Source of the DNA: Alistipes sp.
Lineage (GTDB): Bacteria > Bacteroidota > Bacteroidia > Bacteroidales > Rikenellaceae
Assembly: GCA_017465605.1 (NCBI GenBank)
Contig: JAFTVW010000020.1
Location: 1-59,078 of the forward strand
DNA: 59,078 nt
Direction: 5' to 3'
The stretch's first letter is position 1. Each line of letters opens with the position of its first letter. Shown piece by piece: positions 1 to 59,078 of this stretch. A program made the position numbers and the translations under genes. The notes beneath the pieces were generated by a model. That model saw only the letters and a list, made by a program, of their open reading frames with translations. It searched no databases and had not been told where the DNA came from.

Positions 1-870
1 ACGTCATTCCTCATTTTTACATCAACTAACCAGCGGTGATAATATCAGGGTATATGTAAAAATGTTGGAATCAACCTTTTATTAAAAACCTTCCAAAGAA
101 CTAACCTTGCCGCAAAGTTCTTCTTTGCAAAGTCGTTCCTATAAGGTAGATTCCATCATTTTTGTATGGCAACTAATCTTTTCTAATCACTCACTCTATT
201 ACAAAAATGCGGAATGACGTGTTTTATTTACATTAATCCACCGCTTAATTATGACCTTGCAGTGTGCGACAGTCAAATACTCTCCCTCTAAATTAGAGGG
301 AGTACCCGAAGGGGAGGGAGTGTGTCTTGCAGCAAAGTCCCTTTTGCAAGGTGGTTTCTTACAAGGTAGATTAATCCGCTTTGCGGCTTTTGGTTGCTAC
401 GGTTCGGCAAAGTGTGCAAGCACACTCTGCTCTCACCTTAATCGCAACCTTCTTACATTTTTGTATGGAAGATAGTTACATCACCAACCCTCCCCAATAC
501 AAAAATGTCAGAATGACGTTTTATATTTTATATTCCCGCCCGTCAGGCCAATTTTGAATTTTGCATTTTGCATTTTGCATTCCCCCATTTACTCCTTTTA
601 GAACTATTTATAGTCCTTTTTGAAGGTTTTTTCGCCACATATTGCGGAGTTTTGCCCCAATTTATCTGTGATTCGCAACAATAAGGGGGTGTTAACCACA
701 TATATTTGGGTGTTCGGTAAATTTAATTCACCTTTGCAACCGATAGCGGACCGCATAGTCCGTTAACAGCAAAATCAAAAAACATTAACAACTGTACGTC
801 GTGTCGTATCACTGCGGCTACACCTTGCATAAAGATATTTGCCGGTAGGCGTACAAAAAAAACAAAGTTA
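1..870. repeat. Non-coding region with three palindromic dispersed repeats
   Basis: No credible gene lies here. Three related hairpin repeats are visible: CATTTTTACAT at 12-22 pairing with 54-64; CATTTTTGTA at 157-166 pairing with 200-209; ACATTTTTGTAT at 455-466 pairing with 497-508. The right arms of the last two run into GAATGACGT, and bases 1-10 are its inverse, so 1-21 and 200-220 also form a near-perfect outer inverted repeat. An A+T-rich run at about 550-581 (TTTTGCATTTTGCATTTTGCAT type) belongs to a second intergenic repeat family seen again at 46444-46476. The short reading frame at 251-475 is repeat-derived. Confidence 0.7.
701..708 (+). promoter_or_regulatory. Possible -7 element for the FadL-type gene
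   Basis: TATATTTG matches the Bacteroidetes -7 consensus TAnnTTTG. No good -33 TTTG stands at the right distance, so the call is weak. Use of this site would give a leader of about 155 nt before the start codon at 873, including a small hairpin near 748-763 (GCGGAC/GTCCGT type). Confidence 0.35.
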
Positions 871-872
871 TA

Positions 873-2315
873 ATGAAGATTTTTACAAAAATTGCTTTGG
901 CTATCGTAGCCACTACAACAGTTGCGACATCTGCAATTGCAGGTGGTCCTATGACTAACACAAATCAGAGTGCAGCTTTCTTGCGTAGCATCGCTCGCGG
1001 TACATCACTTGATGCTGATGCTGTTTACAACAACCCCGCTGGTGTTGTATTTATGGAGAATGGTTTCCACCTCGGTATCAACGACCAGATGGCTTATCAG
1101 ACTCGTACTATCACCTCTACTTTTGCACCTTTTGCAATGGGCGTTGGAAATAGCGGTATGACAAAGGAGTTTGAGGGTACTGTTTTCTCTCCATTGATTC
1201 CCAGTGTTCACTTTGCTTGGAAGCACAACCGTTGGGCTGTGATGGCTGGTATCGGTGTGAATGGCGGTGGCGGTTCACTTGAATTCGATAATGGCTTGGG
1301 TTCTTTCGAGCGTCAGTTCTCAGTTTTGCCCGGAGCTATCTCTCAGCTCGGCGCACCTTACGGTTTGTCGGCTAACCAGTACAATGTAGATATGTACTTG
1401 AAGGGTAATTCAATGACTTTGGCTTTCAATGTTGGTGCTGCTTTCCGCATTACAGATTGGTTGTCAGTAGCAGCTCAGGTACGTTTGGGCGTAACTTCAA
1501 ACGGCTATGAGGGTCACATCAAGAATATTCAGACTAACCCCAGCTGCGCACTTCTCGGTTTGTCAGGTGCTATGATGCCTGCTTCACAGTTCTTCCAGGC
1601 TGCTGGTGCTGCTTTGGGTCAGGTTAATCCTCAGATTGCAGCTATGGCAGGTCAGTATGCAGCTCTTACATCAGACCACATTCTCGACGTTAAGCAGAAA
1701 GGTACTTCTATCAGCCCTGTTTTGGCATTGGCTTTCCACAAGGGTCAGTGGGACGCATCTGTAAAGTATGAGTTCAAGATGGCAACTGAGTTGGAGATTG
1801 AGTCGGCTGAGGTTTCAGCTAACGACCCTGTTATCAACGGTTTGTTCCCTAATGGCGCAAAGGTTAAGTCAGAGACTCCCGCTTTGTTGGCAGCTGCTGT
1901 AAGCCGTCACTTCGGTCCTGTAAAGGTTACAGCTGAGTGGCACCACTATTTCGATAAGGACGCTGAGAACTCATTCTCACCCGTTATCGAGGGTAACACT
2001 AACGAGTACTTGCTCGGTGTTGAGTGGCAGGTTGCAGAGCGTTGGTTGGTATCGGCTGGTACACAGCGCACAGCTCTTAATATGAACGAGAACGCATACT
2101 CAGATATGAACTTCTCAATCTCGTCTTGGTCGGTAGGTGCTGGTTTGGCTTACCTCTGCACAGACAATATCCGTCTTAACCTCGGTGTAATGCCTACATT
2201 CTACGATGAGGCTAAGGCCGTAGGAGTTGATAGCAATGACCTCGATTTCACCGATGTATATAACCGTACATCTTGGGCTTGGGGTATCGGCTTGGACTTC
2301 AAGTTCGGTAAATAG
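873..2315 (+). CDS. FadL/OMPP1/TodX-type outer membrane transport protein
   Basis: 480 aa with a signal peptide (residues 1-23, ending Ala-Ile-Ala). The mature N-terminus carries the FadL-family hallmark Ala-Val-Tyr-Asn-Asn-Pro-Ala-Gly near residues 49-56. The rest alternates beta-strand-like segments and ends Phe-Lys-Phe-Gly-Lys, as expected of an outer membrane beta-barrel. FadL-family proteins move hydrophobic molecules such as fatty acids or aromatics across the outer membrane; the substrate here cannot be read from sequence. The ATG at 873 is chosen because it begins a classic signal peptide. Codon use is strongly biased (many GCT, GGT and AAG codons), suggesting high expression. It appears to be transcribed alone. 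Confidence 0.85.
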   Translation: MKIFTKIALAIVATTTVATSAIAGGPMTNTNQSAAFLRSIARGTSLDADAVYNNPAGVVFMENGFHLGINDQMAYQTRTITSTFAPFAMGVGNSGMTKEFEGTVFSPLIPSVHFAWKHNRWAVMAGIGVNGGGGSLEFDNGLGSFERQFSVLPGAISQLGAPYGLSANQYNVDMYLKGNSMTLAFNVGAAFRITDWLSVAAQVRLGVTSNGYEGHIKNIQTNPSCALLGLSGAMMPASQFFQAAGAALGQVNPQIAAMAGQYAALTSDHILDVKQKGTSISPVLALAFHKGQWDASVKYEFKMATELEIESAEVSANDPVINGLFPNGAKVKSETPALLAAAVSRHFGPVKVTAEWHHYFDKDAENSFSPVIEGNTNEYLLGVEWQVAERWLVSAGTQRTALNMNENAYSDMNFSISSWSVGAGLAYLCTDNIRLNLGVMPTFYDEAKAVGVDSNDLDFTDVYNRTSWAWGIGLDFKFGK

Positions 2316-2672
2316 TTCTTGGAATATGAGCATCGGCCGCCGAGCCAGCAAATGGCGGTCGCAGCTTTAAGATAAGCTCCATTTGTAGGGAGATACGGAC
2401 AGCTTGCTGTCCAAACCGCAACGGGGTATAGCAGTCGTTGGAATTGCAATGCGCGCAAAGGTCGAAGAACAACTCGACAATCTGAATGACGCGACGATTC
2501 GGATTGACGAGGAGCTTGGAGGCCTTACAAAATGCACTCCTTCGCTGCTTACCTTTCAGCGGTAGGCTACAAAAAATAGGCACAACAGGTATTTTTTTGT
2601 TGATTGGTTTTGCGTGTTGTGCATAAAAGATATATTCTCTTTTTGTAGGATATGGTTTTTTGATTGCTGGTC

Positions 2673-2705
2673 GGCTGTGCTCGTAAGAACACAGCCGTTT
2701 TTTTG
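2673..2705 (+). terminator. Intrinsic terminator
   Basis: Perfect 8-bp stem CGGCTGTG (2673-2680) / CACAGCCG (2691-2698) with a 10-nt loop, followed by a run of seven T. It lies about 360 nt after the FadL-type stop codon, so it would end either a long 3' UTR or a separate small transcript. Confidence 0.75.
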
Positions 2706-2760
2706 TGATTATTTGTCGGTTGGATTGCGCGAGGTGTGTGCAAACTGGCACATTTTGTTG

Positions 2761-2768
2761 TATATTTG
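2761..2768 (+). promoter_or_regulatory. -7 element before the DUF486 gene
   Basis: TATATTTG matches the TAnnTTTG consensus, 50 nt upstream of the ATG at 2818. The -33 element is poor. A start site near 2774 lies downstream of the longer upstream reading frame, which supports ATG 2818 as the true start. Confidence 0.5.
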
Positions 2769-2817
2769 CGCCGTAATAACTTATTTCATAACAATTGTAG
2801 GAATTAACTCACTCATT

Positions 2818-3186
2818 ATGAATGCACTCTATACTATTTTGTTGCTCGTAATTTCAAATGTCTTTATGACTTTTGCGTGGTATGGCCACTTGAAATTACA
2901 ACAAATGAAACTCATCACTTCGTGGCCATTGTGGCTGGTGATACTCTTTTCGTGGGGTATTGCGCTGGCCGAGTATTCGTGCCAGATTCCTGCCAACCGA
3001 ATCGGTTTCACAGGCAACGGAGGCCCATTTACCTTGATGCAGCTCAAAGTGATGCAGGAGGTTATCACGCTGATAATCTTTACGGTCTTTACCACAATAT
3101 TCTTCAAGGGTGAGACTTTGCAGTGGAATCACTTTGCAGCATTTGTCTGCTTGATTGCGGCGGTATATTTTGTCTTTATGAAGTAG
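2818..3186 (+). CDS. DUF486/DMT-like small membrane protein
   Basis: About 122 aa, four predicted hydrophobic helices (approximately residues 4-22, 34-52, 76-96 and 103-121), ending Tyr-Phe-Val-Phe-Met-Lys. The order of short helices and the Trp-Tyr-Gly-His-Leu-Lys and Tyr-Ser-Cys-Gln-Ile-Pro-Ala-Asn-Arg segments fit the DUF486 (COG3169) family of small inner membrane proteins, distant relatives of DMT/EamA transporters, whose substrate is unknown. The open frame extends back to about 2614, but that extension crosses the terminator and the promoter, so ATG 2818 is taken. The gene is followed 51 nt later by the methyltransferase. Confidence 0.8.
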   Translation: MNALYTILLLVISNVFMTFAWYGHLKLQQMKLITSWPLWLVILFSWGIALAEYSCQIPANRIGFTGNGGPFTLMQLKVMQEVITLIIFTVFTTIFFKGETLQWNHFAAFVCLIAAVYFVFMK

Positions 3187-3237
3187 CGGACCGGCTTCTG
3201 CACTTCACCACTACAAACGCCCCACAAATCAAATCCG

Positions 3238-4413
3238 ATGACACGCGACGAGTTGGAAATTTTGCTTCTGCCCGAGGTGCGTAAGGCTATCGAGGAGAAC
3301 ATCGAGCGTGACCCGCTGAGGGTTGCGCTGGATAGGCACGTTCCCCACGCAAGAGTTGTCGCCTCACAGGTGAAGTATCTGCAACGTGCCAAAACGAAAC
3401 TGCCGCGATTGTATGCTGTGCGTGCGATTCTGCCCGATAGAGCCTTCGAGCAGTCGTCGAGCGATGAGTGTGCTGCTGCAAAACGTCTCGGTGGCGGAAC
3501 GTTGCTCGATTTGACTTGCGGTTTGGGTGTCGATTCGATGCACTTTGCCGAGCGATTTGAGAGAGTTGTGGCGTTGGAGCGTGACGAGGTGCTGGCCGAT
3601 GTGGTGCGCGAGAATATGCGCCGTATGGGCTTGGAGAATGTCGAGGTGGTGACTGCTTCGGCCGAGGAGTATGTGGCGCACGCTGTGGAACGTGGCGAGC
3701 GATTTGATTGGGTCTATGCCGATCCCGATCGTCGCACTGCCGATGGGCGCAGAGTGGTACGTTTGGAGGAGTGTTCACCAAATGTGGTGGATATGATGCC
3801 GCTTATTGGGCAACTGACCGAGCGTGTGGCCCTGAAAAACTCTCCTCTGTTTGATGTTGACGAGGCCTTTCGATTGTTCGCAGGGTGTGGCGTGGAGGTT
3901 ATCTCGTTGGGTGATGAGTGTAAGGAGGTGATGATATATATCGATGGCCGAGAGCCGATGTTGGCCGCTGAGGCAATCTCTCGTGGCAGGATTGAGGTTA
4001 ATCTCTCGGATTTGGAGCGATTTGCGGCCGAGCAACGTGAGCTTACGACCGAAGATTTTGCAAGTGATGAGTATCGCTATCTGGTGGTGCCTGATGTGGC
4101 ATTGCAGAAGGCTCGCTTGGTGAAGTATGCACTCGGGGGTAAGGCCGACGTGTGGAGTAATAACTCGTTTGGCTTTGCCCGTACGATGCCCGATGAGGTT
4201 GTGGGGCGTGTGATGCCGATTAAGCAGATTTATCCCTACGATGTGAAACAACTAAAACGTCGCTTCCGAGGCGAAGGGGTGGATATTTTGATGCGTGATT
4301 TTCCTGTTGGAGTCGATGAAGTGCGTCGCAAGGTAGGTATGAAGAGCGGCAGCAAGCACCTCATAGCACTCACCCGCATTGAAGGTAAGGCTTACGTCGT
4401 AGAGTTAGAGTAA
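3238..4413 (+). CDS. Class I SAM-dependent methyltransferase with THUMP-like C-terminal domain
   Basis: 391 aa. A helical N-terminal domain (about 1-85) is followed by a Rossmann methyltransferase core: motif I Leu-Leu-Asp-Leu-Thr-Cys-Gly-Leu-Gly-Val-Asp-Ser at about residues 90-101, the acidic motif II Ala-Leu-Glu-Arg-Asp near 114, and Val-Tyr-Ala-Asp-Pro-Asp-Arg-Arg at about 160, a DPxR-type catalytic motif. The C-terminal 100 residues resemble the THUMP-like domain found with this family in Bacteroidetes. Members are thought to modify RNA; the substrate is not known. The gene ends directly in a strong terminator. Confidence 0.75.
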   Translation: MTRDELEILLLPEVRKAIEENIERDPLRVALDRHVPHARVVASQVKYLQRAKTKLPRLYAVRAILPDRAFEQSSSDECAAAKRLGGGTLLDLTCGLGVDSMHFAERFERVVALERDEVLADVVRENMRRMGLENVEVVTASAEEYVAHAVERGERFDWVYADPDRRTADGRRVVRLEECSPNVVDMMPLIGQLTERVALKNSPLFDVDEAFRLFAGCGVEVISLGDECKEVMIYIDGREPMLAAEAISRGRIEVNLSDLERFAAEQRELTTEDFASDEYRYLVVPDVALQKARLVKYALGGKADVWSNNSFGFARTMPDEVVGRVMPIKQIYPYDVKQLKRRFRGEGVDILMRDFPVGVDEVRRKVGMKSGSKHLIALTRIEGKAYVVELE

Positions 4414-4445
4414 AAGATGGTTTCGGCCATCTTTTATTATTTTTC
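4412..4445 (+). terminator. Intrinsic terminator of the methyltransferase gene
   Basis: Stem AAAAGATGG (4412-4420) / CCATCTTTT (4427-4435), loop TTTCGG, then an A/T-rich tail with TTTTT. It overlaps the stop codon. Confidence 0.8.
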
Positions 4446-4455
4446 TGCCCTGCAA

Positions 4456-4487
4456 TTTGATAATTCCTATGAAAAGTCGTAACTTTG
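4456..4487 (+). promoter_or_regulatory. Promoter of the HAD phosphatase gene
   Basis: TTTG at 4456-4459 and TAACTTTG at 4480-4487, separated by 20 nt: an excellent Bacteroidetes housekeeping promoter. The predicted start near 4493 is downstream of an upstream TTG (4485), so translation must begin at ATG 4551. Confidence 0.8.
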
Positions 4488-4550
4488 ATTGATTATGCGC
4501 CCGAGGTGGGGCGGAATCGAAAGTTGATAAACTTGAAAAACCATTTTCCG

Positions 4551-5399
4551 ATGAGTAACGAAAAATTGACAACAGTTGCGTTGATATACGATTTCGATGG
4601 TACGTTGGTGCCGGGGAATATGCAGGAGTACGATTTTATCCCTGCTGTGGGTAAGAGTAACCGCGAATTCTGGAACGATGCCAATGTGTTGGCCGAGACC
4701 CAAGATGCCGATCCTGTGTTGGCCTATATGGCGCGTATGATTCAGGAGGCGCAGAGTACGGGCCTCTCGCTTCGTCGTGAGGCATTTCAGGAGTCGGGTC
4801 GTCACGTGCGTTACTATGCGGGTGTGGAGCAGTGGTTTGCGCGTATCAACGAGTATGGCCTGAGCCGAGGTATCCGCGTTGTTCACTACATCAACTCATC
4901 GGGTCTGAAAGAGATTATCGAAGGCACTTCCATCGCTCACGAGTTCAAGAAGATTTACGCCTGCTCGTTCCTCTACAATGTTGACGGTGTGGCCTATTGG
5001 CCCGCCTGCGCGGTGAACTATACCAACAAAACTCAGTTTATCTTCAAAATCAACAAGGGCGTAGAGTCGGTTTACGACACCCGTCTTGTCAACCAATATA
5101 TGGAGGAGAATCGTCGCCCGGTGCCATTCAAGCGAATGATTTATGTGGGTGACGGAATGACCGATATCCCTTGTATGCGTTTGGTGAAGAACTATGGCGG
5201 CCATTCGATTGCCGTATATAATCCTGCCGATAAGGGTAAGCGCAAAGAGATGAACACCTTGATTCGCGACAATCGTGTGAGCCACGTCTGCCCAGCCGAC
5301 TATTCCGAGAACTCTGAGATGGATACGCTGGTCAAGACCATCATCGATAAGATTGCCGTTGATACTCGCTTGGAGCAGTTGGAAAAGCCTCGTTTGTAG
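4551..5399 (+). CDS. HAD-superfamily hydrolase (phosphoserine phosphatase-like)
   Basis: 282 aa from ATG 4551. HAD motif I is Tyr-Asp-Phe-Asp-Gly-Thr-Leu (nucleophile Asp and acid/base Asp) near residues 13-19; motif II is in the Tyr-Ile-Asn-Ser-Ser-Gly segment; motif IV is Val-Gly-Asp-Gly-Met-Thr-Asp-Ile-Pro with the two metal-binding Asp residues near the C-terminal third. This is a complete catalytic set for a cytoplasmic phosphomonoesterase of the phosphoserine-phosphatase type. The substrate is unknown. The frame is open further upstream from a TTG, but the promoter lies over that part. ComEC follows about 65 nt later on the same strand. Confidence 0.8.
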   Translation: MSNEKLTTVALIYDFDGTLVPGNMQEYDFIPAVGKSNREFWNDANVLAETQDADPVLAYMARMIQEAQSTGLSLRREAFQESGRHVRYYAGVEQWFARINEYGLSRGIRVVHYINSSGLKEIIEGTSIAHEFKKIYACSFLYNVDGVAYWPACAVNYTNKTQFIFKINKGVESVYDTRLVNQYMEENRRPVPFKRMIYVGDGMTDIPCMRLVKNYGGHSIAVYNPADKGKRKEMNTLIRDNRVSHVCPADYSENSEMDTLVKTIIDKIAVDTRLEQLEKPRL

Positions 5400-5465
5400 C
5401 GTAGCCACAGGGCGAGAGCAGAAATATGTGGTAATAAGCCCATCAAAGCCTCTATGCGAAGCCGA

Positions 5466-7031
5466 ATGGAAAATATTAATTGGCATTTGAGCCAAATGCC
5501 GATGCTCAGAGTGCTACTGCCCATTGTGGTAGGAGTGATTATAGCCGACCGAGTGACATTCCCGTTGTGGAGTGTGGCGGTCGGTTTTGTTTTGTTGCTC
5601 GGTGTGGCGTGGTGGCTGAGGACTCGTACTATGGCCGACATATATCTGTTTGCAGCTTTGATGCTGCTTGGTATTATGGCCGTTGAGTTGCGAAGAGGTG
5701 ACCCTGCATTACCAACCGAGATAGCAGAGAAGGAGAACGTTGTAGAGATTGCCATCGACCGCGTGACAAGCCGCCGCGAGGGTGTGGTGTTGTGCGATGG
5801 GCGTGTGGTGGCCTATCGGCAGAGTGTCGGCGAAGCAGCGTCGCAGGCTGCCAATTTTGATGTGCGAGTTGTAGCCGATTCTGCGGTGGGAGTGCAGATT
5901 GGTAGCCGTTTGGTGGCTAAGGTGCGCCTAAGACCATTCAATCCAGAATCTGAGAATCGCTACGAAGCCTATATGGCTCGGCGTGGTGTTGTGGGGCAGG
6001 TATGGCTAAGAGATTATGATGTTATATATCACACGCTCTTGGATAAGAGAGTGGTGAGGTGGCTGCACGATAAAGCCTTGCAGAGACTCAACAGGCTATC
6101 GCTTGATAGCGAGGGTCGTGCTGTGGTCGAGGCGATGACAATAGGCGAGAGGGCCTCGATTAGTCGCTCCTTGCGCGAGGAGTACGCCCGTAGTGGCTCG
6201 GCTCATCTTTTGGCGGTGTCGGGTCTGCACGTTGGATTTATTTTTGCGATAATCAATCTCTTGCTGCTCTCTTTTGCTTTGCTACGACACGGGCAGTTGT
6301 TGCGTGTAGTACCTGCCGTAGCGGCCATATGGCTCTATGCGGCTGTTGCGGGAGCATCGCCCTCGGTGGTGCGTGCTGCGGTGATGTTTACGCTATTGCA
6401 ACTTGCATTTCTCTTGTCGGCACGAACTCACGCCCTTAATTCGTTGGCTTTTACGGCAAGTGTGATGATTATATGGAATTCCTCGCTCATACACGATGTG
6501 GGATTTCTGCTTTCGTTCTCTGCGGTGGCTGGTATTGTAGTCTTTGGTGTGCCGCTGGCATCGTGGCGAAGGGTTACAGTGCGACTATTTGAGCGTAGGT
6601 TGGTATATCAGAGCTGGCGCAGGGAGTTAGCGCAACGCCTACTGCTGGCTGCGTGGCGTGCATTGGCGATGAGTGTTGCGGCTTCGGTGGTGACGATGCC
6701 TCTTACGGCCTATATGTTTGGCGTGGTTTCGTGGTGGAGTATAGTTGTCGGGCCGTTGATGATTCTACTCGGTATGGCAACCGTAAGTGTGGCAATGGTT
6801 TGGGTGTTGATGCCAATAGGAGCATTGGAGGGCGTGGTGAGTTGGGTACTCGACCTGCTTACCCGCGCGATGAATGGTATTGCCGAATGGTGCGCACAGA
6901 GCCATTGGCTTATCTATGAGGGATATATGAGTAAAGGTGTGTGCGAGGGTTGCTATCTGCTTATCGTGCTTTTTGCGTTGCTGTTATGGAGCCGACCCAA
7001 AGGCGATAGAGAGCACACCATTACCTTGTAA
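5466..7031 (+). CDS. comEC: ComEC/Rec2-family DNA uptake channel protein
   Basis: About 521 aa. The N-terminus has three hydrophobic helices, then a DUF4131-like soluble domain (about 75-180). A multi-helix competence domain follows (about 225-500), starting with the family signature Ala-His-Leu-Leu-Ala-Val-Ser-Gly-Leu-His-Val-Gly. ComEC forms the inner membrane pore through which single-stranded DNA enters during natural transformation. The metallo-beta-lactamase domain found at the C-terminus of many ComEC proteins is missing, a common short form in Bacteroidetes. Another in-frame ATG lies 12 nt upstream at 5454. The stop codon is one base from the convergent hslR stop. Confidence 0.85.
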   Translation: MENINWHLSQMPMLRVLLPIVVGVIIADRVTFPLWSVAVGFVLLLGVAWWLRTRTMADIYLFAALMLLGIMAVELRRGDPALPTEIAEKENVVEIAIDRVTSRREGVVLCDGRVVAYRQSVGEAASQAANFDVRVVADSAVGVQIGSRLVAKVRLRPFNPESENRYEAYMARRGVVGQVWLRDYDVIYHTLLDKRVVRWLHDKALQRLNRLSLDSEGRAVVEAMTIGERASISRSLREEYARSGSAHLLAVSGLHVGFIFAIINLLLLSFALLRHGQLLRVVPAVAAIWLYAAVAGASPSVVRAAVMFTLLQLAFLLSARTHALNSLAFTASVMIIWNSSLIHDVGFLLSFSAVAGIVVFGVPLASWRRVTVRLFERRLVYQSWRRELAQRLLLAAWRALAMSVAASVVTMPLTAYMFGVVSWWSIVVGPLMILLGMATVSVAMVWVLMPIGALEGVVSWVLDLLTRAMNGIAEWCAQSHWLIYEGYMSKGVCEGCYLLIVLFALLLWSRPKGDREHTITL

Positions 7032-7032
7032 A

Positions 7033-7437
7033 CTAATCGTCGAAATCCTCGTCGTCGATGTAGAACTCCTCCATCAGGGCATCTATCTCGCGACGTTCCT
7101 TTTTGGTGGGGCGGCCTGTGCCACGCTCTCGGAATACGAAGATGGTTTCACGAGGTGTGTTGAGTTTGTCGAGTTCTTCCTGCGGTGTGATGTTGAGCAG
7201 ATAGTTGGGGACAAGTTTCGCACCCTGACGGCTCGATACAAGGTCGAGGACTTTGTAGGTATAGGTTACTGGCATACGCTTGATACTGATTACATCACCC
7301 TGCTTCACCTCACGCGATGGTTTAGCATAGCTGTCGTTCACCAGCACGCGGTTGTTGCGTATAGCATCGGCTGCATCGCTACGGGTCTTGAAAATTCTGA
7401 CGGCCCAAAGATATTTATCTAATCTAACTTCACTCAT
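7033..7437 (-). CDS. hslR: S4-domain RNA-binding protein, Hsp15 type
   Basis: 134 aa. An S4 RNA-binding domain occupies residues 3-65 (Arg-Leu-Asp-Lys-Tyr-Leu-Trp-Ala-Val-Arg at the start, Val-Leu-Val-Asn after helix two). A basic Gly-Arg-Pro-Thr-Lys-Lys-Glu-Arg-Arg stretch follows near 108-116, then an acidic tail rich in Asp. Hsp15 binds stalled 50S subunits that still carry peptidyl-tRNA and helps recycle them. It lies 53 nt after ftsW on the same strand, in the place where murG usually follows in the Bacteroidales division cluster, and may be co-transcribed with it. Its end abuts comEC tail to tail. Confidence 0.85.
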   Translation of the reverse strand: MSEVRLDKYLWAVRIFKTRSDAADAIRNNRVLVNDSYAKPSREVKQGDVISIKRMPVTYTYKVLDLVSSRQGAKLVPNYLLNITPQEELDKLNTPRETIFVFRERGTGRPTKKERREIDALMEEFYIDDEDFDD

Positions 7438-7490
7438 AATTTTTGCATTTCATTGTATCTATTGCAGTAGTTTTGCGGTTTGGCTTGCAA

Positions 7491-8873
7491 CTAATCCGTA
7501 TTGTGTGAACCCTCCTGTGTTTGGCGGCTCACACTCAGAATCATTCCCAAGCCTATCGAGGTGAATAGTAGCGATGAGCCACCTCGCGAGATAAGCGGCA
7601 GGGTCTGACCTGTTTCGGGTATGATGTTGACAGTCACCATAATATGCAGTAAGGCTTGCCCCGTAATCAGCAACGCTATACCCAGCGAGAGCAGGGCAGG
7701 ATACTTTTTGGGACACCGCTCGAAAATCTCGATGGCTCGGAAAAATACCCATACATAAAGTGCCACAAGTATCATAGCCATCACAATACCATACTCCTCC
7801 ACGAAGAATGCAAAGGCGTAGTCGCTCTCGGGGTGTGTCATCTCAACTCGAACTGCGCTCTGGCCTGCACCACGACCCAAAATTCCACCGTTGTAGATGG
7901 CAATCATCGAGCGTTCAGTGTCGCTTAGCTCCTCGACGGGTATCTCGGTGCGGTCGGTGGTCCACAAATCTACCCAAGTGGAGATTCTACCTCCTGCCGT
8001 ATGGCTGCGACCCAAGCCGAGTAGTGCTACAAAGGCCACGCCAACCAATGCCCAACCGATGATTCTAAAAATCTCAATCCATCGCACTCGGCCAATGTAG
8101 AGCATTGCAAGCGATAGTACAAAAGCCAATACGGCCGACGATGTGTGGGCGGGCATAATGACCATACAGGTCAGAACGATGGGCGCAAAAATCGGAAGGC
8201 CACCCTCGCGCCAAATGCGGCGTTGCTTTTCGTTGCCCCACGTCCAGAAGAGTATGCTCGGAACGATTTGGGTCTCGCGTATGGTCGATTGGCGGCGAGC
8301 CAACTGCCGAGCGAGGAACATAACCAGCGCAATCTTCAACATCTCCGATGGCTGGAATTGGAATCCTGCAATGGATATCCAGCGAGCTGCTCCGTTGGTG
8401 GTTGCTCCTGTGAAATATACCGCAGCGGTTAGACCTATGGCTACAACCCACAATATGAGCGAGAAACGGCGATAGGTGTTGCTGTTGATGCGGTGTACGG
8501 TAAAGAGTGCCACAATACAGATGGCCAGCAGAGCCAACTGCGAGCTTAGGAACGATGCAGTGGTGAGGGCCGAGCGAGGGTTGTAAGCCATCTTGGCCGT
8601 TGATGAATAGACCACAAGCACTGAGATAATCATCAGCGCAATGATAATCACCCACAGCACTCTGTCGCCTCCAAACAATCGAGCCACAACCTCTTTCGCT
8701 CCGCTCTGCTTGGCGGAGGATTTGCTCTGCTCGTAGCTCTCCATCATATCGGGGCGTACCGCTACATCGTCATCGTGGCCAATCGATTCGGCACCCGACA
8801 TTGAGGAGCGCGTGTCGATTTGGCTCGGCTCGCGGCGGATATGTTTCGAGTAGTCTATCTCTTTGCGGCTCAT
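7491..8873 (-). CDS. ftsW: SEDS-family septal peptidoglycan glycosyltransferase FtsW
   Basis: 460 aa. A hydrophilic N-terminal extension of about 70 residues precedes the SEDS membrane domain. Family landmarks include Asn-Gly-Ala-Ala-Arg-Trp-Ile, the Pro-Ser-Glu segment (Phe-Gln-Pro-Ser-Glu-Met-Leu-Lys), and near the C-terminus Pro-Glu-Thr-Gly-Gln-Thr-Leu-Pro-Leu-Ile-Ser-Arg-Gly-Gly-Ser. FtsW polymerises lipid II at the division septum together with the FtsI transpeptidase. RodA is the alternative SEDS member, but the position after murD within the division cluster favours FtsW. No murG follows. Confidence 0.9.
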   Translation of the reverse strand: MSRKEIDYSKHIRREPSQIDTRSSMSGAESIGHDDDVAVRPDMMESYEQSKSSAKQSGAKEVVARLFGGDRVLWVIIIALMIISVLVVYSSTAKMAYNPRSALTTASFLSSQLALLAICIVALFTVHRINSNTYRRFSLILWVVAIGLTAAVYFTGATTNGAARWISIAGFQFQPSEMLKIALVMFLARQLARRQSTIRETQIVPSILFWTWGNEKQRRIWREGGLPIFAPIVLTCMVIMPAHTSSAVLAFVLSLAMLYIGRVRWIEIFRIIGWALVGVAFVALLGLGRSHTAGGRISTWVDLWTTDRTEIPVEELSDTERSMIAIYNGGILGRGAGQSAVRVEMTHPESDYAFAFFVEEYGIVMAMILVALYVWVFFRAIEIFERCPKKYPALLSLGIALLITGQALLHIMVTVNIIPETGQTLPLISRGGSSLLFTSIGLGMILSVSRQTQEGSHNTD

Positions 8874-8904
8874 ACGGCTCGTTGGTTATCTATTTATTGT
8901 TTGT

Positions 8905-10275
8905 TTATTTGTTTATCACATTATTGCGTACCCACTCCTTGAAGAGCTGGCCTCGCTGTTCATAGTTCTTGAACAAGTCGAAACTTGCGCACGCTGGCGA
9001 CAAAAGCACCGTATCACCCGCCTCGGCAAGCGAGCGAGCCGATTGCATAGCCTCGTCGAGCGATGAGCAACTCACAACTTGTGGCACAATGTCGGAAAAC
9101 TCCTTGATGAGTTTCTCGTTGTCAAGACCCATACACACCAGAGCCTTCACCTTCTTGCGGGCAAACTCTTTCAGGGGCGAGTAGTCGTTACCCTTGTCTG
9201 TGCCACCTGCAATCCAAACCACGGGGCGGGTCATACTCTCCAAAGCGTACCACACCGAATCGACGTTGGTAGCCTTCGAGTCGTTTATCCACTCCACACC
9301 GTCACGCTCTCCCGCAGGCTCTAAGCGATGCTCAACGGGCGAAAAATCGTAAATCGAGCGAGCCACCTGCTCAGGCTCTACACCTGCCGCCATTGTGGCC
9401 AATGCTGCCGCCATAGCGTTGTAGGAGTTGTGCAGGCCGCGAATCTTCATCTTCTGAGTGTTGAGAGTAAGGCTCTTGCGACCCACGCGAATCTCAATCT
9501 CGCCATCGGGCATCATAAATCCATCGCCTGCCGAGCTTGCCACCGCTTGTCGGGCAGCGAAGGGGAGCAGTCGCTGGCGTAGCTCGTATTTTGGAAGCTC
9601 TGCGGCTATCACCTCGTCGTCGGCCGAATAGACAAACGCACAGCGTGAATGTTGGTTACGCACGATGCGCATCTTCGAGTCGATATAGTTCTGGAAGCAG
9701 TAGTCGTAGCGGTCGAGGTGGTCGGGCGTGATGTTCATCAATACGGCCACGTCGGCTTTGAAATCGTACATTCCATCGAGCTGGAACGAGCTGAGTTCCA
9801 AAACATACCAGTCGGGTGACGAGGTCGCAACCTGATAGGCGAAGCTCTCGCCAATGTTGCCACCCAAAGCCACATTCATTCCCGCATCGCACATAATTTT
9901 ATAGATGAGCGAAGTGGTTGTGGTCTTGCCGTTTGAGCCAGTGATACATATTGTACGCGACTTGCCCATATATCGTGAGGCAAACTCCATCTCCGAGATG
10001 ATGGGCACTCCCTTTTCGCGCAGGGCCTTCACTGCTGCGGCTTTTTCGGGTATGCCGGGGGATTTTACAACCTCGTCGGCTGCCAAAATACGCTCCATCG
10101 TGTGTCCTTGCTGCTCGTACTCGATTTGCCACTCGTCGAGGACTTTGGTGTAGCGTTCTGCTATTTTACCTGCATCGCTCAGGAAGGTATCGAAGCCCAT
10201 CTTCTTGGCCAATACAGCCGAGCCGTAGCCACTGATGCCACCTCCCAAAACCACAATTTTCTTGCTTCGTTTCAT
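8905..10275 (-). CDS. murD: UDP-N-acetylmuramoylalanine--D-glutamate ligase
   Basis: 456 aa, normal length. The N-terminal UDP-binding domain starts Val-Val-Leu-Gly-Gly-Gly-Ile-Ser-Gly. The Mur ligase P-loop is Ile-Thr-Gly-Ser-Asn-Gly-Lys-Thr-Thr-Thr-Thr near residues 112-122. The central domain has Asn-Ile-Thr-Pro-Asp-His-Leu-Asp-Arg-Tyr, and the C-terminal domain contains Glu-His-Arg-Leu-Glu and Asn-Asp-Ser-Lys-Ala-Thr-Asn. The enzyme adds D-glutamate to UDP-MurNAc-L-alanine in the cytoplasm. It sits between mraY and ftsW in the division cluster. Confidence 0.95.
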   Translation of the reverse strand: MKRSKKIVVLGGGISGYGSAVLAKKMGFDTFLSDAGKIAERYTKVLDEWQIEYEQQGHTMERILAADEVVKSPGIPEKAAAVKALREKGVPIISEMEFASRYMGKSRTICITGSNGKTTTTSLIYKIMCDAGMNVALGGNIGESFAYQVATSSPDWYVLELSSFQLDGMYDFKADVAVLMNITPDHLDRYDYCFQNYIDSKMRIVRNQHSRCAFVYSADDEVIAAELPKYELRQRLLPFAARQAVASSAGDGFMMPDGEIEIRVGRKSLTLNTQKMKIRGLHNSYNAMAAALATMAAGVEPEQVARSIYDFSPVEHRLEPAGERDGVEWINDSKATNVDSVWYALESMTRPVVWIAGGTDKGNDYSPLKEFARKKVKALVCMGLDNEKLIKEFSDIVPQVVSCSSLDEAMQSARSLAEAGDTVLLSPACASFDLFKNYEQRGQLFKEWVRNNVINK

Positions 10276-10326
10276 ATCTTTTCTACTCTGTTTTTCGGTC
10301 TAATTATTTTGCGGTGTTAGTTTTCC

Positions 10327-10381
10327 GCATTTGCTTTGTCACGTTTGTTTCTCGCGTTTGCTTTGTCACGTTTGTTTGTTC
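10327..10381. repeat. Two-copy 27-nt tandem repeat between mraY and murD
   Basis: Two copies of a 27-nt unit beginning GCATTTGCTTTGTCACG (10327) and GCGTTTGCTTTGTCACG (10354) fill the gap between the mraY stop and the murD start on the coding strand opposite. There is no obvious function; it may be a slippage-prone spacer. Confidence 0.8.
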
Positions 10382-10382
10382 A

Positions 10383-11627
10383 CTATCGAATCTTCAATGT
10401 CACCAGCGTAAGCGCACTAAGTAGCATCGAGAGAATGAAGAAGCGCATCACGATTTTGGTCTCGAAGATGCCCGACTTCTGATAGTGGTGGTGCAGAGGT
10501 GCCATCTTGAAGATGCGACGGCCCTCGCCATATTTGCGTTTGGTGTACTTAAACCACGCCACCTGCATCATCACCGACAGTGACTCCACAAGGAAGAGTC
10601 CGCACATCAACGGCAACAACAACTCCTTGCGGATACACAATGCAAATACCGCAATGATACCTCCAATGGCCAGCGAGCCCGTATCGCCCATAAAAATCTG
10701 AGCAGGGAATGAGTTGTACCACAAAAATCCGAGCAATGCTCCGCACAATGCGGCTGCAAATACCACCAACTCGGCAGATTCGGGTATGTACATTATATTG
10801 AGGTAATCGGCATAGATGATGTGCCCCGACAGGTAGGCCAAAGCACCCAGCACGATGGTTATCGGCACACTTACCGAGGTGAGCAGACCGTCAAGTCCGT
10901 CTGTAAGATTAGCTCCGTTCGATACGGCCGTTACCACAAATATCGCAACGGCAATGTAGATTAGCCAAGTGAGCCATTCGTTGCCAAAGCCGAGCCAGCT
11001 GTAATCGAACTCGTTGTCTTTTATGAATGGAATTGTGGTTTTGGTGGTCTTTTCGGGAGTGGGGCTCATTACGGTACGTTGGGTCTGAGTGACGATGGTC
11101 TGACCCTCCTCGTTGAGATATACCGTCTCGGTGGGAGCTGCCACCTTTTCGCGGATAACAACCTCCTGCGAGAAGCACATCACAGTACCTACAATCACTC
11201 CCAAACCTACTTGTCCCACAATCTTGAACTTACCCTTCAAGCCATCTTTGTTGTGGCGGAAGGTCTTGATGTAGTCGTCCAAAAAACCGAGCGTACCGAG
11301 CCAAATGGTCGAGATAATCATCAACTGAACGTAGATGTTGTCCAACTTGCCGACCAAAATAATCGGAACCAGCACCGCAAGCAGAATCAGCACACCGCCC
11401 ATCGTGGGAGTGCCTTTCTTCGAGAGCTGCCCCTCTAAACCGAGGTCACGAATCTCCTCGCCAATCTGGTGGCGTTGCAGAATGCGTATGATACTACGGC
11501 CAAAAAAGATGGTAATCAGTAGCGAGATTACAATGGCTGCCGCCGAGCGGAATGAGATATATTGAAACATACCCGCACCCGGCAGGTCGTAATGTTCGTT
11601 CAGGTATTTGAAAAGTGAATAGAGCAT
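10383..11627 (-). CDS. mraY: Phospho-N-acetylmuramoyl-pentapeptide transferase
   Basis: 414 aa polytopic membrane enzyme. Signature residues are Lys-Lys-Gly-Thr-Pro-Thr-Met-Gly-Gly, Asp-Asp-Tyr-Ile-Lys (Mg-binding Asp pair, near 118), Asn-Leu-Thr-Asp-Gly-Leu-Asp-Gly-Leu near 245, Met-Gly-Asp-Thr-Gly-Ser near 317 and the His-His-His-Tyr-Gln box near 380. It transfers phospho-MurNAc-pentapeptide to undecaprenyl phosphate, giving lipid I. The protein is longer than the usual 360 aa because of an insertion of about 55 hydrophilic residues (roughly 165-220) between membrane helices, as in other Bacteroidetes MraY proteins. Confidence 0.95.
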   Translation of the reverse strand: MLYSLFKYLNEHYDLPGAGMFQYISFRSAAAIVISLLITIFFGRSIIRILQRHQIGEEIRDLGLEGQLSKKGTPTMGGVLILLAVLVPIILVGKLDNIYVQLMIISTIWLGTLGFLDDYIKTFRHNKDGLKGKFKIVGQVGLGVIVGTVMCFSQEVVIREKVAAPTETVYLNEEGQTIVTQTQRTVMSPTPEKTTKTTIPFIKDNEFDYSWLGFGNEWLTWLIYIAVAIFVVTAVSNGANLTDGLDGLLTSVSVPITIVLGALAYLSGHIIYADYLNIMYIPESAELVVFAAALCGALLGFLWYNSFPAQIFMGDTGSLAIGGIIAVFALCIRKELLLPLMCGLFLVESLSVMMQVAWFKYTKRKYGEGRRIFKMAPLHHHYQKSGIFETKIVMRFFILSMLLSALTLVTLKIR

Positions 11628-11727
11628 ACTTTTTAGTGGTTACTTTTGTTCTTTTATTTGTGTTTGGTTAATTTTTGGGTGTTATTCTTTTGAAACTTTT
11701 TGCTTTTTATCGGGTTTGCTGATTCTC

Positions 11728-13185
11728 TTATCGGGTTTGTCCCTCAAATGCTGCGCGAAGCTCCTCTCTATCGTCGAAGTGTTGCTTCTCGTGACCGATG
11801 ATTTGGTAGGTCTCGTGTCCCTTGCCAGCAACAAGTATTATATCGCCCTTGCGTGCTAACATTGTAGCAGTGCGAATGGCCTCTCGGCGGTCGCTGATAC
11901 GAAGCACCTGCGCCCCCTGCTCCACACCCTGCATCATTTGGTCGAGAATGGTCTCGGGATTCTCGGTGCGGGGATTGTCGGAGGTGAGAATCGCTATGTC
12001 GGCTTCGCGCGAGGCTATGCGTGCCATCTCTGGGCGTTTTGTGGCATCGCGATCACCGCCGCAACCGCATACTACAATTAGTCGCTGACCCTCATCACGA
12101 ATATCGTTGATAGTCGAAATCACATTATCCAGCGCATCGGGTGTGTGGGCATAATCGACAATAGCAACCCGCCCATCTGTCGAGCGAACAGGCTCGAAGC
12201 GGCCACTCACCGAGTGGAGTGTACTCATACCTTGCAGCAGCTCCTGCTTGTCGGCTCCCAGCAAGGTGGCAGCTCCATATACAGCCATCAGATTCGATGC
12301 GTTGAATCGGCCGAGGAAGTTGACCCACACTTCGTTGCTGTCGATTTTCAGCAACATACCGTCGAAGTGCGTTTCGAGAATCTTGCAACGGAAGTCGGCC
12401 ATCTGTCTGAGCGAGTAACGGCTCACCCGAGCGCGACAGTTCTGCACCATAACTTCGCCATTGCGGTCGTCGGCATTGGTAAGCGCAAAGGCTCGCTTGT
12501 CGAGCGAGTCGAACAGACGCTTCTTGGCCTTGATGTATTCGGCAAAGGTGCCGTGATAATCCAAATGGTCGTGTGTGAGGTTGGTGAAGATGGCTCCCCT
12601 GAATCTCAGACCTCGGATTCGCTCCTGCACCACCGAGTGTGAGGATACCTCCATAAAGCAGTAGTCGCAACCCATATCGACCATCTCGCGAAGCATAGCA
12701 TTCAAGCGAATGGTGTCGGGAGTGGTGTGGGTTGACTCTATCTCACGCTCGCCAATACGATAGACCACCGTCGAGATAAGTCCCACCTTATAGCCCATCG
12801 CCCGATAGAGGTCGTAGAGCAGAGTGGCTATGGTTGTCTTGCCGTTTGTTCCCGTTACGCCCACCAGCGCAAGCTGATGCGAGGGGTTGCCGTAGAAGGC
12901 GGCTGCCATATCGGCCATAGCCGAGTTGGAATCCTCGACCTCGATGTAGCTCACCCCATCGACAATCTTTTCGGGCATCTGCTCGCATACGATAGCCGTA
13001 GCTCCACGCTCAATAGCCGAAGAAATGTAGTTGTGACCATCGCTCTGCGTACCTCGTATTGCGAAGAAGCAGTTGCCCTGCTCGACCTTGCGTGAGTCGT
13101 ATTGCAGGGCCGTTACCACGCTGTCGGTCGTTGCGGTGAATGAGCGTGGGGTGATGGCTGAAAGTATTTCGCTTAATTGTTTCAT
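11728..13185 (-). CDS. murE: UDP-MurNAc-L-Ala-D-Glu--meso-diaminopimelate ligase
   Basis: 485 aa. The P-loop is Gly-Val-Thr-Gly-Thr-Asn-Gly-Lys-Thr-Thr near residues 109-118. The central domain has Asn-Leu-Thr-His-Asp-His-Leu-Asp-Tyr-His-Gly, and the C-terminal domain has Asp-Tyr-Ala-His-Thr-Pro-Asp. The substrate-specifying motif Asp-Asn-Pro-Arg-Thr-Glu (near 408) is the form that recognises meso-diaminopimelate rather than lysine. This agrees with the meso-DAP dehydrogenase gene at 41456-42352. It lies directly downstream of ftsI, 23 nt away. Confidence 0.95.
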   Translation of the reverse strand: MKQLSEILSAITPRSFTATTDSVVTALQYDSRKVEQGNCFFAIRGTQSDGHNYISSAIERGATAIVCEQMPEKIVDGVSYIEVEDSNSAMADMAAAFYGNPSHQLALVGVTGTNGKTTIATLLYDLYRAMGYKVGLISTVVYRIGEREIESTHTTPDTIRLNAMLREMVDMGCDYCFMEVSSHSVVQERIRGLRFRGAIFTNLTHDHLDYHGTFAEYIKAKKRLFDSLDKRAFALTNADDRNGEVMVQNCRARVSRYSLRQMADFRCKILETHFDGMLLKIDSNEVWVNFLGRFNASNLMAVYGAATLLGADKQELLQGMSTLHSVSGRFEPVRSTDGRVAIVDYAHTPDALDNVISTINDIRDEGQRLIVVCGCGGDRDATKRPEMARIASREADIAILTSDNPRTENPETILDQMMQGVEQGAQVLRISDRREAIRTATMLARKGDIILVAGKGHETYQIIGHEKQHFDDREELRAAFEGQTR

Positions 13186-13208
13186 CGTTGTTGTAAGTTT
13201 TAATATGT

Positions 13209-15476
13209 CTATTTGAGTGTCAGATTCACAAGGTGACCCGACCCTATCTCACGCCCCGCAGGAATACTTTGTGAGCGCACTGTGCCTTTGCCTGTGAAGT
13301 GGACTTTCAAGCCTCGGCTCTCCAAGAGGTAGAGTGCATCGCGCAGACCCATACCCACAACATTAGGCATTGTGTTGGGGTTGGTGATGCTCTTGATGTT
13401 GACGTTGAGCAGCGAGTCAGTGACGGTTACACCCCAACCCTCGCGGTCGGAGTAGCTCACGCGTGGAGAGAATCTGTCGGCCACACGACGTATGTGGGCA
13501 ATGTTGCCACCCTTGACGTGGTGGGGATAATGTTTCTTCTCCGATGGGGTGAGGTTCTGATGCCAATCTTCATCACGGTAATAGATGTAGTTGACTATAT
13601 CTCGCTCCACAGGGCCTGCCAAGCCTGCTCCATAGACCGTAGTGCCTCGTCCTCGGCGGGTGAATATTGAGGTCATAACCGTATATTTCGGGTTGTCGGC
13701 GGGGAAATAGACCACCATCGTACCCAAATAGTAACCATCGGAATATTTTATGCCACTCTGGGCAAATTTGGCAGTACCCGTCTTGCCTGCAACGCGGAAC
13801 GAGAGCGTGTCGCGGAAGAATTGTTTGGCTGTACCTGTGCGGGCAGTCTCCTCCAAGCACTCTCTTACAATCATAAGCGTCTGGTCGGAGCATATGCGCT
13901 CGTTGATGACGCGTGTAGGGAAGCGGTCAACCACCGTCTCACCACGACGTACCTCGCTAATTAGGCGTGGCGCAACCATACGACCTCGGTTGGCAATGGC
14001 GTTGTAGAGTGTGAGAGTGTGAATCGGCGGAAGCTCAATGGCATAACCGTAACCCATATTTGGTAGGGTGTGGGTACTCCACTTTTTCGTGTCACGCTCG
14101 TAGAGTGGTGCAGCCGTTCCCATCTGGTCGAGTCCCACCACCTTCTCTAATCCCAACGTCGCGAGGAACTTCACATATCGCTCAGGATTGTTTTTATAGT
14201 GCTGATAGATGGCCTCGGCAAAATAGACATTCGATGACTGTGCCGTTGCCTCCTTCAAATCTATATCCTTGCCGATGTTGTGCGAGTCTTGAATCAGAGG
14301 GCCCTTTTTGCCGCCGATTCTTACCGCTCGACCTTCGTGAGTGTCGTAGCGTTGGCTCATAGGCATACCGCAATCCTCCACCAAAGCGAGCATAGCCGCC
14401 AGCTTGAATGTCGAACCCGGCTCCATACGACGGCTCAGTGCGTAGTTCTCTTTTTCGATGTATATACCGCTTCGCTCCGAGCTTTCACCCAAGTTGACCA
14501 TAGCCAATATGTCGCCCGTAGCCACTTCCATCACCATCGACGTACCCCAAATGGCCTTTTGCTCGGTGAGTTGACGGCGCAGGGCTGCATCGGCAATGTG
14601 TTGTATGTCAACGTCGAGCGTGGTTACTATGTCCAATCCATCTTCGGCATCAATATTTTCGGCACTATGCACAAGCGTTGAGAATCCCGGGGCAATACGT
14701 TGGCGGAGCATACGACCATTCTTGCCTTCGAGGGTTGAGCGGTAGAATGCTTCGATGCCGTAATTACCCTTGTCGCCCACCAATCCGAGTGTACGGCGAC
14801 CCAACTCTCCGTAGGGATATACTCTCTGATCGATAGTCACCAAATTGTAGGTCATTCCCATATTCCAATTCAAAATGGGGTATTTGCGCAGAACTTGCCA
14901 CTCGTTATAGTCCACCGCGCGAGGTAGAATAGCTACGGGGTGATGGTCACGAATCGTATCGTAGAGTTTGACGGTCTTGTATTCGTCACGTCGCAACATA
15001 TCCCACACACGACCAAAAAATCCCTCGCTGCGTGGTATGGTAGTATCCTTGCGATAAATGACCTGATAGTGCTTGTTGTGGGCTTTAATCATTTCGCGGC
15101 GGTAGTCGGCTGCCGAGCGGTCACCAAAGAAGTTCGACAGTAGCTTGCCTAACGTATCGGCCTGCTCCTTGAAGGTGTTTAACGAGTCGAAACCATCGCT
15201 ACCCATATCGAAATCAACACGATAGCGCAGGATAGAGGTTGCCAATGGCTCTCTGTCACGCGAAAGAATGGAGCCACGACGTGAATAGACCGAGTCGGCT
15301 ACGAAGATACGCTTCTCCAAACGCTCGGCATTATAGGCCACCTCGCCACTGAATGCCAGCACCCAGATAAGTCGCACTACAACGCACAAACCCACAAGGA
15401 TAAAGAGTCCATAGACCTGCTTTACCCTCGAAAACATCTCGGCTCGTACATCTATTTCGCGTTTCTGCTTTGCCAT
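13209..15476 (-). CDS. ftsI: Division transpeptidase FtsI/PBP with one PASTA domain
   Basis: 755 aa from the ATG at 15476 (a GTG start at 15491 is possible but lies in a hairpin). An N-terminal membrane anchor (about 20-40) is followed by a PBP dimerisation domain and a transpeptidase domain. The active-site motifs are Ser-Thr-Phe-Lys (SxxK), Ser-Ser-Asn (SxN) and Lys-Thr-Gly-Thr-Ala (KTG). The last 60 residues form a single PASTA domain (Met-Pro-Asn-Val-Val-Gly-Met to the end). The enzyme crosslinks septal peptidoglycan with FtsW. A PASTA tail on FtsI is common in this phylum. Confidence 0.9.
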   Translation of the reverse strand: MAKQKREIDVRAEMFSRVKQVYGLFILVGLCVVVRLIWVLAFSGEVAYNAERLEKRIFVADSVYSRRGSILSRDREPLATSILRYRVDFDMGSDGFDSLNTFKEQADTLGKLLSNFFGDRSAADYRREMIKAHNKHYQVIYRKDTTIPRSEGFFGRVWDMLRRDEYKTVKLYDTIRDHHPVAILPRAVDYNEWQVLRKYPILNWNMGMTYNLVTIDQRVYPYGELGRRTLGLVGDKGNYGIEAFYRSTLEGKNGRMLRQRIAPGFSTLVHSAENIDAEDGLDIVTTLDVDIQHIADAALRRQLTEQKAIWGTSMVMEVATGDILAMVNLGESSERSGIYIEKENYALSRRMEPGSTFKLAAMLALVEDCGMPMSQRYDTHEGRAVRIGGKKGPLIQDSHNIGKDIDLKEATAQSSNVYFAEAIYQHYKNNPERYVKFLATLGLEKVVGLDQMGTAAPLYERDTKKWSTHTLPNMGYGYAIELPPIHTLTLYNAIANRGRMVAPRLISEVRRGETVVDRFPTRVINERICSDQTLMIVRECLEETARTGTAKQFFRDTLSFRVAGKTGTAKFAQSGIKYSDGYYLGTMVVYFPADNPKYTVMTSIFTRRGRGTTVYGAGLAGPVERDIVNYIYYRDEDWHQNLTPSEKKHYPHHVKGGNIAHIRRVADRFSPRVSYSDREGWGVTVTDSLLNVNIKSITNPNTMPNVVGMGLRDALYLLESRGLKVHFTGKGTVRSQSIPAGREIGSGHLVNLTLK

Positions 15477-15484
15477 ATTGTTGT

Positions 15485-15500
15485 GCCGCACGGGTGCGGC
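15485..15500. repeat. Perfect palindrome in the ftsL-ftsI gap
   Basis: GCCGCAC-CC/GG-GTGCGGC type inverted repeat: 7-bp arms at 15485-15491 and 15494-15500 with a 2-nt centre, just upstream of the ATG of ftsI. As RNA it would form a short GC-rich hairpin that could influence ftsI translation. There is no T-tract, so it is not a terminator. Confidence 0.6.
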
Positions 15501-15523
15501 GGAATCTTTTAGTTCAAAAATTG

Positions 15524-16042
15524 TTACTCCTCGACCACCTCTTTGGGTTTGTGGGGGTCTTGCAGGTTGATGCCTCGGCGCGATAGCTCGTCGCGTATGG
15601 CTTGGTGGGTGGTGCGTCGGTAGAGTTGCTCCTGCAAACGGATTGAACGCTCCCTGACAAGTTGCACCTCACGTTCCACTTGCGAGTAGCGCAAGTCGGC
15701 ATAGAGCGCACTGAACATCACAAATATACTCAGCACACACATTACTGCAATAGCTACCAAATAACCATAATGCTCCTGCACGTTTCTATTCAAAAGAATG
15801 TTGCCCGAAAAGAGTTGCCAAAACAGTCGTGAGCGTTTCAGGCGTTGCTTGGCCTGCTCGCGGCTCTTCTCCTGCTCCTCGGTGCGCTGTTGCTCGCGGT
15901 CTTGCTCGATGTCGTCGTCGGCCTCGCCACTCTGCATACGCAGCACCTCACGACGCACCCTGCGACGGAACTCCTCGTCCTCCTGCAATCGGCGAAGCTC
16001 CTCCTCGGTTAAGGGGTCGAATTCATCATTTACGGGTCTCAT
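15524..16042 (-). CDS. FtsL-like bitopic division protein
   Basis: 172 aa. A highly charged Glu/Arg/Gln-rich N-terminal region (residues 1-80) precedes one transmembrane helix (about 92-117: Leu-Val-Ala-Ile-Ala-Val-Met-Cys-Val-Leu). A predicted coiled coil follows (about 118-160). The topology and the position between rsmH and ftsI identify it as the FtsL equivalent, which links the FtsQB complex to FtsW/FtsI in the divisome. The cytoplasmic extension is long compared with proteobacterial FtsL. Sequence similarity alone would not prove the assignment. Confidence 0.75.
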   Translation of the reverse strand: MRPVNDEFDPLTEEELRRLQEDEEFRRRVRREVLRMQSGEADDDIEQDREQQRTEEQEKSREQAKQRLKRSRLFWQLFSGNILLNRNVQEHYGYLVAIAVMCVLSIFVMFSALYADLRYSQVEREVQLVRERSIRLQEQLYRRTTHQAIRDELSRRGINLQDPHKPKEVVEE

Positions 16043-16106
16043 CGTGAAAATGTTTTGTATTAAAGAGTAAAAATTTTTCTATAATCTATCGGGCGTGGCC
16101 ATTTTG

Positions 16107-17021
16107 CTACAATTTTATTGCAGCTCGCATCTTGGCCGAGCGTGAACGTGGGTTGCGTGCTATCTCCTCAGCCGAGGGAGCTATCGCCTTGCGTGAAACA
16201 AGCTCGAATGGTGTGGAGATGCGACCAAAGAAGTCCTGCTCAACTTTGCCCTCGAAGTTGCCGCTACGCATAAAGTTCTTTACCAGCCTATCCTCCAACG
16301 AGTGGTACGAGATGACCACTAAGCGTCCTCCCGGGCGCAGGAGTTTGAGCGATTGTTCGAGAGCCATCTTCAAGGCCTCCATCTCACCATTGACCTCAAT
16401 ACGCAGGGCTTGGAACAACTTGGTGAGGAATTTACTCTCATCGCGCTTGGGGGTGCAGGGGCGTACCGCTTCGACAAGCTGAGCGGTGGTTGTGATGGCC
16501 TGCTGCTCCCTATGACGCACGATGCACGATGCTATCTTCCACGTCGTATCCAACTCGCCATACTCTTTGAGTATGCGGGCCAGCGAATCGGCATCGTATG
16601 TGTTTACAATGTCGGCTGCTGTGCGACCACCACGCTGATTCATACGCATATCGAGCGGTGCTTCGCCACGAAACGAGAATCCTCGGTGGGTGGCGTCGAA
16701 GTGGTGTGACGATACGCCGAGGTCGGCCAAAATGCCGTCAACCTCTCTGACTCCACGCAATCGCATAGCACCTCTGAGGAAGCGGAAGTTGCTCTCCACA
16801 TAGTGAAATCGCTCATCTTGTGGTGCATTACTGAGCGTGTCGCGGTCTTGGTCGAAAGAGTAGAGCTGCCCCTGCTCGCCCAACTTCGAGAGGATATGGC
16901 GCGAGTGGCCACCTCCGCCAAAAGTGAGGTCGCAATATGTGCCGTCGGGCTTAATATCAAGCAGTTCGATAGACTCCTCCAAAAGCACCGGAACGTGGTA
17001 TGTAGTATTGTCGTTTGACAT
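16107..17021 (-). CDS. rsmH: 16S rRNA (cytosine1402-N4)-methyltransferase
   Basis: 304 aa. The N-terminus Tyr-His-Val-Pro-Val-Leu-Leu-Glu-Glu-Ser, the SAM-binding Asp-Leu-Thr-Phe-Gly-Gly-Gly-Gly-His-Ser motif near 32-41, Asp-Leu-Gly-Val-Ser-Ser-His-His-Phe-Asp, and Val-Ile-Ser-Tyr-His-Ser-Leu-Glu-Asp-Arg near 239 are diagnostic of RsmH (MraW). It methylates C1402 in the ribosomal decoding centre. It is the first gene of the minus-strand division cluster. The usual upstream mraZ is absent, and the phage-like cassette diverges from here instead. Confidence 0.95.
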   Translation of the reverse strand: MSNDNTTYHVPVLLEESIELLDIKPDGTYCDLTFGGGGHSRHILSKLGEQGQLYSFDQDRDTLSNAPQDERFHYVESNFRFLRGAMRLRGVREVDGILADLGVSSHHFDATHRGFSFRGEAPLDMRMNQRGGRTAADIVNTYDADSLARILKEYGELDTTWKIASCIVRHREQQAITTTAQLVEAVRPCTPKRDESKFLTKLFQALRIEVNGEMEALKMALEQSLKLLRPGGRLVVISYHSLEDRLVKNFMRSGNFEGKVEQDFFGRISTPFELVSRKAIAPSAEEIARNPRSRSAKMRAAIKL

Positions 17022-17405
17022 TATTTTTTCGCCTTAATTTATAGAAGGTATATTTGGGTGTAAAGATACTGCTTTTAAGAGAAATCTTCCCTATTTTTTG
17101 AGGATAAATTTTGGGGGATTTTTTCTATTTGGGTCAAATTGTTGTGGCAGGGTGGTTTGGAGTGGTTGCTTCGATGCGAATTCGGGTGGGCGTTGGTCTG
17201 CGAGAAGTTGATTCGAGATTGGCTGTTGGGTGCGATGTTTTGGGAAGAAGGAGGACGTGAAATTAAAGTTTGAGATTTGTAGTAGGGTGCGAAAGGTGAA
17301 AAAAGTTAAAAATTTTATTTCGCGCGGAAGTATTGTGATTCAGCGAAATAGACTCTTAATTGGCAACCGTTGTAATTAAATAATTGAATTTTATTGTCAA
17401 AATAC
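17022..17405. other. Intergenic region between the division cluster and the phage-like cassette
   Basis: No reading frame of interest and no mraZ. The sequence is G/T-rich near 17140-17300, then A/T-rich. It should contain the rsmH promoter on the minus strand; the nearest -7-like match there is poor (TATCTTTA, complement of 17061-17068). Confidence 0.5.
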
Positions 17406-17436
17406 TTGACAAATACTTTTTGATGTATTATATTTG
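17406..17436 (+). promoter_or_regulatory. Promoter of the phage-like cassette
   Basis: TTGAC at 17406-17410 and TATATTTG at 17429-17436 give a good match to the Bacteroidetes -33/-7 pattern. No comparable element is visible in the larger gaps inside the cassette (21532-21623, 22815-22866), so this promoter may drive the whole run to 26861. Confidence 0.7.
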
Positions 17437-17776
17437 CACTATCGTTAGCTCGCAATGCTTTCCAAGAAAATGGCTCTATATGGCAGCGTAGGCTCTATTT
17501 ATAGGGAGGATTGCAATCGTGGCGCGAATGATTACTAATAGATAAATTTTTGAACTTTAATTTACTCTGAAATATGAAACGTTATTTATTAACATATCAA
17601 CATTGGCCACCAAGAGGTTTTCAACAAACCTCTGCAACGCCCTAATTCGCACAGGATAGGTGGATTATAATCTGCGGGGCAGATTGTATTAACAAAAATT
17701 AACATCAATTAACAAACTTTTCAACAAATGGCTCTCGTCAATGTGGCGGGTGGCCTAAACCTTTACACTCTAAACT
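17437..17776 (+). promoter_or_regulatory. Long structured leader of the phage-like cassette
   Basis: About 335 nt of predicted 5' leader. It contains two perfect hairpins: AGAGGTTT (17613-17620) / AAACCTCT (17626-17633), and AATCTGC (17669-17675) / GCAGATT (17679-17685). Neither has a T-tract. A GCAAT (17452-17456) and ATTGC (17510-17514) pair could close an upstream domain. A 23-codon reading frame lies at 17574-17645, with the first hairpin inside it. The arrangement suggests attenuation or translational control, but no known riboswitch is recognised. Confidence 0.45.
17574..17645 (+). CDS. Possible 23-codon leader peptide
   Basis: ATG at 17574, stop TAA at 17643-17645. The peptide is Met-Lys-Arg-Tyr-Leu-Leu-Thr-Tyr-Gln-His-Trp-Pro-Pro-Arg-Gly-Phe and then a short polar tail ending Ala-Thr-Pro. 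The first leader hairpin overlaps its last third, so ribosome position could alter the fold. It is too short to be sure it is translated. Confidence 0.3.
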   Translation: MKRYLLTYQHWPPRGFQQTSATP

Positions 17777-18181
17777 ATGAACCGAGAAAAATTAACTACT
17801 GCCATCAAGACCATCGCCGAGCGTGATGGCTACAACTTCTACTGCGATGGTGAAGCACTGATGCCACGATTCGTTAGCAGCTATCCTGCTTTGTGGCTCA
17901 CCCCTCCGCGTTTTGAATCGATGAAGGGGCGCAATCACGGCAAAATCATCTACTCCGTAAAGATGCACGCAATGCAAGACGGCCTGAAATACAGCACCGA
18001 GCAGCGTAATGCAGCGTGGGCGAAGATGGAAGAGGATTTGGTGAATATCTTTTCGCAACTATCGGAAGAGGATTTTGTGGTTGCAGTCGAGCAGTTGAAG
18101 GTGCAGCATAGCTCGGCCACGATGACAAACCACGCCGAGGTGGCGGCAACGGCTACGGCCAACGTAATAACATTCTTTTAA
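17777..18181 (+). CDS. Phage-cassette protein of unknown function (134 aa)
   Basis: 134 aa, no signal peptide or membrane helix, mixed alpha/beta. A Tyr/Phe/Trp-rich first half (residues 18-65) is followed by a helical part (78-112) and a flexible Ala/Thr-rich tail ending Ala-Asn-Val-Ile-Thr-Phe-Phe. No family is recognised. Its place as the first gene of a structural operon, and its size, would fit a tail-completion or connector protein. It is followed after 15 nt by the 323-aa gene. A 31-codon frame from ATG 17728 overlaps its start in another frame and is probably not translated. Confidence 0.65.
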   Translation: MNREKLTTAIKTIAERDGYNFYCDGEALMPRFVSSYPALWLTPPRFESMKGRNHGKIIYSVKMHAMQDGLKYSTEQRNAAWAKMEEDLVNIFSQLSEEDFVVAVEQLKVQHSSATMTNHAEVAATATANVITFF

Positions 18182-18196
18182 CCTAAATTATACCTT

Positions 18197-19168
18197 ATGA
18201 AATTTACATCTATACCGAAATCCTACTCCTCGTATGCCGAGCCGTTAGTGTATGCGTTTGATACTCAGTCGGAAAAGGCTGATGTTGAGGTGCGTATAAT
18301 AAATGCTACGACCAATGAGGTGATAGGACGAAAAATGCTCTACGGGGTGAGCGAAGGGCAGATTGACATAGCTCCCTATCTGCGACGTGCGACAAGTGTG
18401 CAACTGCCTGATGCGGTGGAGTATAGTCAGATTCTTGAAACAGGCGTACAAATTAAAGTGAAGGTTGAGGTGGCGGGCGTAACTTCCTCATCTCGCAACT
18501 TTATAGCTGCCAAACTCCCCGCTTCGACCTATTTCACCCTGCTCACCGACCAGCTTCACCGCCGAACAATGACCCGCGACGAGTTCGACGTCATAGGATT
18601 CTACTCTTCGCCCGATGCTGTGGTCGAGGTCGTGGTGGAGGTTTGGGGTAAGAGTTACGGATACCTCACATTGGAGCAGGCCACAGGTGGGCAGTGTGCA
18701 GTTGCCGTAACGGCTCTCGATTTTGACGATGGGCCAGAGGATTTGAAGGTCTCGTTCAAGGTTGATGGCGAGGTGCTGGCCGAGGTGGAGTATGAGTTGA
18801 AAGAGAATCTGCGTGGAGCGCGTCGTCTGGCGTGGCTCAACAGCTCGAACTCGCTGGAACTCTACACCTTCCCGATGCGAAAGAGCATACTCATCGAGGC
18901 TACCCGTCGCCATATTGAGAGCCAGCTGGGTCGTGAGGCTGCCGAGGTAGAGCACGATGGCGAGTTGAAACTTTTGTCGGCATACGAGCCGCAATCTCAA
19001 CTCGAAGCCATCAGCAAGATTTTCACGAGCCAGCGAGTGTGGCTCATCGAGCGAAATGTTTGTCGAAAGGTGGAGTTGCGAGCAGAGCGAGTATTTACTC
19101 TGCCCTACGATGAATTGAGCTTGGTCGAGGTTGATATTTGTGCCGCAGAGGAGGGCGTGAGGTTATGA
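18197..19168 (+). CDS. Putative phage structural protein, beta-rich (323 aa)
   Basis: 323 aa, soluble. The first 210 residues are almost entirely short alternating beta-strands, like an Ig-like or jelly-roll domain repeated. The C-terminal third (about 215-323) contains Ala-Arg-Arg-Leu-Ala-Trp-Leu-Asn-Ser-Ser-Asn-Ser-Leu-Glu-Leu-Tyr-Thr-Phe-Pro and ends in more strands. This arrangement is seen in tail-tip or baseplate-associated proteins next to hub proteins in Bacteroidetes phages. Function is inferred from context only. It overlaps the next gene by 4 nt (ATGA), which implies translational coupling. Confidence 0.6.
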   Translation: MKFTSIPKSYSSYAEPLVYAFDTQSEKADVEVRIINATTNEVIGRKMLYGVSEGQIDIAPYLRRATSVQLPDAVEYSQILETGVQIKVKVEVAGVTSSSRNFIAAKLPASTYFTLLTDQLHRRTMTRDEFDVIGFYSSPDAVVEVVVEVWGKSYGYLTLEQATGGQCAVAVTALDFDDGPEDLKVSFKVDGEVLAEVEYELKENLRGARRLAWLNSSNSLELYTFPMRKSILIEATRRHIESQLGREAAEVEHDGELKLLSAYEPQSQLEAISKIFTSQRVWLIERNVCRKVELRAERVFTLPYDELSLVEVDICAAEEGVRL

Positions 19169-21531
19169 TTACGCTGATGATTGATTCGGTAAGGTGCGAT
19201 ATGCCTGAGTCGGCGGCGGCTATCAAGGGAGTGGGTTGTTTCGATGTGGCGGCACTGAAAGATATTGAGGCGTGGCGTGCGGGCCAAAGCATCAATGTCG
19301 AACTTCCCTCCACTCCCACAAACGACAAGGTGATGGGGTATGCCTTCGATGCCACGACTGCCGAGCGATTCAACGCTCAAAGGCATCAAGCTGTGGTGGC
19401 GGTTGATGGGGTGGAGGTGGCAAGCGGGGTTGCATATCTGCTCTCGGTGGAGAGTTGCCCCAGCGGTGCGCGTAAGCAGGGTAGGCTTTTGTATCGTCTG
19501 CGTATAACTTCGGGTGCGGCATCGTGGGCCCAAAGTGCCGCACAGACCAAGCTGAGCGAGATGTTTGGCGATTATGAGGTGACGCTTGATGGTCAGACTA
19601 TCGAGCAGAGTTGGCAGTCGCAGAGCCTTGTGAAGTTTCTTCCCGTACACCACGACAATTACGATGCCCCGTACGATGGAGAGTCGCTCTATGCTCCGCA
19701 GCGTGTGATGAGTGTTGATGATTACTTCCCGTTTATTCGAGTGGCTGACATCGTGCGTGGAATTTTCGAGGCATCGGGCTACACGCTTGAAAGCAGATTC
19801 TTTGCCAGCGAGGAGTTTCAGAAGTTGCACATCGGCGGTCGTTATCCCTCGTCGGGCGGCTCTCAGGCACGTCTGACGGCTTCGACCGGATTCTGTGCTG
19901 GCCGCAGCAAGGAGGTGTCGGCTACGGCCGATAGCTTCGGTAGAGTTTATGCCACGCCCCTTATGCTGGTCAACTCGGTGGGAAATTTTGTTGATACCGT
20001 CTCGGCTGCCGATGGTGAGGGACTCTACAACAATGGCTCGGTGCTTACTATTGATGATGTGGGAGTGAGCTATGCCCCGACTACAAGCGTAAACGTAAGT
20101 TTCGAGTTTGACATCGCCTACACAACCGACTATCGTATCCTCTCGCGTGAAAGATTGCAGGGTTTTGATGGCGTGTATATCGGCTCGGATTGTCAGATGC
20201 AGCATCGTTTGGTGAATCCATTTACCGACCGACGTGGGTCGTTACAACCCAACACAGCGTATCGTTGCGTGGTGTTCGACCACTCTTCGGGTGCAACCTA
20301 TCGCGTGGTGTGCCGCTATGGCTCGACCACGACAACGTTAGCCGAGTTTTCGGCTCGCACCGCAAGTGTGGTAGTGCCATTGGAGGCATCGGGCGCAGAG
20401 TGTGAATTGCAGGTGAAGGTGTCGGAGAATGAGTACCAAACCTATGGCGGCGATTGGGCACTGTATGATGGATACGTTACGGAGCGAGGTACGACCGAGG
20501 TGGAGTTGAAGCTCCGCACGCAGCCTCAGAAGATGAGCCCTTCGAGCCGATACAATTTCAACCGAATGTATCTCTATGGAGCGGAGGCAGGACAGCAACT
20601 TACGCTTAGTCGAGATTGCCGCTTGAAAGCTATTTTTACGGCTTCACCATCAATCGGCTCGGCACTCAGCTTTGCCGATGTGGCGGCTTACGATGTGACA
20701 CAAGCCGAACTGTTGACCTCGCTCGCCGAGATGTTTAACCTCAGAATTTTTAGCAACGAGGCGGCCCGCAAGGTCTATATCGAGCCTTACGATGAGTTTT
20801 ATTCGAGCGAGGTGGTGGATTGGAGCGACAGGCTGCTACGCTCGGAGCCTATCAAAGCTGAGGATATGGCTGCGGGGTGTCACCAAATGCGTACTCTCAC
20901 CTATCGCTCGGAGGTGGAGGGTGCGGTGGAGCGATTCAATCGCGAGTGGCAGACCACGTTGGGCCGTTGGAGTCGCACGACAGATTCGCTGGTGGCCCTG
21001 CAAGGCGAAAAACGCGAGGTGCATAGTCTCTTCTCGCCCACTTTGTCGGTGGCAGGAGTGGTGGCATCGGCTCCGTCGGCTTGGCTCTTGGAGGTGGGTG
21101 ACCGTGATGCCGATGCCCTTGCCGATGGAGCGTTGCGAATAGTGCGTTACGAGGGGTTGAGGACTCTGCCTGCGGGTCAGAGGTGGGGATTCCCTTCGTA
21201 TGGAACGAGTTATCCGTTGGCGGCCTTTCATCTGCCTGAGGAGTTTACGCTCTGCTTTGAGGATAGGGATTCGGTGAAGGGACTGCATCGCTACTACGAC
21301 AATGAGTGGCGCAGAGATGAACTTCGTCGCACGTTGAGCGTGAGTCTGCTGCTTTGGCCTGAGCAGGTAGCTGCGCTTTGGGAGTATGGCTCGCAAAATC
21401 CTAATTTGGGCTCGACCTTCCAACTCCTATCGAGCGGTGAAAGTGCGAAGTATAACTTGCAATCAGTCGAAAGCTACGATGTGGGGAGCAGCGTGGCGCG
21501 ATGCAGATTCGTGCGTTGCTTGAATGACTGA
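19165..21531 (+). CDS. Large phage structural protein, baseplate hub/tail-tip-like (788 aa)
   Basis: 788 aa from the ATG at 19165, which overlaps the preceding stop; an upstream alternative at 19138 would give 797 aa. No signal peptide. The N-terminal 180 residues resemble a hub-type beta domain (Val-Glu-Leu-Pro-Ser-Thr-Pro-Thr-Asn-Asp, then Gly-Val-Ala-Tyr-Leu). The middle is beta-rich. Near residue 520-550 the segment Leu-Leu-Thr-Ser-Leu-Ala-Glu-Met-Phe-Asn-Leu-Arg, followed by Val-Tyr-Ile-Glu-Pro-Tyr-Asp-Glu-Phe-Tyr, resembles hub/tail proteins of Bacteroidetes phages. It is the biggest protein of the cassette. A host-surface or particle-vertex role is possible, but no tail tube or tape measure accompanies it. 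Confidence 0.55.
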   Translation: MITLMIDSVRCDMPESAAAIKGVGCFDVAALKDIEAWRAGQSINVELPSTPTNDKVMGYAFDATTAERFNAQRHQAVVAVDGVEVASGVAYLLSVESCPSGARKQGRLLYRLRITSGAASWAQSAAQTKLSEMFGDYEVTLDGQTIEQSWQSQSLVKFLPVHHDNYDAPYDGESLYAPQRVMSVDDYFPFIRVADIVRGIFEASGYTLESRFFASEEFQKLHIGGRYPSSGGSQARLTASTGFCAGRSKEVSATADSFGRVYATPLMLVNSVGNFVDTVSAADGEGLYNNGSVLTIDDVGVSYAPTTSVNVSFEFDIAYTTDYRILSRERLQGFDGVYIGSDCQMQHRLVNPFTDRRGSLQPNTAYRCVVFDHSSGATYRVVCRYGSTTTTLAEFSARTASVVVPLEASGAECELQVKVSENEYQTYGGDWALYDGYVTERGTTEVELKLRTQPQKMSPSSRYNFNRMYLYGAEAGQQLTLSRDCRLKAIFTASPSIGSALSFADVAAYDVTQAELLTSLAEMFNLRIFSNEAARKVYIEPYDEFYSSEVVDWSDRLLRSEPIKAEDMAAGCHQMRTLTYRSEVEGAVERFNREWQTTLGRWSRTTDSLVALQGEKREVHSLFSPTLSVAGVVASAPSAWLLEVGDRDADALADGALRIVRYEGLRTLPAGQRWGFPSYGTSYPLAAFHLPEEFTLCFEDRDSVKGLHRYYDNEWRRDELRRTLSVSLLLWPEQVAALWEYGSQNPNLGSTFQLLSSGESAKYNLQSVESYDVGSSVARCRFVRCLND

Positions 21532-21623
21532 TGTGAGGTGATAACGCAAGTAGTCAACCAACAAACAAAAATTAGAGTAAAAATTAATTGAAAAACCCTA
21601 AAAACAAACCAATTAGAAAATTT

Positions 21624-22814
21624 ATGCAAACCAAAATCACAATCAGAAACGAAGCTCAAACCTGCTATATCGACATCGAGGGTGTGATAGGTGTCTCGGA
21701 GCAGAGCCAATTTGAAAATGCGACGTCGAGCGTGGCTACGTTTGAGGCATTTCGTCAGGAGGTGGAGCGTATAAAGCGTGTGGCAGCGACCTCGGTGGTG
21801 GTGAATATCCGTTCAACGGGTGGCGATGTGAACGATGCATTGCTCATCTACGATGCATTGCAGAGTCTCGATGCCAGAATCACCACACGTTGCTATGGCT
21901 ATACGGCCTCGGCTGCTACGATTATTGCGCAAGCTGCAAATGCGGGTTGTCGTGAGATTTCGAGCAATGCACTCTACCTGATTCACAACTCCCACTGCTC
22001 GATAGAGGGTAACGCCTCGTCGTTGGAGGCTCGTGCAGAACTGTTGCGTAAGACCGATGAGCGTTTGGCTTATCTCTATGCTCAACACTCTGGACAGCCG
22101 GTCGAAACATTTGTCGCGCTGATGGCCGAGAATAGTGGTGAAGGTCGCTGGCTGACAGCCGAGGAGACCGTAGAGGCGGGCTTGGCTGATAAGATTATTG
22201 ATGGATTGATGGTGGGAACGCTCTTGCCCGAACAGAACGATGCGCAAGATAATCCGTCGGATACTTCGAGCCAAAGTGGCGAAGTAGCGGCACAGAGCGA
22301 CCTGCCGCAAAACATCTCAAAAAAGGAGCTGGCGAAGGCGGTCGATTCGGCTGCCGCAGCGGTGGTACGCTATCTGATGCGTCGCTTCTCGTATCGTTGG
22401 GAGAAGTTGGTGGAAGGCTGGCGTGAGAAGCGCGAGAAGCGTGAGAATGAGCGAAAGAGTGAGCGAGAAATCAAGCGTGAGCAGAAGCGTCAGTCGAAGC
22501 AGACGAGTGGCGACAAGGCAGGTTCTGCCGATGTTGCAAGTTCTGCCGAAGTTGCTTGTCCGACAGGTACTGCTTGCCCGGCCGAAACCGTTCACTCAGC
22601 AGAAACCGCTCACTCTGCTGAAACAATCCATTCTGCCGAGCAGACTCCGCAGGCTGCTGTGAGTAGATCGGTGGTGGCATTTGATAGCGGTCAGCGACTC
22701 TACAAACGTAGCGAGGTGAAAGCTGTCGAGGACCCCTCGATGAATCGCCTGCGCTCGGCGGCAAACCAGCAGGCTTATGCCGATGATGTGCGAGCATTCA
22801 ACACATTGAGATAA
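21624..22814 (+). CDS. ClpP-fold head maturation protease with scaffold-like C-terminal tail
   Basis: 396 aa from ATG 21624 (a TTG at 21588 is less likely). Residues 10-195 form a ClpP/S14-like domain: Asn-Ile-Arg-Ser-Thr-Gly-Gly-Asp-Val near 61-69, nucleophile Ser96 in Tyr-Thr-Ala-Ser-Ala-Ala, His121 in Leu-Ile-His-Asn-Ser-His, and Glu-Ala-Gly-Leu-Ala-Asp at 184-189. By eye the usual triad Asp position falls on Gly174, next to Glu173. The tail (about 235-396) has a strongly charged Arg/Lys/Glu helix and Ser-Ala-Glu-Thr repeats, as in self-cleaving protease-scaffold fusions. It stands immediately before the capsid gene, the usual place for a prohead protease. Confidence 0.8.
   Translation: MQTKITIRNEAQTCYIDIEGVIGVSEQSQFENATSSVATFEAFRQEVERIKRVAATSVVVNIRSTGGDVNDALLIYDALQSLDARITTRCYGYTASAATIIAQAANAGCREISSNALYLIHNSHCSIEGNASSLEARAELLRKTDERLAYLYAQHSGQPVETFVALMAENSGEGRWLTAEETVEAGLADKIIDGLMVGTLLPEQNDAQDNPSDTSSQSGEVAAQSDLPQNISKKELAKAVDSAAAAVVRYLMRRFSYRWEKLVEGWREKREKRENERKSEREIKREQKRQSKQTSGDKAGSADVASSAEVACPTGTACPAETVHSAETAHSAETIHSAEQTPQAAVSRSVVAFDSGQRLYKRSEVKAVEDPSMNRLRSAANQQAYADDVRAFNTLR
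22560..22650 (+). repeat. Short tandem coding repeat in the protease tail
   Basis: The coding sequence repeats a GCxGAAACC..TCACTC-type 18-nt unit, giving Pro-Ala-Glu-Thr-Val-His-Ser-Ala-Glu-Thr-Ala-His-Ser-Ala-Glu-Thr-Ile-His-Ser-Ala-Glu. It follows similar looser repeats from about 22520. Such repeats expand and contract readily and mark a flexible linker. Confidence 0.75.
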
Positions 22815-22866
22815 AATTATTTACCCTAAAAGAAAACTTATTGAAAACATTAAAAACCAAAACATT

Positions 22867-23862
22867 ATGTCAAATATTATTGTAAACCCTAAGAACTATA
22901 CAGGTCACGAACTCGATACAATTTTCTTCCGTCCGTTGCTTTCGGGCCCTTCGGCAGAGTCGCTCGGAATCCGTATTCTCTACAATATGCCGATGCCAAC
23001 TGTGGTACAGATGTGGGACCACTCGGGCAACGTGCTTAGCCCATTCGATGAGGCGTCGGCGTGGAGTGGCGGAACAAAGACTACTCATTATCAGAAGACA
23101 ATCCCGATGTCGCGTGTGAAGGCCGAAAATGCCTTCTCGGCAAGCGATTACTTCTCGACAATCTTCGAGCTTATCACCAATCGCTCAGATGTGAATATGG
23201 AGGATTTGACCGGCACAGAGTTGGAGGTGGCCGAGACCGAGTTGTTCCGCCGTGCCATTGCCGAGAGTATCCGTATGAACTTGTGGTTGGGCGACAAGGG
23301 CGGAGAGTTGGAGACTGGTTATACCAGCTTCGATGGTTTGTTGAAGATTATCAACGAGCGTGTGAAGAATGACGACTTCTATTACGCTAAGGGCGATTTG
23401 GATTCGCAGTTGAGCAGCTACACCGTGCAGGAGATTTTCGATTTGATGATTCGCAAGGCTTCGCCACGCTTGAAGGGTCTCTACAATGAGGGTGAGGTGG
23501 CATTCTTCGTATCGCCTATCATCTATTCGTTGTATGAGTCATTCCTCGACAACAACTTCGGAACGGCTGCCTATACCGATACGCAGACTGGTCGTCGTAC
23601 GTTGATGTATCACGGATTCCCCGTAATCGAAATCAACCTCGACCCCGCAATCTCTTCATCGAAGCTCTCGCAGAACTTCTGCTTCTTTACCGACCGTCGC
23701 AATCTCGTGATGGCGGTGAATACGGCCGATAGCCCCGGCTCGGAGGTGCGTATGTGGTACAACCCCGACCAGATGGAGAATCGTCAGCGCGCTGTGTTTG
23801 CAATCGGTTGCGAGATTTTGGACGATGAGCTGGTGTGCGCATATACCAATGTGACAGAGTAA
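22867..23862 (+). CDS. HK97-fold major capsid protein
   Basis: 331 aa, soluble. It starts Met-Ser-Asn-Ile-Ile-Val-Asn-Pro-Lys-Asn-Tyr-Thr-Gly and has Phe-Phe-Arg-Pro-Leu-Leu near residue 20. A long central helix region contains Ala-Ile-Ala-Glu-Ser-Ile-Arg-Met-Asn-Leu-Trp-Leu-Gly-Asp near 130. The C-terminal domain has Phe-Phe-Val-Ser-Pro-Ile-Ile-Tyr-Ser, Gly-Phe-Pro-Val-Ile-Glu-Ile and Arg-Arg-Asn-Leu-Val-Met-Ala-Val. These features and the position after the protease match capsid proteins annotated in Bacteroidetes phages. The cleavable delta domain is absent, consistent with scaffolding being on the protease. It is probably the most abundant product of the cassette. Confidence 0.75.
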   Translation: MSNIIVNPKNYTGHELDTIFFRPLLSGPSAESLGIRILYNMPMPTVVQMWDHSGNVLSPFDEASAWSGGTKTTHYQKTIPMSRVKAENAFSASDYFSTIFELITNRSDVNMEDLTGTELEVAETELFRRAIAESIRMNLWLGDKGGELETGYTSFDGLLKIINERVKNDDFYYAKGDLDSQLSSYTVQEIFDLMIRKASPRLKGLYNEGEVAFFVSPIIYSLYESFLDNNFGTAAYTDTQTGRRTLMYHGFPVIEINLDPAISSSKLSQNFCFFTDRRNLVMAVNTADSPGSEVRMWYNPDQMENRQRAVFAIGCEILDDELVCAYTNVTE

Positions 23863-23874
23863 AAAAGGTGAGCA

Positions 23875-24324
23875 ATGACCGAAAATAAGTTTTACAAACC
23901 CATAGGTGGTTTGGTGCGTGCCGAGCTCTTCCACCCTTCGCAGATTGGTGCGATAGAGTATGCGATATGGGGTACGGGCATCGAGGTAGGGTTGGTGGAC
24001 GATGCTTCGAGTTATGTCGAGCAATTTTCGGCCGACAACCGACAGGTGAGCGTGTTGCACACGCTCACCCTCTGCTCCGACCGCAATCAGGCGCAGGAGT
24101 GGTTTGACGAGGAGTTTCTTCGTCGTGCGGCAGCTGATGGCGTAGTCGCTTTGGTGGAGTTGGCTACGGGTGAACAGATAAAGGTGGGCTGGTGTAGGCG
24201 TATGGGATTCGAGCAGGCTCTGCGACTCGAAAAACTCGAATTTGATTCGGGCGAGGGGTTGAACGATTCACCGCGAGTGAAGCTTGTGCTTAGTTGCCGA
24301 GATGTTACATCGGCTCTTAAATAA
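23875..24324 (+). CDS. Phage-cassette protein of unknown function (149 aa)
   Basis: 149 aa, soluble, mainly beta-strand with one helix at about 75-90 (Gln-Glu-Trp-Phe-Asp-Glu-Glu-Phe-Leu-Arg-Arg). No family is recognised. It is placed between the capsid and portal genes, which are normally in the opposite order, so it may be a head-decoration, connector or tube-like component. Its stop codon overlaps the portal start (TAATG), so the two are likely translationally coupled. Confidence 0.65.
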   Translation: MTENKFYKPIGGLVRAELFHPSQIGAIEYAIWGTGIEVGLVDDASSYVEQFSADNRQVSVLHTLTLCSDRNQAQEWFDEEFLRRAAADGVVALVELATGEQIKVGWCRRMGFEQALRLEKLEFDSGEGLNDSPRVKLVLSCRDVTSALK

Positions 24325-25571
24325 TGAGTAAAATTATGAATGACAATAAGAGAGAAACAAAAACAAAGAGCCTTGTGGCTGTGGGTAACCGTACTGTGGA
24401 ACCTCTGTTTGGAGTGAGTGGAAGCGTGGTGCAGAGCGATAAATTTTGGCGATGGGGCGACGACAATATGATGCCATATGCCCTCTCGCTTATGTCGCGT
24501 CGCTCGACCACACATCGACGTATCATAAACGACAAGGCCGACTACATAGCGGGCAAAGGTTTTTCGTTTGATGAGAGCGAGCCTTTGCTTGCGGCTTTGG
24601 TGCAGCGTGCCAATGGTGAGGGTGAGTCGCTCAGAGATATTATCAGCCGTTTGGCATTCGATAAGGCGTTGATGGGAAATGCATTCTTGGAGATTGTGAC
24701 CGATGCGAACCACTCGTTTCTGTCGCTATACCATCAAGATGCGTCGCGTTGTCGTATAATGCGTGATTCGCAGCACGTTATGATGCACCACGATTGGAGT
24801 GCCTTCACACCCTCCGATGCACGTCAACTGCCGCTCTATCCGCTCTTCGAGGAGCAGCCCGATGGCTCGTTACGCTCGGTGGTGCATTACAAAGAGTATG
24901 AGCCGATGTTTTCGCACTACGGAGTACCGAAGTATATTGCGGGTATGGGAGTGTCGGCCATTGCCTATAAGACCGATTGCTGGAATATCTCGCGTTTGGA
25001 TAATTCGTTCCAGCTATCGGGCGTGATGATGCTCGATGCTTCGGCAGAAAATGAGTCGGAGGCCGAGCGTATAGTGCGTGCTGCCGAGAGTAAATTTGCA
25101 GGAAATCCCGGGCAGGTGATGTTTGTAATCAGGGAGGGAGCCGAGAGCGACAATTCGCGTTTTATACCCATCGAGTCACGCAACGAGGGCGATTGGAGTA
25201 AACTGCACGACCAAGCAACGGGCGATATAGTGATTGCTCACTCGTGGTTCCGCTCATTGAGTGGATTGGACTACTCGTCGGGATTCAGTGCAGAGCGAAT
25301 ACTTCACGAATACGAGGTGGCACTCAATACGGTGATTTTGGCTGAGCAGGAGGAGTTGATGACACCAATCAAGCGTGTGATACGGGAGATTGTGGGGATT
25401 GACTCTTCGTCGCTCGATATAATCAACCGTCCGCCTACACGCTCGAAACCTATATATATGAAAGTGTGGGAGGCTCGCAAGGCCGATGGGTTGGAGTATG
25501 ATGCTTCGGACGAGCGTCAGCAGTGTTACCTCTCGGAGATAACCAAGTATAATGTAACCAAAATAAATTAG
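24324..25571 (+). CDS. Phage portal-like protein
   Basis: 415 aa. The N-terminal part has Lys-Phe-Trp-Arg-Trp-Gly-Asp-Asp-Asn-Met-Met-Pro-Tyr and Thr-Thr-His-Arg-Arg-Ile-Ile-Asn-Asp-Lys-Ala-Asp-Tyr-Ile-Ala-Gly, the entry segment of Bacteroidetes phage portals. The central part holds a beta-rich wing and a long helix. The C-terminal half has Arg-Ser-Leu-Ser-Gly-Leu-Asp-Tyr and Ile-Leu-His-Glu-Tyr-Glu-Val-Ala-Leu-Asn-Thr-Val-Ile, as in the clip and crown region. Portals form the dodecameric ring at one capsid vertex through which DNA is packaged. No terminase gene, the portal's usual partner, is present in this window. Confidence 0.75.
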   Translation: MSKIMNDNKRETKTKSLVAVGNRTVEPLFGVSGSVVQSDKFWRWGDDNMMPYALSLMSRRSTTHRRIINDKADYIAGKGFSFDESEPLLAALVQRANGEGESLRDIISRLAFDKALMGNAFLEIVTDANHSFLSLYHQDASRCRIMRDSQHVMMHHDWSAFTPSDARQLPLYPLFEEQPDGSLRSVVHYKEYEPMFSHYGVPKYIAGMGVSAIAYKTDCWNISRLDNSFQLSGVMMLDASAENESEAERIVRAAESKFAGNPGQVMFVIREGAESDNSRFIPIESRNEGDWSKLHDQATGDIVIAHSWFRSLSGLDYSSGFSAERILHEYEVALNTVILAEQEELMTPIKRVIREIVGIDSSSLDIINRPPTRSKPIYMKVWEARKADGLEYDASDERQQCYLSEITKYNVTKIN

Positions 25572-25583
25572 TCGCAGAGAGTT

Positions 25584-26057
25584 ATGAAACAGATAATTAC
25601 GCCTTCCGAAGTGAAGGCTCTGGCATTTGCCGATGGTGAGTATCTTGCATCAGAGGTGATAGCTGTGGCCGATATAGATGCGGTTATAGAGCAGTGGATT
25701 TTGCCCGTTGTGGGCGAGGGTTTATTAGAGGCTGTGGCCGAAGGAAGCTATACGGAGATGGTAGAAAACTATCTGAAACCCGCAATTGCGGCCTTTGTGC
25801 GCTGTTTGGTGCAGCCTCGATTGAATACGGTGACGGGGCAGGCGGGTTTGGCTGTGCCTGTGGGTAGCTATCGCAAGGCGGCTGATGAGCAGGCTCGCAA
25901 GGAGCTATCCTCGTCGCTTATGGTCAGGGCAAAGGCATTACGACGAGCGTTGTCGGGGTATTTGGAGAGCCACTCCGACCAGATAGCGGAGTATGACCCC
26001 GAGCAGAATATCTTAAATCGTTGTAGTTGTTATGGAGGTGTTGTACAAATACATTAA
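25584..26057 (+). CDS. DUF6712-like head-tail connector protein
   Basis: 157 aa, mostly helical. It begins Met-Lys-Gln-Ile-Ile-Thr-Pro-Ser-Glu-Val-Lys-Ala-Leu-Ala-Phe and contains a helical core with Glu-Asn-Tyr-Leu-Lys-Pro-Ala-Ile-Ala-Ala-Phe-Val-Arg near 70-82 and Ala-Asp-Glu-Gln-Ala-Arg-Lys-Glu near 110. Proteins of this type (DUF6712) accompany portals in Bacteroidetes phages and are likely connector or adaptor subunits below the portal. Its 3' end overlaps the holin gene by 26 nt. Confidence 0.7.
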   Translation: MKQIITPSEVKALAFADGEYLASEVIAVADIDAVIEQWILPVVGEGLLEAVAEGSYTEMVENYLKPAIAAFVRCLVQPRLNTVTGQAGLAVPVGSYRKAADEQARKELSSSLMVRAKALRRALSGYLESHSDQIAEYDPEQNILNRCSCYGGVVQIH

Positions 26058-26457
26058 TGGTTGCGTGGCAGGGCTGGTGGCCCTGTTCACGCCACTCGTG
26101 CCGCTGGTGTGGTGCGTGGTGGGATTCATAGGATTTGATTTTGTGACGGGTGTGATGGCCTCGCGTGTGGAGGCTCGCAGAGCTGGGCAGGCGTGGTATT
26201 TGGAGAGCCGCGAGGCGTGGCGTACGGTAGAGAAGTTGGGGTTTACGGTTGCTGCTCTGTGTATGGCCTACACGATAGATGTGTTGGTGCTGGATTTTCT
26301 TGCGCTCAATCTGACAAAACTCTTTGCAGGTTTTGTGTGTGGAGTGGAGATGTGGTCGTTCATTGAAAATGCCTGCCGTATAAGCGATGCTCCACTGCTA
26401 AGACACATTCGTCGTGTGGTGCGTCAACGTATAAAAGAGGAGGTGAAGCGAAAATGA
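26032..26457 (+). CDS. Phage holin-family membrane protein
   Basis: 141 aa with three hydrophobic helices (about residues 11-45, taken as two close segments, and 62-95). Between them is the family stretch Phe-Asp-Phe-Val-Thr-Gly-Val-Met-Ala-Ser-Arg, then Ser-Arg-Glu-Ala-Trp-Arg-Thr-Val-Glu-Lys-Leu. The C-terminus is strongly basic (His-Ile-Arg-Arg-Val-Val-Arg-Gln-Arg). This matches the Bacteroidetes holin family, which permeabilises the inner membrane so that lytic enzymes reach the wall. The next gene overlaps by 4 nt (ATGA). Confidence 0.75.
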   Translation: MEVLYKYINGCVAGLVALFTPLVPLVWCVVGFIGFDFVTGVMASRVEARRAGQAWYLESREAWRTVEKLGFTVAALCMAYTIDVLVLDFLALNLTKLFAGFVCGVEMWSFIENACRISDAPLLRHIRRVVRQRIKEEVKRK

Positions 26458-26861
26458 GTAGAGGAATAGAGAATTGCAATCCCGGAAACATTCGTCGTTC
26501 GAGGGTGAGTTATAAGGGCGAGGTGCACCCCTCACAAGATAAAGCCTTCAAGCAGTTTGAGTCGATGGAGTGGGGATATAGAGCTATGTTTGTGTTGCTC
26601 GATACCTATCGGGTGAGATATGGGCTCTGTACGTTGCGCGAGATGATTTCGCGTTACGCTCCACCTGAGGAGAATCATACGGCACTCTATATCGATGCTG
26701 TGTGTGATGCGACAGGAATAGGGGCCGATGAGCCGCTTAACACTCGTTGTAGGGAGGATATGGTGCCTGTGGTGGCTGCTATGTCGAGAGTGGAGAACGG
26801 TTGTGCGGCCAATCGTAGGGAGGTTGAACGAGGTTTTGATTTGACTTGCTGGGATTGTTAA
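26454..26861 (+). CDS. P5-like structural/lytic protein
   Basis: 135 aa, no signal peptide. The N-terminus Ser-Arg-Gly-Ile-Glu-Asn-Cys-Asn-Pro-Gly-Asn-Ile-Arg and the following Phe-Lys-Gln-Phe-Glu-Ser-Met-Glu-Trp-Gly-Tyr-Arg-Ala match the family annotated as structural protein P5 in Bacteroidetes, related to phage muramidases. Several Cys residues cluster at the C-terminus (Cys-Trp-Asp-Cys). Together with the holin it could form a two-gene release module. It is the last gene of the cassette. No clear intrinsic terminator follows. Confidence 0.7.
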   Translation: MSRGIENCNPGNIRRSRVSYKGEVHPSQDKAFKQFESMEWGYRAMFVLLDTYRVRYGLCTLREMISRYAPPEENHTALYIDAVCDATGIGADEPLNTRCREDMVPVVAAMSRVENGCAANRREVERGFDLTCWDC

Positions 26862-26910
26862 ATTATTGTTAAAGATGGTTTTTTGATATGGCAATATGAT
26901 GTATGATTAT

Positions 26911-26918
26911 TATCTTTG
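26911..26918 (+). promoter_or_regulatory. -7 element before the phosphate transporter
   Basis: TATCTTTG fits TAnnTTTG. A TTTG at 26882-26885 is 25 nt upstream, a little too far for a standard -33. The predicted start near 26925 is beyond an upstream ATG at 26903, which supports ATG 27014 as the start of translation. Confidence 0.5.
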
Positions 26919-27013
26919 AGCCAGTAAATGTGCCTAAATGTCCAATTTTTCATTCGGCCGATTTTGATTTGGAGTGGCGAGAATGGGGTTTGGCAGGGCA
27001 GAAAAACCATTTT

Positions 27014-29236
27014 ATGAGCGAATTATATACTATTATGCTTGCCGTGTTGGCTGTGTTGGCCATCTCGGGTCTTTATGTCGGCGTGACAAATGACGCTGTG
27101 AATTTCCTTAATGCTGCAATCGGCTCGAAGGTGGCTAAGATGCGTACAATCTTGGCGGTGGCTTCGGTGGGTATTATTATCGGAGTGTTGACCTCGACCG
27201 GAATGATGGAAGTGGCCCGTAGCGGTATGTTCAATCCGGGATTGTTTACCTTCCACGAAATTATGATTTTGTATGTGAGTGTGATGTTTGCAAATGTGAT
27301 TTTGCTGGATATCTACAACTCGCTCGGATTGCCCACTTCAACCACAGTTGCATTGGTTTTCAGCTTGTTGGGAGCTGCTATTGCGGTGTCGCTGTATAAG
27401 ATTTCGGGCGACCCCACGCTCTCGATTGCAAGTTTGGGCGGATTCATCAACACCACTCGCGCTATGGGAGTTATCTCGGCAATCTTGTTGTCGGTAGTTA
27501 TCGCATTCATCTTTGGTACAATCATAATGTGGATTTCGCGCTTCATTTTCTCGTTCCGTTACTTGGGATTGTTCCGTAAGTTTGGTGCGGTTTGGTGTGG
27601 TGCGTCGTTTACGGCAATTGCTTACTTCGCAGTCTTTAAGGCGTTGAAGGGTGTGCTGGCGGGTACGGCAATGTATGTATGGATTAATGATAATTTGCTT
27701 ATATCGCTGATTTTGTGCTGGATTGTATGCTCGATTATCTTGCAGTTTATGCAGCTATTCCGCATCAATATCTTGCGAATTAATATCCTTTCGGGTACGT
27801 TTGCTTTGGCGTTGGCCTTTGCGGGTAACGACCTTGTGAACTTTATCGGAGTGCCTTTGGCGGGTCTCGATTCTTATAATATCGCCAAGGAGGCTGGCTC
27901 GACCACAATTCTGATGGAAGGATTGAAGGAGAATCTGCCTGCGCAGTTCATCTGGTTGATTTTGTCGGGCGTGGTGATGATTGTAACACTCTGGACTTCG
28001 ACAAAATCTATGCACGTGTCGCAGACCGAGATTTCGCTTGCAGGTCAGGGCGACGATATGATTTCGGGTGAGCAGGATTCTAACGTGTTCTCTCGTTCTA
28101 TCGTGCGTGCTTCGCTCGGTATGTCGAACTTCTTCGATAAGGTATTCCCCGAGTCGGTCAAGAGCTATGTGGGTAGCCGCTTCGAGTATGAGGACGTGGA
28201 GAAGAATGGCGCACCTTACGATAAGATTCGTGCTGTTGTGAACCTCACAACTGCCGCGTTGCTTATATCGGTGGGTACATCGTTCAAATTGCCCCTTTCG
28301 ACAACTTACGTCTGCTTTATGGTGGCGATGGGTTCGTCGCTTGCCGATAAGGCGTGGGGCCGAGAGTCGGCTGTTCACCGTATTACAGGTGTGATGACCG
28401 TTGTGATGGGCTGGTTCGTTACCGGTATCGGTGCATTTATCATCGCTATCGCAGTGGGATTGTTGCTCATTTGGGGCGGCACGATTGCTTTTGCGGTAGT
28501 TACTGTGGCTTGCGCTTATATGCTTGTGAAGAGTAACTTCATCGATGCCAAGAAGAAGGAGGAGAAGAGCGAGAGCATTGCCGACAACGACCAAGTGGAT
28601 TCTGTTGTTGGCGAAGTTTGCCGAATGATGAAGGTTTCGACTCAGATTTACGACCGCACGTTGGTTGCTGTATTCAAGGAGGATAGAAAGGCTTTGAAGG
28701 AGCTTGTGCGTGAAGCAACCGAGATGTACGACCAGTGCCACAAGATTAAGTATAGTCTAATGCCGGCATTGCGTAAGATGAAGGGCTCGGGATTGGAGCT
28801 TTCGCTCTACTATATTCAGGTGGTTGATTACTTGAACGAGATGGCTAAGGCGTTGGTACACATCACACGTCCTGCATTTGACCATATCGACAACAACCAC
28901 AAGGGATTGTCGGAGGAGCAGACCGAGGACTTGAAGCATATCAACGACGATGTGGCCGAGATTTACGGCAACATCAACCGTATGCTTACCGAGAACGACT
29001 TCCGCGATATTGATGTGGTGCTTACTATGCGTGACGAGCTCTTCGAGCGTATCGCAGCTACCACAAAGTCGGAGTTGAAGCGTATCAACAATGGTGAGGG
29101 TAACACTAAGGCGAGCTTGTTCTACCTCAATATTATGAGCGAAACAAAGGCAATGGTGTTGCAGGCGCGTAACCTTTTGAAGGCTCAGCGTTACTTCCTC
29201 GAACACTCTGGTATGCCAAAGAACTGGTACAGATAA
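27014..29236 (+). CDS. PiT-family inorganic phosphate transporter with PhoU-like domain
   Basis: 740 aa from ATG 27014; the in-frame ATG at 26903 would add 37 hydrophilic residues that do not fit the family. Two PiT half-repeats are seen: Gly-Val-Thr-Asn-Asp-Ala-Val-Asn-Phe-Leu-Asn near residues 21-31 and Ala-Gly-Asn-Asp-Leu-Val-Asn-Phe-Ile-Gly-Val near 267-277. Each lies in a block of membrane helices, ending near residue 515. The remaining 220 residues are a soluble helical PhoU-like domain. PiT proteins import phosphate with a cation. The fused PhoU-like part probably regulates flux. It is transcribed alone and ends in a strong terminator. Confidence 0.9.
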   Translation: MSELYTIMLAVLAVLAISGLYVGVTNDAVNFLNAAIGSKVAKMRTILAVASVGIIIGVLTSTGMMEVARSGMFNPGLFTFHEIMILYVSVMFANVILLDIYNSLGLPTSTTVALVFSLLGAAIAVSLYKISGDPTLSIASLGGFINTTRAMGVISAILLSVVIAFIFGTIIMWISRFIFSFRYLGLFRKFGAVWCGASFTAIAYFAVFKALKGVLAGTAMYVWINDNLLISLILCWIVCSIILQFMQLFRINILRINILSGTFALALAFAGNDLVNFIGVPLAGLDSYNIAKEAGSTTILMEGLKENLPAQFIWLILSGVVMIVTLWTSTKSMHVSQTEISLAGQGDDMISGEQDSNVFSRSIVRASLGMSNFFDKVFPESVKSYVGSRFEYEDVEKNGAPYDKIRAVVNLTTAALLISVGTSFKLPLSTTYVCFMVAMGSSLADKAWGRESAVHRITGVMTVVMGWFVTGIGAFIIAIAVGLLLIWGGTIAFAVVTVACAYMLVKSNFIDAKKKEEKSESIADNDQVDSVVGEVCRMMKVSTQIYDRTLVAVFKEDRKALKELVREATEMYDQCHKIKYSLMPALRKMKGSGLELSLYYIQVVDYLNEMAKALVHITRPAFDHIDNNHKGLSEEQTEDLKHINDDVAEIYGNINRMLTENDFRDIDVVLTMRDELFERIAATTKSELKRINNGEGNTKASLFYLNIMSETKAMVLQARNLLKAQRYFLEHSGMPKNWYR

Positions 29237-29277
29237 TAGGAATTTAGAATTCAATATTCTAAATTCAGAATTGATTA

Positions 29278-29318
29278 ATACTCTATCTAGCGTTGCGTTA
29301 GATAGAGTATTTTTTTTG
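29278..29318 (+). terminator. Intrinsic terminator of the phosphate transporter
   Basis: Perfect 12-bp stem ATACTCTATCTA (29278-29289) / TAGATAGAGTAT (29299-29310), 9-nt loop, then eight T. Confidence 0.9.
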
Positions 29319-29439
29319 CATCATTACCTTGTTTTATTGTTAGGTGTCAACGGATTCATAAAACAGCCGTAAGAGAGTGTCATTCCATATTATCTTCCCT
29401 GCTTTCTCCTGTGAAGAGGTGCAGAATGAAGTAGGTGTA

Positions 29440-29484
29440 TATAAAACGAAACGGGTGCTACGAATCGTATCGCAGCACCCGTTT
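29440..29484 (-). terminator. Intrinsic terminator of the first GH123-like gene
   Basis: Arms AAACGGGTGCT (29449-29459) and AGCACCCGTTT (29474-29484), loop of 14 nt. On the minus strand the stem is followed by CGTTTTAT. It lies about 20 nt beyond the stop codon of the 29504-31252 gene. Confidence 0.7.
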
Positions 29485-29503
29485 GTGTTAATTAGCCGAA
29501 GAA

Positions 29504-31252
29504 CTATTTGCGGGCAGCCTCGTCGAGAGCCTTGCGAGCCTCCATCATAATCTCCAACCAAGGTTGTTTATGGTCGGTGATTTTTGTGTTGCGAATCTTC
29601 TCCAATACAGCATCTACACCACTCATATCGGCTCCTGCGGCACGCAGTGCGCGAACCTTCTCCGATACCTCGATACCGTCAATCAAACGCTCAAAGCGCA
29701 TAGATGAGCGGTTGAAAGGATATACCAAGTATGTGTCGCCTGCCATCCAACCTCCGAAGCGAGAGTCGTATTGTGGGTTCTCGGCCCACGAGTTGTAGGC
29801 CCAACGCAAGAATCCATCGTAATCGTGAGCGATATTCTTCCAACCCAAAAGTTCGGCCTCGTAGGGCTGAGAGGTTGTGAATGTGTTGGGGTATGCGGGT
29901 GTGCAGCATACATAGAATGTAGTGGTGTAACCCTGAGCTCGACGCTTAATGATATCCTCGGGAGTTACTGTCTGGTGGCGCATTGCGGCACACACGTCGC
30001 GCATCATAGTGAACTTCTCGTAAGAGCGGTGGTTGTCGGCCAATGCAAAGCCCATCTCAGGTGCGCACTCCATCAACACCTTAGCAGCAGCCTGCATAGC
30101 CTCGGGTGAACGCTCGTCCATTGCAATATTGGTGATTTTGAGCCAGCCCTTAGACTCCAAGTGCTTCTTGAAGTCCTTCAAGAATGGCTTCCAAATAACG
30201 GGGAAGATGGGTGTGTTAGGCTCGGCCTTCACGGTAACAACCTTGCCCTCCTTCTCGTCGAAATACTCCAACTCACAGTTCCAGGGCACCATTGAGTAGC
30301 AATTGATGTACTTGTTGATACCGATTCCGAGCATAAACTCTACCCAACGGTCGAATACCTTGTAGTCGTAGCTCCAAGAGCCGTCCTTATGCTTTGTCCA
30401 CTTAATCATAGGCTCGTAGGCGTAGTAGCACTGGTGATTCCAGGGGTCTTTGTTGAGGGTAGCGGTGATAACCTTTTGGCCAGCATTGCGCAAACGCTCC
30501 ATCACTGGTTTCATTGCCTCAAAGTGAGCATCGCTCCATAACTCTACACCGTGAGCATAAGCTACCGACGATGGGTGCTGCCACAAATCGAGGTGGAAAC
30601 GCCACTCGGAAGCGGGCTTCAAAGTCTTGTTCAATACCTCTACCTCCAATGGGAGCTTAGTTGTACCCCAGCCGTTGTGGCTTACGACAACCTCTGCGGT
30701 GTAGGTGCCAGCCTCGACATCACGAGGAATTTCAAGGCTAACCCATACGGGACGTGTGGTGCAAGCTGCCATATCGAAGCGTGAGAGTGTGTCGAGCATA
30801 TCGGGAGCGATAACTGCCGGGCCACCCTTTTTGAATTTATTGTAGGTTGGCTCGTCGGCCAATGTGTAGCGCACGAAACGAGTCTCGGCGATAGATGCGG
30901 GCATTGAGCCTGCCGAAGAGGTGAAATCGCTGACTGTGCACTCTATGCCATTGATAGCCTTAGAACTCCACAATACGATTTGAGCCGATGCACGCTCACC
31001 CTTCCAAGCAGTGATGTGGAAAGGCTGGTTTGATACCTTCTCGGGGACGATGCTACGAGCATATTGGCTCTCGGGGCAACCCCACGCAGCATTGAGTTTG
31101 CCACTCACGCCAGTCCAAGCAGTCTGCTGCTCAGGGGTGAGAGCTACTGGATCGTCGGCCTCGGCAAAGGTCTCAACGGGTACATACTCTTGGCAGCTTG
31201 CGATGGTTGCTGCTGCCATTAAAGCAAATGTTAGATTTTTTAATGTTTTCAT
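29504..31252 (-). CDS. GH123-like lipoprotein glycosidase (paralogue 1)
   Basis: 582 aa from ATG 31252; a longer start at 31285 precedes the signal peptide and lies close to the predicted transcription start. The lipobox is Ile-Ala-Ser-Cys20, so it is a lipoprotein, perhaps surface exposed. An N-terminal beta-sandwich (about 60-240) precedes a TIM-barrel catalytic region. The latter carries Thr-Asn-Ile-Ala-Met-Asp-Glu-Arg-Ser-Pro-Glu-Ala-Met, whose Asp-Glu pair matches the catalytic pair of GH123 beta-N-acetylgalactosaminidases (substrate-assisted mechanism). It is closely similar over its length to the next gene upstream, a tandem duplicate. The likely substrate is amino-sugar-containing host glycan; this is inferred. 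Confidence 0.8.
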   Translation of the reverse strand: MKTLKNLTFALMAAATIASCQEYVPVETFAEADDPVALTPEQQTAWTGVSGKLNAAWGCPESQYARSIVPEKVSNQPFHITAWKGERASAQIVLWSSKAINGIECTVSDFTSSAGSMPASIAETRFVRYTLADEPTYNKFKKGGPAVIAPDMLDTLSRFDMAACTTRPVWVSLEIPRDVEAGTYTAEVVVSHNGWGTTKLPLEVEVLNKTLKPASEWRFHLDLWQHPSSVAYAHGVELWSDAHFEAMKPVMERLRNAGQKVITATLNKDPWNHQCYYAYEPMIKWTKHKDGSWSYDYKVFDRWVEFMLGIGINKYINCYSMVPWNCELEYFDEKEGKVVTVKAEPNTPIFPVIWKPFLKDFKKHLESKGWLKITNIAMDERSPEAMQAAAKVLMECAPEMGFALADNHRSYEKFTMMRDVCAAMRHQTVTPEDIIKRRAQGYTTTFYVCCTPAYPNTFTTSQPYEAELLGWKNIAHDYDGFLRWAYNSWAENPQYDSRFGGWMAGDTYLVYPFNRSSMRFERLIDGIEVSEKVRALRAAGADMSGVDAVLEKIRNTKITDHKQPWLEIMMEARKALDEAARK

Positions 31253-31310
31253 TCTTTGTGGTATTTGTATATGTTTGAATTTCAATGTGAATATTCGCGC
31301 TTAATGTTTG

Positions 31311-31318
31311 CAAATATA
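31311..31318 (-). promoter_or_regulatory. -7 element of GH123-like paralogue 1
   Basis: The minus strand reads TATATTTG, with GTTG 18 nt upstream as a near -33. The predicted start is near 31305-31298, about 50 nt before the ATG at 31252. Confidence 0.55.
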
Positions 31319-31384
31319 TGTAAAAAAAATATATAGCAACTCTTTTGTTGAGTTTATTTGCAATTTAGTGTGATTTTTTTCTGA

Positions 31385-31422
31385 TAAATAAGGGGCTGCT
31401 AACAAACTTGTCTGGCAGCCCC
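31385..31422 (-). terminator. Intrinsic terminator of the second GH123-like gene
   Basis: Perfect 8-bp GC-rich stem GGGGCTGC (31392-31399) / GCAGCCCC (31415-31422) with a 15-nt loop. On the minus strand it is followed by TTATTTAT. It separates the two paralogues, so they are independent transcription units. Confidence 0.75.
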
Positions 31423-31445
31423 AAATGGAATCTATAATGCAAAGA

Positions 31446-33179
31446 TTATTTGCGTGAAGCCTTGTCGAGAGCTGCACGAGCCTCAGCTACAACCTTGTCC
31501 CAGGGCTGGGTGTGGTCGGTAACGTTGCCCTTGCTAATCTTCGCCAATACTGCATCAATAGCCGATACATCTACACCTTCGCGGCGCAACTGGCGTACCT
31601 TCTCGGCAACCTCGATACCATCACGCAAACGCTCGAAACGGATTGATGTGCGGTTCTCAGGATATACCAAGTAAGTGTCTGCTGATGTCCAGCCGCCGTA
31701 ACGAGAATCGTTTACGGGATCAGCAGGCCAAGAGTTGTAGGCCCAACGCAACATACCATCGTAGTCGCGTGACAAGCCAAACCAACCGAGGAACTCAGCC
31801 TCGTAGGGGTGTGAGTGGGTGAAGGTGTTGGGGTAGAGTGGGCCGCAGCAAACGTAGAATGTGGTATTCTGACCTGCTGCACGACGCTTTGCGATATCCT
31901 CCAACGATACGAACTGGTGCTGTGCAACACATACGTCGCGCATAACATTGAACTTCTTGAATGACTCGTGGTTGTCGGCGATAGCAAATCCCATCTCTGG
32001 CGCGTGCTTCTTCAATACGTCAACAGCAGCCTGCATAGCCTCAGGAGCGCGCTCGTCCATAGCGATATTGGTGAATGACAACCAACCTTTTGCCTTCAAG
32101 TGCTTGGTGAAGTCCTTCAAGAAGGGCTCCCAAATCTTTGGGAAGATAGGCTTGCCGGGTTCAGCCTTAACAGTTACCATCTTGCCCTCCTTCTCGTCGA
32201 AGTAGTGAAGCTCGCAGTTCCAGGGTACCATAGAGTAGCAGTTAATCATCTTGTTGATACCCAGGCCGAGCATCATCTCAACCCAACGGTCGAATACCTT
32301 ATAGTCGTAGCTCCAAGAGCCGTCCTTGTGCTTTGTCCACTTAATCATATCCTCATAGGCATCATAGCACTGGTGGTTCCAGGGGTCTTTGTTGAGTGTT
32401 GCGGTGATAACCTTCTGACCAGCATCAGCAAGACGTGCCATCAAAGGCTTCATAGCTGCAAAGTGCTCGTCGCTCCACAACTTCAAACCCTGTGCGCGTG
32501 CAACAGAGGTGGGGTGCTGCCACAAATCGAGGTGGTAAGCCCACTTGTCGGCAGTTGCCAAAGTGTGCTTCTGAACCTCTACCTGCAATGGGAGGCGAAC
32601 CTTGCCACAACCCTCGTGAGAGATTGTAACCTCAGACGTGTAGATACCCTCGGCAGCGTCTTGTGGAACATCGATTGTAACCCAAACAGGGCGAGTGGTG
32701 CGTGCCTGCATATCGAAACGGTCCAACTCGTCAATCATATCGGGCTGGATAGTTGTGCCCTTCTTCACCTTGAAACGCTCGTCAGAGATGGTGTAACGTA
32801 CGAAACGAGCCTTAGCAATCGAAGCGGGGAGAGTAACATTGCCCGACTTGAAATCTGCAATCTCACACTTCACACCGTTAGCACCCTTAGCTGTCCAAAG
32901 TACGATTTGAGCCGACTGACGCTCTCCCTTCCAAGCCACAACTTTGAGTGTCTCGTTGCATACATCGGCGGGTACTTCGCTACGGCCGTAACGCCAATCA
33001 ATCGAGCCCCAGCCGCCGTTGAGGGTCTTTTTAACCTCGCCCCACTTAGCCTCAGCCTCAGGAGTGAGAGCTACGGGGTCGGCTACCTCGACAAATGTGT
33101 CAACGGGGACATACTCCTTGCAACCTACGATGGTCACTGCCGCCATTGCGACAAACAAAAATTGTTTAATTGTTCTCAT
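31446..33179 (-). CDS. GH123-like lipoprotein glycosidase (paralogue 2)
   Basis: 577 aa. Lipoprotein signal with Ile-Val-Gly-Cys20, then Lys-Glu-Tyr-Val-Pro-Val. The domains are the same as in its neighbour: N-terminal beta-sandwich, then a catalytic barrel with Thr-Asn-Ile-Ala-Met-Asp-Glu-Arg-Ala-Pro-Glu-Ala-Met. Shared blocks such as Lys-Val-Ile-Thr-Ala-Thr-Leu-Asn-Lys-Asp-Pro-Trp-Asn-His-Gln-Cys-Tyr are identical in both proteins. The mature N-terminus and the C-terminal 50 residues differ more. It has its own promoter-like -7 box and terminator. The function is probably removal of terminal N-acetylgalactosamine from host glycans, by family. Confidence 0.8.
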   Translation of the reverse strand: MRTIKQFLFVAMAAVTIVGCKEYVPVDTFVEVADPVALTPEAEAKWGEVKKTLNGGWGSIDWRYGRSEVPADVCNETLKVVAWKGERQSAQIVLWTAKGANGVKCEIADFKSGNVTLPASIAKARFVRYTISDERFKVKKGTTIQPDMIDELDRFDMQARTTRPVWVTIDVPQDAAEGIYTSEVTISHEGCGKVRLPLQVEVQKHTLATADKWAYHLDLWQHPTSVARAQGLKLWSDEHFAAMKPLMARLADAGQKVITATLNKDPWNHQCYDAYEDMIKWTKHKDGSWSYDYKVFDRWVEMMLGLGINKMINCYSMVPWNCELHYFDEKEGKMVTVKAEPGKPIFPKIWEPFLKDFTKHLKAKGWLSFTNIAMDERAPEAMQAAVDVLKKHAPEMGFAIADNHESFKKFNVMRDVCVAQHQFVSLEDIAKRRAAGQNTTFYVCCGPLYPNTFTHSHPYEAEFLGWFGLSRDYDGMLRWAYNSWPADPVNDSRYGGWTSADTYLVYPENRTSIRFERLRDGIEVAEKVRQLRREGVDVSAIDAVLAKISKGNVTDHTQPWDKVVAEARAALDKASRK

Positions 33180-33265
33180 AGAATTGATAGTTAGTATTTA
33201 TTGTTAATATTTTTGTCTTTGCGCAAAAGGGTGCGACTATGCTGTCACAATCCGCATATTACTTA

Positions 33266-33273
33266 CAAATATA
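33266..33273 (-). promoter_or_regulatory. -7 element of GH123-like paralogue 2
   Basis: The minus strand reads TATATTTG, about 87 nt before the ATG. No good -33 is seen. It is divergent from the promoter of the FNT gene 80 bp away. Confidence 0.5.
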
Positions 33274-33346
33274 AGAAAAAATACCTTAACAGAGGCTTTG
33301 AATCCAATTTTATTCTTCCCGTAGCCTATAATTACACTATTATTTA

Positions 33347-33354
33347 TATCTTTG
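33347..33354 (+). promoter_or_regulatory. -7 element of the FNT gene
   Basis: TATCTTTG fits the consensus and lies 24 nt before the ATG at 33378. The -33 element is weak. Confidence 0.55.
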
Positions 33355-33377
33355 CCACATACTTAATATGATTAAAA

Positions 33378-33992
33378 ATGCGATTCAAAGAACTATATAA
33401 CACATTTGTTCTAGCCATATTGGCTGGTTTGATGATTGGTTTTGGCGGCGTAATATATCTGATGTGCCCCAACCGTATGGTGGGAGCTTTGCTCTTCTCG
33501 TTTGGTCTGCTTACAATCATCTGTCAGGGTTTTGCGCTCTATACGGGGCGTATTGGATATTTTCGACAGTATGGTTTGGCGAGTATTCTCACAACTATTG
33601 TCGGTAACTTTGTGGGTACGGGCCTTGTGGGCTTGGCATTTCGCCTGACACGCCATACGGTCGATATAGAGTCGGTGGTGGCTCCCAAGTTGGCCGACTC
33701 ATCGCTGAGCATATTCCTGCTCTCGATTGGTTGCGGTGTGATGATGTATTTGGCCGTTGACTCTTATCGTAAATCCAAGTCGTGGTTGTTTGTTGTGATG
33801 CCCATCGTGGTATTCATTCTCAGTGGGTTGGAGCACTCGATTGCAAATATGTTCTATCTTACGCTCGCAGGGGCGTGGGGCGTAGATGCTCTGCGTATTA
33901 CGCTCATTGCGTTGGTGGGCAATGCCGTTGGTAGCTGGTTGATTAACTCTGCCAACTTTGTAATCAAGGAGCGTGGTGCGGATACAAAATAA
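33378..33992 (+). CDS. Formate/nitrite transporter (FNT) family membrane protein
   Basis: 204 aa, about six hydrophobic helices (approximately 9-31, 35-54, 66-90, 107-126, 133-154 and 163-192). The FNT signature Gly-Leu-Glu-His-Ser-Ile-Ala-Asn-Met-Phe-Tyr occurs near residues 150-160. FNT pentamers conduct small monovalent anions such as formate, nitrite or hydrosulfide. The protein is shorter than the usual 250-290 aa, with short loops, but all helices seem present. The S46 peptidase follows after 36 nt and could be co-transcribed. The anion carried cannot be told from the sequence. Confidence 0.8.
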   Translation: MRFKELYNTFVLAILAGLMIGFGGVIYLMCPNRMVGALLFSFGLLTIICQGFALYTGRIGYFRQYGLASILTTIVGNFVGTGLVGLAFRLTRHTVDIESVVAPKLADSSLSIFLLSIGCGVMMYLAVDSYRKSKSWLFVVMPIVVFILSGLEHSIANMFYLTLAGAWGVDALRITLIALVGNAVGSWLINSANFVIKERGADTK

Positions 33993-34028
33993 ATAATAAA
34001 GAAACAAATTCAACGAAGTTATAATATT

Positions 34029-36107
34029 ATGAAAAAGGTACTTTTTACACTTGCGGCAGCGATGATTGCTTTTTCGGCTGCGGCAGATGAGGGAATGTGG
34101 CTCTTGCCCTACCTTCAAAAGATGAACATCAAGGATATGAAGGCTAAGGGTTGCAAACTCTCGGCTGAGGATATCTATTCGATGAACCAATCTTCACTCA
34201 AAGATGCTATCGTGATTTTCGGTGGCGGTTGTACGGGTGAAATCGTATCGGATAAGGGTTTGGTATTTACCAACCACCACTGCGGTTATGGCTCTATCCA
34301 GCAGCTCTCGTCGGTTGAGCACGACTACTTGAAGTATGGTTTCTGGGCAAACTCTTTCGAGGAGGAGCTTCCCGTTCCAGGATTGGCAGTGCGTTTTGTG
34401 CGCTCGATTGAGGATGTTACAGCTCAGGTTGTGGGCAATATCCCCTCAATCGCTTCGGAGCAGGAGCGTCAGAAGCAAGTGAGCGAGAACATCAAGGGTT
34501 TGGCTGCCGAGCTTAGCAAGAAGCACAAGGGAATGAGCGTTCAGATTGTTCCTTTCTTTGGTGGAAACCAGTATTTTGCATTCGCTTATGAGGTTTATAC
34601 CGATGTGCGTTTGGTGGGTACTCCCCCTTCGTCAATCGGTAAGTTTGGTGGCGAGACCGACAACTGGATGTGGCCACGTCATACTGGCGACTTCTCAATC
34701 TTCCGCGTATATGCCGACAAGGACAATAAGCCTGCTGCATACTCAAAGGATAATCAGCCATATCGTGCCGAGCGTCATTTGGAGATTTCGATTGCAGGAT
34801 ACAAGGAGGGTGACTTCTCGATGATTATGGGCTTCCCAGGCTCGACTCAGCGTTATATGACATCATACGAGATTGACAAGATGTTGGAGGTCGAGAATCC
34901 TCAGCGCATCTATATTCGTGGTGAGCGTCAGAAGATTTTGTGGGAGGCTATGGAGGCTAGCGACGAGATTCGCATCAAGTATGCGTCGAAGTATGCAGGC
35001 TCGTCAAACTATTGGAAGAACTCAATCGGTATGTCTCGCGGTTTGAAGAAACTTAACATCAAGTCGAAGAAGCAGGCCGAGGAGCAGGCATTCCAGAAGT
35101 GGGCCGATGCAAATACTCTTCCTGAGGAGAGATTCATCGAGGCTCTGCCCAAGATTAAGGAGGCTACCGAGAAACTCACCGCTTTGGAGGGTGCAACACA
35201 ATATTTGAGCGAGGCATTCTTGCGTGCTGTGGAGATTATTCAGGCTGCTCGTACATCTGTGGAGCGTTTGGACGGTTTCTACAAGGACTACGATGTGGCT
35301 TTGGACCGCAAGGTGGCAAAGCGTATGCTTACAATCGCTCGCGAGAATATGCGCCCCGAGGATTTGCCTTCTATCTATACAGAAGTGATTGATGCTAAGT
35401 TTGGCGGCAATGTCGAGAAGTATGTTGATTGGTTATACGACAACTCTGTGTTTGCTTCGGCTGCTACGGCTAAGGCTGCAAGCAAGGAGGTTCGCTCGGC
35501 AGATCCTGCTTATGTGTTGGCCGAGTCGGTTGTAAACAAGATGATGACCTACTCGCCTGAGATTCAGAGGTTGCGCCCACTCTACAACGAGGGCCATCGC
35601 TTGTATATCGCAGGTTTGATGCGTATGCAGCCTAATAAGGCGTGGGCTTCTGATGCTAACTTCACAATCCGTTTGACTTATGGTAACATCTTGCCATACA
35701 ACCCAGCTGATGCTATCACCTACAATTACTTCACAACATTGGAGGGTGTGATTGCAAAGGAGGATAAGTCGAATCCTTTGGAGTTCACCGTTGAGGAGAA
35801 ACTTAAAGAGTTGTACGCAAAGAAGGACTACGGCCAGTATGCCGACAAAGATGGTAAGTTGCACGTTGGTTTCCTTTGTAACCTCGATATCACAGGTGGT
35901 AACTCAGGCTCGCCCGTATTGGACGGCAAGGGTCGTTTGATTGGTTTGGCATTCGACGGTAACTGGGAAGCTATGTCGGGCGATATCGCTTTCGAGCACG
36001 AGTTGCAGCGTTGTATTGCTGTGGATATTCGCTATGTGTTGTTCGTGGTTGATAAGTTTGCAGGTTGCAAGCATATTATGGACGAGCTTACTATCGTGAA
36101 GAAGTAA
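34029..36107 (+). CDS. S46-family dipeptidyl-peptidase, DPP7 type
   Basis: 692 aa with a signal peptide (1-19, Ala-Ala-Ala-Asp junction). Catalytic residues of the S46 fold: His in Thr-Asn-His-His-Cys-Gly-Tyr (82-87), Asp in Gly-Asp-Phe-Ser-Ile-Phe-Arg-Val-Tyr, and Ser626 in Gly-Asn-Ser-Gly-Ser-Pro. The residue 18 positions after the catalytic Ser is Gly (Phe-Asp-Gly-Asn). From family knowledge, Gly here marks DPP7-type specificity (hydrophobic P1), and Arg marks DPP11 (acidic P1). These periplasmic exopeptidases release dipeptides from oligopeptides and feed amino-acid fermentation in Bacteroidales. A terminator follows. Confidence 0.85.
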   Translation: MKKVLFTLAAAMIAFSAAADEGMWLLPYLQKMNIKDMKAKGCKLSAEDIYSMNQSSLKDAIVIFGGGCTGEIVSDKGLVFTNHHCGYGSIQQLSSVEHDYLKYGFWANSFEEELPVPGLAVRFVRSIEDVTAQVVGNIPSIASEQERQKQVSENIKGLAAELSKKHKGMSVQIVPFFGGNQYFAFAYEVYTDVRLVGTPPSSIGKFGGETDNWMWPRHTGDFSIFRVYADKDNKPAAYSKDNQPYRAERHLEISIAGYKEGDFSMIMGFPGSTQRYMTSYEIDKMLEVENPQRIYIRGERQKILWEAMEASDEIRIKYASKYAGSSNYWKNSIGMSRGLKKLNIKSKKQAEEQAFQKWADANTLPEERFIEALPKIKEATEKLTALEGATQYLSEAFLRAVEIIQAARTSVERLDGFYKDYDVALDRKVAKRMLTIARENMRPEDLPSIYTEVIDAKFGGNVEKYVDWLYDNSVFASAATAKAASKEVRSADPAYVLAESVVNKMMTYSPEIQRLRPLYNEGHRLYIAGLMRMQPNKAWASDANFTIRLTYGNILPYNPADAITYNYFTTLEGVIAKEDKSNPLEFTVEEKLKELYAKKDYGQYADKDGKLHVGFLCNLDITGGNSGSPVLDGKGRLIGLAFDGNWEAMSGDIAFEHELQRCIAVDIRYVLFVVDKFAGCKHIMDELTIVKK

Positions 36108-36178
36108 TCAAATAGTAACGAGAACCGATATTGTGGGCGGTGGTGATTAGCCCAAGCGCACGATATCATACGCAATGA

Positions 36179-36213
36179 GGAGTGTTGAAAAGTTGTTTTC
36201 AGCACTCCTTTTT
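36179..36213 (+). terminator. Intrinsic terminator of the S46 peptidase gene
   Basis: A 13-bp stem (36179-36191 with 36196-36208, one G-U pair), tetraloop GTTG, then five T. Confidence 0.85.
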
Positions 36214-36375
36214 CTGTGAATAAGTTGTTTTAAGAAGAATTTTCTGCATATTGAGCGAGTTTGCACGTAAAAGTTTGCAAATCTCATAAAAAATCACGAA
36301 TATTGTCAGAATCCAAATTTGGGCAGTGTTCGTTGCCCGTAGTTTAGAAGTATAAACAACCTAAAATAGATAATT

Positions 36376-39357
36376 ATGAAGAGATTTTTGATTCTTGTTT
36401 TGGCATTGGTGAGCTTTGTGGCGTGCTCCAAGCAGGTGGGTTACACCGAGGAGGATTTATATAAGAGCTATGCTCCCGATGGTATCCCGTTTGTGGTGGC
36501 CGATTCGATGTGGCAGGCCGATGGATATGGTAACCACCGAGCTACGGTCGAGGTCGAGAGCGATGGCCGCGTGGCGCGTGCTACGTTGCCGTGGCGTCGC
36601 CCCGATTTGCGCGTTGAGAGCAAGGGCGTGATTGTTGTCGATGTGGCAACAGGTGAGCAGTTGAGCAACGTCGTAGCCCAAGAGGTAAACGCCGAGCGAG
36701 GTGTTATCCTCTTTGAACCAAAGTCGGGCAAGGGTCAATACCACATCTACTATATGCCATACAATTTCCTATATGGCTGGCACGACGCTCGCTTCGGCAA
36801 GCCGTGGAATCATTACTTCCCTGCCGAGTATAAACCCGCTAAGGAGTGGGCCGATGTTGCGGCTAAGGCCGAGAATGTAGTCGATGCAAAGGTGCTTTGT
36901 TTCGAGGAGCGTTCACGATTCGATGCCTTTACTTCTATGGGTAACATAGCAACAGCAGCCGAGACTGAGCAGCTCCGCAAGGCGGCCACAAGTGCAATGA
37001 TACTCTTCCCCGAGGATCGTGTGTTTCAAATCCGTTTGAAGGACAAGTTGCCTGTGCGCTGGGTTGAGCGTGGCGCGTCAAACGAGTTTGAGGGTGTGGC
37101 TTGTCGCAACGAGTACTACACTTGGCAGATTGGTGTGTGGGCCGCAGGTGGTGATTTGAATAATTTGAAGGTTGAGTTTGGAGACCTTCGCTCTGGCTCG
37201 AAAGTTATCGAGGCCAATTCGATTACCTGCTTCAATTTGGAGGGCGTGAATTGGGACGGAAAGCCACTCACGTTTGATGTCGATGTGAAGAAGAACGAGG
37301 TGCAGGCCTTGTGGTGCGGAGTGCAGATTCCCGAAAATGCAAAGGCTGGCACATATAGTGGCGAGATGAAGGTGTCGGCCGAGGGCATTGAGCCTCAGAT
37401 TGTTGAGGTGGCAATTACGGTGAATTCGGAGGTGCTGGTCGATCGTGGCGAGGGTGATTTGTGGCGTATGGCGCGCCTGAGTTGGCTCAACTCACAGATT
37501 GGAGTGAGCGATGCTCCCACACGAGGTTATAAGAATGTTACCCGCGATGGAAACACCATCACTGCTACCGAGAAGCAGGTGAAGGTTGCCCAGAATGGAT
37601 TACCCAAGTCAATAAAGGTCGGCAAAAATGAGGTGTTGGCTCGCCCATACGAATTTGTGGTTAAGACCTCGAAGGGTGACGTGGCGTTTGATGGTGGCGA
37701 ATTGAAGTTCACAAGCGAAACCGAAGGCTCGGTAAGCTGGGAGAGTCAGGCCAAGAAGCAGGGTATCAATTTTGTGTGCCGTGCGCGATTGGAGTTCGAC
37801 GGTTATGTCCATTATGAGGTTGAGGTTTCGGCCGACGAGAGTGTAAAGGTGAAGGATATCTGCTTGCAGACAAAATACACCCCTTATAGCTCAAAATACT
37901 TTATGGGTGCTGGCCACGATGGCGGTCTGTGTCCCACGTCTCATCGTTGGGATTGGAAGGGTAGCTGGGATAGCTATTGGATTGGCGGTGCTGAGGCAGG
38001 TGTGAGAGTTGAACTTCGTGGTGGTAGCTACAATGGCCCGTTGATGCGTGACTACACCCCCAAGCAGCCTATTTCGTGGGCCAATAATGGATTGGGTTAT
38101 GTAGATGTCAAGCGTGCCGCAAGTGCAGCCGTTGTGGCTGGTTCGGGAGCGCATACACTCTCAAAGGAGCCATTGTGCTTTGAGTTTGATTTGCAGATTA
38201 CTCCCGCCAAGCCAGTCGATATGGCCAAGCACTTTGGCGAGCGTTACTACCATAACGCTCCTCGCTATTTCAATAGCGCAGGTAAAGCCGAGGGTGCAAA
38301 TGTGGCCAATATCCACCACTCAAATCCCGAAAATCCCGTTATCAACTATCCGTTTATTGCGGGCGACAAGTTGAAGGCGTTTGTAGATGAGCAGCACAAA
38401 GATTCGTGCCGTATAAAAATCTATTATACAGTCCGTGAGCTTACTAACTACACCCACGAGATTTACGCCCTCAAATCGTTGGGCCACGAGATTTTGGCGA
38501 GTGGTCGAGGCTATGGAACTCCGTGGCATCACGAACACCTAATCGATGACTATGCCCCTGCGTGGTACACCGAGTTGCCCAACAATACAGCAGATGCGGC
38601 ATTGGTGCTGACCAGTTTCTCGCGTTGGATTAACTACTATTTGGAGGGTCTGCGCTGGATGTTCGACAACTATGGAATCGACGGTATTTATATGGACGAT
38701 GTGTCGTTTGACCGCCCTGTGATGAAGCGTATGCGCCGAATTATGGACGCTTATCACCCCGACGCACTCATCGATTTGCACTCTCACCGCGACTACTCAA
38801 ACGGCCCTGCACAGCAATACACAGGCTTCTTCCCCTACATCAACCGTTTGTGGTTTGGCGAGGGATTCAGCTATACGAAGATGACTCCCGACGAGTGGTT
38901 TGTAACCTTCTCGGGTATTCCGTTTGGCCTTACAAGCGATATGTTGGAGGCCGGTGGTAACCCCTGGCTCGGTATGGTGTATGGTGCGACTTCGCGCCAC
39001 TCGGCAGGTTTCAATCCAGCTCCGATGTGGAAGTTGTGGCGTGAGTGGGGTATCGAGTCGTCAAAAATGATTGGTTATTGGGACGAAAAGCCCGTAGTCA
39101 AGACTTCGCACCCCGAGGTGATGGCAACTGCTTTTGTGAAATCCGATGGAGCGTTTATTGCAGTTGGTAACTTCTCGTGGAAGAAGCAGAGTGTGACACT
39201 TGACATTGATTGGAAAGCGTTGGGTCTTGACCCCTCTAAGGTAGAGATTTTTATGCCTGAAATCGAGGAGTTCCAGTCGGCACAGACGCTCACTCCGTCG
39301 AGTCGCATCTCGATTGACGTGAAACGCGGAGTGGTGGTGATTGTCAAGAAAAAATAG
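36376..39357 (+). CDS. Large GH123-like/DUF6067 lipoprotein glycoside hydrolase
   Basis: 993 aa lipoprotein (lipobox Phe-Val-Ala-Cys17). Several beta domains occupy residues 20-600. The segment Phe-Glu-Gly-Val-Ala-Cys-Arg-Asn-Glu-Tyr-Tyr near 235-245 and the following sandwich resemble the N-terminal domain of GH123 proteins. A barrel follows (about 650-930) with Tyr-Gly-Ile-Asp-Gly-Ile-Tyr-Met-Asp-Asp-Val-Ser-Phe-Asp near 770-783, as in the DUF6067 family. A small C-terminal beta domain closes it. Catalytic residues are probably in the Met-Asp-Asp motif, but no biochemistry is known to me. It is set between the S46 peptidase and the GH20 gene and is likely part of the same glycan-use region. 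Confidence 0.7.
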   Translation: MKRFLILVLALVSFVACSKQVGYTEEDLYKSYAPDGIPFVVADSMWQADGYGNHRATVEVESDGRVARATLPWRRPDLRVESKGVIVVDVATGEQLSNVVAQEVNAERGVILFEPKSGKGQYHIYYMPYNFLYGWHDARFGKPWNHYFPAEYKPAKEWADVAAKAENVVDAKVLCFEERSRFDAFTSMGNIATAAETEQLRKAATSAMILFPEDRVFQIRLKDKLPVRWVERGASNEFEGVACRNEYYTWQIGVWAAGGDLNNLKVEFGDLRSGSKVIEANSITCFNLEGVNWDGKPLTFDVDVKKNEVQALWCGVQIPENAKAGTYSGEMKVSAEGIEPQIVEVAITVNSEVLVDRGEGDLWRMARLSWLNSQIGVSDAPTRGYKNVTRDGNTITATEKQVKVAQNGLPKSIKVGKNEVLARPYEFVVKTSKGDVAFDGGELKFTSETEGSVSWESQAKKQGINFVCRARLEFDGYVHYEVEVSADESVKVKDICLQTKYTPYSSKYFMGAGHDGGLCPTSHRWDWKGSWDSYWIGGAEAGVRVELRGGSYNGPLMRDYTPKQPISWANNGLGYVDVKRAASAAVVAGSGAHTLSKEPLCFEFDLQITPAKPVDMAKHFGERYYHNAPRYFNSAGKAEGANVANIHHSNPENPVINYPFIAGDKLKAFVDEQHKDSCRIKIYYTVRELTNYTHEIYALKSLGHEILASGRGYGTPWHHEHLIDDYAPAWYTELPNNTADAALVLTSFSRWINYYLEGLRWMFDNYGIDGIYMDDVSFDRPVMKRMRRIMDAYHPDALIDLHSHRDYSNGPAQQYTGFFPYINRLWFGEGFSYTKMTPDEWFVTFSGIPFGLTSDMLEAGGNPWLGMVYGATSRHSAGFNPAPMWKLWREWGIESSKMIGYWDEKPVVKTSHPEVMATAFVKSDGAFIAVGNFSWKKQSVTLDIDWKALGLDPSKVEIFMPEIEEFQSAQTLTPSSRISIDVKRGVVVIVKKK

Positions 39358-39384
39358 AATTTGTTATATAACTTCCCATAAGGC

Positions 39385-39428
39385 AGGGGCAGCTCAACAA
39401 GATTAGTCGAGCTGCCCCTACGTTTTGG
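39385..39428. terminator. Bidirectional terminator between convergent glycosidase genes
   Basis: Perfect 11-bp GC-rich stem AGGGGCAGCTC (39385-39395) / GAGCTGCCCCT (39409-39419), followed on the plus strand by ACGTTTTGG and on the minus strand by GCCTTATGG. It lies between the 36376-39357 stop and the convergent GH20 stop. Confidence 0.7.
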
Positions 39429-39452
39429 AGTATATTTGTGGTTAATACTACC

Positions 39453-41423
39453 TTAGTTGCGAATGAAGTTCTCCACTTTCAAGTTCGAAACTTTGCTCTT
39501 GAAATCACCAGCTTGTTGCAATGGGAAGTAGAGTGTGGGGATATAATCATACTGTTTCTTCTCGGTAATCCAACGCTTTTCGCGTTTGAGCTGGTCTTGC
39601 AACTTGCCATTCACATAGAGGCGAGTGGCCGAGTTGGTACACTCGATACGAATGTCGGCACTCTTACCCTCCTCCACATAGTAATCGAATGTGTTGAGAT
39701 AGCCGTCGCGCACGAATGCCATACGGCCATCAATGGGGCTGCTGAGATAGAACTCGGTAACCTTATTCGAGAAGAGCAATGTACCTCGGTCCTCCTTTGC
39801 ACAATCGATATGGAAACTGATTGTATGGTCGAAACCTGCCTCTGCGTGAGGATAGCTCTTGCCCGGCTTCACCGATGGAATAGTATAGACCACGCTATTA
39901 GGCTCGCCATCGAATCGACCCAACTCGTTTATGCCCGGAGCCTCCGAGAGCAACTTACTTTTGCTTACGAACTCCTCCACAGGCAAGGTCTTGTAGGTCG
40001 GACTCCAAGTAATCGCTGAGACAAGGTGTAGGGCTGGATAGCAACGGTGGTGAATATCGTCAACCGAGATTCCATTCTCTGCAATATCGTTCCATACGCA
40101 ATACATCGCACCCAGCAGAGAGGGGTCGAGTGGCTCCATCTTATGGTTGTTGATGATGGTAGGATCCCACTTATTGTAAATCTTGTCGGCATCGAAATAG
40201 TCGGCGTAGTATCCTGCGGCGGGTACTATGTACATATACCACGAGGGGGCTGTTATCATCTTGTATCCGAGCTTCTTCATATCGGCAGGGTTGGAATATT
40301 TTGGATACCAACAATGCATAATCACGTTGTCCACCTTTACGGGAGTCTCGCCTTTGGCGTGAGTCAGAGCACCCCAAATGCAGGCTTGCTTACCAAACTT
40401 CTCGACAAAACGAATGTAGCGATCGGTGAAGGCGCGGAACTTCTCTACGGTCTCCTTGTCCTTATTTGAGTATTCATCTGTTCCGATGTGTACCTGCTTG
40501 CCTACAAATACGGGGTCGTCGCCACTGAGATACTCGGTGAACAACGAGTCGAGGAAGGTATATACATTAGGATTGTAGAGGTCGAGATGGTCGAGGCCAT
40601 ACTCCTCTGAACCAAACTCCTTGCGGAAACGCGAAAATGCCAGCGAGTGCGAGGGAACATCGATTTCGGGAATCACGTTCACATATACTTTGGCGGCTTC
40701 TTTCTGGAATTGGCGGAACTCATCTTTGCCATAGTAGCCGTCTTTGGCTGTAAGCTCTGGGAATAGTTCGCTTTCCAGACGGAATGCAGTGTAGGTCTTA
40801 TCCCAAGTATCCTCGTATTTCTTTGCAGCACGGTCGTTGAGATGAATCTGGAAGGTGTTCATCTTGTAGTAGGCCATAATTTTGGCATACCTTTCCAGAT
40901 AATCCAAAGGAATATACTTGCGGCCGCAGTCAATCATAAATCCACGCATAGCGTAGTCGGGCCAGTCGCGTATGCTGCCTTTGGGAAGGTGAGCTCCCTT
41001 GCTCGCCTCCATTATCTGTAACAAGGTGCGAGTACCCCAATAAGCACCTGTCGCGGTTTGGGCATTAAGGGTGATTTGGTCGGCAATGTCGATGCTATAA
41101 CCCTCGTCGCCCAACTCCTTGTCGCTTACGAGATTGATGACGATAGCACCCGTAGCACCCTTTACGGCTGTTTTGGCGACTTTGGTCTTCATAGCTTTTC
41201 CGAACAAAAGACCATAGTCCTCGGCCAAAGCCTCGGCGACGTTGGCCAGCTCGGCGTTGGTGAAGATGACTTTGGTCGTAGCACTAATGTTTACTACTCC
41301 CTCGCCTCCTTGCCAGTGGCGCAATTCGGGAATCACAAATGGCTTTTCATTGTTGGCCCACAGTGTGGTTGTGGCGCACAATGAAAGTAGCATAAGATAG
41401 AATGTAAAGATTCGGTTTTTCAT
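39453..41423 (-). CDS. GH20 beta-N-acetylhexosaminidase
   Basis: 656 aa with a signal peptide (1-23). A GH20b-type N-terminal domain (30-150) leads to a TIM barrel starting Met-Arg-Gly-Phe-Met-Ile-Asp-Cys-Gly-Arg-Lys. The catalytic pair is Gly-Thr-Asp-Glu-Tyr near residue 314 (Asp polarises the substrate acetamide, Glu is the acid/base). Pro-Glu-Ile-Asp-Val-Pro-Ser-His-Ser is also typical. The C-terminal 150 residues form a lectin-like beta-sandwich. The enzyme cleaves terminal GlcNAc or GalNAc from glycans in the periplasm or on the cell surface. It starts 32 nt after the meso-DAP dehydrogenase gene, so read-through is possible. Confidence 0.9.
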   Translation of the reverse strand: MKNRIFTFYLMLLSLCATTTLWANNEKPFVIPELRHWQGGEGVVNISATTKVIFTNAELANVAEALAEDYGLLFGKAMKTKVAKTAVKGATGAIVINLVSDKELGDEGYSIDIADQITLNAQTATGAYWGTRTLLQIMEASKGAHLPKGSIRDWPDYAMRGFMIDCGRKYIPLDYLERYAKIMAYYKMNTFQIHLNDRAAKKYEDTWDKTYTAFRLESELFPELTAKDGYYGKDEFRQFQKEAAKVYVNVIPEIDVPSHSLAFSRFRKEFGSEEYGLDHLDLYNPNVYTFLDSLFTEYLSGDDPVFVGKQVHIGTDEYSNKDKETVEKFRAFTDRYIRFVEKFGKQACIWGALTHAKGETPVKVDNVIMHCWYPKYSNPADMKKLGYKMITAPSWYMYIVPAAGYYADYFDADKIYNKWDPTIINNHKMEPLDPSLLGAMYCVWNDIAENGISVDDIHHRCYPALHLVSAITWSPTYKTLPVEEFVSKSKLLSEAPGINELGRFDGEPNSVVYTIPSVKPGKSYPHAEAGFDHTISFHIDCAKEDRGTLLFSNKVTEFYLSSPIDGRMAFVRDGYLNTFDYYVEEGKSADIRIECTNSATRLYVNGKLQDQLKREKRWITEKKQYDYIPTLYFPLQQAGDFKSKVSNLKVENFIRN

Positions 41424-41455
41424 ATTTGTGTTAGGTTTATTGGATTTAGCCTATT

Positions 41456-42352
41456 TTATACCAGTCGGCGGATAATCTGCTCTCTGTCGCCGTAGAGGAA
41501 GTCAATAATCGGAATTTCAATCATCGTGTAGGCTCCCGCCTTTTGGCGCAATACGGCACGCGCACCTGCCACCAAAATCTGACTTGTGAGTGCAGGGTTG
41601 TTGATGCTCATATTGAACTCAAAACGCTGATTCTGGGTCTTGCCCGAAACACCCTTGCGAACCATATTTACTCCGTGACCCATATCGAGAAGAGCATCTA
41701 CACTCTCGACCTTTGTAACGTGGGTCTCGTCGTGAACGAAGTATGCATCGTTCTTGATTGCCTGCTCAACCTTGTCGAAGTCGTAACCCTCCTCCAACTC
41801 GATGTAAACCATACGGCGGTGGATTCCTGTTCCCACAGGGATTGTCATCGAAAGAGCAGCCTTCACGCCCTCGATAGCCTTCACTGCTACCGTATGCCCC
41901 ATACTCATACCTGGACCGAAGTTGGTGTAGGTGATTCCCTGCGGAGCGCACACCTCCAAAAGTGCGCGTACAACCGAGTCGCTACCCGGGTCCCAACCTG
42001 CCGAGATAAGAGCTGCGGCGTTGTGCTGGCGGGCAATCTCGTCGAGACGAGCGCGTGTGTCGGCAATGCCGCTATGTATATCGTAACTATCGACTGTCGA
42101 GATGCCTAACTTCAAAGCCTCCTCGGCACTCTTTTCAACCAATCGCGAGGGGGTGCAGAGGATTGCAACGTCAACTCCTTCGAGTTGTTGCAACGAGCTT
42201 ACAACGGGGTATTTCGACTCTCCTGCCGTAGCTACCGACGAGGCACGTCGTACGATACCTGCAATCTCAAAATCGGGTGCAGCTTCCAATGCTTCAACTA
42301 CATACTTGCCAATGTTGCCGTAACCTACTACGGCTGCTTTAATCTTTCTCAT
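41456..42352 (-). CDS. ddh: meso-diaminopimelate dehydrogenase
   Basis: 298 aa, family length. The NADPH-binding motif is Val-Val-Gly-Tyr-Gly-Asn-Ile-Gly near residues 8-15. Diagnostic segments are Cys-Thr-Pro-Ser-Arg, Val-Asp-Ser-Tyr-Asp-Ile-His, [10 protein letters not shown], and [12 protein letters not shown]. The enzyme interconverts meso-DAP with tetrahydrodipicolinate plus ammonia, a one-step route into lysine and wall synthesis. It fits with the meso-DAP type MurE at 11728-13185. It lies on the same strand as the Bat genes, 94 nt after batB. Confidence 0.9.
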
Positions 42353-42446
42353 AATCGGTATCCTTTTTGATTAACTAACCTAATATTGTTGTATTATTCT
42401 TTCGTAAAATTGCACTCTTGCTCTATGTCGCCTTGTAATATCGTTG

Positions 42447-43487
42447 CTACTCTTCGCTGCCCTCTTGCGTAGGATTGCTGAATACGTTGAATCGGCGCAG
42501 GCGGTGGTTGCGTCGGCTTAGAACAAGCAACTCGATAACGAGCAATGCGAGTGCTACGCCCAACGGATATTGATACTGCTCGTTGTACTCCTCGTAGCGT
42601 AGGGTAGTGAGTTCGCTCTTTTCCATTGCATTGATTCCTGCTACAATCTCGTCTAATCCAATCGATTGCTTTGTCGAGCGGACATACGCTCCGTCGCTAA
42701 TCGATGCAATCTCCTGCAACATACTCTCGCCCAACTTTGAGACAACCATCTCGCCATTCTCGTCCTTTACGAATTCGCCATCAATTTCGATTGGAGCTCC
42801 TTCGGGAGTTCCGATTCCAATGGTGTAGATGCGTACTCCCTGCTCTTTGGCTTTGCGGGCAACCTCTATGGCATCGCTCTCGTGATTCTCTCCATCGGTA
42901 ATGAGGACTATTACGCGGCTCTTCTCGTTCTCGGCCGAGAAGGTGAGCATTGCCATCTCCAATGCTTTGCCAATATCGGTTCCCTGCTCGCTGACAAGCG
43001 TGGGTGAAAGACGCTTGGCGAAGGCTTGGGCCATACGGTAGTCCGAAGTGATGGGTAACTGCACCATAGGCTCACCAGCAAAGGCTATGAGTCCCACGCG
43101 CTCCTGCTTCAACCCCTCGAAGAGTTTGTCGATGGCATATTTGGTGCGCTCCAATCGTGTGGGTTCAAAATCCTCGGCCAGCATCGAATTGGATACATCG
43201 ACCACAAGCATCATCTCCACTCCTTTGGCCTTCTCCTCGCGGAGCTTCGAGCCAAACTGAGGCTGGGCAGCTGCCACAACCAAAAAGATGTATGCCAAAA
43301 TAAAGAGTGAGGCCTTCAATCTGAGGCGACCCTTCGAGAAGTCGGGCATCAGGCCCTTCATCAGCTCAGGATTACCAAAGCGGGCTACCAAAATGCGGCG
43401 GCGACGTGCGGCCAATGCGTAGATAATCATCAGCAACGGCACTAACGCCAAGAGATATAATATTTCGATGTGTGCAAATCGGAACAT
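42447..43487 (-). CDS. batB: BatB-type von Willebrand factor A membrane protein
   Basis: 346 aa. Two hydrophobic helices near the N-terminus (about 9-26 and 56-76) frame a basic segment. A VWA domain follows with the MIDAS motif Val-Asp-Val-Ser-Asn-Ser-Met near residues 95-101. A final helix (about 312-332) precedes a basic tail. Bat proteins form a membrane complex in Bacteroidetes, first linked to aerotolerance; the periplasmic VWA domain probably binds partner proteins through a metal. The start is 4 nt downstream of the batA stop. Confidence 0.8.
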   Translation of the reverse strand: MFRFAHIEILYLLALVPLLMIIYALAARRRRILVARFGNPELMKGLMPDFSKGRLRLKASLFILAYIFLVVAAAQPQFGSKLREEKAKGVEMMLVVDVSNSMLAEDFEPTRLERTKYAIDKLFEGLKQERVGLIAFAGEPMVQLPITSDYRMAQAFAKRLSPTLVSEQGTDIGKALEMAMLTFSAENEKSRVIVLITDGENHESDAIEVARKAKEQGVRIYTIGIGTPEGAPIEIDGEFVKDENGEMVVSKLGESMLQEIASISDGAYVRSTKQSIGLDEIVAGINAMEKSELTTLRYEEYNEQYQYPLGVALALLVIELLVLSRRNHRLRRFNVFSNPTQEGSEE

Positions 43488-43491
43488 AGTC

Positions 43492-44478
43492 TTATGGAAT
43501 ACGTTTTAGCAATAGGTGGCTCATCAAAAACTCGGCTGCAAGCAGTACGATGGCCGCAAGCAGAAGCGTGAACCAATGTTCGTGATATAGCGTAAGGTCG
43601 GTAATCTCGACCTTGCTCTTCTCCAATTCGTTAATCTCGTTGTAGATACTCTGCAACTTCTCTTTGTCGGTGGCTCGGAAGTAGCGACCTCCCGTATGAG
43701 AGGCAATCTCTTCGAGAGTCTTTTCGTCAATCTCGACGGGCATCATCTGGTAGCTCACGTTGCCAAACATATCCACCACAGGATAGGGAGCTTTGCCGCG
43801 AGTTCCCACTCCCACAGTATAGACCTTGATTCCCATATCGGCTGCGATGTCGGCCGCCATCAGCGGGCCAATCTCGCCACGATTGTTTACGCCATCGGTC
43901 AGCAGGATTATTACCTTGCTCTTGGCATCGCTCTCACGCAGACGATTCACAGCCGTAGCCAATCCGTTACCGATGGCCGTTCCGTCCTCAATCACGCCAC
44001 TGCGCAGGCGCGAGAGCATCGTGATAAGCGAGTTCTTGTCGGTTGTGAGCGGACTTTGAGTGAAGGCCTCACCTGCGAAGGCTGCAATACCTATGCGGTC
44101 ACCCACGCGGTCGTTGATAAAGGCCGCTGCAACCTCTTTGGCCGCAACCATACGGTCGGGCTCGAAGTCGCGGGCAAGCATCGAGCCCGAAATATCCATC
44201 GCAAGCATAATGTCGATACCTTCGGCATCGGTACGGCTCTTTTGTTCTATGATTTGCGGGCGGGCCAACGCTACAATCATCAATGCTATGGCGGCACATC
44301 GCATCGCAAATGGTGCGTGGCGCAACCAATATCGCAGTGTGCGTGGCGCACGGCGCACTCCTTCGATTGAGGATATGCGAATGGCCGTACCTCCTCGCAG
44401 GGTGCGATAGATATAGAAGGCTATAATCGGTAGCAATACTACGAGTAGCCACAATAGATATGGATTTGCGAATCTCAC
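43492..44478 (-). CDS. batA: BatA-type von Willebrand factor A membrane protein
   Basis: 328 aa. N-terminal helices at about 7-25 and 56-74. The MIDAS motif is Met-Asp-Ile-Ser-Gly-Ser-Met near 93-99, with Thr-Asp-Gly-Val-Asn-Asn further on. The C-terminal helix is at about 303-322. The architecture is the same as its neighbour BatB, with Arg-rich Arg-Ala-Pro-Arg-Thr-Leu-Arg near residue 43. The two VWA genes are consecutive, as in canonical Bat operons. Here the TPR gene precedes rather than follows them. Confidence 0.8.
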   Translation of the reverse strand: MRFANPYLLWLLVVLLPIIAFYIYRTLRGGTAIRISSIEGVRRAPRTLRYWLRHAPFAMRCAAIALMIVALARPQIIEQKSRTDAEGIDIMLAMDISGSMLARDFEPDRMVAAKEVAAAFINDRVGDRIGIAAFAGEAFTQSPLTTDKNSLITMLSRLRSGVIEDGTAIGNGLATAVNRLRESDAKSKVIILLTDGVNNRGEIGPLMAADIAADMGIKVYTVGVGTRGKAPYPVVDMFGNVSYQMMPVEIDEKTLEEIASHTGGRYFRATDKEKLQSIYNEINELEKSKVEITDLTLYHEHWFTLLLAAIVLLAAEFLMSHLLLKRIP

Positions 44479-44510
44479 AGTCGTTTACTTTTTCGTTTTC
44501 TATGGGCCAA

Positions 44511-45383
44511 TTACCAATTCTTGCGGCCCTTTACAATTATGCCCTTTGCCTTTTTGTCGAGCTTGTCTTGGGTCTTGTCCTCCTGAGCCTGAATGGCATC
44601 TAAGAGCTGCTTCTGCTGCTCCTCGCTCATACCACTGCGATTCTGAGGCTGCTCGTTAGGCTTTTTATCCTCTTGCTCGTCTTGTTTATCATCGCCGCCA
44701 CCATCTTTATTCTGGTCTTGATTCTGCTGCTGATCCTTGTTGGGGTCTTGCTGCTGGTTTTGGTCCTGATTATTCTGATTTTGGTTTTGGTCGTTGTTCT
44801 TATTGTCCTGATTTTGATTCTGATCCTGATTTTGGTCCTGTTGCTGGTCTTGATTCTGATTCTGATTTTGATTTTGTTCGAGCAACTTCTTGGTGAGGGC
44901 GTAGTTGTACTTCGCCTCCATATCATCGGGACGCAGAGTCAAGGCCTTGCGGTAGCTGCTGAGTGCCTCTTGCAACTTCTGCAGGACAAATTGGGCATTA
45001 CCTAAATTATAATATGCGTCGGCACGCGCCGCGTCGCTCTGCAACGAGTCGAGAGCTGCCTTTTTCAACAAACCCTCGGCTTGCGACAGGTAGCCTGCGC
45101 TCATATTGGCCTCAGCCGACTCGGCATTTTGTGTGGCCGTAGAGTCGGCCATAGCTTGCCGAATCAGAGCGTTAGCCAAATTGTATCGCCCCTCGAAGAG
45201 CGTGCTATCGTGCAACATAGCCTCCTCGTAAGCCTCCGAACTGCGGGTGTAGAGCTCTCGGTTAAAGAGTTTGTTACCCTTGCGTATCAAACCCCTCTCA
45301 GGCATATTTTGGGCCTCGACCGATGGCGCAAGGCTCAGCAGAGCCACCGCCACCAAAGCAATATATCTCAATAGATTTCTCAT
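44511..45383 (-). CDS. batC: BatC-type TPR protein with Gln/Asn-rich region
   Basis: 290 aa with a signal peptide (1-24). TPR-like helices span residues 30-165 (Ala-Tyr-Tyr-Asn-Leu-Gly-Asn-Ala-Gln near 125, Ala-Leu-Thr-Leu-Arg-Pro-Asp-Asp-Met-Glu-Ala-Lys-Tyr-Asn-Tyr). These are followed by about 70 residues of almost pure Gln, Asn, Asp and Lys (roughly 172-245). The C-terminus Lys-Gly-Arg-Lys-Asn-Trp matches the Lys-(Asn/Asp)-Trp end of BatC. It is probably an adaptor of the Bat complex in the periplasm. The repetitive region is a replication-slippage target. Confidence 0.75.
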   Translation of the reverse strand: MRNLLRYIALVAVALLSLAPSVEAQNMPERGLIRKGNKLFNRELYTRSSEAYEEAMLHDSTLFEGRYNLANALIRQAMADSTATQNAESAEANMSAGYLSQAEGLLKKAALDSLQSDAARADAYYNLGNAQFVLQKLQEALSSYRKALTLRPDDMEAKYNYALTKKLLEQNQNQNQNQDQQQDQNQDQNQNQDNKNNDQNQNQNNQDQNQQQDPNKDQQQNQDQNKDGGGDDKQDEQEDKKPNEQPQNRSGMSEEQQKQLLDAIQAQEDKTQDKLDKKAKGIIVKGRKNW

Positions 45384-45386
45384 ATC

Positions 45387-46478
45387 CTACTTGCTCTGCT
45401 GGTTTTGGGGTTTAACATTGTTTTTGGTCTCGGCCTTTTTTGCTGGACTCTCTGCGGGAAGGTCATCTGCATCATCGTCCTGCTCTGTGGGCTCCTCGGG
45501 CTTGGTCTGCTCGATAAAGTCCCACGCGGCACGATAGGCGGCCTCGTTCTCTTCGGCTTCGGGTATAGCTTTGGCGAACTTCACTAAATCGGCATCACGC
45601 AAAATCTGGGTCAAATCCATCGCGCTCTTCTGCGGAAGCTCAATATCTCGCATTGCGTCGATAATCTCGTCAGATGTCATCTCCATAGCACCCACAGCAT
45701 AGCGGCCAGCGATGTAAGAGCGGAGAATGTCGGTCAAAGTCGAGTAGTATAGTTTGTGCTTATCCTCCTGCCATAAGCGTTCCCCGCGCAACTTCTCCAA
45801 AGCGGCAAAAGCGATGACGTGGGGTGGCTGTGGTGGAGCAGGCTTGAACAAATCGCCCAAATTCTTGCCGTAGTGGCGCATAATGCGAATAGCGGCATAG
45901 ATAAGAAGCGCAAGTAGGAGCAATGCCAGCAGTGTCCACTTGATATAACCTGTAATCTCGGCAAACTTGAATGGGAGGTTGTGTTGTGGCTTGATGTCGA
46001 AAATGGTGTGCGACGTCGAGTCGATAAGGAACGTTGTGACAAGCAAATCGAGCGTGTCCGTAGAGCGAACAGTGTCGATAATATTCTTATCGGCAAACAT
46101 CACCTGTGGTACGACACGATGGATTCCCTCCTCGAAGGCAGCCAGCAAATAGCTCTTGCGGAGTTTCAGTCGGCGACCATCTCGTTCAAGAGTGTCGATA
46201 GCGCAATCCTCGATAAGTTCGTATGCCTCGGCTCCTTCGCCTCCAAAGTTGGGGAAGAACACGTCTTGCATCAAATCCTTCTCAACGTCAATCGAGTAGG
46301 TGAATCTATCGCCAATGCCAATCGAGTCGGGCTCAACCTGTCCACTCACCTTTGGAGTATTGTTGGACGTTGTAGTGCCTTCGTCTTGTGCTGTGGCGAC
46401 AAAAAACGAGCATACGCCAACCACGATGGTCAGCGTCAGCCACAATTTTGCATTTTGAATTTTGAATTTTGAATTCAT
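45387..46478 (-). CDS. Bat-operon membrane protein of unknown function
   Basis: 363 aa. An N-terminal hydrophobic segment (about 13-30) is followed by a periplasmic beta-domain (35-170), one transmembrane helix (about 180-202, Leu-rich), and a cytoplasmic helical domain (205-320, DUF4381-like: Tyr-Tyr-Ser-Thr-Leu-Thr-Asp-Ile-Leu-Arg-Ser-Tyr). The tail is acidic and disordered. Such a protein commonly sits between DUF58 and batA. The first 11 codons derive from an intergenic 9-nt repeat (46444-46476), so the start codon and n-region appear borrowed from it. It begins 6 nt after the DUF58 stop. Confidence 0.7.
   Translation of the reverse strand: MNSKFKIQNAKLWLTLTIVVGVCSFFVATAQDEGTTTSNNTPKVSGQVEPDSIGIGDRFTYSIDVEKDLMQDVFFPNFGGEGAEAYELIEDCAIDTLERDGRRLKLRKSYLLAAFEEGIHRVVPQVMFADKNIIDTVRSTDTLDLLVTTFLIDSTSHTIFDIKPQHNLPFKFAEITGYIKWTLLALLLLALLIYAAIRIMRHYGKNLGDLFKPAPPQPPHVIAFAALEKLRGERLWQEDKHKLYYSTLTDILRSYIAGRYAVGAMEMTSDEIIDAMRDIELPQKSAMDLTQILRDADLVKFAKAIPEAEENEAAYRAAWDFIEQTKPEEPTEQDDDADDLPAESPAKKAETKNNVKPQNQQSK
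46444..46476 (-). repeat. AATTCAAAA-type repeat serving as a gene start
   Basis: The minus strand reads three and a half copies of AATTCAAAA immediately after ATG, encoding Asn-Ser-Lys-Phe-Lys-Ile-Gln-Asn-Ala-Lys. The same repeat family is present in non-coding DNA at about 550-581. Confidence 0.75.
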
Positions 46479-46484
46479 TATTTG

Positions 46485-47369
46485 CTATCTCTTCTTAAAG
46501 AGCTTTATCAGTTCAACCACATAATCGCCATCGGTCGGAATCATTGCCGTATCTATGCGATTGCGACGCAGTAACTCGGTAATGGCAGCATCGCGCTCGG
46601 CCCAACTCTCGGCATAGTGTTCTCTCACGCGGCGTGACGAGGTGTCAACCCACACCTTACGGCCTGTCTCGGCATCTTCCAGCTCAACTATGCCAACATC
46701 TGGCAATTCGGCCTCGCGTCTATCCCACACTCTGATACCCACCAAATCGTGCTTCGAGCCTGCAATTTTGAGTGAATCCTCCAAAGCGGCTGCATCGCGT
46801 GGTGAGTTCATAAAGTCCGACAGAATAAAGGTCGTACATCGTTTCTTATTTACATTCGTGAGGTATCTCACCGCCTCCGAGATTGCTGTACGTTTCGACT
46901 CGGGGCGGAATTTGATAAGCTCGCGTATGATGGTGAGAATGTGGCTTCGACCCTTCTTTGGCGGGATAAACTTCTCGACCTTGTCGGAGAAGAATATACA
47001 ACCCACCTTGTCGTTGTTCTGAGCAGCCGAGAAGGCCAATACGGCGGCAATCTCGGTGATGACGTTCTTCTTCAATCGCTCGGTAGTGCCGAAACTGCGC
47101 GAATCGCTCACATCGACCAATAGCATCATCGTAAGCTCGCGCTCCTCCTCATAAATCTTGATGTGGGGCTTCGACGAGCGGGCTGTAACGTTCCAATCAA
47201 TATCGCGCACATCGTCGCCTGCGCGATACTCCCTCACCTCAGAAAACGACATACCACGTCCTCGGAAAGCAGTGTGATACTTTCCTGCGAAAATCTCGTT
47301 TGATAGACCTCGGGTCTTAATCTCGATTTTGCGAACTCGTTTGAGAATATCGTTCTCGCTCTGCTGCAT
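46485..47369 (-). CDS. DUF58-domain protein of the Bat operon
   Basis: 294 aa, soluble. The DUF58 signature Tyr-Arg-Ala-Gly-Asp-Asp-Val-Arg-Asp-Ile-Asp-Trp-Asn-Val-Thr-Ala-Arg is near residues 49-65. A degenerate VWA fold follows (Leu-Val-Asp-Val-Ser-Asp-Ser-Arg near 88-95). The N-terminal helix and Arg-Gly-Arg-Gly-Met-Ser-Phe-Ser-Glu-Val-Arg are also typical. DUF58 proteins act with MoxR ATPases, probably as the substrate-holding partner in assembling metal-dependent or membrane complexes. It is separated from moxR by 5 nt. Confidence 0.85.
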   Translation of the reverse strand: MQQSENDILKRVRKIEIKTRGLSNEIFAGKYHTAFRGRGMSFSEVREYRAGDDVRDIDWNVTARSSKPHIKIYEEERELTMMLLVDVSDSRSFGTTERLKKNVITEIAAVLAFSAAQNNDKVGCIFFSDKVEKFIPPKKGRSHILTIIRELIKFRPESKRTAISEAVRYLTNVNKKRCTTFILSDFMNSPRDAAALEDSLKIAGSKHDLVGIRVWDRREAELPDVGIVELEDAETGRKVWVDTSSRRVREHYAESWAERDAAITELLRRNRIDTAMIPTDGDYVVELIKLFKKR

Positions 47370-47374
47370 CTCGG

Positions 47375-48373
47375 TTAGGGTACTACGACGTTGTTAAGAA
47401 TCTCGGTGATAATCTGCTCGGTTGAGATGTTCTCAGCCTCGGCCTCATATGTTAGGCCAATACGGTGGCGCAATACATCGTGGCATACGGCACGCACGTC
47501 CTCGGGGATAACATATCCACGACGGCGAATGAAGGCATACGCACGGGCTGCCTTAGCAAGCGAGATGCTGGCACGAGGCGAGCCTCCGTAGGCGATAAGT
47601 GGCTGCAATTTCTCCAAGCTGTACTCGGCAGGCTCACGGGTTGCGAAGATGATGTCGATAATGTACTTCTCGATTTTCTCGTCCATATAAACATCTTCCA
47701 CCACGCGGCGGGCCTTCACAATGTCCTCGGGTGTGATAACCTTTGCGGGCGAGGGCATTCCACCTCCTGCAAGATTCATACGCACAATCTCGCGCTCCTC
47801 CTGCTTTTTGGGGTAAGAAATCTTTGCCTTCAACATAAAACGGTCAACCTGCGCCTCTGGCAATGGGTATGTTCCCTCCTGCTCCAATGGGTTTTGAGTT
47901 GCCAATACGAGGAATGGCTCGGGCAACTTGTAGGTCTCATCGCCGATTGTCACCTGACGCTCCTGCATAGCCTCCAAAAGCGCACTCTGCACCTTAGCGG
48001 GCGAGCGGTTAATCTCATCGGCCAGTACGAAATTGGCAAATACGGGGCCTTTGCGAACTACAAACTCCTCGCTCTTCTGAGAGTATATCAGCGTACCGAT
48101 GAGGTCGGCGGGGAGCAAATCGGGGGTGAACTGTATGCGGGCAAAATCGGCATCTACGGCCTTTGCCAATGTGGTGATAGCCAAAGTCTTGGCCAATCCG
48201 GGAACACCCTCCAACAAAATGTGACCATTCGAGAGCAAACCGATTAAAAGCGTATCAACCAGATGGCTCTGACCCACGATAACCTTGCTCATCTCCTGAC
48301 GAAGGCTATCCACAAATACGCTCTCGCGCTCGATGCGCTCGTTAAGCTCCTTGATGTTGATTACTTCACTCAT
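47375..48373 (-). CDS. MoxR-family AAA+ ATPase
   Basis: 332 aa. Walker A is Gly-Val-Pro-Gly-Leu-Ala-Lys-Thr near residues 57-64. Walker B is Leu-Ala-Asp-Glu-Ile-Asn-Arg near 120-126, followed by Ser-Pro-Ala-Lys-Val-Gln-Ser-Ala-Leu-Leu-Glu-Ala-Met. Sensor I is Ala-Thr-Gln-Asn-Pro. It is a MoxR-type chaperone-like ATPase, the first gene of the Bat operon, and probably remodels proteins with the adjacent DUF58 and VWA partners. Confidence 0.9.
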   Translation of the reverse strand: MSEVINIKELNERIERESVFVDSLRQEMSKVIVGQSHLVDTLLIGLLSNGHILLEGVPGLAKTLAITTLAKAVDADFARIQFTPDLLPADLIGTLIYSQKSEEFVVRKGPVFANFVLADEINRSPAKVQSALLEAMQERQVTIGDETYKLPEPFLVLATQNPLEQEGTYPLPEAQVDRFMLKAKISYPKKQEEREIVRMNLAGGGMPSPAKVITPEDIVKARRVVEDVYMDEKIEKYIIDIIFATREPAEYSLEKLQPLIAYGGSPRASISLAKAARAYAFIRRRGYVIPEDVRAVCHDVLRHRIGLTYEAEAENISTEQIITEILNNVVVP

Positions 48374-48699
48374 ATCTCTAAAATCATTTTTCGGTGGCAG
48401 ACGGCTCGGCCGCTTGCCGTAGTATAATTATTATTTTACGTTGTTACTTTTTGTATGCGCCTGCGATGGCTGTTCTCACGCGCATACACATAACGCACGC
48501 GAGAGGTATATTATTGCAAATATACAAAAAAATATTGTGCTGATGCTTATTGTCTTGATTTTCGCCTGCCGAAGCGTAGTATGCCCAGAGGAGTGGTATG
48601 TTGTGGATATGATGCAATTATTTGAAATACAATAAAATGCAGAATATGCGTCGATGGATTGCATTTTATCGTGAGTGGATTTTATTTGCCTTTCGGATT
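48374..48699. other. Intergenic region upstream of moxR
   Basis: No gene. It holds the moxR promoter region on the minus strand (48517-48524) and a hairpin AAAATGCA (48634-48641) / TGCATTTT (48660-48667) that would stop transcription weakly in either direction. Short reading frames across 48441-48664 look random. Confidence 0.5.
48517..48524 (-). promoter_or_regulatory. -7 element of the moxR-bat operon
   Basis: The minus strand reads TATATTTG. The predicted leader is about 130 nt. The -33 element is poor. Confidence 0.5.
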
Positions 48700-48880
48700 G
48701 TAATTATTGGTGGGCTGAAAATAACAAATCGAAATTGCGTGTTTTCCGTTAGGCAAAATAAAATTTTCGGACGAAAAGTTGGCTAATATCGTCCGAAACA
48801 TAGATTTTAGATGTGTTGGATTCCGTTCTATCTTGCCTACAAGATAGCATAAGGAGTCGTTTGCGCGACTCCTGTTTTTC
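48700..48880 (+). ncRNA. Candidate structured small RNA
   Basis: A plus-strand segment without a reading frame contains three consecutive perfect hairpins: 48765-48774 with 48789-48798 (10 bp, TTTCGGACGA arm), 48828-48835 with 48840-48847 (8 bp, loop CCTA), and 48852-48859 with 48866-48873 (8 bp). The last is followed by TGTTTTT, an intrinsic terminator. Upstream, TTG at 48659-48661 and TTTATTTG at 48681-48688 (19-nt spacing, one mismatch to the -7) could be its promoter. There is no plus-strand gene for the terminator to serve, which favours an independent RNA of about 180 nt. The family is not recognised. Confidence 0.5.
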
Positions 48881-48944
48881 GATTAGTTGTAATATCAAAA
48901 TGTGTTGCTATCTGGTATTTGCGTGATAAATAGTTGTAACTCAA

Positions 48945-49205
48945 CTACTTTATGTTCATATTGGAACGGAATCTCACATTGCGGCGAGCCGCAATTTTCA
49001 CTTTCTCACCTGTGCGGGGGTTACGACCCATACGCTCAGATACCTCAGCCATCGAAAATACACCGAATCCTGAGATAACAACTTTCTCTCCTTTATCAAG
49101 AGTCTCCTCTGCAATTTTGAACAGAGTGTCAACAATCTTCTTTACTTCACTTCTCGACGTGGTTGTTGTCTCTGCTATTGCGTTGACTAACTGCGATTTG
49201 TTCAT
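48945..49205 (-). CDS. HU-family DNA-binding protein
   Basis: 86 aa. It starts Met-Asn-Lys-Ser-Gln-Leu-Val-Asn-Ala-Ile-Ala-Glu. The core motif Gly-Phe-Gly-Val-Phe near residues 46-50 leads into the DNA-binding arm with Gly-Arg-Asn-Pro-Arg-Thr-Gly-Glu near 60-67, where the Asn-Pro turn intercalates in the minor groove. A histone-like homodimer that bends and compacts DNA. The C-terminal Arg-Phe-Arg-Ser-Asn is slightly unusual but within the family. It is transcribed away from the tRNA-Ser gene. Confidence 0.9.
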   Translation of the reverse strand: MNKSQLVNAIAETTTTSRSEVKKIVDTLFKIAEETLDKGEKVVISGFGVFSMAEVSERMGRNPRTGEKVKIAARRNVRFRSNMNIK

Positions 49206-49352
49206 ACAATTAAGGTTTTGTGGTTAGTTATAGGTTATAATGTGTAATACGAAATTACATATAATATTTTACACTTCCAAAATTTTTACACATTTTTTTT
49301 GCGCTGATAATGAGTGGTTTGGCAAACATTTCAAAAAAAAGTTATTAAAAAA

Positions 49353-49384
49353 TTTGCGTAAAACAAAAAAGTGTTCTACTTTTG
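49353..49384 (+). promoter_or_regulatory. Promoter of tRNA-Ser
   Basis: TTTG at 49353-49356 and TACTTTTG at 49377-49384 with exactly 20 nt between them: a near-perfect housekeeping promoter. The expected start is within a few bases of the mature tRNA 5' end at 49390. Confidence 0.85.
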
Positions 49385-49389
49385 CACTT

Positions 49390-49474
49390 GGAGAGATGGC
49401 AGAGTGGTCGATTGCGGCGGTCTTGAAAACCGTTGAGCTGCGAGGCTCCGGGGGTTCGAATCCCTCTCTCTCCG
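49390..49474 (+). tRNA. tRNA-Ser (anticodon UGA)
   Basis: 85-nt class II tRNA. Acceptor arms GGAGAGA and TCTCTCC pair perfectly. The anticodon loop CTTGAAA gives anticodon TGA, closed by CGGT/ACCG. The variable arm is long (serine type), and the T arm GGGGGTTCGAATCCCT has the standard GTTCGAAT loop. The discriminator is G, and CCA is not encoded. Confidence 0.95.
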
Positions 49475-49959
49475 CAGTAAAGGGTGTAAATCAAGTAGTT
49501 ACGAGATTTACACCCTTTTTTACACCCAAAAATCGAGGTTGAGTGTATTTTTTTTGAATTTTTAAGATAAATGCTGGCGAAAAAAGAAGAATGAGCGTCT
49601 TTCTCTTTTCGTCAGCATCTTTTTTGAGTGCTGCCCAAGCGAAAATAAGTTTAGTCCGTTTTGGGTATATAGCCAATGGACTAAACTAAATCTATTTTGA
49701 CCTATATCTTAATTATCTGAAATAAACAACAATACATTCCACTCGAAAAAATGTCGAAATGACACCCTTACAACTTTGCGTTATTTTTCGTGCCTTTGTC
49801 GGCTGAAGAGCATAAAGTTCTTCCTTTATATGAAAAATAACTCGAACTTACATTACTATATTTCAGCAGCGTACATCTACATCCCATATCAGCACGAATT
49901 GGGAGGACTGAAAGTAATGTAATTCTCTTTCAAAATCACTAATAAATATAAATAATTGT
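49475..49959. repeat. Repeat copy 1 downstream of tRNA-Ser, then non-coding DNA
   Basis: Bases 49461-49688 are repeated at 51498-51711. The unit includes the tRNA terminator (GGGTGTAAATC..GATTTACACCC with TTTTTT, 49482-49521), a second long hairpin (ATGCTGGCGAAAA at 49571-49583 pairing with TTTTCGTCAGCAT at about 49607-49619, followed by TTTTTT), and a third stem TTTAGTCC/GGACTAAA at about 49650-49685. From 49690 to 49959 nothing is coded; arms GTTATTTTTC (near 49780) and GAAAAATAAC (near 49833) form one loose inverted repeat. Confidence 0.8.
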
Positions 49960-50334
49960 ATGAGCAAAGTGCAGTTGTTCATAGTGGTGCTATGGGCATT
50001 GCTATGGGCTGAGGGCAGCTATGCCCAAAATTCTCATGTACTGACCTTAGGGTAGATGTTTGCTCTGGCAGACGAAAATAGCAAAACTATAAAGGCTGAG
50101 GAGGCTGCGGTTACAGAAGCGCAGCAGACGGTTAAGGCAGCCAAGAATGGCTATCTGCCTGACATTGACATCTCTTTGTCGACGTGTTATCTCGGCAATG
50201 GTTATCTTTTAGACCGTGAGTTTCTGAATGGGCAGAGTGTTTCGATGTCCCACTTCGGAAATAATTTTGCCATCAAGGTTACTCAACTTATCTACGCAGG
50301 TGGTGCTGACAAGGGATTTATGGTAATTGTGTAA
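49960..50334 (+). pseudogene. Truncated TolC-family outer membrane protein
   Basis: From ATG 49960 the frame gives a signal peptide (Leu-Trp-Ala-Leu-Leu-Trp-Ala-Glu-Gly-Ser-Tyr-Ala) and the TolC start Ser-His-Val-Leu-Thr-Leu-Gly. An in-frame TAG at 50053-50055 follows, after which it continues Met-Phe-Ala-Leu-Ala-Asp-Glu-Asn-Ser-Lys-Thr-Ile-Lys through a helical TolC-like segment to Tyr-Ala-Gly-Gly-Ala-Asp, where it stops at 50334. Intact TolC proteins have over 400 residues; only about 120 codons remain here. The gene is therefore dead twice over: nonsense mutation and loss of three quarters of its 3' part. An intact TolC gene of a different sequence is at 52446. Confidence 0.8.
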
Positions 50335-50346
50335 AAATGTGATACT

Positions 50347-51366
50347 TTATAAAGAGTCGGCTAAAATACCCGCCTGAGAATTAAGTGTAATTACAGTCAC
50401 TTCAGGATTGACACCGATTCTGAATGGAGCAGTACAACCAAGACCGACATTGATATAAAGCGTCTGTTCTCCACAATCATATCTGCCAGCAACCTCTTTG
50501 AACGAGAATGTTGCAGGAGTCCACCCGAATATCCTTATTTGGGCGTTATGTGTATGCCCCGAGAGCGTAAGCGGAATATCCGTATCGGGTACAACTTCGG
50601 CTTTCCAGTGGCTTGGGTCGTGCGAGAGAAGAATCCTAAATCCATCAGTTCCGTCCATCGCTCTCTTTAGGTCGCCTTGATGAATCGTAGGAAATCCTTG
50701 TTGGCTAAAATTTGCGTTGTCAACACCTATGAATGTAATCTTAGAGCCATCCTCAGCCTCTATGACTCTGTTTTCGTTTCTGAGTAGAGTCCAGCCAAGA
50801 ATATTTTTTTGGAAATCCACTAAATCTTCAACAGCTTTGTTTTTGTCAAGGTTGCGGTCGAAACCATATATCATAAAGTCGTGATTACCCAACACAGACA
50901 ATACCCCATATTTTGCATTCATTGTTTTGAGAATGTCTGCATAAGGCTCGGCCTCGCTTCTTCCTATGGTTACCATATCTCCAGTGAAACATATCAAGTC
51001 GGGAGAGTGGCTGTTGATTTCATCTATAAATTTCTTAAATTTTTCAGGAGAATCATCAAATGTCGATAAATGCAAATCTGAAATATGCACAATCTTGAAG
51101 CCATTAAACGCCTGCGGTATATCCTTGTGGGCATACTCTACTTCGATTGATTCAACCTTCCATCGACCAACGAAATATCCATATGCCATAAGGCTCCAAA
51201 ATAGCACTACCAGAATAATTGCTAAGCCCCCAAAGAGCCTGTATGGTATATGTAAATCTACTATTTTGCCAATGCACCATCCCAGAAACCAAAGGATATG
51301 TGGAACCAATGCCAACATAATAGCGCCTACAAGGCAGAAACATAGCATTATTTGTGTAGCTTTCAT
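50347..51366 (-). CDS. Membrane-anchored metallophosphoesterase (YkuE/YaeI type)
   Basis: 339 aa. Two hydrophobic helices (about 6-30 and 42-66) anchor a calcineurin-like domain. The metal ligands are visible in order: Ile-Ser-Asp-Leu-His-Leu near residue 95, Phe-Thr-Gly-Asp-Met-Val near 127, Gly-Asn-His-Asp near 159, Ser-His-Asp-Pro near 246, and Ser-Gly-His-Thr-His-Asn-Ala-Gln near 269. These are all motifs of an active di-metal phosphoesterase. YkuE/YaeI proteins act on lipid or wall-linked phosphates at the membrane; the substrate is unknown here. It lies between the two copies of the tRNA-flank repeat, back to back with the dead TolC gene. Confidence 0.85.
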   Translation of the reverse strand: MKATQIMLCFCLVGAIMLALVPHILWFLGWCIGKIVDLHIPYRLFGGLAIILVVLFWSLMAYGYFVGRWKVESIEVEYAHKDIPQAFNGFKIVHISDLHLSTFDDSPEKFKKFIDEINSHSPDLICFTGDMVTIGRSEAEPYADILKTMNAKYGVLSVLGNHDFMIYGFDRNLDKNKAVEDLVDFQKNILGWTLLRNENRVIEAEDGSKITFIGVDNANFSQQGFPTIHQGDLKRAMDGTDGFRILLSHDPSHWKAEVVPDTDIPLTLSGHTHNAQIRIFGWTPATFSFKEVAGRYDCGEQTLYINVGLGCTAPFRIGVNPEVTVITLNSQAGILADSL

Positions 51367-51388
51367 ATGTCAATATTCTTCATTATAA

Positions 51389-51396
51389 CAAAAGTA
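51389..51396 (-). promoter_or_regulatory. -7 element of the metallophosphoesterase gene
   Basis: The minus strand reads TACTTTTG, 23 nt before the ATG. No clear -33. Confidence 0.45.
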
Positions 51397-51497
51397 ATCA
51401 AAAATATTAGCATAAACGCATTTAATACGACTTTATTGCCAAGAGTAGTTCATTATTTGTAAATATACGAATCTCCATCGATATTGAGGTCAAACGC

Positions 51498-51711
51498 TCC
51501 CTCTCCGCAATAAAGGGTGTAAATCAAGTAGTTACGAGATTTACACCCAAAAATCAAGGTTGGGTGTGTTTTTTGATTTTTTAAGATAAATGCTGGCGAA
51601 AAAAGAAGAATGAGTGTCTTTCTCTTTTCGTCAGCATCTTTTTTAAGTGCTGCCCAAGCGAAAATAGGTTTATTCCGTTTTGGGTATATAGCCAATGGAA
51701 TAAACTAAACT
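51498..51711. repeat. Repeat copy 2, with a remnant of the tRNA-Ser 3' end
   Basis: It begins GGTCAAACGCTCCCTCTCCGC, a degenerate echo of the tRNA T-arm and acceptor end (GGTTCGAATCCCTCTCTCTCCGC). It then follows copy 1 closely to the end of the third hairpin. It lacks a segment of about 14 nt present in copy 1 (TTTTTTACACCC region), so the first hairpin has lost its T-tract. The third stem reads TTTATTCC/GGAATAAA where copy 1 has TTTAGTCC/GGACTAAA: both arms changed together, keeping the pairing. The rest of 51367-51816 holds only promoters and operators. Confidence 0.85.
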
Positions 51712-51732
51712 TAAAAAATAATCTCCAAATAT

Positions 51733-51762
51733 TTTGTATATTAAAAATAATCCGTACTTTTG
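51733..51762 (+). promoter_or_regulatory. Promoter of the TetR-efflux operon
   Basis: TTTG at 51733-51736 and TACTTTTG at 51755-51762, spaced 18 nt. The predicted start falls inside the palindrome at 51765-51780. Confidence 0.7.
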
Positions 51763-51764
51763 CA

Positions 51765-51808
51765 TTAACAAGATTGTTAAACCATATTGTTAAATCTCTA
51801 TATTAACA
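51765..51808. promoter_or_regulatory. Probable TetR operators
   Basis: A perfect 16-bp palindrome TTAACAAGATTGTTAA at 51765-51780 covers the expected transcription start. A second inverted pair, TGTTAA (51788-51793) and TTAACA (51803-51808), follows before the ATG at 51817. The shared half-site TTGTTAA and the position suggest that the adjacent TetR protein represses its own operon here. Confidence 0.7.
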
Positions 51809-51816
51809 GAAAAATA

Positions 51817-52440
51817 ATGAGTGAACAAGTAGCACAAAGCAAAGAACAACAGATACTTGAAGCAGCAGAGCGAGAGTTCTTAAAAAAGGGTTATGATGGA
51901 GCAAGAACAATATCAATAGCCAAATCAGCGGGTGTGACACACGCTATGCTACATTACTATTTCCGTACAAAAGAGCAACTCTTTGAACGTATCATCGACA
52001 AAAAGATATCAGAGGCAGTTCCTTTGTGGACACATTTTCTTGGTAATAGCGACCTTCCGTTGGTGGAGCGTATCGAGGAGGCAATATCTGTCCATTTCGA
52101 TTTTGTTACGAACAATCCCGACCTCCCTCGATTTTTGATAAATGAGGTACTTCCACACAAAGAACGACGCGACCTTTATTATTCAAAGGTGGCTAACTTT
52201 CTCCATCTCTTTGATAATCTTCAAAGGGAGGTAAATGAGGCGGCTGCAAGAGGAGAGGTTGAGCAGTTCGATGTATTATTGCTGTTTCAGTCCGTTTTAT
52301 CACTTAATATATTCCCATCTGTAATGAGAAACATGATTGAGAACTTAATGAGCAACAACAGACAATCAATGAAAGAGATTTTCGCTCAGCGCAAGGCTGA
52401 AAATATAGAACTGATTATGCGAAGAATCAAAAAGATATAG
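51817..52440 (+). CDS. TetR/AcrR-family transcriptional regulator
   Basis: 207 aa from ATG 51817. The N-terminal helix-turn-helix reads Ile-Leu-Glu-Ala-Ala-Glu-Arg-Glu-Phe-Leu-Lys-Lys-Gly-Tyr-Asp-Gly-Ala, then Ile-Ala-Lys-Ser-Ala-Gly-Val-Thr-His-Ala-Met-Leu-His-Tyr-Tyr-Phe-Arg-Thr-Lys-Glu. This is a clear TetR DNA-binding domain (residues 10-57). The rest is the helical ligand-binding and dimerisation domain. It is the first gene of an efflux operon whose other genes follow at 5-11 nt gaps or overlap. It most likely represses it until an inducer binds. The inducer is unknown. Confidence 0.9.
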   Translation: MSEQVAQSKEQQILEAAEREFLKKGYDGARTISIAKSAGVTHAMLHYYFRTKEQLFERIIDKKISEAVPLWTHFLGNSDLPLVERIEEAISVHFDFVTNNPDLPRFLINEVLPHKERRDLYYSKVANFLHLFDNLQREVNEAAARGEVEQFDVLLLFQSVLSLNIFPSVMRNMIENLMSNNRQSMKEIFAQRKAENIELIMRRIKKI

Positions 52441-52445
52441 AGATT

Positions 52446-53723
52446 ATGAAACAGACAATTCTTCTGTCAGTTATGATGCTAACGGCACTTGTTGCACAAG
52501 CGCAGACGCTCGAAGAGTGTTGCCGTTTAGCACGAGAACACTATCCCGAGATTAGGCAATACGACCTAATAGCGGAGACCGAACAGTACAACATATCGAA
52601 TGCTGCTCGTGCGTGGATTCCGCAGGTGGTACTCTCAGGACAAGCTACCTATCAATCGGCGACACCTACCTATCCTGAGGCATTCAATCAGATGATTGCC
52701 GCCAATGGATTGGATATGTCGGGTGTTCGCAAAGACCAATACAAGGTAGTTATCGATGTATCACAGAACATTTGGGATGGAGGTCAGTCAAAGGCTAATC
52801 GGGAGATTGCCGAGGCGGAGGCTACCGAGCAGCGTAGCCAGGTAGATGCATCACTCTACGACCTACAATCTCGTATTCAGAATCTCTACTTTGGTATTCT
52901 TCTGCTTGATGAGCACGTAGCACAAACCGAAATACTCATAGAGGTTTTGGATGCAAATTTGAATCGTATGTGCACATATTATAAAAATGGCGTGGCGATG
53001 CAATCTGATGTCGATGCCGTTGAGGCAGAGTTGCTCACTGCTCATCAGGCCCTATCTCAAGTAGAGGCGTCACGAGCAAGTTATCGCCGAATGTTAGAGG
53101 TATTTATCGGGCAGTCCCTTACGGATAAAACACTCACTCGCCCCGCAATGGTAGAGGTTGCAAGTCGCACTTCGGCACACCCTAAACTTGTAATGTTTGA
53201 CGCTCAAACTGACAGACTCGCTGCACAGCGCAAGGCGATAACCGCATCTACAATGCCACGATTCAGTGCATTTGCACAAGGTTATTACGGATACCCTGGG
53301 TTGGATATGTTCAAGAGTATGGTATCCGCAAAGTGGACGCTCAATGCCGTTGTTGGTGTGCGTATGTCGTGGAATATTGGAGCATTCTACACCAAGAAGA
53401 ACAACCTTAACAAATTAGATGTAGCAGAGCGACAGATTTCAGTACAGCGTGATATCTTTCTCTTTAATACCCAAATGCAGTCCACGCAAGATGATGGCGA
53501 AATTGCCCGTCTGCGTAGCGCATTGGAGGATGATAATCGCATTGTAGAGTTACGCCGCTCTGTGCGTATGGCTGCCGAGTCAAGGTTGGAGAATGGTGTC
53601 ATAGATGCCACAGACCTACTGCGAAAGATTGCCGATGAGACAACCGCCACGCTCAATCGTAGCACACACGAGATAGAGTTATTACAAGCCACTTACAGAT
53701 TAAAAACAATATTAAATCAATAA
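52446..53723 (+). CDS. TolC-family outer membrane efflux protein
   Basis: 425 aa with a signal peptide (1-19, Ala-Gln-Ala-Gln). It starts Thr-Leu-Glu-Glu-Cys-Cys-Arg-Leu-Ala-Arg-Glu-His-Tyr-Pro-Glu-Ile, the usual TolC entry helix. Two long helical repeats (about 95-205 and 310-420) are separated by barrel strands. TolC trimers form the outer membrane channel for efflux. It lies between the regulator and the adaptor gene, so all three envelope layers of a pump are encoded together. Its sequence differs from the dead TolC gene at 49960. Confidence 0.85.
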   Translation: MKQTILLSVMMLTALVAQAQTLEECCRLAREHYPEIRQYDLIAETEQYNISNAARAWIPQVVLSGQATYQSATPTYPEAFNQMIAANGLDMSGVRKDQYKVVIDVSQNIWDGGQSKANREIAEAEATEQRSQVDASLYDLQSRIQNLYFGILLLDEHVAQTEILIEVLDANLNRMCTYYKNGVAMQSDVDAVEAELLTAHQALSQVEASRASYRRMLEVFIGQSLTDKTLTRPAMVEVASRTSAHPKLVMFDAQTDRLAAQRKAITASTMPRFSAFAQGYYGYPGLDMFKSMVSAKWTLNAVVGVRMSWNIGAFYTKKNNLNKLDVAERQISVQRDIFLFNTQMQSTQDDGEIARLRSALEDDNRIVELRRSVRMAAESRLENGVIDATDLLRKIADETTATLNRSTHEIELLQATYRLKTILNQ

Positions 53724-53731
53724 AGTCTATT

Positions 53732-54616
53732 ATGAAACGAATTGTAAATATTCTTGCGGCAATAATTGCTGTATCGTGCAGCAATGAGAGTGATTACGAT
53801 GCACAAGGCACATTTGAGGCTACCGAAGTTGTAATATCAGCTGAGGGGACAGGGCGAATACTCAATTTTGATATTGTCGAGGGTGAGGCAATTGAGGCAA
53901 ATAGCAAGGTTGGTGATATTGACAGCCTACAACTGCACCTGCAACGAGAGCAGTTAAAGGCTCAGCAAGTAGCACTTTTAAGTAGTCGCCCCGACAAGGA
54001 GAAGCAAGTGGCATCAATACGCAGTCAGATAGCAAAACAGCGTGCGGAGTTGCAACGTGTCGAGAATATGTTGCGTGATGGTGCAGCCACAACCAAACAG
54101 CGTGATGACATCAAGGCACAGATTGATATTCTAGAAGGTCAGCTATCGGCAACTCTCTCTACAATCGACAATAACACTTCAACTATCAACGAGAATGCCG
54201 CAGCACTCGAAGCTCAGATTGCAGCCCTTGACGACCGCATTACAAAGTGCCGTATCTCGTCGGCAGTAGGCGGAACAGTCTTGGTGAAGTATGCCGAGGA
54301 GGGAGAGTTCACTACTGTGGGTAAACCTCTGATGAAGGTAGCAAACCTCGAAGATATTTATCTACGAGCCTACTTTACATCTGACCAATTGTCGAAAGTT
54401 AATTTGGGCGATGAGGTAACGGTTACTGCCAACTTTGGTGGCGATGAGCGATACGACTACAAGGGTCGTGTAGCGTGGATTTCAGCCGAGAGCGAGTTTA
54501 CACCCAAGAGTATTCAGACCAAAGATTCCAGAGCAAACCTTGTCTATGCCGTTAAGATTGCTGTTAAAAATGATGGTCGCTTAAAAATTGGTCTTGCAGG
54601 AGAGGTTAAGTTGTAA
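53732..54616 (+). CDS. HlyD-type periplasmic adaptor, lipoprotein
   Basis: 294 aa. The lipoprotein signal is Ile-Ala-Val-Ser-Cys16. A biotinyl-lipoyl half-motif (Gly-Arg-Ile-Leu-Asn-Phe-Asp-Ile-Val-Glu-Gly-Glu near 42-52) is followed by a coiled-coil hairpin (about 65-170). The second lipoyl half includes Val-Gly-Gly-Thr-Val-Leu-Val-Lys-Tyr-Ala-Glu-Glu-Gly-Glu near 185, and a beta-barrel domain closes the protein. The adaptor joins the ABC-2 permeases to TolC, as YbhG does in E. coli. It is placed 8 nt after tolC. Confidence 0.85.
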   Translation: MKRIVNILAAIIAVSCSNESDYDAQGTFEATEVVISAEGTGRILNFDIVEGEAIEANSKVGDIDSLQLHLQREQLKAQQVALLSSRPDKEKQVASIRSQIAKQRAELQRVENMLRDGAATTKQRDDIKAQIDILEGQLSATLSTIDNNTSTINENAAALEAQIAALDDRITKCRISSAVGGTVLVKYAEEGEFTTVGKPLMKVANLEDIYLRAYFTSDQLSKVNLGDEVTVTANFGGDERYDYKGRVAWISAESEFTPKSIQTKDSRANLVYAVKIAVKNDGRLKIGLAGEVKL

Positions 54617-54627
54617 AACTGCACACT

Positions 54628-55527
54628 ATGTCAGCCATAAAAGTTGAAAATATATCAAAGAGTTTCGGCAAAGTAAAGGCCCTTGATGGCATCTCTTTCG
54701 AGGTCGAAAGAGGTGAACTGTTTGGTCTTATCGGTCCTGATGGCGCGGGCAAAACTACGCTTTTCCGACTACTGACAACACTGCTTAACCCCGATGAGGG
54801 ACAGGCGGAGGTTGATGGCTTTGATATTGTCAAGGGTTATCAAGCCATTCGTGAGCGTGTGGGATATATGCCTGGGCGATTCTCGTTATATCAAGACCTG
54901 ACAGTCGAGGAGAATCTCGACTTCTTTGCCGCTCTGTTTGGTGTGAAGGTGGAGGACTCCTACGATATTATTGCTCCTATCTATCGCCAAATCGAGCCAT
55001 TCAAAAGGCGTAGAGCAGGAAAACTCTCTGGCGGTATGAAGCAGAAACTCGCCTTGTCGTGTGCCTTAATACATCGTCCAAGCGTGCTCTTCTTGGATGA
55101 GCCGACAACAGGCGTTGATGCTGTATCACGAAGTGAGTTTTGGGATATGCTCGCTGACCTCAAACATAAGGGTATAACAATCCTCGTATCTACACCGTAT
55201 ATGGACGAGGCTTCACGATGTGATAGAGTAGCATTATGTAACGAGGGTCGTATATTGGGTATAGATACTCCAACGGATATTGTTGCAGGCTTTGATTCTC
55301 CACTATACGCAGTGCAAGCGGATAATATGTATCAACTACTTATTTCAGCTCGAAGAGCAAGAGGTGTTGTGGAATGCTACCCATTTGGCGAGGCACACCA
55401 TCTTATAGTTGATGCAGAGTTCGATATTGGGCAATTCAAGGCGGAACTTGCCGATGTGCAGGGTTTGTGCATAAAACCCGCCGAACCTACCATTGAGGAT
55501 ATGTTTATAAAACTGATGAAACAATGA
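54628..55527 (+). CDS. ABC transporter ATP-binding protein (YbhF N-half type)
   Basis: 299 aa. Walker A is Gly-Pro-Asp-Gly-Ala-Gly-Lys-Thr-Thr (with Asp in place of the usual Asn, as in YbhF N-domains). The Q-loop is near Tyr-Met-Pro-Gly-Arg-Phe-Ser-Leu-Tyr. The ABC signature is Leu-Ser-Gly-Gly-Met-Lys-Gln-Lys. Walker B is Val-Leu-Phe-Leu-Asp-Glu-Pro-Thr-Thr-Gly-Val-Asp. The C-terminal 80 residues are an accessory domain. It corresponds to the first half of the fused E. coli YbhF ATPase. It overlaps the next ATPase gene by 4 nt (ATGA). Confidence 0.9.
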   Translation: MSAIKVENISKSFGKVKALDGISFEVERGELFGLIGPDGAGKTTLFRLLTTLLNPDEGQAEVDGFDIVKGYQAIRERVGYMPGRFSLYQDLTVEENLDFFAALFGVKVEDSYDIIAPIYRQIEPFKRRRAGKLSGGMKQKLALSCALIHRPSVLFLDEPTTGVDAVSRSEFWDMLADLKHKGITILVSTPYMDEASRCDRVALCNEGRILGIDTPTDIVAGFDSPLYAVQADNMYQLLISARRARGVVECYPFGEAHHLIVDAEFDIGQFKAELADVQGLCIKPAEPTIEDMFIKLMKQ

Positions 55528-56264
55528 ACGACTACATAATATCTGTCAGAGAACTAACAAAATGCTTTGGCGACTTTACCTCTGTCAATCGCATCTCGTT
55601 TGATGTTCAACGAGGTGAGATTTTCGGTTTCTTGGGTGCTAATGGTGCAGGTAAGACTACGGCTATGCGTATGCTCTGCGGATTAAGTTACCCAACTTCG
55701 GGTAGTGGTACGGTGGCTGGCTGGGATGTGATGCGCGAGGGTGAGCAGATAAAACGCCATATCGGCTATATGAGTCAGAAGTTTTCGTTATATAACGACT
55801 TGACTGTTTGGGAGAATATAAGGCTCTTTGCTGGTATCTATGGTCTGTCAAAAGCCGAAACCGAGCGTCGTGCTACCGAGGTACTCGAAAGGCTCAATTT
55901 CTCATCGGAGCGTAACACCCTCGTTGGTTCGTTGCCACTCGGCTGGAAACAAAAATTATCGTTTGCCATAGCGACCATTCATCGTCCCGAGGTGGTCTTT
56001 TTGGATGAGCCTACGGGTGGCGTAGACCCAATTACACGCCGTCAATTTTGGGAGATGATTTACGAGGCTGCCGATGGAGGTACGACTATATTTGTTACCA
56101 CACACTATATGGATGAAGCGGAGTATTGCACGCGAGTATCTATTATGGTTGATGGCGAGGTGCGTGCACTTGACACCCCTGCACGCCTTAAAAAACAATA
56201 TGCCACAGAGTCGATGGATGAGGTCTTCCGCATCTTGGCTCGTGGTGCAAAGCGAGGAGAGTAG
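55524..56264 (+). CDS. ABC transporter ATP-binding protein (YbhF C-half type)
   Basis: 246 aa. Walker A is Gly-Ala-Asn-Gly-Ala-Gly-Lys-Thr-Thr; Walker B is Val-Val-Phe-Leu-Asp-Glu-Pro-Thr-Gly-Gly-Val-Asp-Pro. The usual Leu-Ser-Gly-Gly-Gln signature is replaced by Leu-Pro-Leu-Gly-Trp-Lys-Gln-Lys, a known feature of the second YbhF half. A heterodimer with the preceding ATPase would therefore have one canonical and one degenerate site. It is separated from the first permease by 6 nt. Confidence 0.9.
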   Translation: MNDYIISVRELTKCFGDFTSVNRISFDVQRGEIFGFLGANGAGKTTAMRMLCGLSYPTSGSGTVAGWDVMREGEQIKRHIGYMSQKFSLYNDLTVWENIRLFAGIYGLSKAETERRATEVLERLNFSSERNTLVGSLPLGWKQKLSFAIATIHRPEVVFLDEPTGGVDPITRRQFWEMIYEAADGGTTIFVTTHYMDEAEYCTRVSIMVDGEVRALDTPARLKKQYATESMDEVFRILARGAKRGE

Positions 56265-56270
56265 GCTGAT

Positions 56271-57365
56271 ATGAGAGGAAATTTTCTATCGTTTGTAAAG
56301 AAAGAGTCGTTGCACATCCTGCGAGATGTGCGCACGATGATGATTGTGCTACTTATTCCCGTAGTGCTGATGATACTCTTTGGTTTTGCCATATCTACAG
56401 AGGTGAATAACCTCAATGTGGCAATAGTTGCACCTAATCGCACAGAGGGTGTGCGTCAGGTGGTAGATAGGCTTGCAAATAACCCCTATTTTACGGTTGT
56501 CGGCTACGATAGCAGTATCGATATAGATGCAGCGTTGCGTAGTGGCAAGGCTGATGCTGTTGTGGTCTTTGATGAGGATTTTGAACATCTGATAACACAG
56601 CGTGCGGAGGGCATAGATACCCACCCAGCAATACAGTTTATATTCGATGCCTCAAATACAAATATAGCACAAACGGGTACGGCATATCTGCAAAATGTGG
56701 TGTCGGCAGACCATTTGCAACAGGAGCTGCTAAATCTGCATCTGCTCTACAACCCGCAGATGAAGTCGGCATACAACTTTGTACCTGGTATTATGGGACT
56801 TATCTTTATCCTGATATGTGCGATGATGACCTCCGTATCAATCGTGCGAGAGAAGGAGATGGGAACGATGGAGGTGCTACTTGTATCACCCGTTCGACCT
56901 ATCAAGATTATCCTTGCCAAGATGATTCCCTACTTTGTAATTTCGTGCATAAACCTTGCGACCATACTACTTATTGCCCGCTATCTGCTCGATGTGCCGA
57001 TGAGTAATGGCGTGTGGAGTATTGTAATAATATCTGTCATTTATCTATTGCTTTCGTTGGCGTTGGGATTGTTGATATCGACTATTGCATCGTCGCAAGT
57101 GGTGGCGTTGCTTATCTCAGCAATGGTTATGCTCTTGCCTATGGTAATGCTATCGGGTATGGTTTTTCCTATTGAGAATCTTCCCACGGTATTAAAGCCA
57201 TTGCCTTATATAGTGCCTGCACGATGGTATACCGAAGCAAACCGTAAGTTGATGATTATGGGACTTCCACTATCGGCGGTAATGAAAGAAGTGGCAATAC
57301 TTATCTTTATGACCTTTGTACTTATGGGTGTATCACTTAAAAAGTTCAAGGATAAACTTGAATAG
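56271..57365 (+). CDS. ABC-2 type permease (YbhS type)
   Basis: 364 aa. One N-terminal helix (about 22-44) is followed by a periplasmic domain of about 130 residues, then five helices (from about 170 to 360). The motif Arg-Glu-Lys-Glu-Met-Gly-Thr-Met-Glu-Val-Leu-Leu-Val-Ser-Pro-Val near 196-211 is the ABC-2 coupling segment. Met-Leu-Ser-Gly-Met-Val-Phe-Pro-Ile-Glu-Asn near 285 is also typical. It pairs with the next permease to form a heterodimeric exporter. The cargo is unknown; YbhFSR relatives export drugs and cations. Confidence 0.9.
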   Translation: MRGNFLSFVKKESLHILRDVRTMMIVLLIPVVLMILFGFAISTEVNNLNVAIVAPNRTEGVRQVVDRLANNPYFTVVGYDSSIDIDAALRSGKADAVVVFDEDFEHLITQRAEGIDTHPAIQFIFDASNTNIAQTGTAYLQNVVSADHLQQELLNLHLLYNPQMKSAYNFVPGIMGLIFILICAMMTSVSIVREKEMGTMEVLLVSPVRPIKIILAKMIPYFVISCINLATILLIARYLLDVPMSNGVWSIVIISVIYLLLSLALGLLISTIASSQVVALLISAMVMLLPMVMLSGMVFPIENLPTVLKPLPYIVPARWYTEANRKLMIMGLPLSAVMKEVAILIFMTFVLMGVSLKKFKDKLE

Positions 57366-57368
57366 CCT

Positions 57369-58472
57369 ATGCGACAACTATTTATATTGATACAGAAGGA
57401 GTTTACGCAGATATTCCGTAATCCATTTCTACCCAAACTATTTATCATCTTCCCCGTGATGATAATGTTGGTTATGCCGTGGGTAACGACAATGGATGTC
57501 CGTAATGTGGGTGTGGCAATTATCGACGAGGATGGCTCTACACTCTCTCGCCGCATATCAAGCGATGTGCGTGCTGCCGAATATTTTACTGTTAATGATG
57601 AGGCGACAACGCTCGACAAGGCACATAGTCTATTGGAGGATTGCGAAGTGGATATTATCCTGCAAATACCCAAAAACTTTGAGCGAAATATTACAAGCGT
57701 TGAACCAGAGAAATTGGATATATCTGCCAATGCTGTGAATGCCACAAAAGGGTCGCTTGGTAGCCAATATCTTGTGCAAACTATAGGCTCAACACTATCA
57801 AAATATATGAGTGAACAGGGCGTGCAACAAGCCTCCGACCTTATTGCGGTGCAGAATCGCTATAATCCAACACTGAACTATCGCCATTTGATGATTCCTG
57901 CGCTGATGATTATGCTTCTGATTCTTATCTGTGGTTTTATGTCGGCAATAAACATCGTAACCGAGAAGGAGAATGGTACCATCGAGCAGATAAATGTTAC
58001 GCCCGTAGGTAAATTCACCTTTGTTCTCGCCAAACTTATTCCCTTTTGGATAATAGGTCTCTTTGTTGTCACTGTAGCGATGTTTGTGGCGTTGGTAGTC
58101 TATGGCCTTACTCCTCTCGGCTCACTTTGGAATATCTACTTGGCAACGATTCTCTTTATCCTCGGGTTCTCTGGATTTGGTGTTGCAGTAGCTAACCTAT
58201 CGGATAATATCCAACAGACAATGTTTGTGATGTTCTTCTTTGTTATAATCTTTATGTATTTGAGTGGCCTGCTTACACCGATTAGTTCTATGCCCGAGTG
58301 GGCACAGAAATTCACCGTAATTTTGCCCCCACGCTACTATATCGAAATTATGCGCTCGGTCTATTTGAAAGGTACTACATTTTTGGAGATATGGCATAAC
58401 TTTGCCGCCCTCGGAGTCTTTGTTATCATTTTCAATCTTCTCGCTACCATAACATATAAGAAACAAGTATAA
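57369..58472 (+). CDS. ABC-2 type permease (YbhR type)
   Basis: 367 aa with the same layout as its neighbour: N-terminal helix (about 20-40), extracytoplasmic domain, then five helices. The coupling motif is Thr-Glu-Lys-Glu-Asn-Gly-Thr-Ile-Glu-Gln-Ile-Asn-Val-Thr-Pro-Val near 198-213, and Leu-Ser-Gly-Leu-Leu-Thr-Pro-Ile-Ser-Ser-Met is near 298. Last gene of the efflux operon, ending in a terminator. Its start is 3 nt after the first permease's stop. Confidence 0.9.
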   Translation: MRQLFILIQKEFTQIFRNPFLPKLFIIFPVMIMLVMPWVTTMDVRNVGVAIIDEDGSTLSRRISSDVRAAEYFTVNDEATTLDKAHSLLEDCEVDIILQIPKNFERNITSVEPEKLDISANAVNATKGSLGSQYLVQTIGSTLSKYMSEQGVQQASDLIAVQNRYNPTLNYRHLMIPALMIMLLILICGFMSAINIVTEKENGTIEQINVTPVGKFTFVLAKLIPFWIIGLFVVTVAMFVALVVYGLTPLGSLWNIYLATILFILGFSGFGVAVANLSDNIQQTMFVMFFFVIIFMYLSGLLTPISSMPEWAQKFTVILPPRYYIEIMRSVYLKGTTFLEIWHNFAALGVFVIIFNLLATITYKKQV

Positions 58473-58475
58473 AAC

Positions 58476-58515
58476 AATAATGGGACCTCAATTCAAGTGG
58501 TCGCCATTATTATTT
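58476..58515. terminator. Terminator at the end of the efflux operon
   Basis: AATAATGG (58476-58483) pairs with CCATTATT (58504-58511), with an inner GACC/GGTC extension. It is followed on the plus strand by ATTTAG. It also lies just beyond the stop of the minus-strand mobilization pseudogene and may serve both. Confidence 0.65.
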
Positions 58516-59078
58516 AGAGTTTCATTCCTCTGTTTTTCTTTGGCTGAATAGGCTGACGGAATGATTGTCGGAGTTTATCGTATTGCTCACTAAACCATTG
58601 GCTGATAGGTATTCGATTTGCGGTTAAGGTAAGTCGTCTGTCGTTATCTCGCAGAATCTGTAAAGGGGTATTATCCGTAGCAAACCATCTGTTATGCTCC
58701 GAGGAAAATAGTCGCCCCGTAAAGTTCAGAACCCTACCCTTAATCAACTCGGCAAATTCCATAGCCGAAAGACCGATTTGCTTGGCAAGGCGTTCCAATC
58801 GTAGAAGATTAGCAAAATCGGGATACTAACGATGGGCAGTATTGATTATCGAATTAAGGATGTTGGTCTCCTCCTTATGTTCGGCCTCCTTTGCTTCAAG
58901 AGCCTTGCGATGCTCGTTATCCTTATTCATCATTGCCCTGCTATGTTCTACCTCCATTTGCTTGATATTGGTTTGCAGTTGCTCGATTGTTTCATCTCGG
59001 ATAGCTATCTCGTCCCGTAAATCCTCGTTCTTGCGTTCTAACGATTTCATCTTACCGCTACCGAAAAGAGAACTGACA
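58514..59078 (-). pseudogene. Mobilization-type protein, C-terminal part, broken by a stop codon and by the window edge
   Basis: The minus-strand frame enters from the right edge open (Phe-Gly-Ser-Gly-Lys-Met-Lys-Ser-Leu-Glu). It runs through a coiled coil rich in Glu and Lys, and meets TAG at 58826-58828. The same frame continues directly with Tyr-Pro-Asp-Phe-Ala-Asn-Leu-Leu-Arg-Leu-Glu, then Phe-Thr-Gly-Arg-Leu-Phe-Ser-Ser-Glu-His-Asn-Arg, to the stop at 58514. The layout (FGSGK motif, coiled coil, Arg-Trp-Tyr-Pro expected at the junction, then the small C-terminal domain) fits relaxase/mobilization proteins of Bacteroidetes mobile elements. A single TGG to TAG change would explain the stop. 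The N-terminal catalytic part lies outside the window, so this call is moderate. Confidence 0.6.

What the first reader, a model, noticed from the sequence alone, without database searches (positions are those of the whole stretch)
17406..26861. A terminase-less capsid operon: candidate domesticated phage particle system
Ten collinear, partly overlapping genes encode a capsid protein, ClpP-fold protease with scaffold-like tail, portal-like protein, DUF6712 connector, holin, P5-like lytic protein and two large beta-rich hub-like proteins. I examined every frame in the window and found no large or small terminase, tape measure, tail tube or sheath, integrase, repressor or replication gene. The gene order (hub proteins first, portal after capsid) is unlike that of ordinary prophages. 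All frames are intact, overlaps are preserved, and codon use resembles the host, which argues against decay. It could package DNA with an unlinked motor (a gene-transfer-agent-like element), carry protein cargo, or form a lysis-released particle.
Basis: partly seen in the sequence, partly recalled or inferred. Interest (0 to 1): 0.88.

Follow-up and report, generated by a model that had tools for sequence, protein, structure and literature searches.

The report
Split gene-transfer-agent-like particle in Alistipes
A set of virus-shell genes has become a standard, inherited part of a family of gut bacteria, with its DNA-loading motor moved to another place on the chromosome, which suggests that these bacteria make their own virus-like particles to package DNA.

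Summary
The ten-gene cassette is real and intact (17777-26861). No terminase lies beside it, but the motor is not missing: the same genome carries one stand-alone large terminase (TerL, 503 aa) on another contig, next to a divergent LexA/CI-like repressor and a 95-aa ORF. The portal occurs in 172 of 180 genomes of the genus, the TerL in 169 of 180. In 150 genomes of the family: both 128, neither 13, one only 9. Among 292 other genomes of the order the portal profile matched 4. Portal and TerL trees follow the RpoC tree, pairwise dN/dS is far below 1 for every cassette gene, and in two other genera the TerL lies inside the capsid cluster. So the element was split, not broken. Phage relatives show that its gene order is ancestral and that a tape-measure-like gene has left its place. 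Best reading: a family-wide, vertically inherited, gene-transfer-agent-like particle of Bacteroidota with a separately controlled motor. DNA packaging and transfer are inferred, not shown. In 35 of 72 loci the DNA-uptake gene comEC directly follows the cassette. I found no description in the searched open-licence library.

The parts
17406..17436 (+). conserved cassette promoter TTGACAA-N16-TATATTTG
   Evidence: relaxed pattern upstream of the cassette in 60 of 65 loci, 0 of 63 downstream controls; strict pattern has 2 matches in the whole own genome
17437..17776 (+). leader between promoter and g1; no Rfam family at gathering score
17777..18181 (+). g1, 134 aa, tail-terminator or connector-like (inferred by position only)
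   Evidence: tblastn hit in 35 of 80 kept loci, all 37 hits in 85 loci intact; no informative family match
18197..19168 (+). g2, 323 aa, distal-tail-like (inferred)
   Evidence: hit in 69 of 80 kept loci, 70 of 70 hits intact; no family match
19147..21531 (+). g3, about 794 aa, tail-hub-like (inferred); ATG at 19147, alternative TTG at 19138
   Evidence: 76 of 77 hits intact; 125 of 150 family genomes, four of these only weakly; local match to the 666-aa protein before the tape-measure-like gene of phage L140
21588..22814 (+). g4, ClpP-fold head maturation protease with charged C-terminal tail
   Evidence: PF00574 1e-28, phrog_94 5e-40; 72 of 80 hits without a stop inside
22867..23862 (+). g5, major capsid protein
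   Evidence: 84 of 84 hits intact; phrog_1623 in 20 of 27 and phrog_212 in 5 of 27 members
23875..24324 (+). g6, 149 aa, head or tail-tube-like (inferred)
   Evidence: hit in 44 of 80 kept loci, 48 of 48 hits intact; no informative family match
24324..25571 (+). g7, portal protein
   Evidence: phrog_11226 1e-18; 172 of 180 genomes of genus; 131 of 150 of family
25584..26057 (+). g8, DUF6712 connector/adaptor-like
   Evidence: PF20459 30.3 bits over cut-off 25; 84 of 84 hits intact
26032..26457 (+). g9, holin
   Evidence: PF05105 5e-11; hit in 67 of 80 kept loci
26454..26861 (+). g10, P5-like lytic protein
   Evidence: phrog_873 endolysin 2e-40; hit in 73 of 80 kept loci
5454..7031 (+). ComEC homologue (DNA uptake channel), about 10 kb upstream here; directly behind the cassette in 35 of 72 relatives; association only
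   Evidence: tblastn 36%; the L043 homologue is PF03772 Competence

Best explanation
The cassette is the structural and lysis operon of a domesticated, vertically inherited, gene-transfer-agent-like particle of the family Rikenellaceae, whose packaging motor has been separated from it in this genus. Shown: the operon is intact, conserved, under purifying selection, has its own conserved promoter, and co-occurs with an unlinked TerL whose ATPase and nuclease motifs are unchanged in the 16 proteins aligned and which, in the 21 loci examined, sits beside a LexA/CI-like repressor with an Ala-Gly site and Ser-Lys pair. Inferred: under DNA damage or a similar signal the repressor cleaves itself and frees TerL; capsid, protease, portal and connector form proheads; TerL, with no recognisable DNA-choosing small subunit, fills them with pieces of host chromosome; holin and lytic protein release particles that carry hub proteins but at most a very short tail, because the tape-measure-like gene of the phage relatives is not at its place; recipients take the DNA in, perhaps through ComEC.
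For: Distribution: portal in 172 of 180 genomes of the genus (one match in 166 of the 172), TerL in 169 of 180 (one match in 155 of the 169). Family: both 128, neither 13, portal only 3, TerL only 6 of 150 (Fisher p 7e-12, not corrected for shared ancestry or unfinished genomes); four genera (g2, g10, g12, g22; 8 genomes) lack both. Order: the portal profile matched 4 of the 292 other genomes, all four outside the family. Trees of 28 genomes in 8 genera: Mantel r portal-TerL 0.86, portal-RpoC 0.87, TerL-RpoC 0.82, 0 of 2000 permutations as high; 14, 14 and 16 splits shared of 25. In L168-L172 (genera g8, g14) TerL lies in the capsid cluster, and in L175-L177 (three of four g20 genomes fetched) about 4 kb before g1. 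dN/dS 0.035-0.173 for the ten genes against L006, TerL 0.074, repressor 0.016, o95 0.20. TerL motifs 16 of 16. Repressor-o95-TerL: in 21 TerL loci, repressor 20, o95 20; Ala-Gly site, Ser and Lys in 20 of 20 repressors. In 76 loci the gap between g3 and g4 is at most 313 bases, too short for a tape measure. No homologue of the L139 integrase in 80 loci and the window.
Against: No particle, packaged DNA or transfer has been observed. No small terminase was identified. The repressor's palindrome (11 of 19 intergenic regions, 0.3 expected) is not found above chance before the cassette (3 of 67 upstreams, 4.4 expected), so common control of the two loci is not shown. Some genomes keep one part only; G137 (99% complete) has repressor, o95 and TerL but no portal or g3, and g15 (one genome, 57% complete) has TerL only. 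A few copies carry a real stop: TerL of G185 and portal of G239. Within the genus alone the absences of portal and TerL are not associated (p 0.40), as both are near universal. The gut virus-like-particle study PMC12946183 (passages and one section read) gives 25 GTA-like events, assigns 23 to named Gram-positive families, and does not name Rikenellaceae among them.
Confidence: 0.72

Rival explanations
1. A domesticated particle that does not carry DNA between cells: a lysis-released killing or signalling particle, or a protein-cargo shell. TerL would be kept for another purpose or for filling that is never delivered.
For: No tape-measure-like gene, small terminase or receptor-binding gene identified; lysis genes present. 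Delivery is undemonstrated.
Against: TerL and portal share presence, absence and phylogeny, and TerL keeps ATPase and nuclease motifs; a shell that never packages DNA would need neither. In genera g8 and g14 g3 is missing or only weakly matched, yet TerL, capsid and portal stay together in 5 of 5 genomes fetched, with the protease between them in 4.
Confidence: 0.13
2. A phage satellite or helper-dependent element that spreads with the help of a resident phage.
For: Compact structural set; its place varies between species.
Against: No homologue of the L139 integrase, one portal match in 166 of 172 genomes, tree follows RpoC, near-universal in the genus, flanked by ordinary host genes. Many sites are shared: comEC behind the cassette in 35 of 72 loci, mqnA before it in 30 of 62.
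Confidence: 0.05
3. A decaying prophage remnant that happens to be old, with an unrelated terminase elsewhere.
For: Replication, integration and tape-measure genes were not found; TerL of G185 and portal of G239 contain a stop; 15 listed portal matches outside the genus are flagged with stops, but in 6 of the 7 that I could check these fall in the last residues of the match.
Against: Intact frames in nearly all loci, dN/dS well below 1, conserved promoter, family-wide retention.
Confidence: 0.03
4. Two independent domestications: a head-tail particle and a separate TerL-repressor module with a different role.
For: Unlinked in this genus, different promoter elements, G137 keeps only the TerL module.
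Against: Linked clusters in other genera with congruent trees; joint absence in four sampled genera.
Confidence: 0.07

Closest known systems
RcGTA-type gene transfer agents of Alphaproteobacteria (review PMC11841831 and article PMC7947584: passages read)
   Same: Domesticated, vertically kept, phage-derived, genes at several loci, lysis genes
   Different: Different phylum and phage lineage; here TerL is unlinked behind a LexA/CI-like repressor, no tape-measure-like gene at its place, transfer not shown
BaGTA of Bartonella (PMC6899734: passages read)
   Same: Phage-derived particle; recipients use ComEC, ComM, ComF and DprA
   Different: No homology tested; the ComEC link here is by gene neighbourhood only
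FpGTA of Faecalibacterium (PMC12946183: one section and passages read)
   Same: Gut bacterium, two separate operons, small structural set, no identifiable tail
   Different: There TerL is in the capsid operon and tail-lysis genes are apart; here TerL is apart and tail-lysis genes are with the capsid; FpGTA has particle and DNA evidence
Temperate phages of the same lineage: IMG/VR contigs L139 and L140
   Same: ClpP protease, capsid, small gene and portal in the same order; L139 also a g8 homologue and, by look, holin-like and lysozyme-like genes
   Different: L139 carries an integrase-like gene, L140 a linked TerL and, by look, small-terminase-like and tape-measure-like genes; portals only 50% and 37% identical

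Membership tests
Gene transfer agent | Phage-derived capsid, portal and protease genes kept intact by the host | tested here: met
Gene transfer agent | Vertical inheritance as a host trait | tested here: met
Gene transfer agent | Large terminase available to fill heads | tested here: met
   unlinked TerL with matching distribution and intact motifs; that it acts on this portal is inferred
Gene transfer agent | No genes for own integration or replication in the clusters | tested here: met
   Pfam scans of the ten cassette proteins, TerL, repressor and o95 show none; no homologue of the L139 integrase in 80 loci and the window; other integrase families were not searched in the flanks
Gene transfer agent | Small terminase without DNA-binding domain | tested here: inconclusive
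   no small terminase identified; o95 has no credible Pfam match; an 88-aa ORF before TerL in L168 has no informative match
Gene transfer agent | Particles package mostly host DNA | not testable with these tools
   needs particle DNA sequencing
Gene transfer agent | DNA is transferred to recipient cells | not testable with these tools
   needs co-culture transfer tests
Capsid-forming phage satellite (features recalled) | Integrase and mobile, patchy distribution | tested here: not met
Tailocin or headless particle (features recalled) | Tail genes without head genes | tested here: not met
   portal, protease and capsid present

The most novel reading that the evidence does not exclude
A family-wide gene transfer agent of Bacteroidota in which the particle operon and the packaging motor are separate switches, the motor held by a damage-sensing repressor, the particle stripped of its tape measure so that it delivers DNA with a bare hub, and the producing operon joined to the uptake channel gene comEC in about half of the Alistipes loci examined, so that making particles and taking up their DNA are coupled.
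Probability: 0.35. Interest if true: 0.93.

Novelty: new variant of a known kind. Interest (0 to 1): 0.86.

Why it matters
If true, a common gut family has carried its own DNA-packaging particle since before its genera split. That would give Bacteroidota a gene-transfer agent, offer a route for gene flow among Alistipes through genes that virus collections store as viral fragments, and make the question of why hosts keep such particles directly testable: the motor can be removed without touching the capsid operon, and genera that lack both parts are natural controls.

Tried and rejected
phrog_2 as terminase probe: its only match in the own genome is in an ORF that I read as PhoH (recalled), not a terminase. 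Common operator: the repressor palindrome was sought before the cassette and found at chance level. The strict cassette promoter was used as a probe for further unlinked parts: one other match in the own genome, before a short regulator-like gene, not followed. PDB profile searches of capsid, portal, g1, g3 and g6 gave nothing usable; TerL matches there were to TAL-effector repeats and one phycobilisome linker and are taken as chance. PHROG and Pfam scans of g2, g3, g6, o95 and the L140 tape-measure-like protein gave no function, so 'tape measure', 'hub' and 'tube' rest on size and position. A tape measure elsewhere in the genome was not searched for. In one search the pit control gene came out misaligned and was dropped, and 25 of 41 close pairs were used. 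The two faecal 'Bacteriophage sp.' records were considered as evidence for packaged host DNA; their origin from virus-like particles could not be confirmed in the one paper whose passages I read, so they are not used. Paper searches that found no description of this element: (open-licence PubMed Central papers only, no preprints; listings seen; of the listed papers I opened PMC12946183, PMC11841831 and PMC7947584, in passages or one section).
Full report
What is there. Ten + strand genes run from 17777 to 26861 between rsmH and a phosphate-permease-like gene (flank names recalled). Profile scans support a head-maturation protease, portal, DUF6712 protein, holin and P5-like lytic protein; the capsid identity rests on family members (20 of 27 match phrog_1623 'virion structural protein', 5 of 27 phrog_212 'major head protein'). 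g1, g2, g3 and g6 have no informative match; I call them tail-like or hub-like by size and position only. Transcription probably starts at a conserved promoter, TTGACAA-N16-TATATTTG, at 17406-17436. A slightly relaxed form occurs upstream of the cassette in 60 of 65 loci with enough upstream sequence (not in L005, L047, L049, L051, L085), in 0 of 63 downstream control stretches, and 64 times in all in 1.29 Mb of these loci, both strands; the strict form has two matches in the whole own genome. Codon frequencies correlate 0.82 with ten other genes of the window; G+C is 52% against 48% outside.

It is a core, inherited trait. A portal query in genome contigs returned 106 confirmed relatives, of which the best 80 were kept, all titled Alistipes, Tidjanibacter, Rikenellaceae or Bacteroidales. 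Of the 80 loci, some cut by contig ends, g2, g3, g4, g5, g7 and g8 were all found in 69, in the same order in 69 of 69; g1 and g6 are recognised from the window protein in only 35 and 44, the holin in 67 and g10 in 73. Frames are intact: over 85 loci, 84 of 84 capsid genes, 84 of 84 g8 genes and 83 of 85 portals (one with an internal stop, L011, and one cut by the end of its stretch, L001); eight of 80 g4 alignments ran across a stop, which I did not resolve. In whole genomes the portal occurs in 172 of 180 of the genus (68 of 70 good ones) and in 131 of 150 of the family (96 of 100 good ones, 17 of 22 genera), but in only 4 of the 292 other genomes of the order. Against the sister species L006, dN/dS is 0.035-0.173 for the ten genes, against 0.03-0.04 for three neighbouring host genes; medians over 2 to 25 close pairs are 0.08-0.34.

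The missing motor. PF03237 over the own genome gave one hit over the cut-off: a 503-aa TerL on contig C53. It stands among ordinary host genes (2-oxoacid oxidoreductase subunits, a permease, a peptidase-like gene, TsaD; names recalled), with a 95-aa ORF before it and a divergent HTH plus Peptidase_S24 repressor. This TerL occurs in 169 of 180 genomes of the genus (68 of 70 good ones) and 134 of 150 of the family (96 of 100; 18 of 22 genera). On the same 150 genomes: both 128, portal only 3, TerL only 6, neither 13. I examined the surroundings of 21 of these TerLs: repressor in 20 (the exception cut by a contig end) and o95 in 20. ATPase and nuclease motifs (motif names recalled) are present in 16 of 16 aligned TerLs. 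The repressor has an Ala-Gly site, catalytic Ser and Lys in 20 of 20. Its likely operator, TTCA-N4-6-TGAA, lies in 11 of 19 repressor-o95 intergenic regions against 0.3 expected by shuffling, but a slightly wider form is at chance before the cassette (3 of 67 against 4.4 expected).

Split, not broken. In genera g8 and g14 (L168-L172) TerL lies with capsid, portal and g8 in one cluster in 5 of 5 genomes fetched, with the protease between in 4; g3 is absent or only weakly matched in those genera. In genus g20 repressor, o95 and TerL lie about 4 kb before g1 in three of four genomes fetched (L175-L177); in the fourth they are on another contig. In g9 two genomes have TerL 7.6 and 9.6 kb behind g8 and a third (G187) about 0.2 Mb away. 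Trees of portal, TerL and RpoC for 28 genomes in eight genera agree: Mantel r 0.86, 0.87, 0.82, none of 2000 permutations as high, with 14, 14 and 16 of 25 splits shared. Two of the 30 genomes searched for RpoC had only partial RpoC and were left out. Within the genus (15 genomes) the correlations are lower (0.65-0.78; at most 2 of 2000 permutations as high) and some branches differ, as expected for occasional recombination. Some portal matches outside the genus were flagged with stops; in 6 of 7 that I could check these lie in the last residues, while the portal of G239 and the TerL of G185 do contain a stop.

Ancestry. Two IMG/VR contigs show the parent phage lineage. L139 (portal 50%) has protease, capsid, small gene, portal and g8 homologue and, by look, fibre-like, holin-like, lysozyme-like and integrase-like genes. 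L140 (portal 37%) lies in a 42-kb record with a TerL (PF03237, 69 bits); in transcription order it reads small-terminase-like, TerL, 246 aa, 145 aa, 183 aa, 481 aa, 666 aa (local match to g3), 704 aa (tape-measure-like by look), protease, capsid, 184 aa, portal. So 'hub first, portal after capsid' is inherited. In 76 cassettes the gap between g3 and the protease is at most 313 bases, in at least 17 of them with a 91-aa ORF, so the tape-measure-like gene is not at its ancestral place; it could be elsewhere, which I did not search.

How it likely works. Shown and inferred steps are separated in the best explanation. A suggestive neighbour is comEC (PF03772): on the same strand within 1.5 kb behind the cassette in 35 of 72 loci, in 22 of these 2-70 bases behind it; in the window it lies about 10 kb upstream. 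Since these loci share ancestry this is one association, not 35. A review of the Bartonella agent states that recipients import DNA through ComEC, ComM, ComF and DprA (PMC6899734, passages read).

Known work. A 2024 review names gene transfer agents of Alphaproteobacteria, Brachyspira, Desulfovibrio and Methanococcus in the passages I saw and does not contain 'Bacteroid' (PMC11841831). A 2026 study reports 25 GTA-like packaging events in the gut, assigns 23 to named Gram-positive families, and describes a two-operon agent in Faecalibacterium; its text names Rikenellaceae once, as abundant in total DNA, and Alistipes not at all (PMC12946183, passages and one section). Searches naming Alistipes, Rikenellaceae, Bacteroidetes or Bacteroidota with gene transfer agents or domesticated or defective prophages found no description of this element, within an open-licence library without preprints.

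Noticed in passing
window 5454-7031: ComEC homologue about 10 kb upstream on the same strand; in 35 of 72 relatives comEC directly follows the cassette.
   Followed up: partly
L168-L172: Genera g8 and g14 carry a head-type cluster (TerL, capsid, portal, g8, protease in 4 of 5) with no close g3 match in it.
   Followed up: partly
L092:9655-11166 against L145: TerL differs from the sister species at only dS 0.26 while neighbouring o95 and repressor are at 1.1 and 2.1, a sign of recent recombination between species.
   Followed up: no
L207: Genome G137 (99% complete) keeps repressor, o95 and TerL but no portal or g3.
   Followed up: partly
L178, L182, L184: L178 matches L005 at 96-100% (apparently the same species); cassettes of genera g7 (L184) and g21 (L182) both lie beside rpoC, a site shared across genera.
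   Followed up: no
L141 and L142 (MT838805.1, MT838736.1): Human faecal 'Bacteriophage sp.' scaffolds carry cassette parts plus host genes comEC, a methyltransferase and mqnA; might be packaged host DNA or bacterial carry-over.
   Followed up: partly
L002-L005, L135-L138: Cassette fragments of this family are stored as viruses in IMG/VR although they are host core genes.
   Followed up: no
L167:6346-6376 (G000:C58:126345-126375, minus strand): Only other match of the strict cassette promoter pattern in the own genome, in front of a 124-aa regulator-like ORF.
   Followed up: no
L231 (rpoC of the own genome): One TAA inside rpoC, an essential gene, so this assembly probably holds base errors.
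   Followed up: no
G239 (L177) portal and G185 (L185) TerL: Each contains a stop inside the match, so single copies may be decaying or misassembled.
   Followed up: partly
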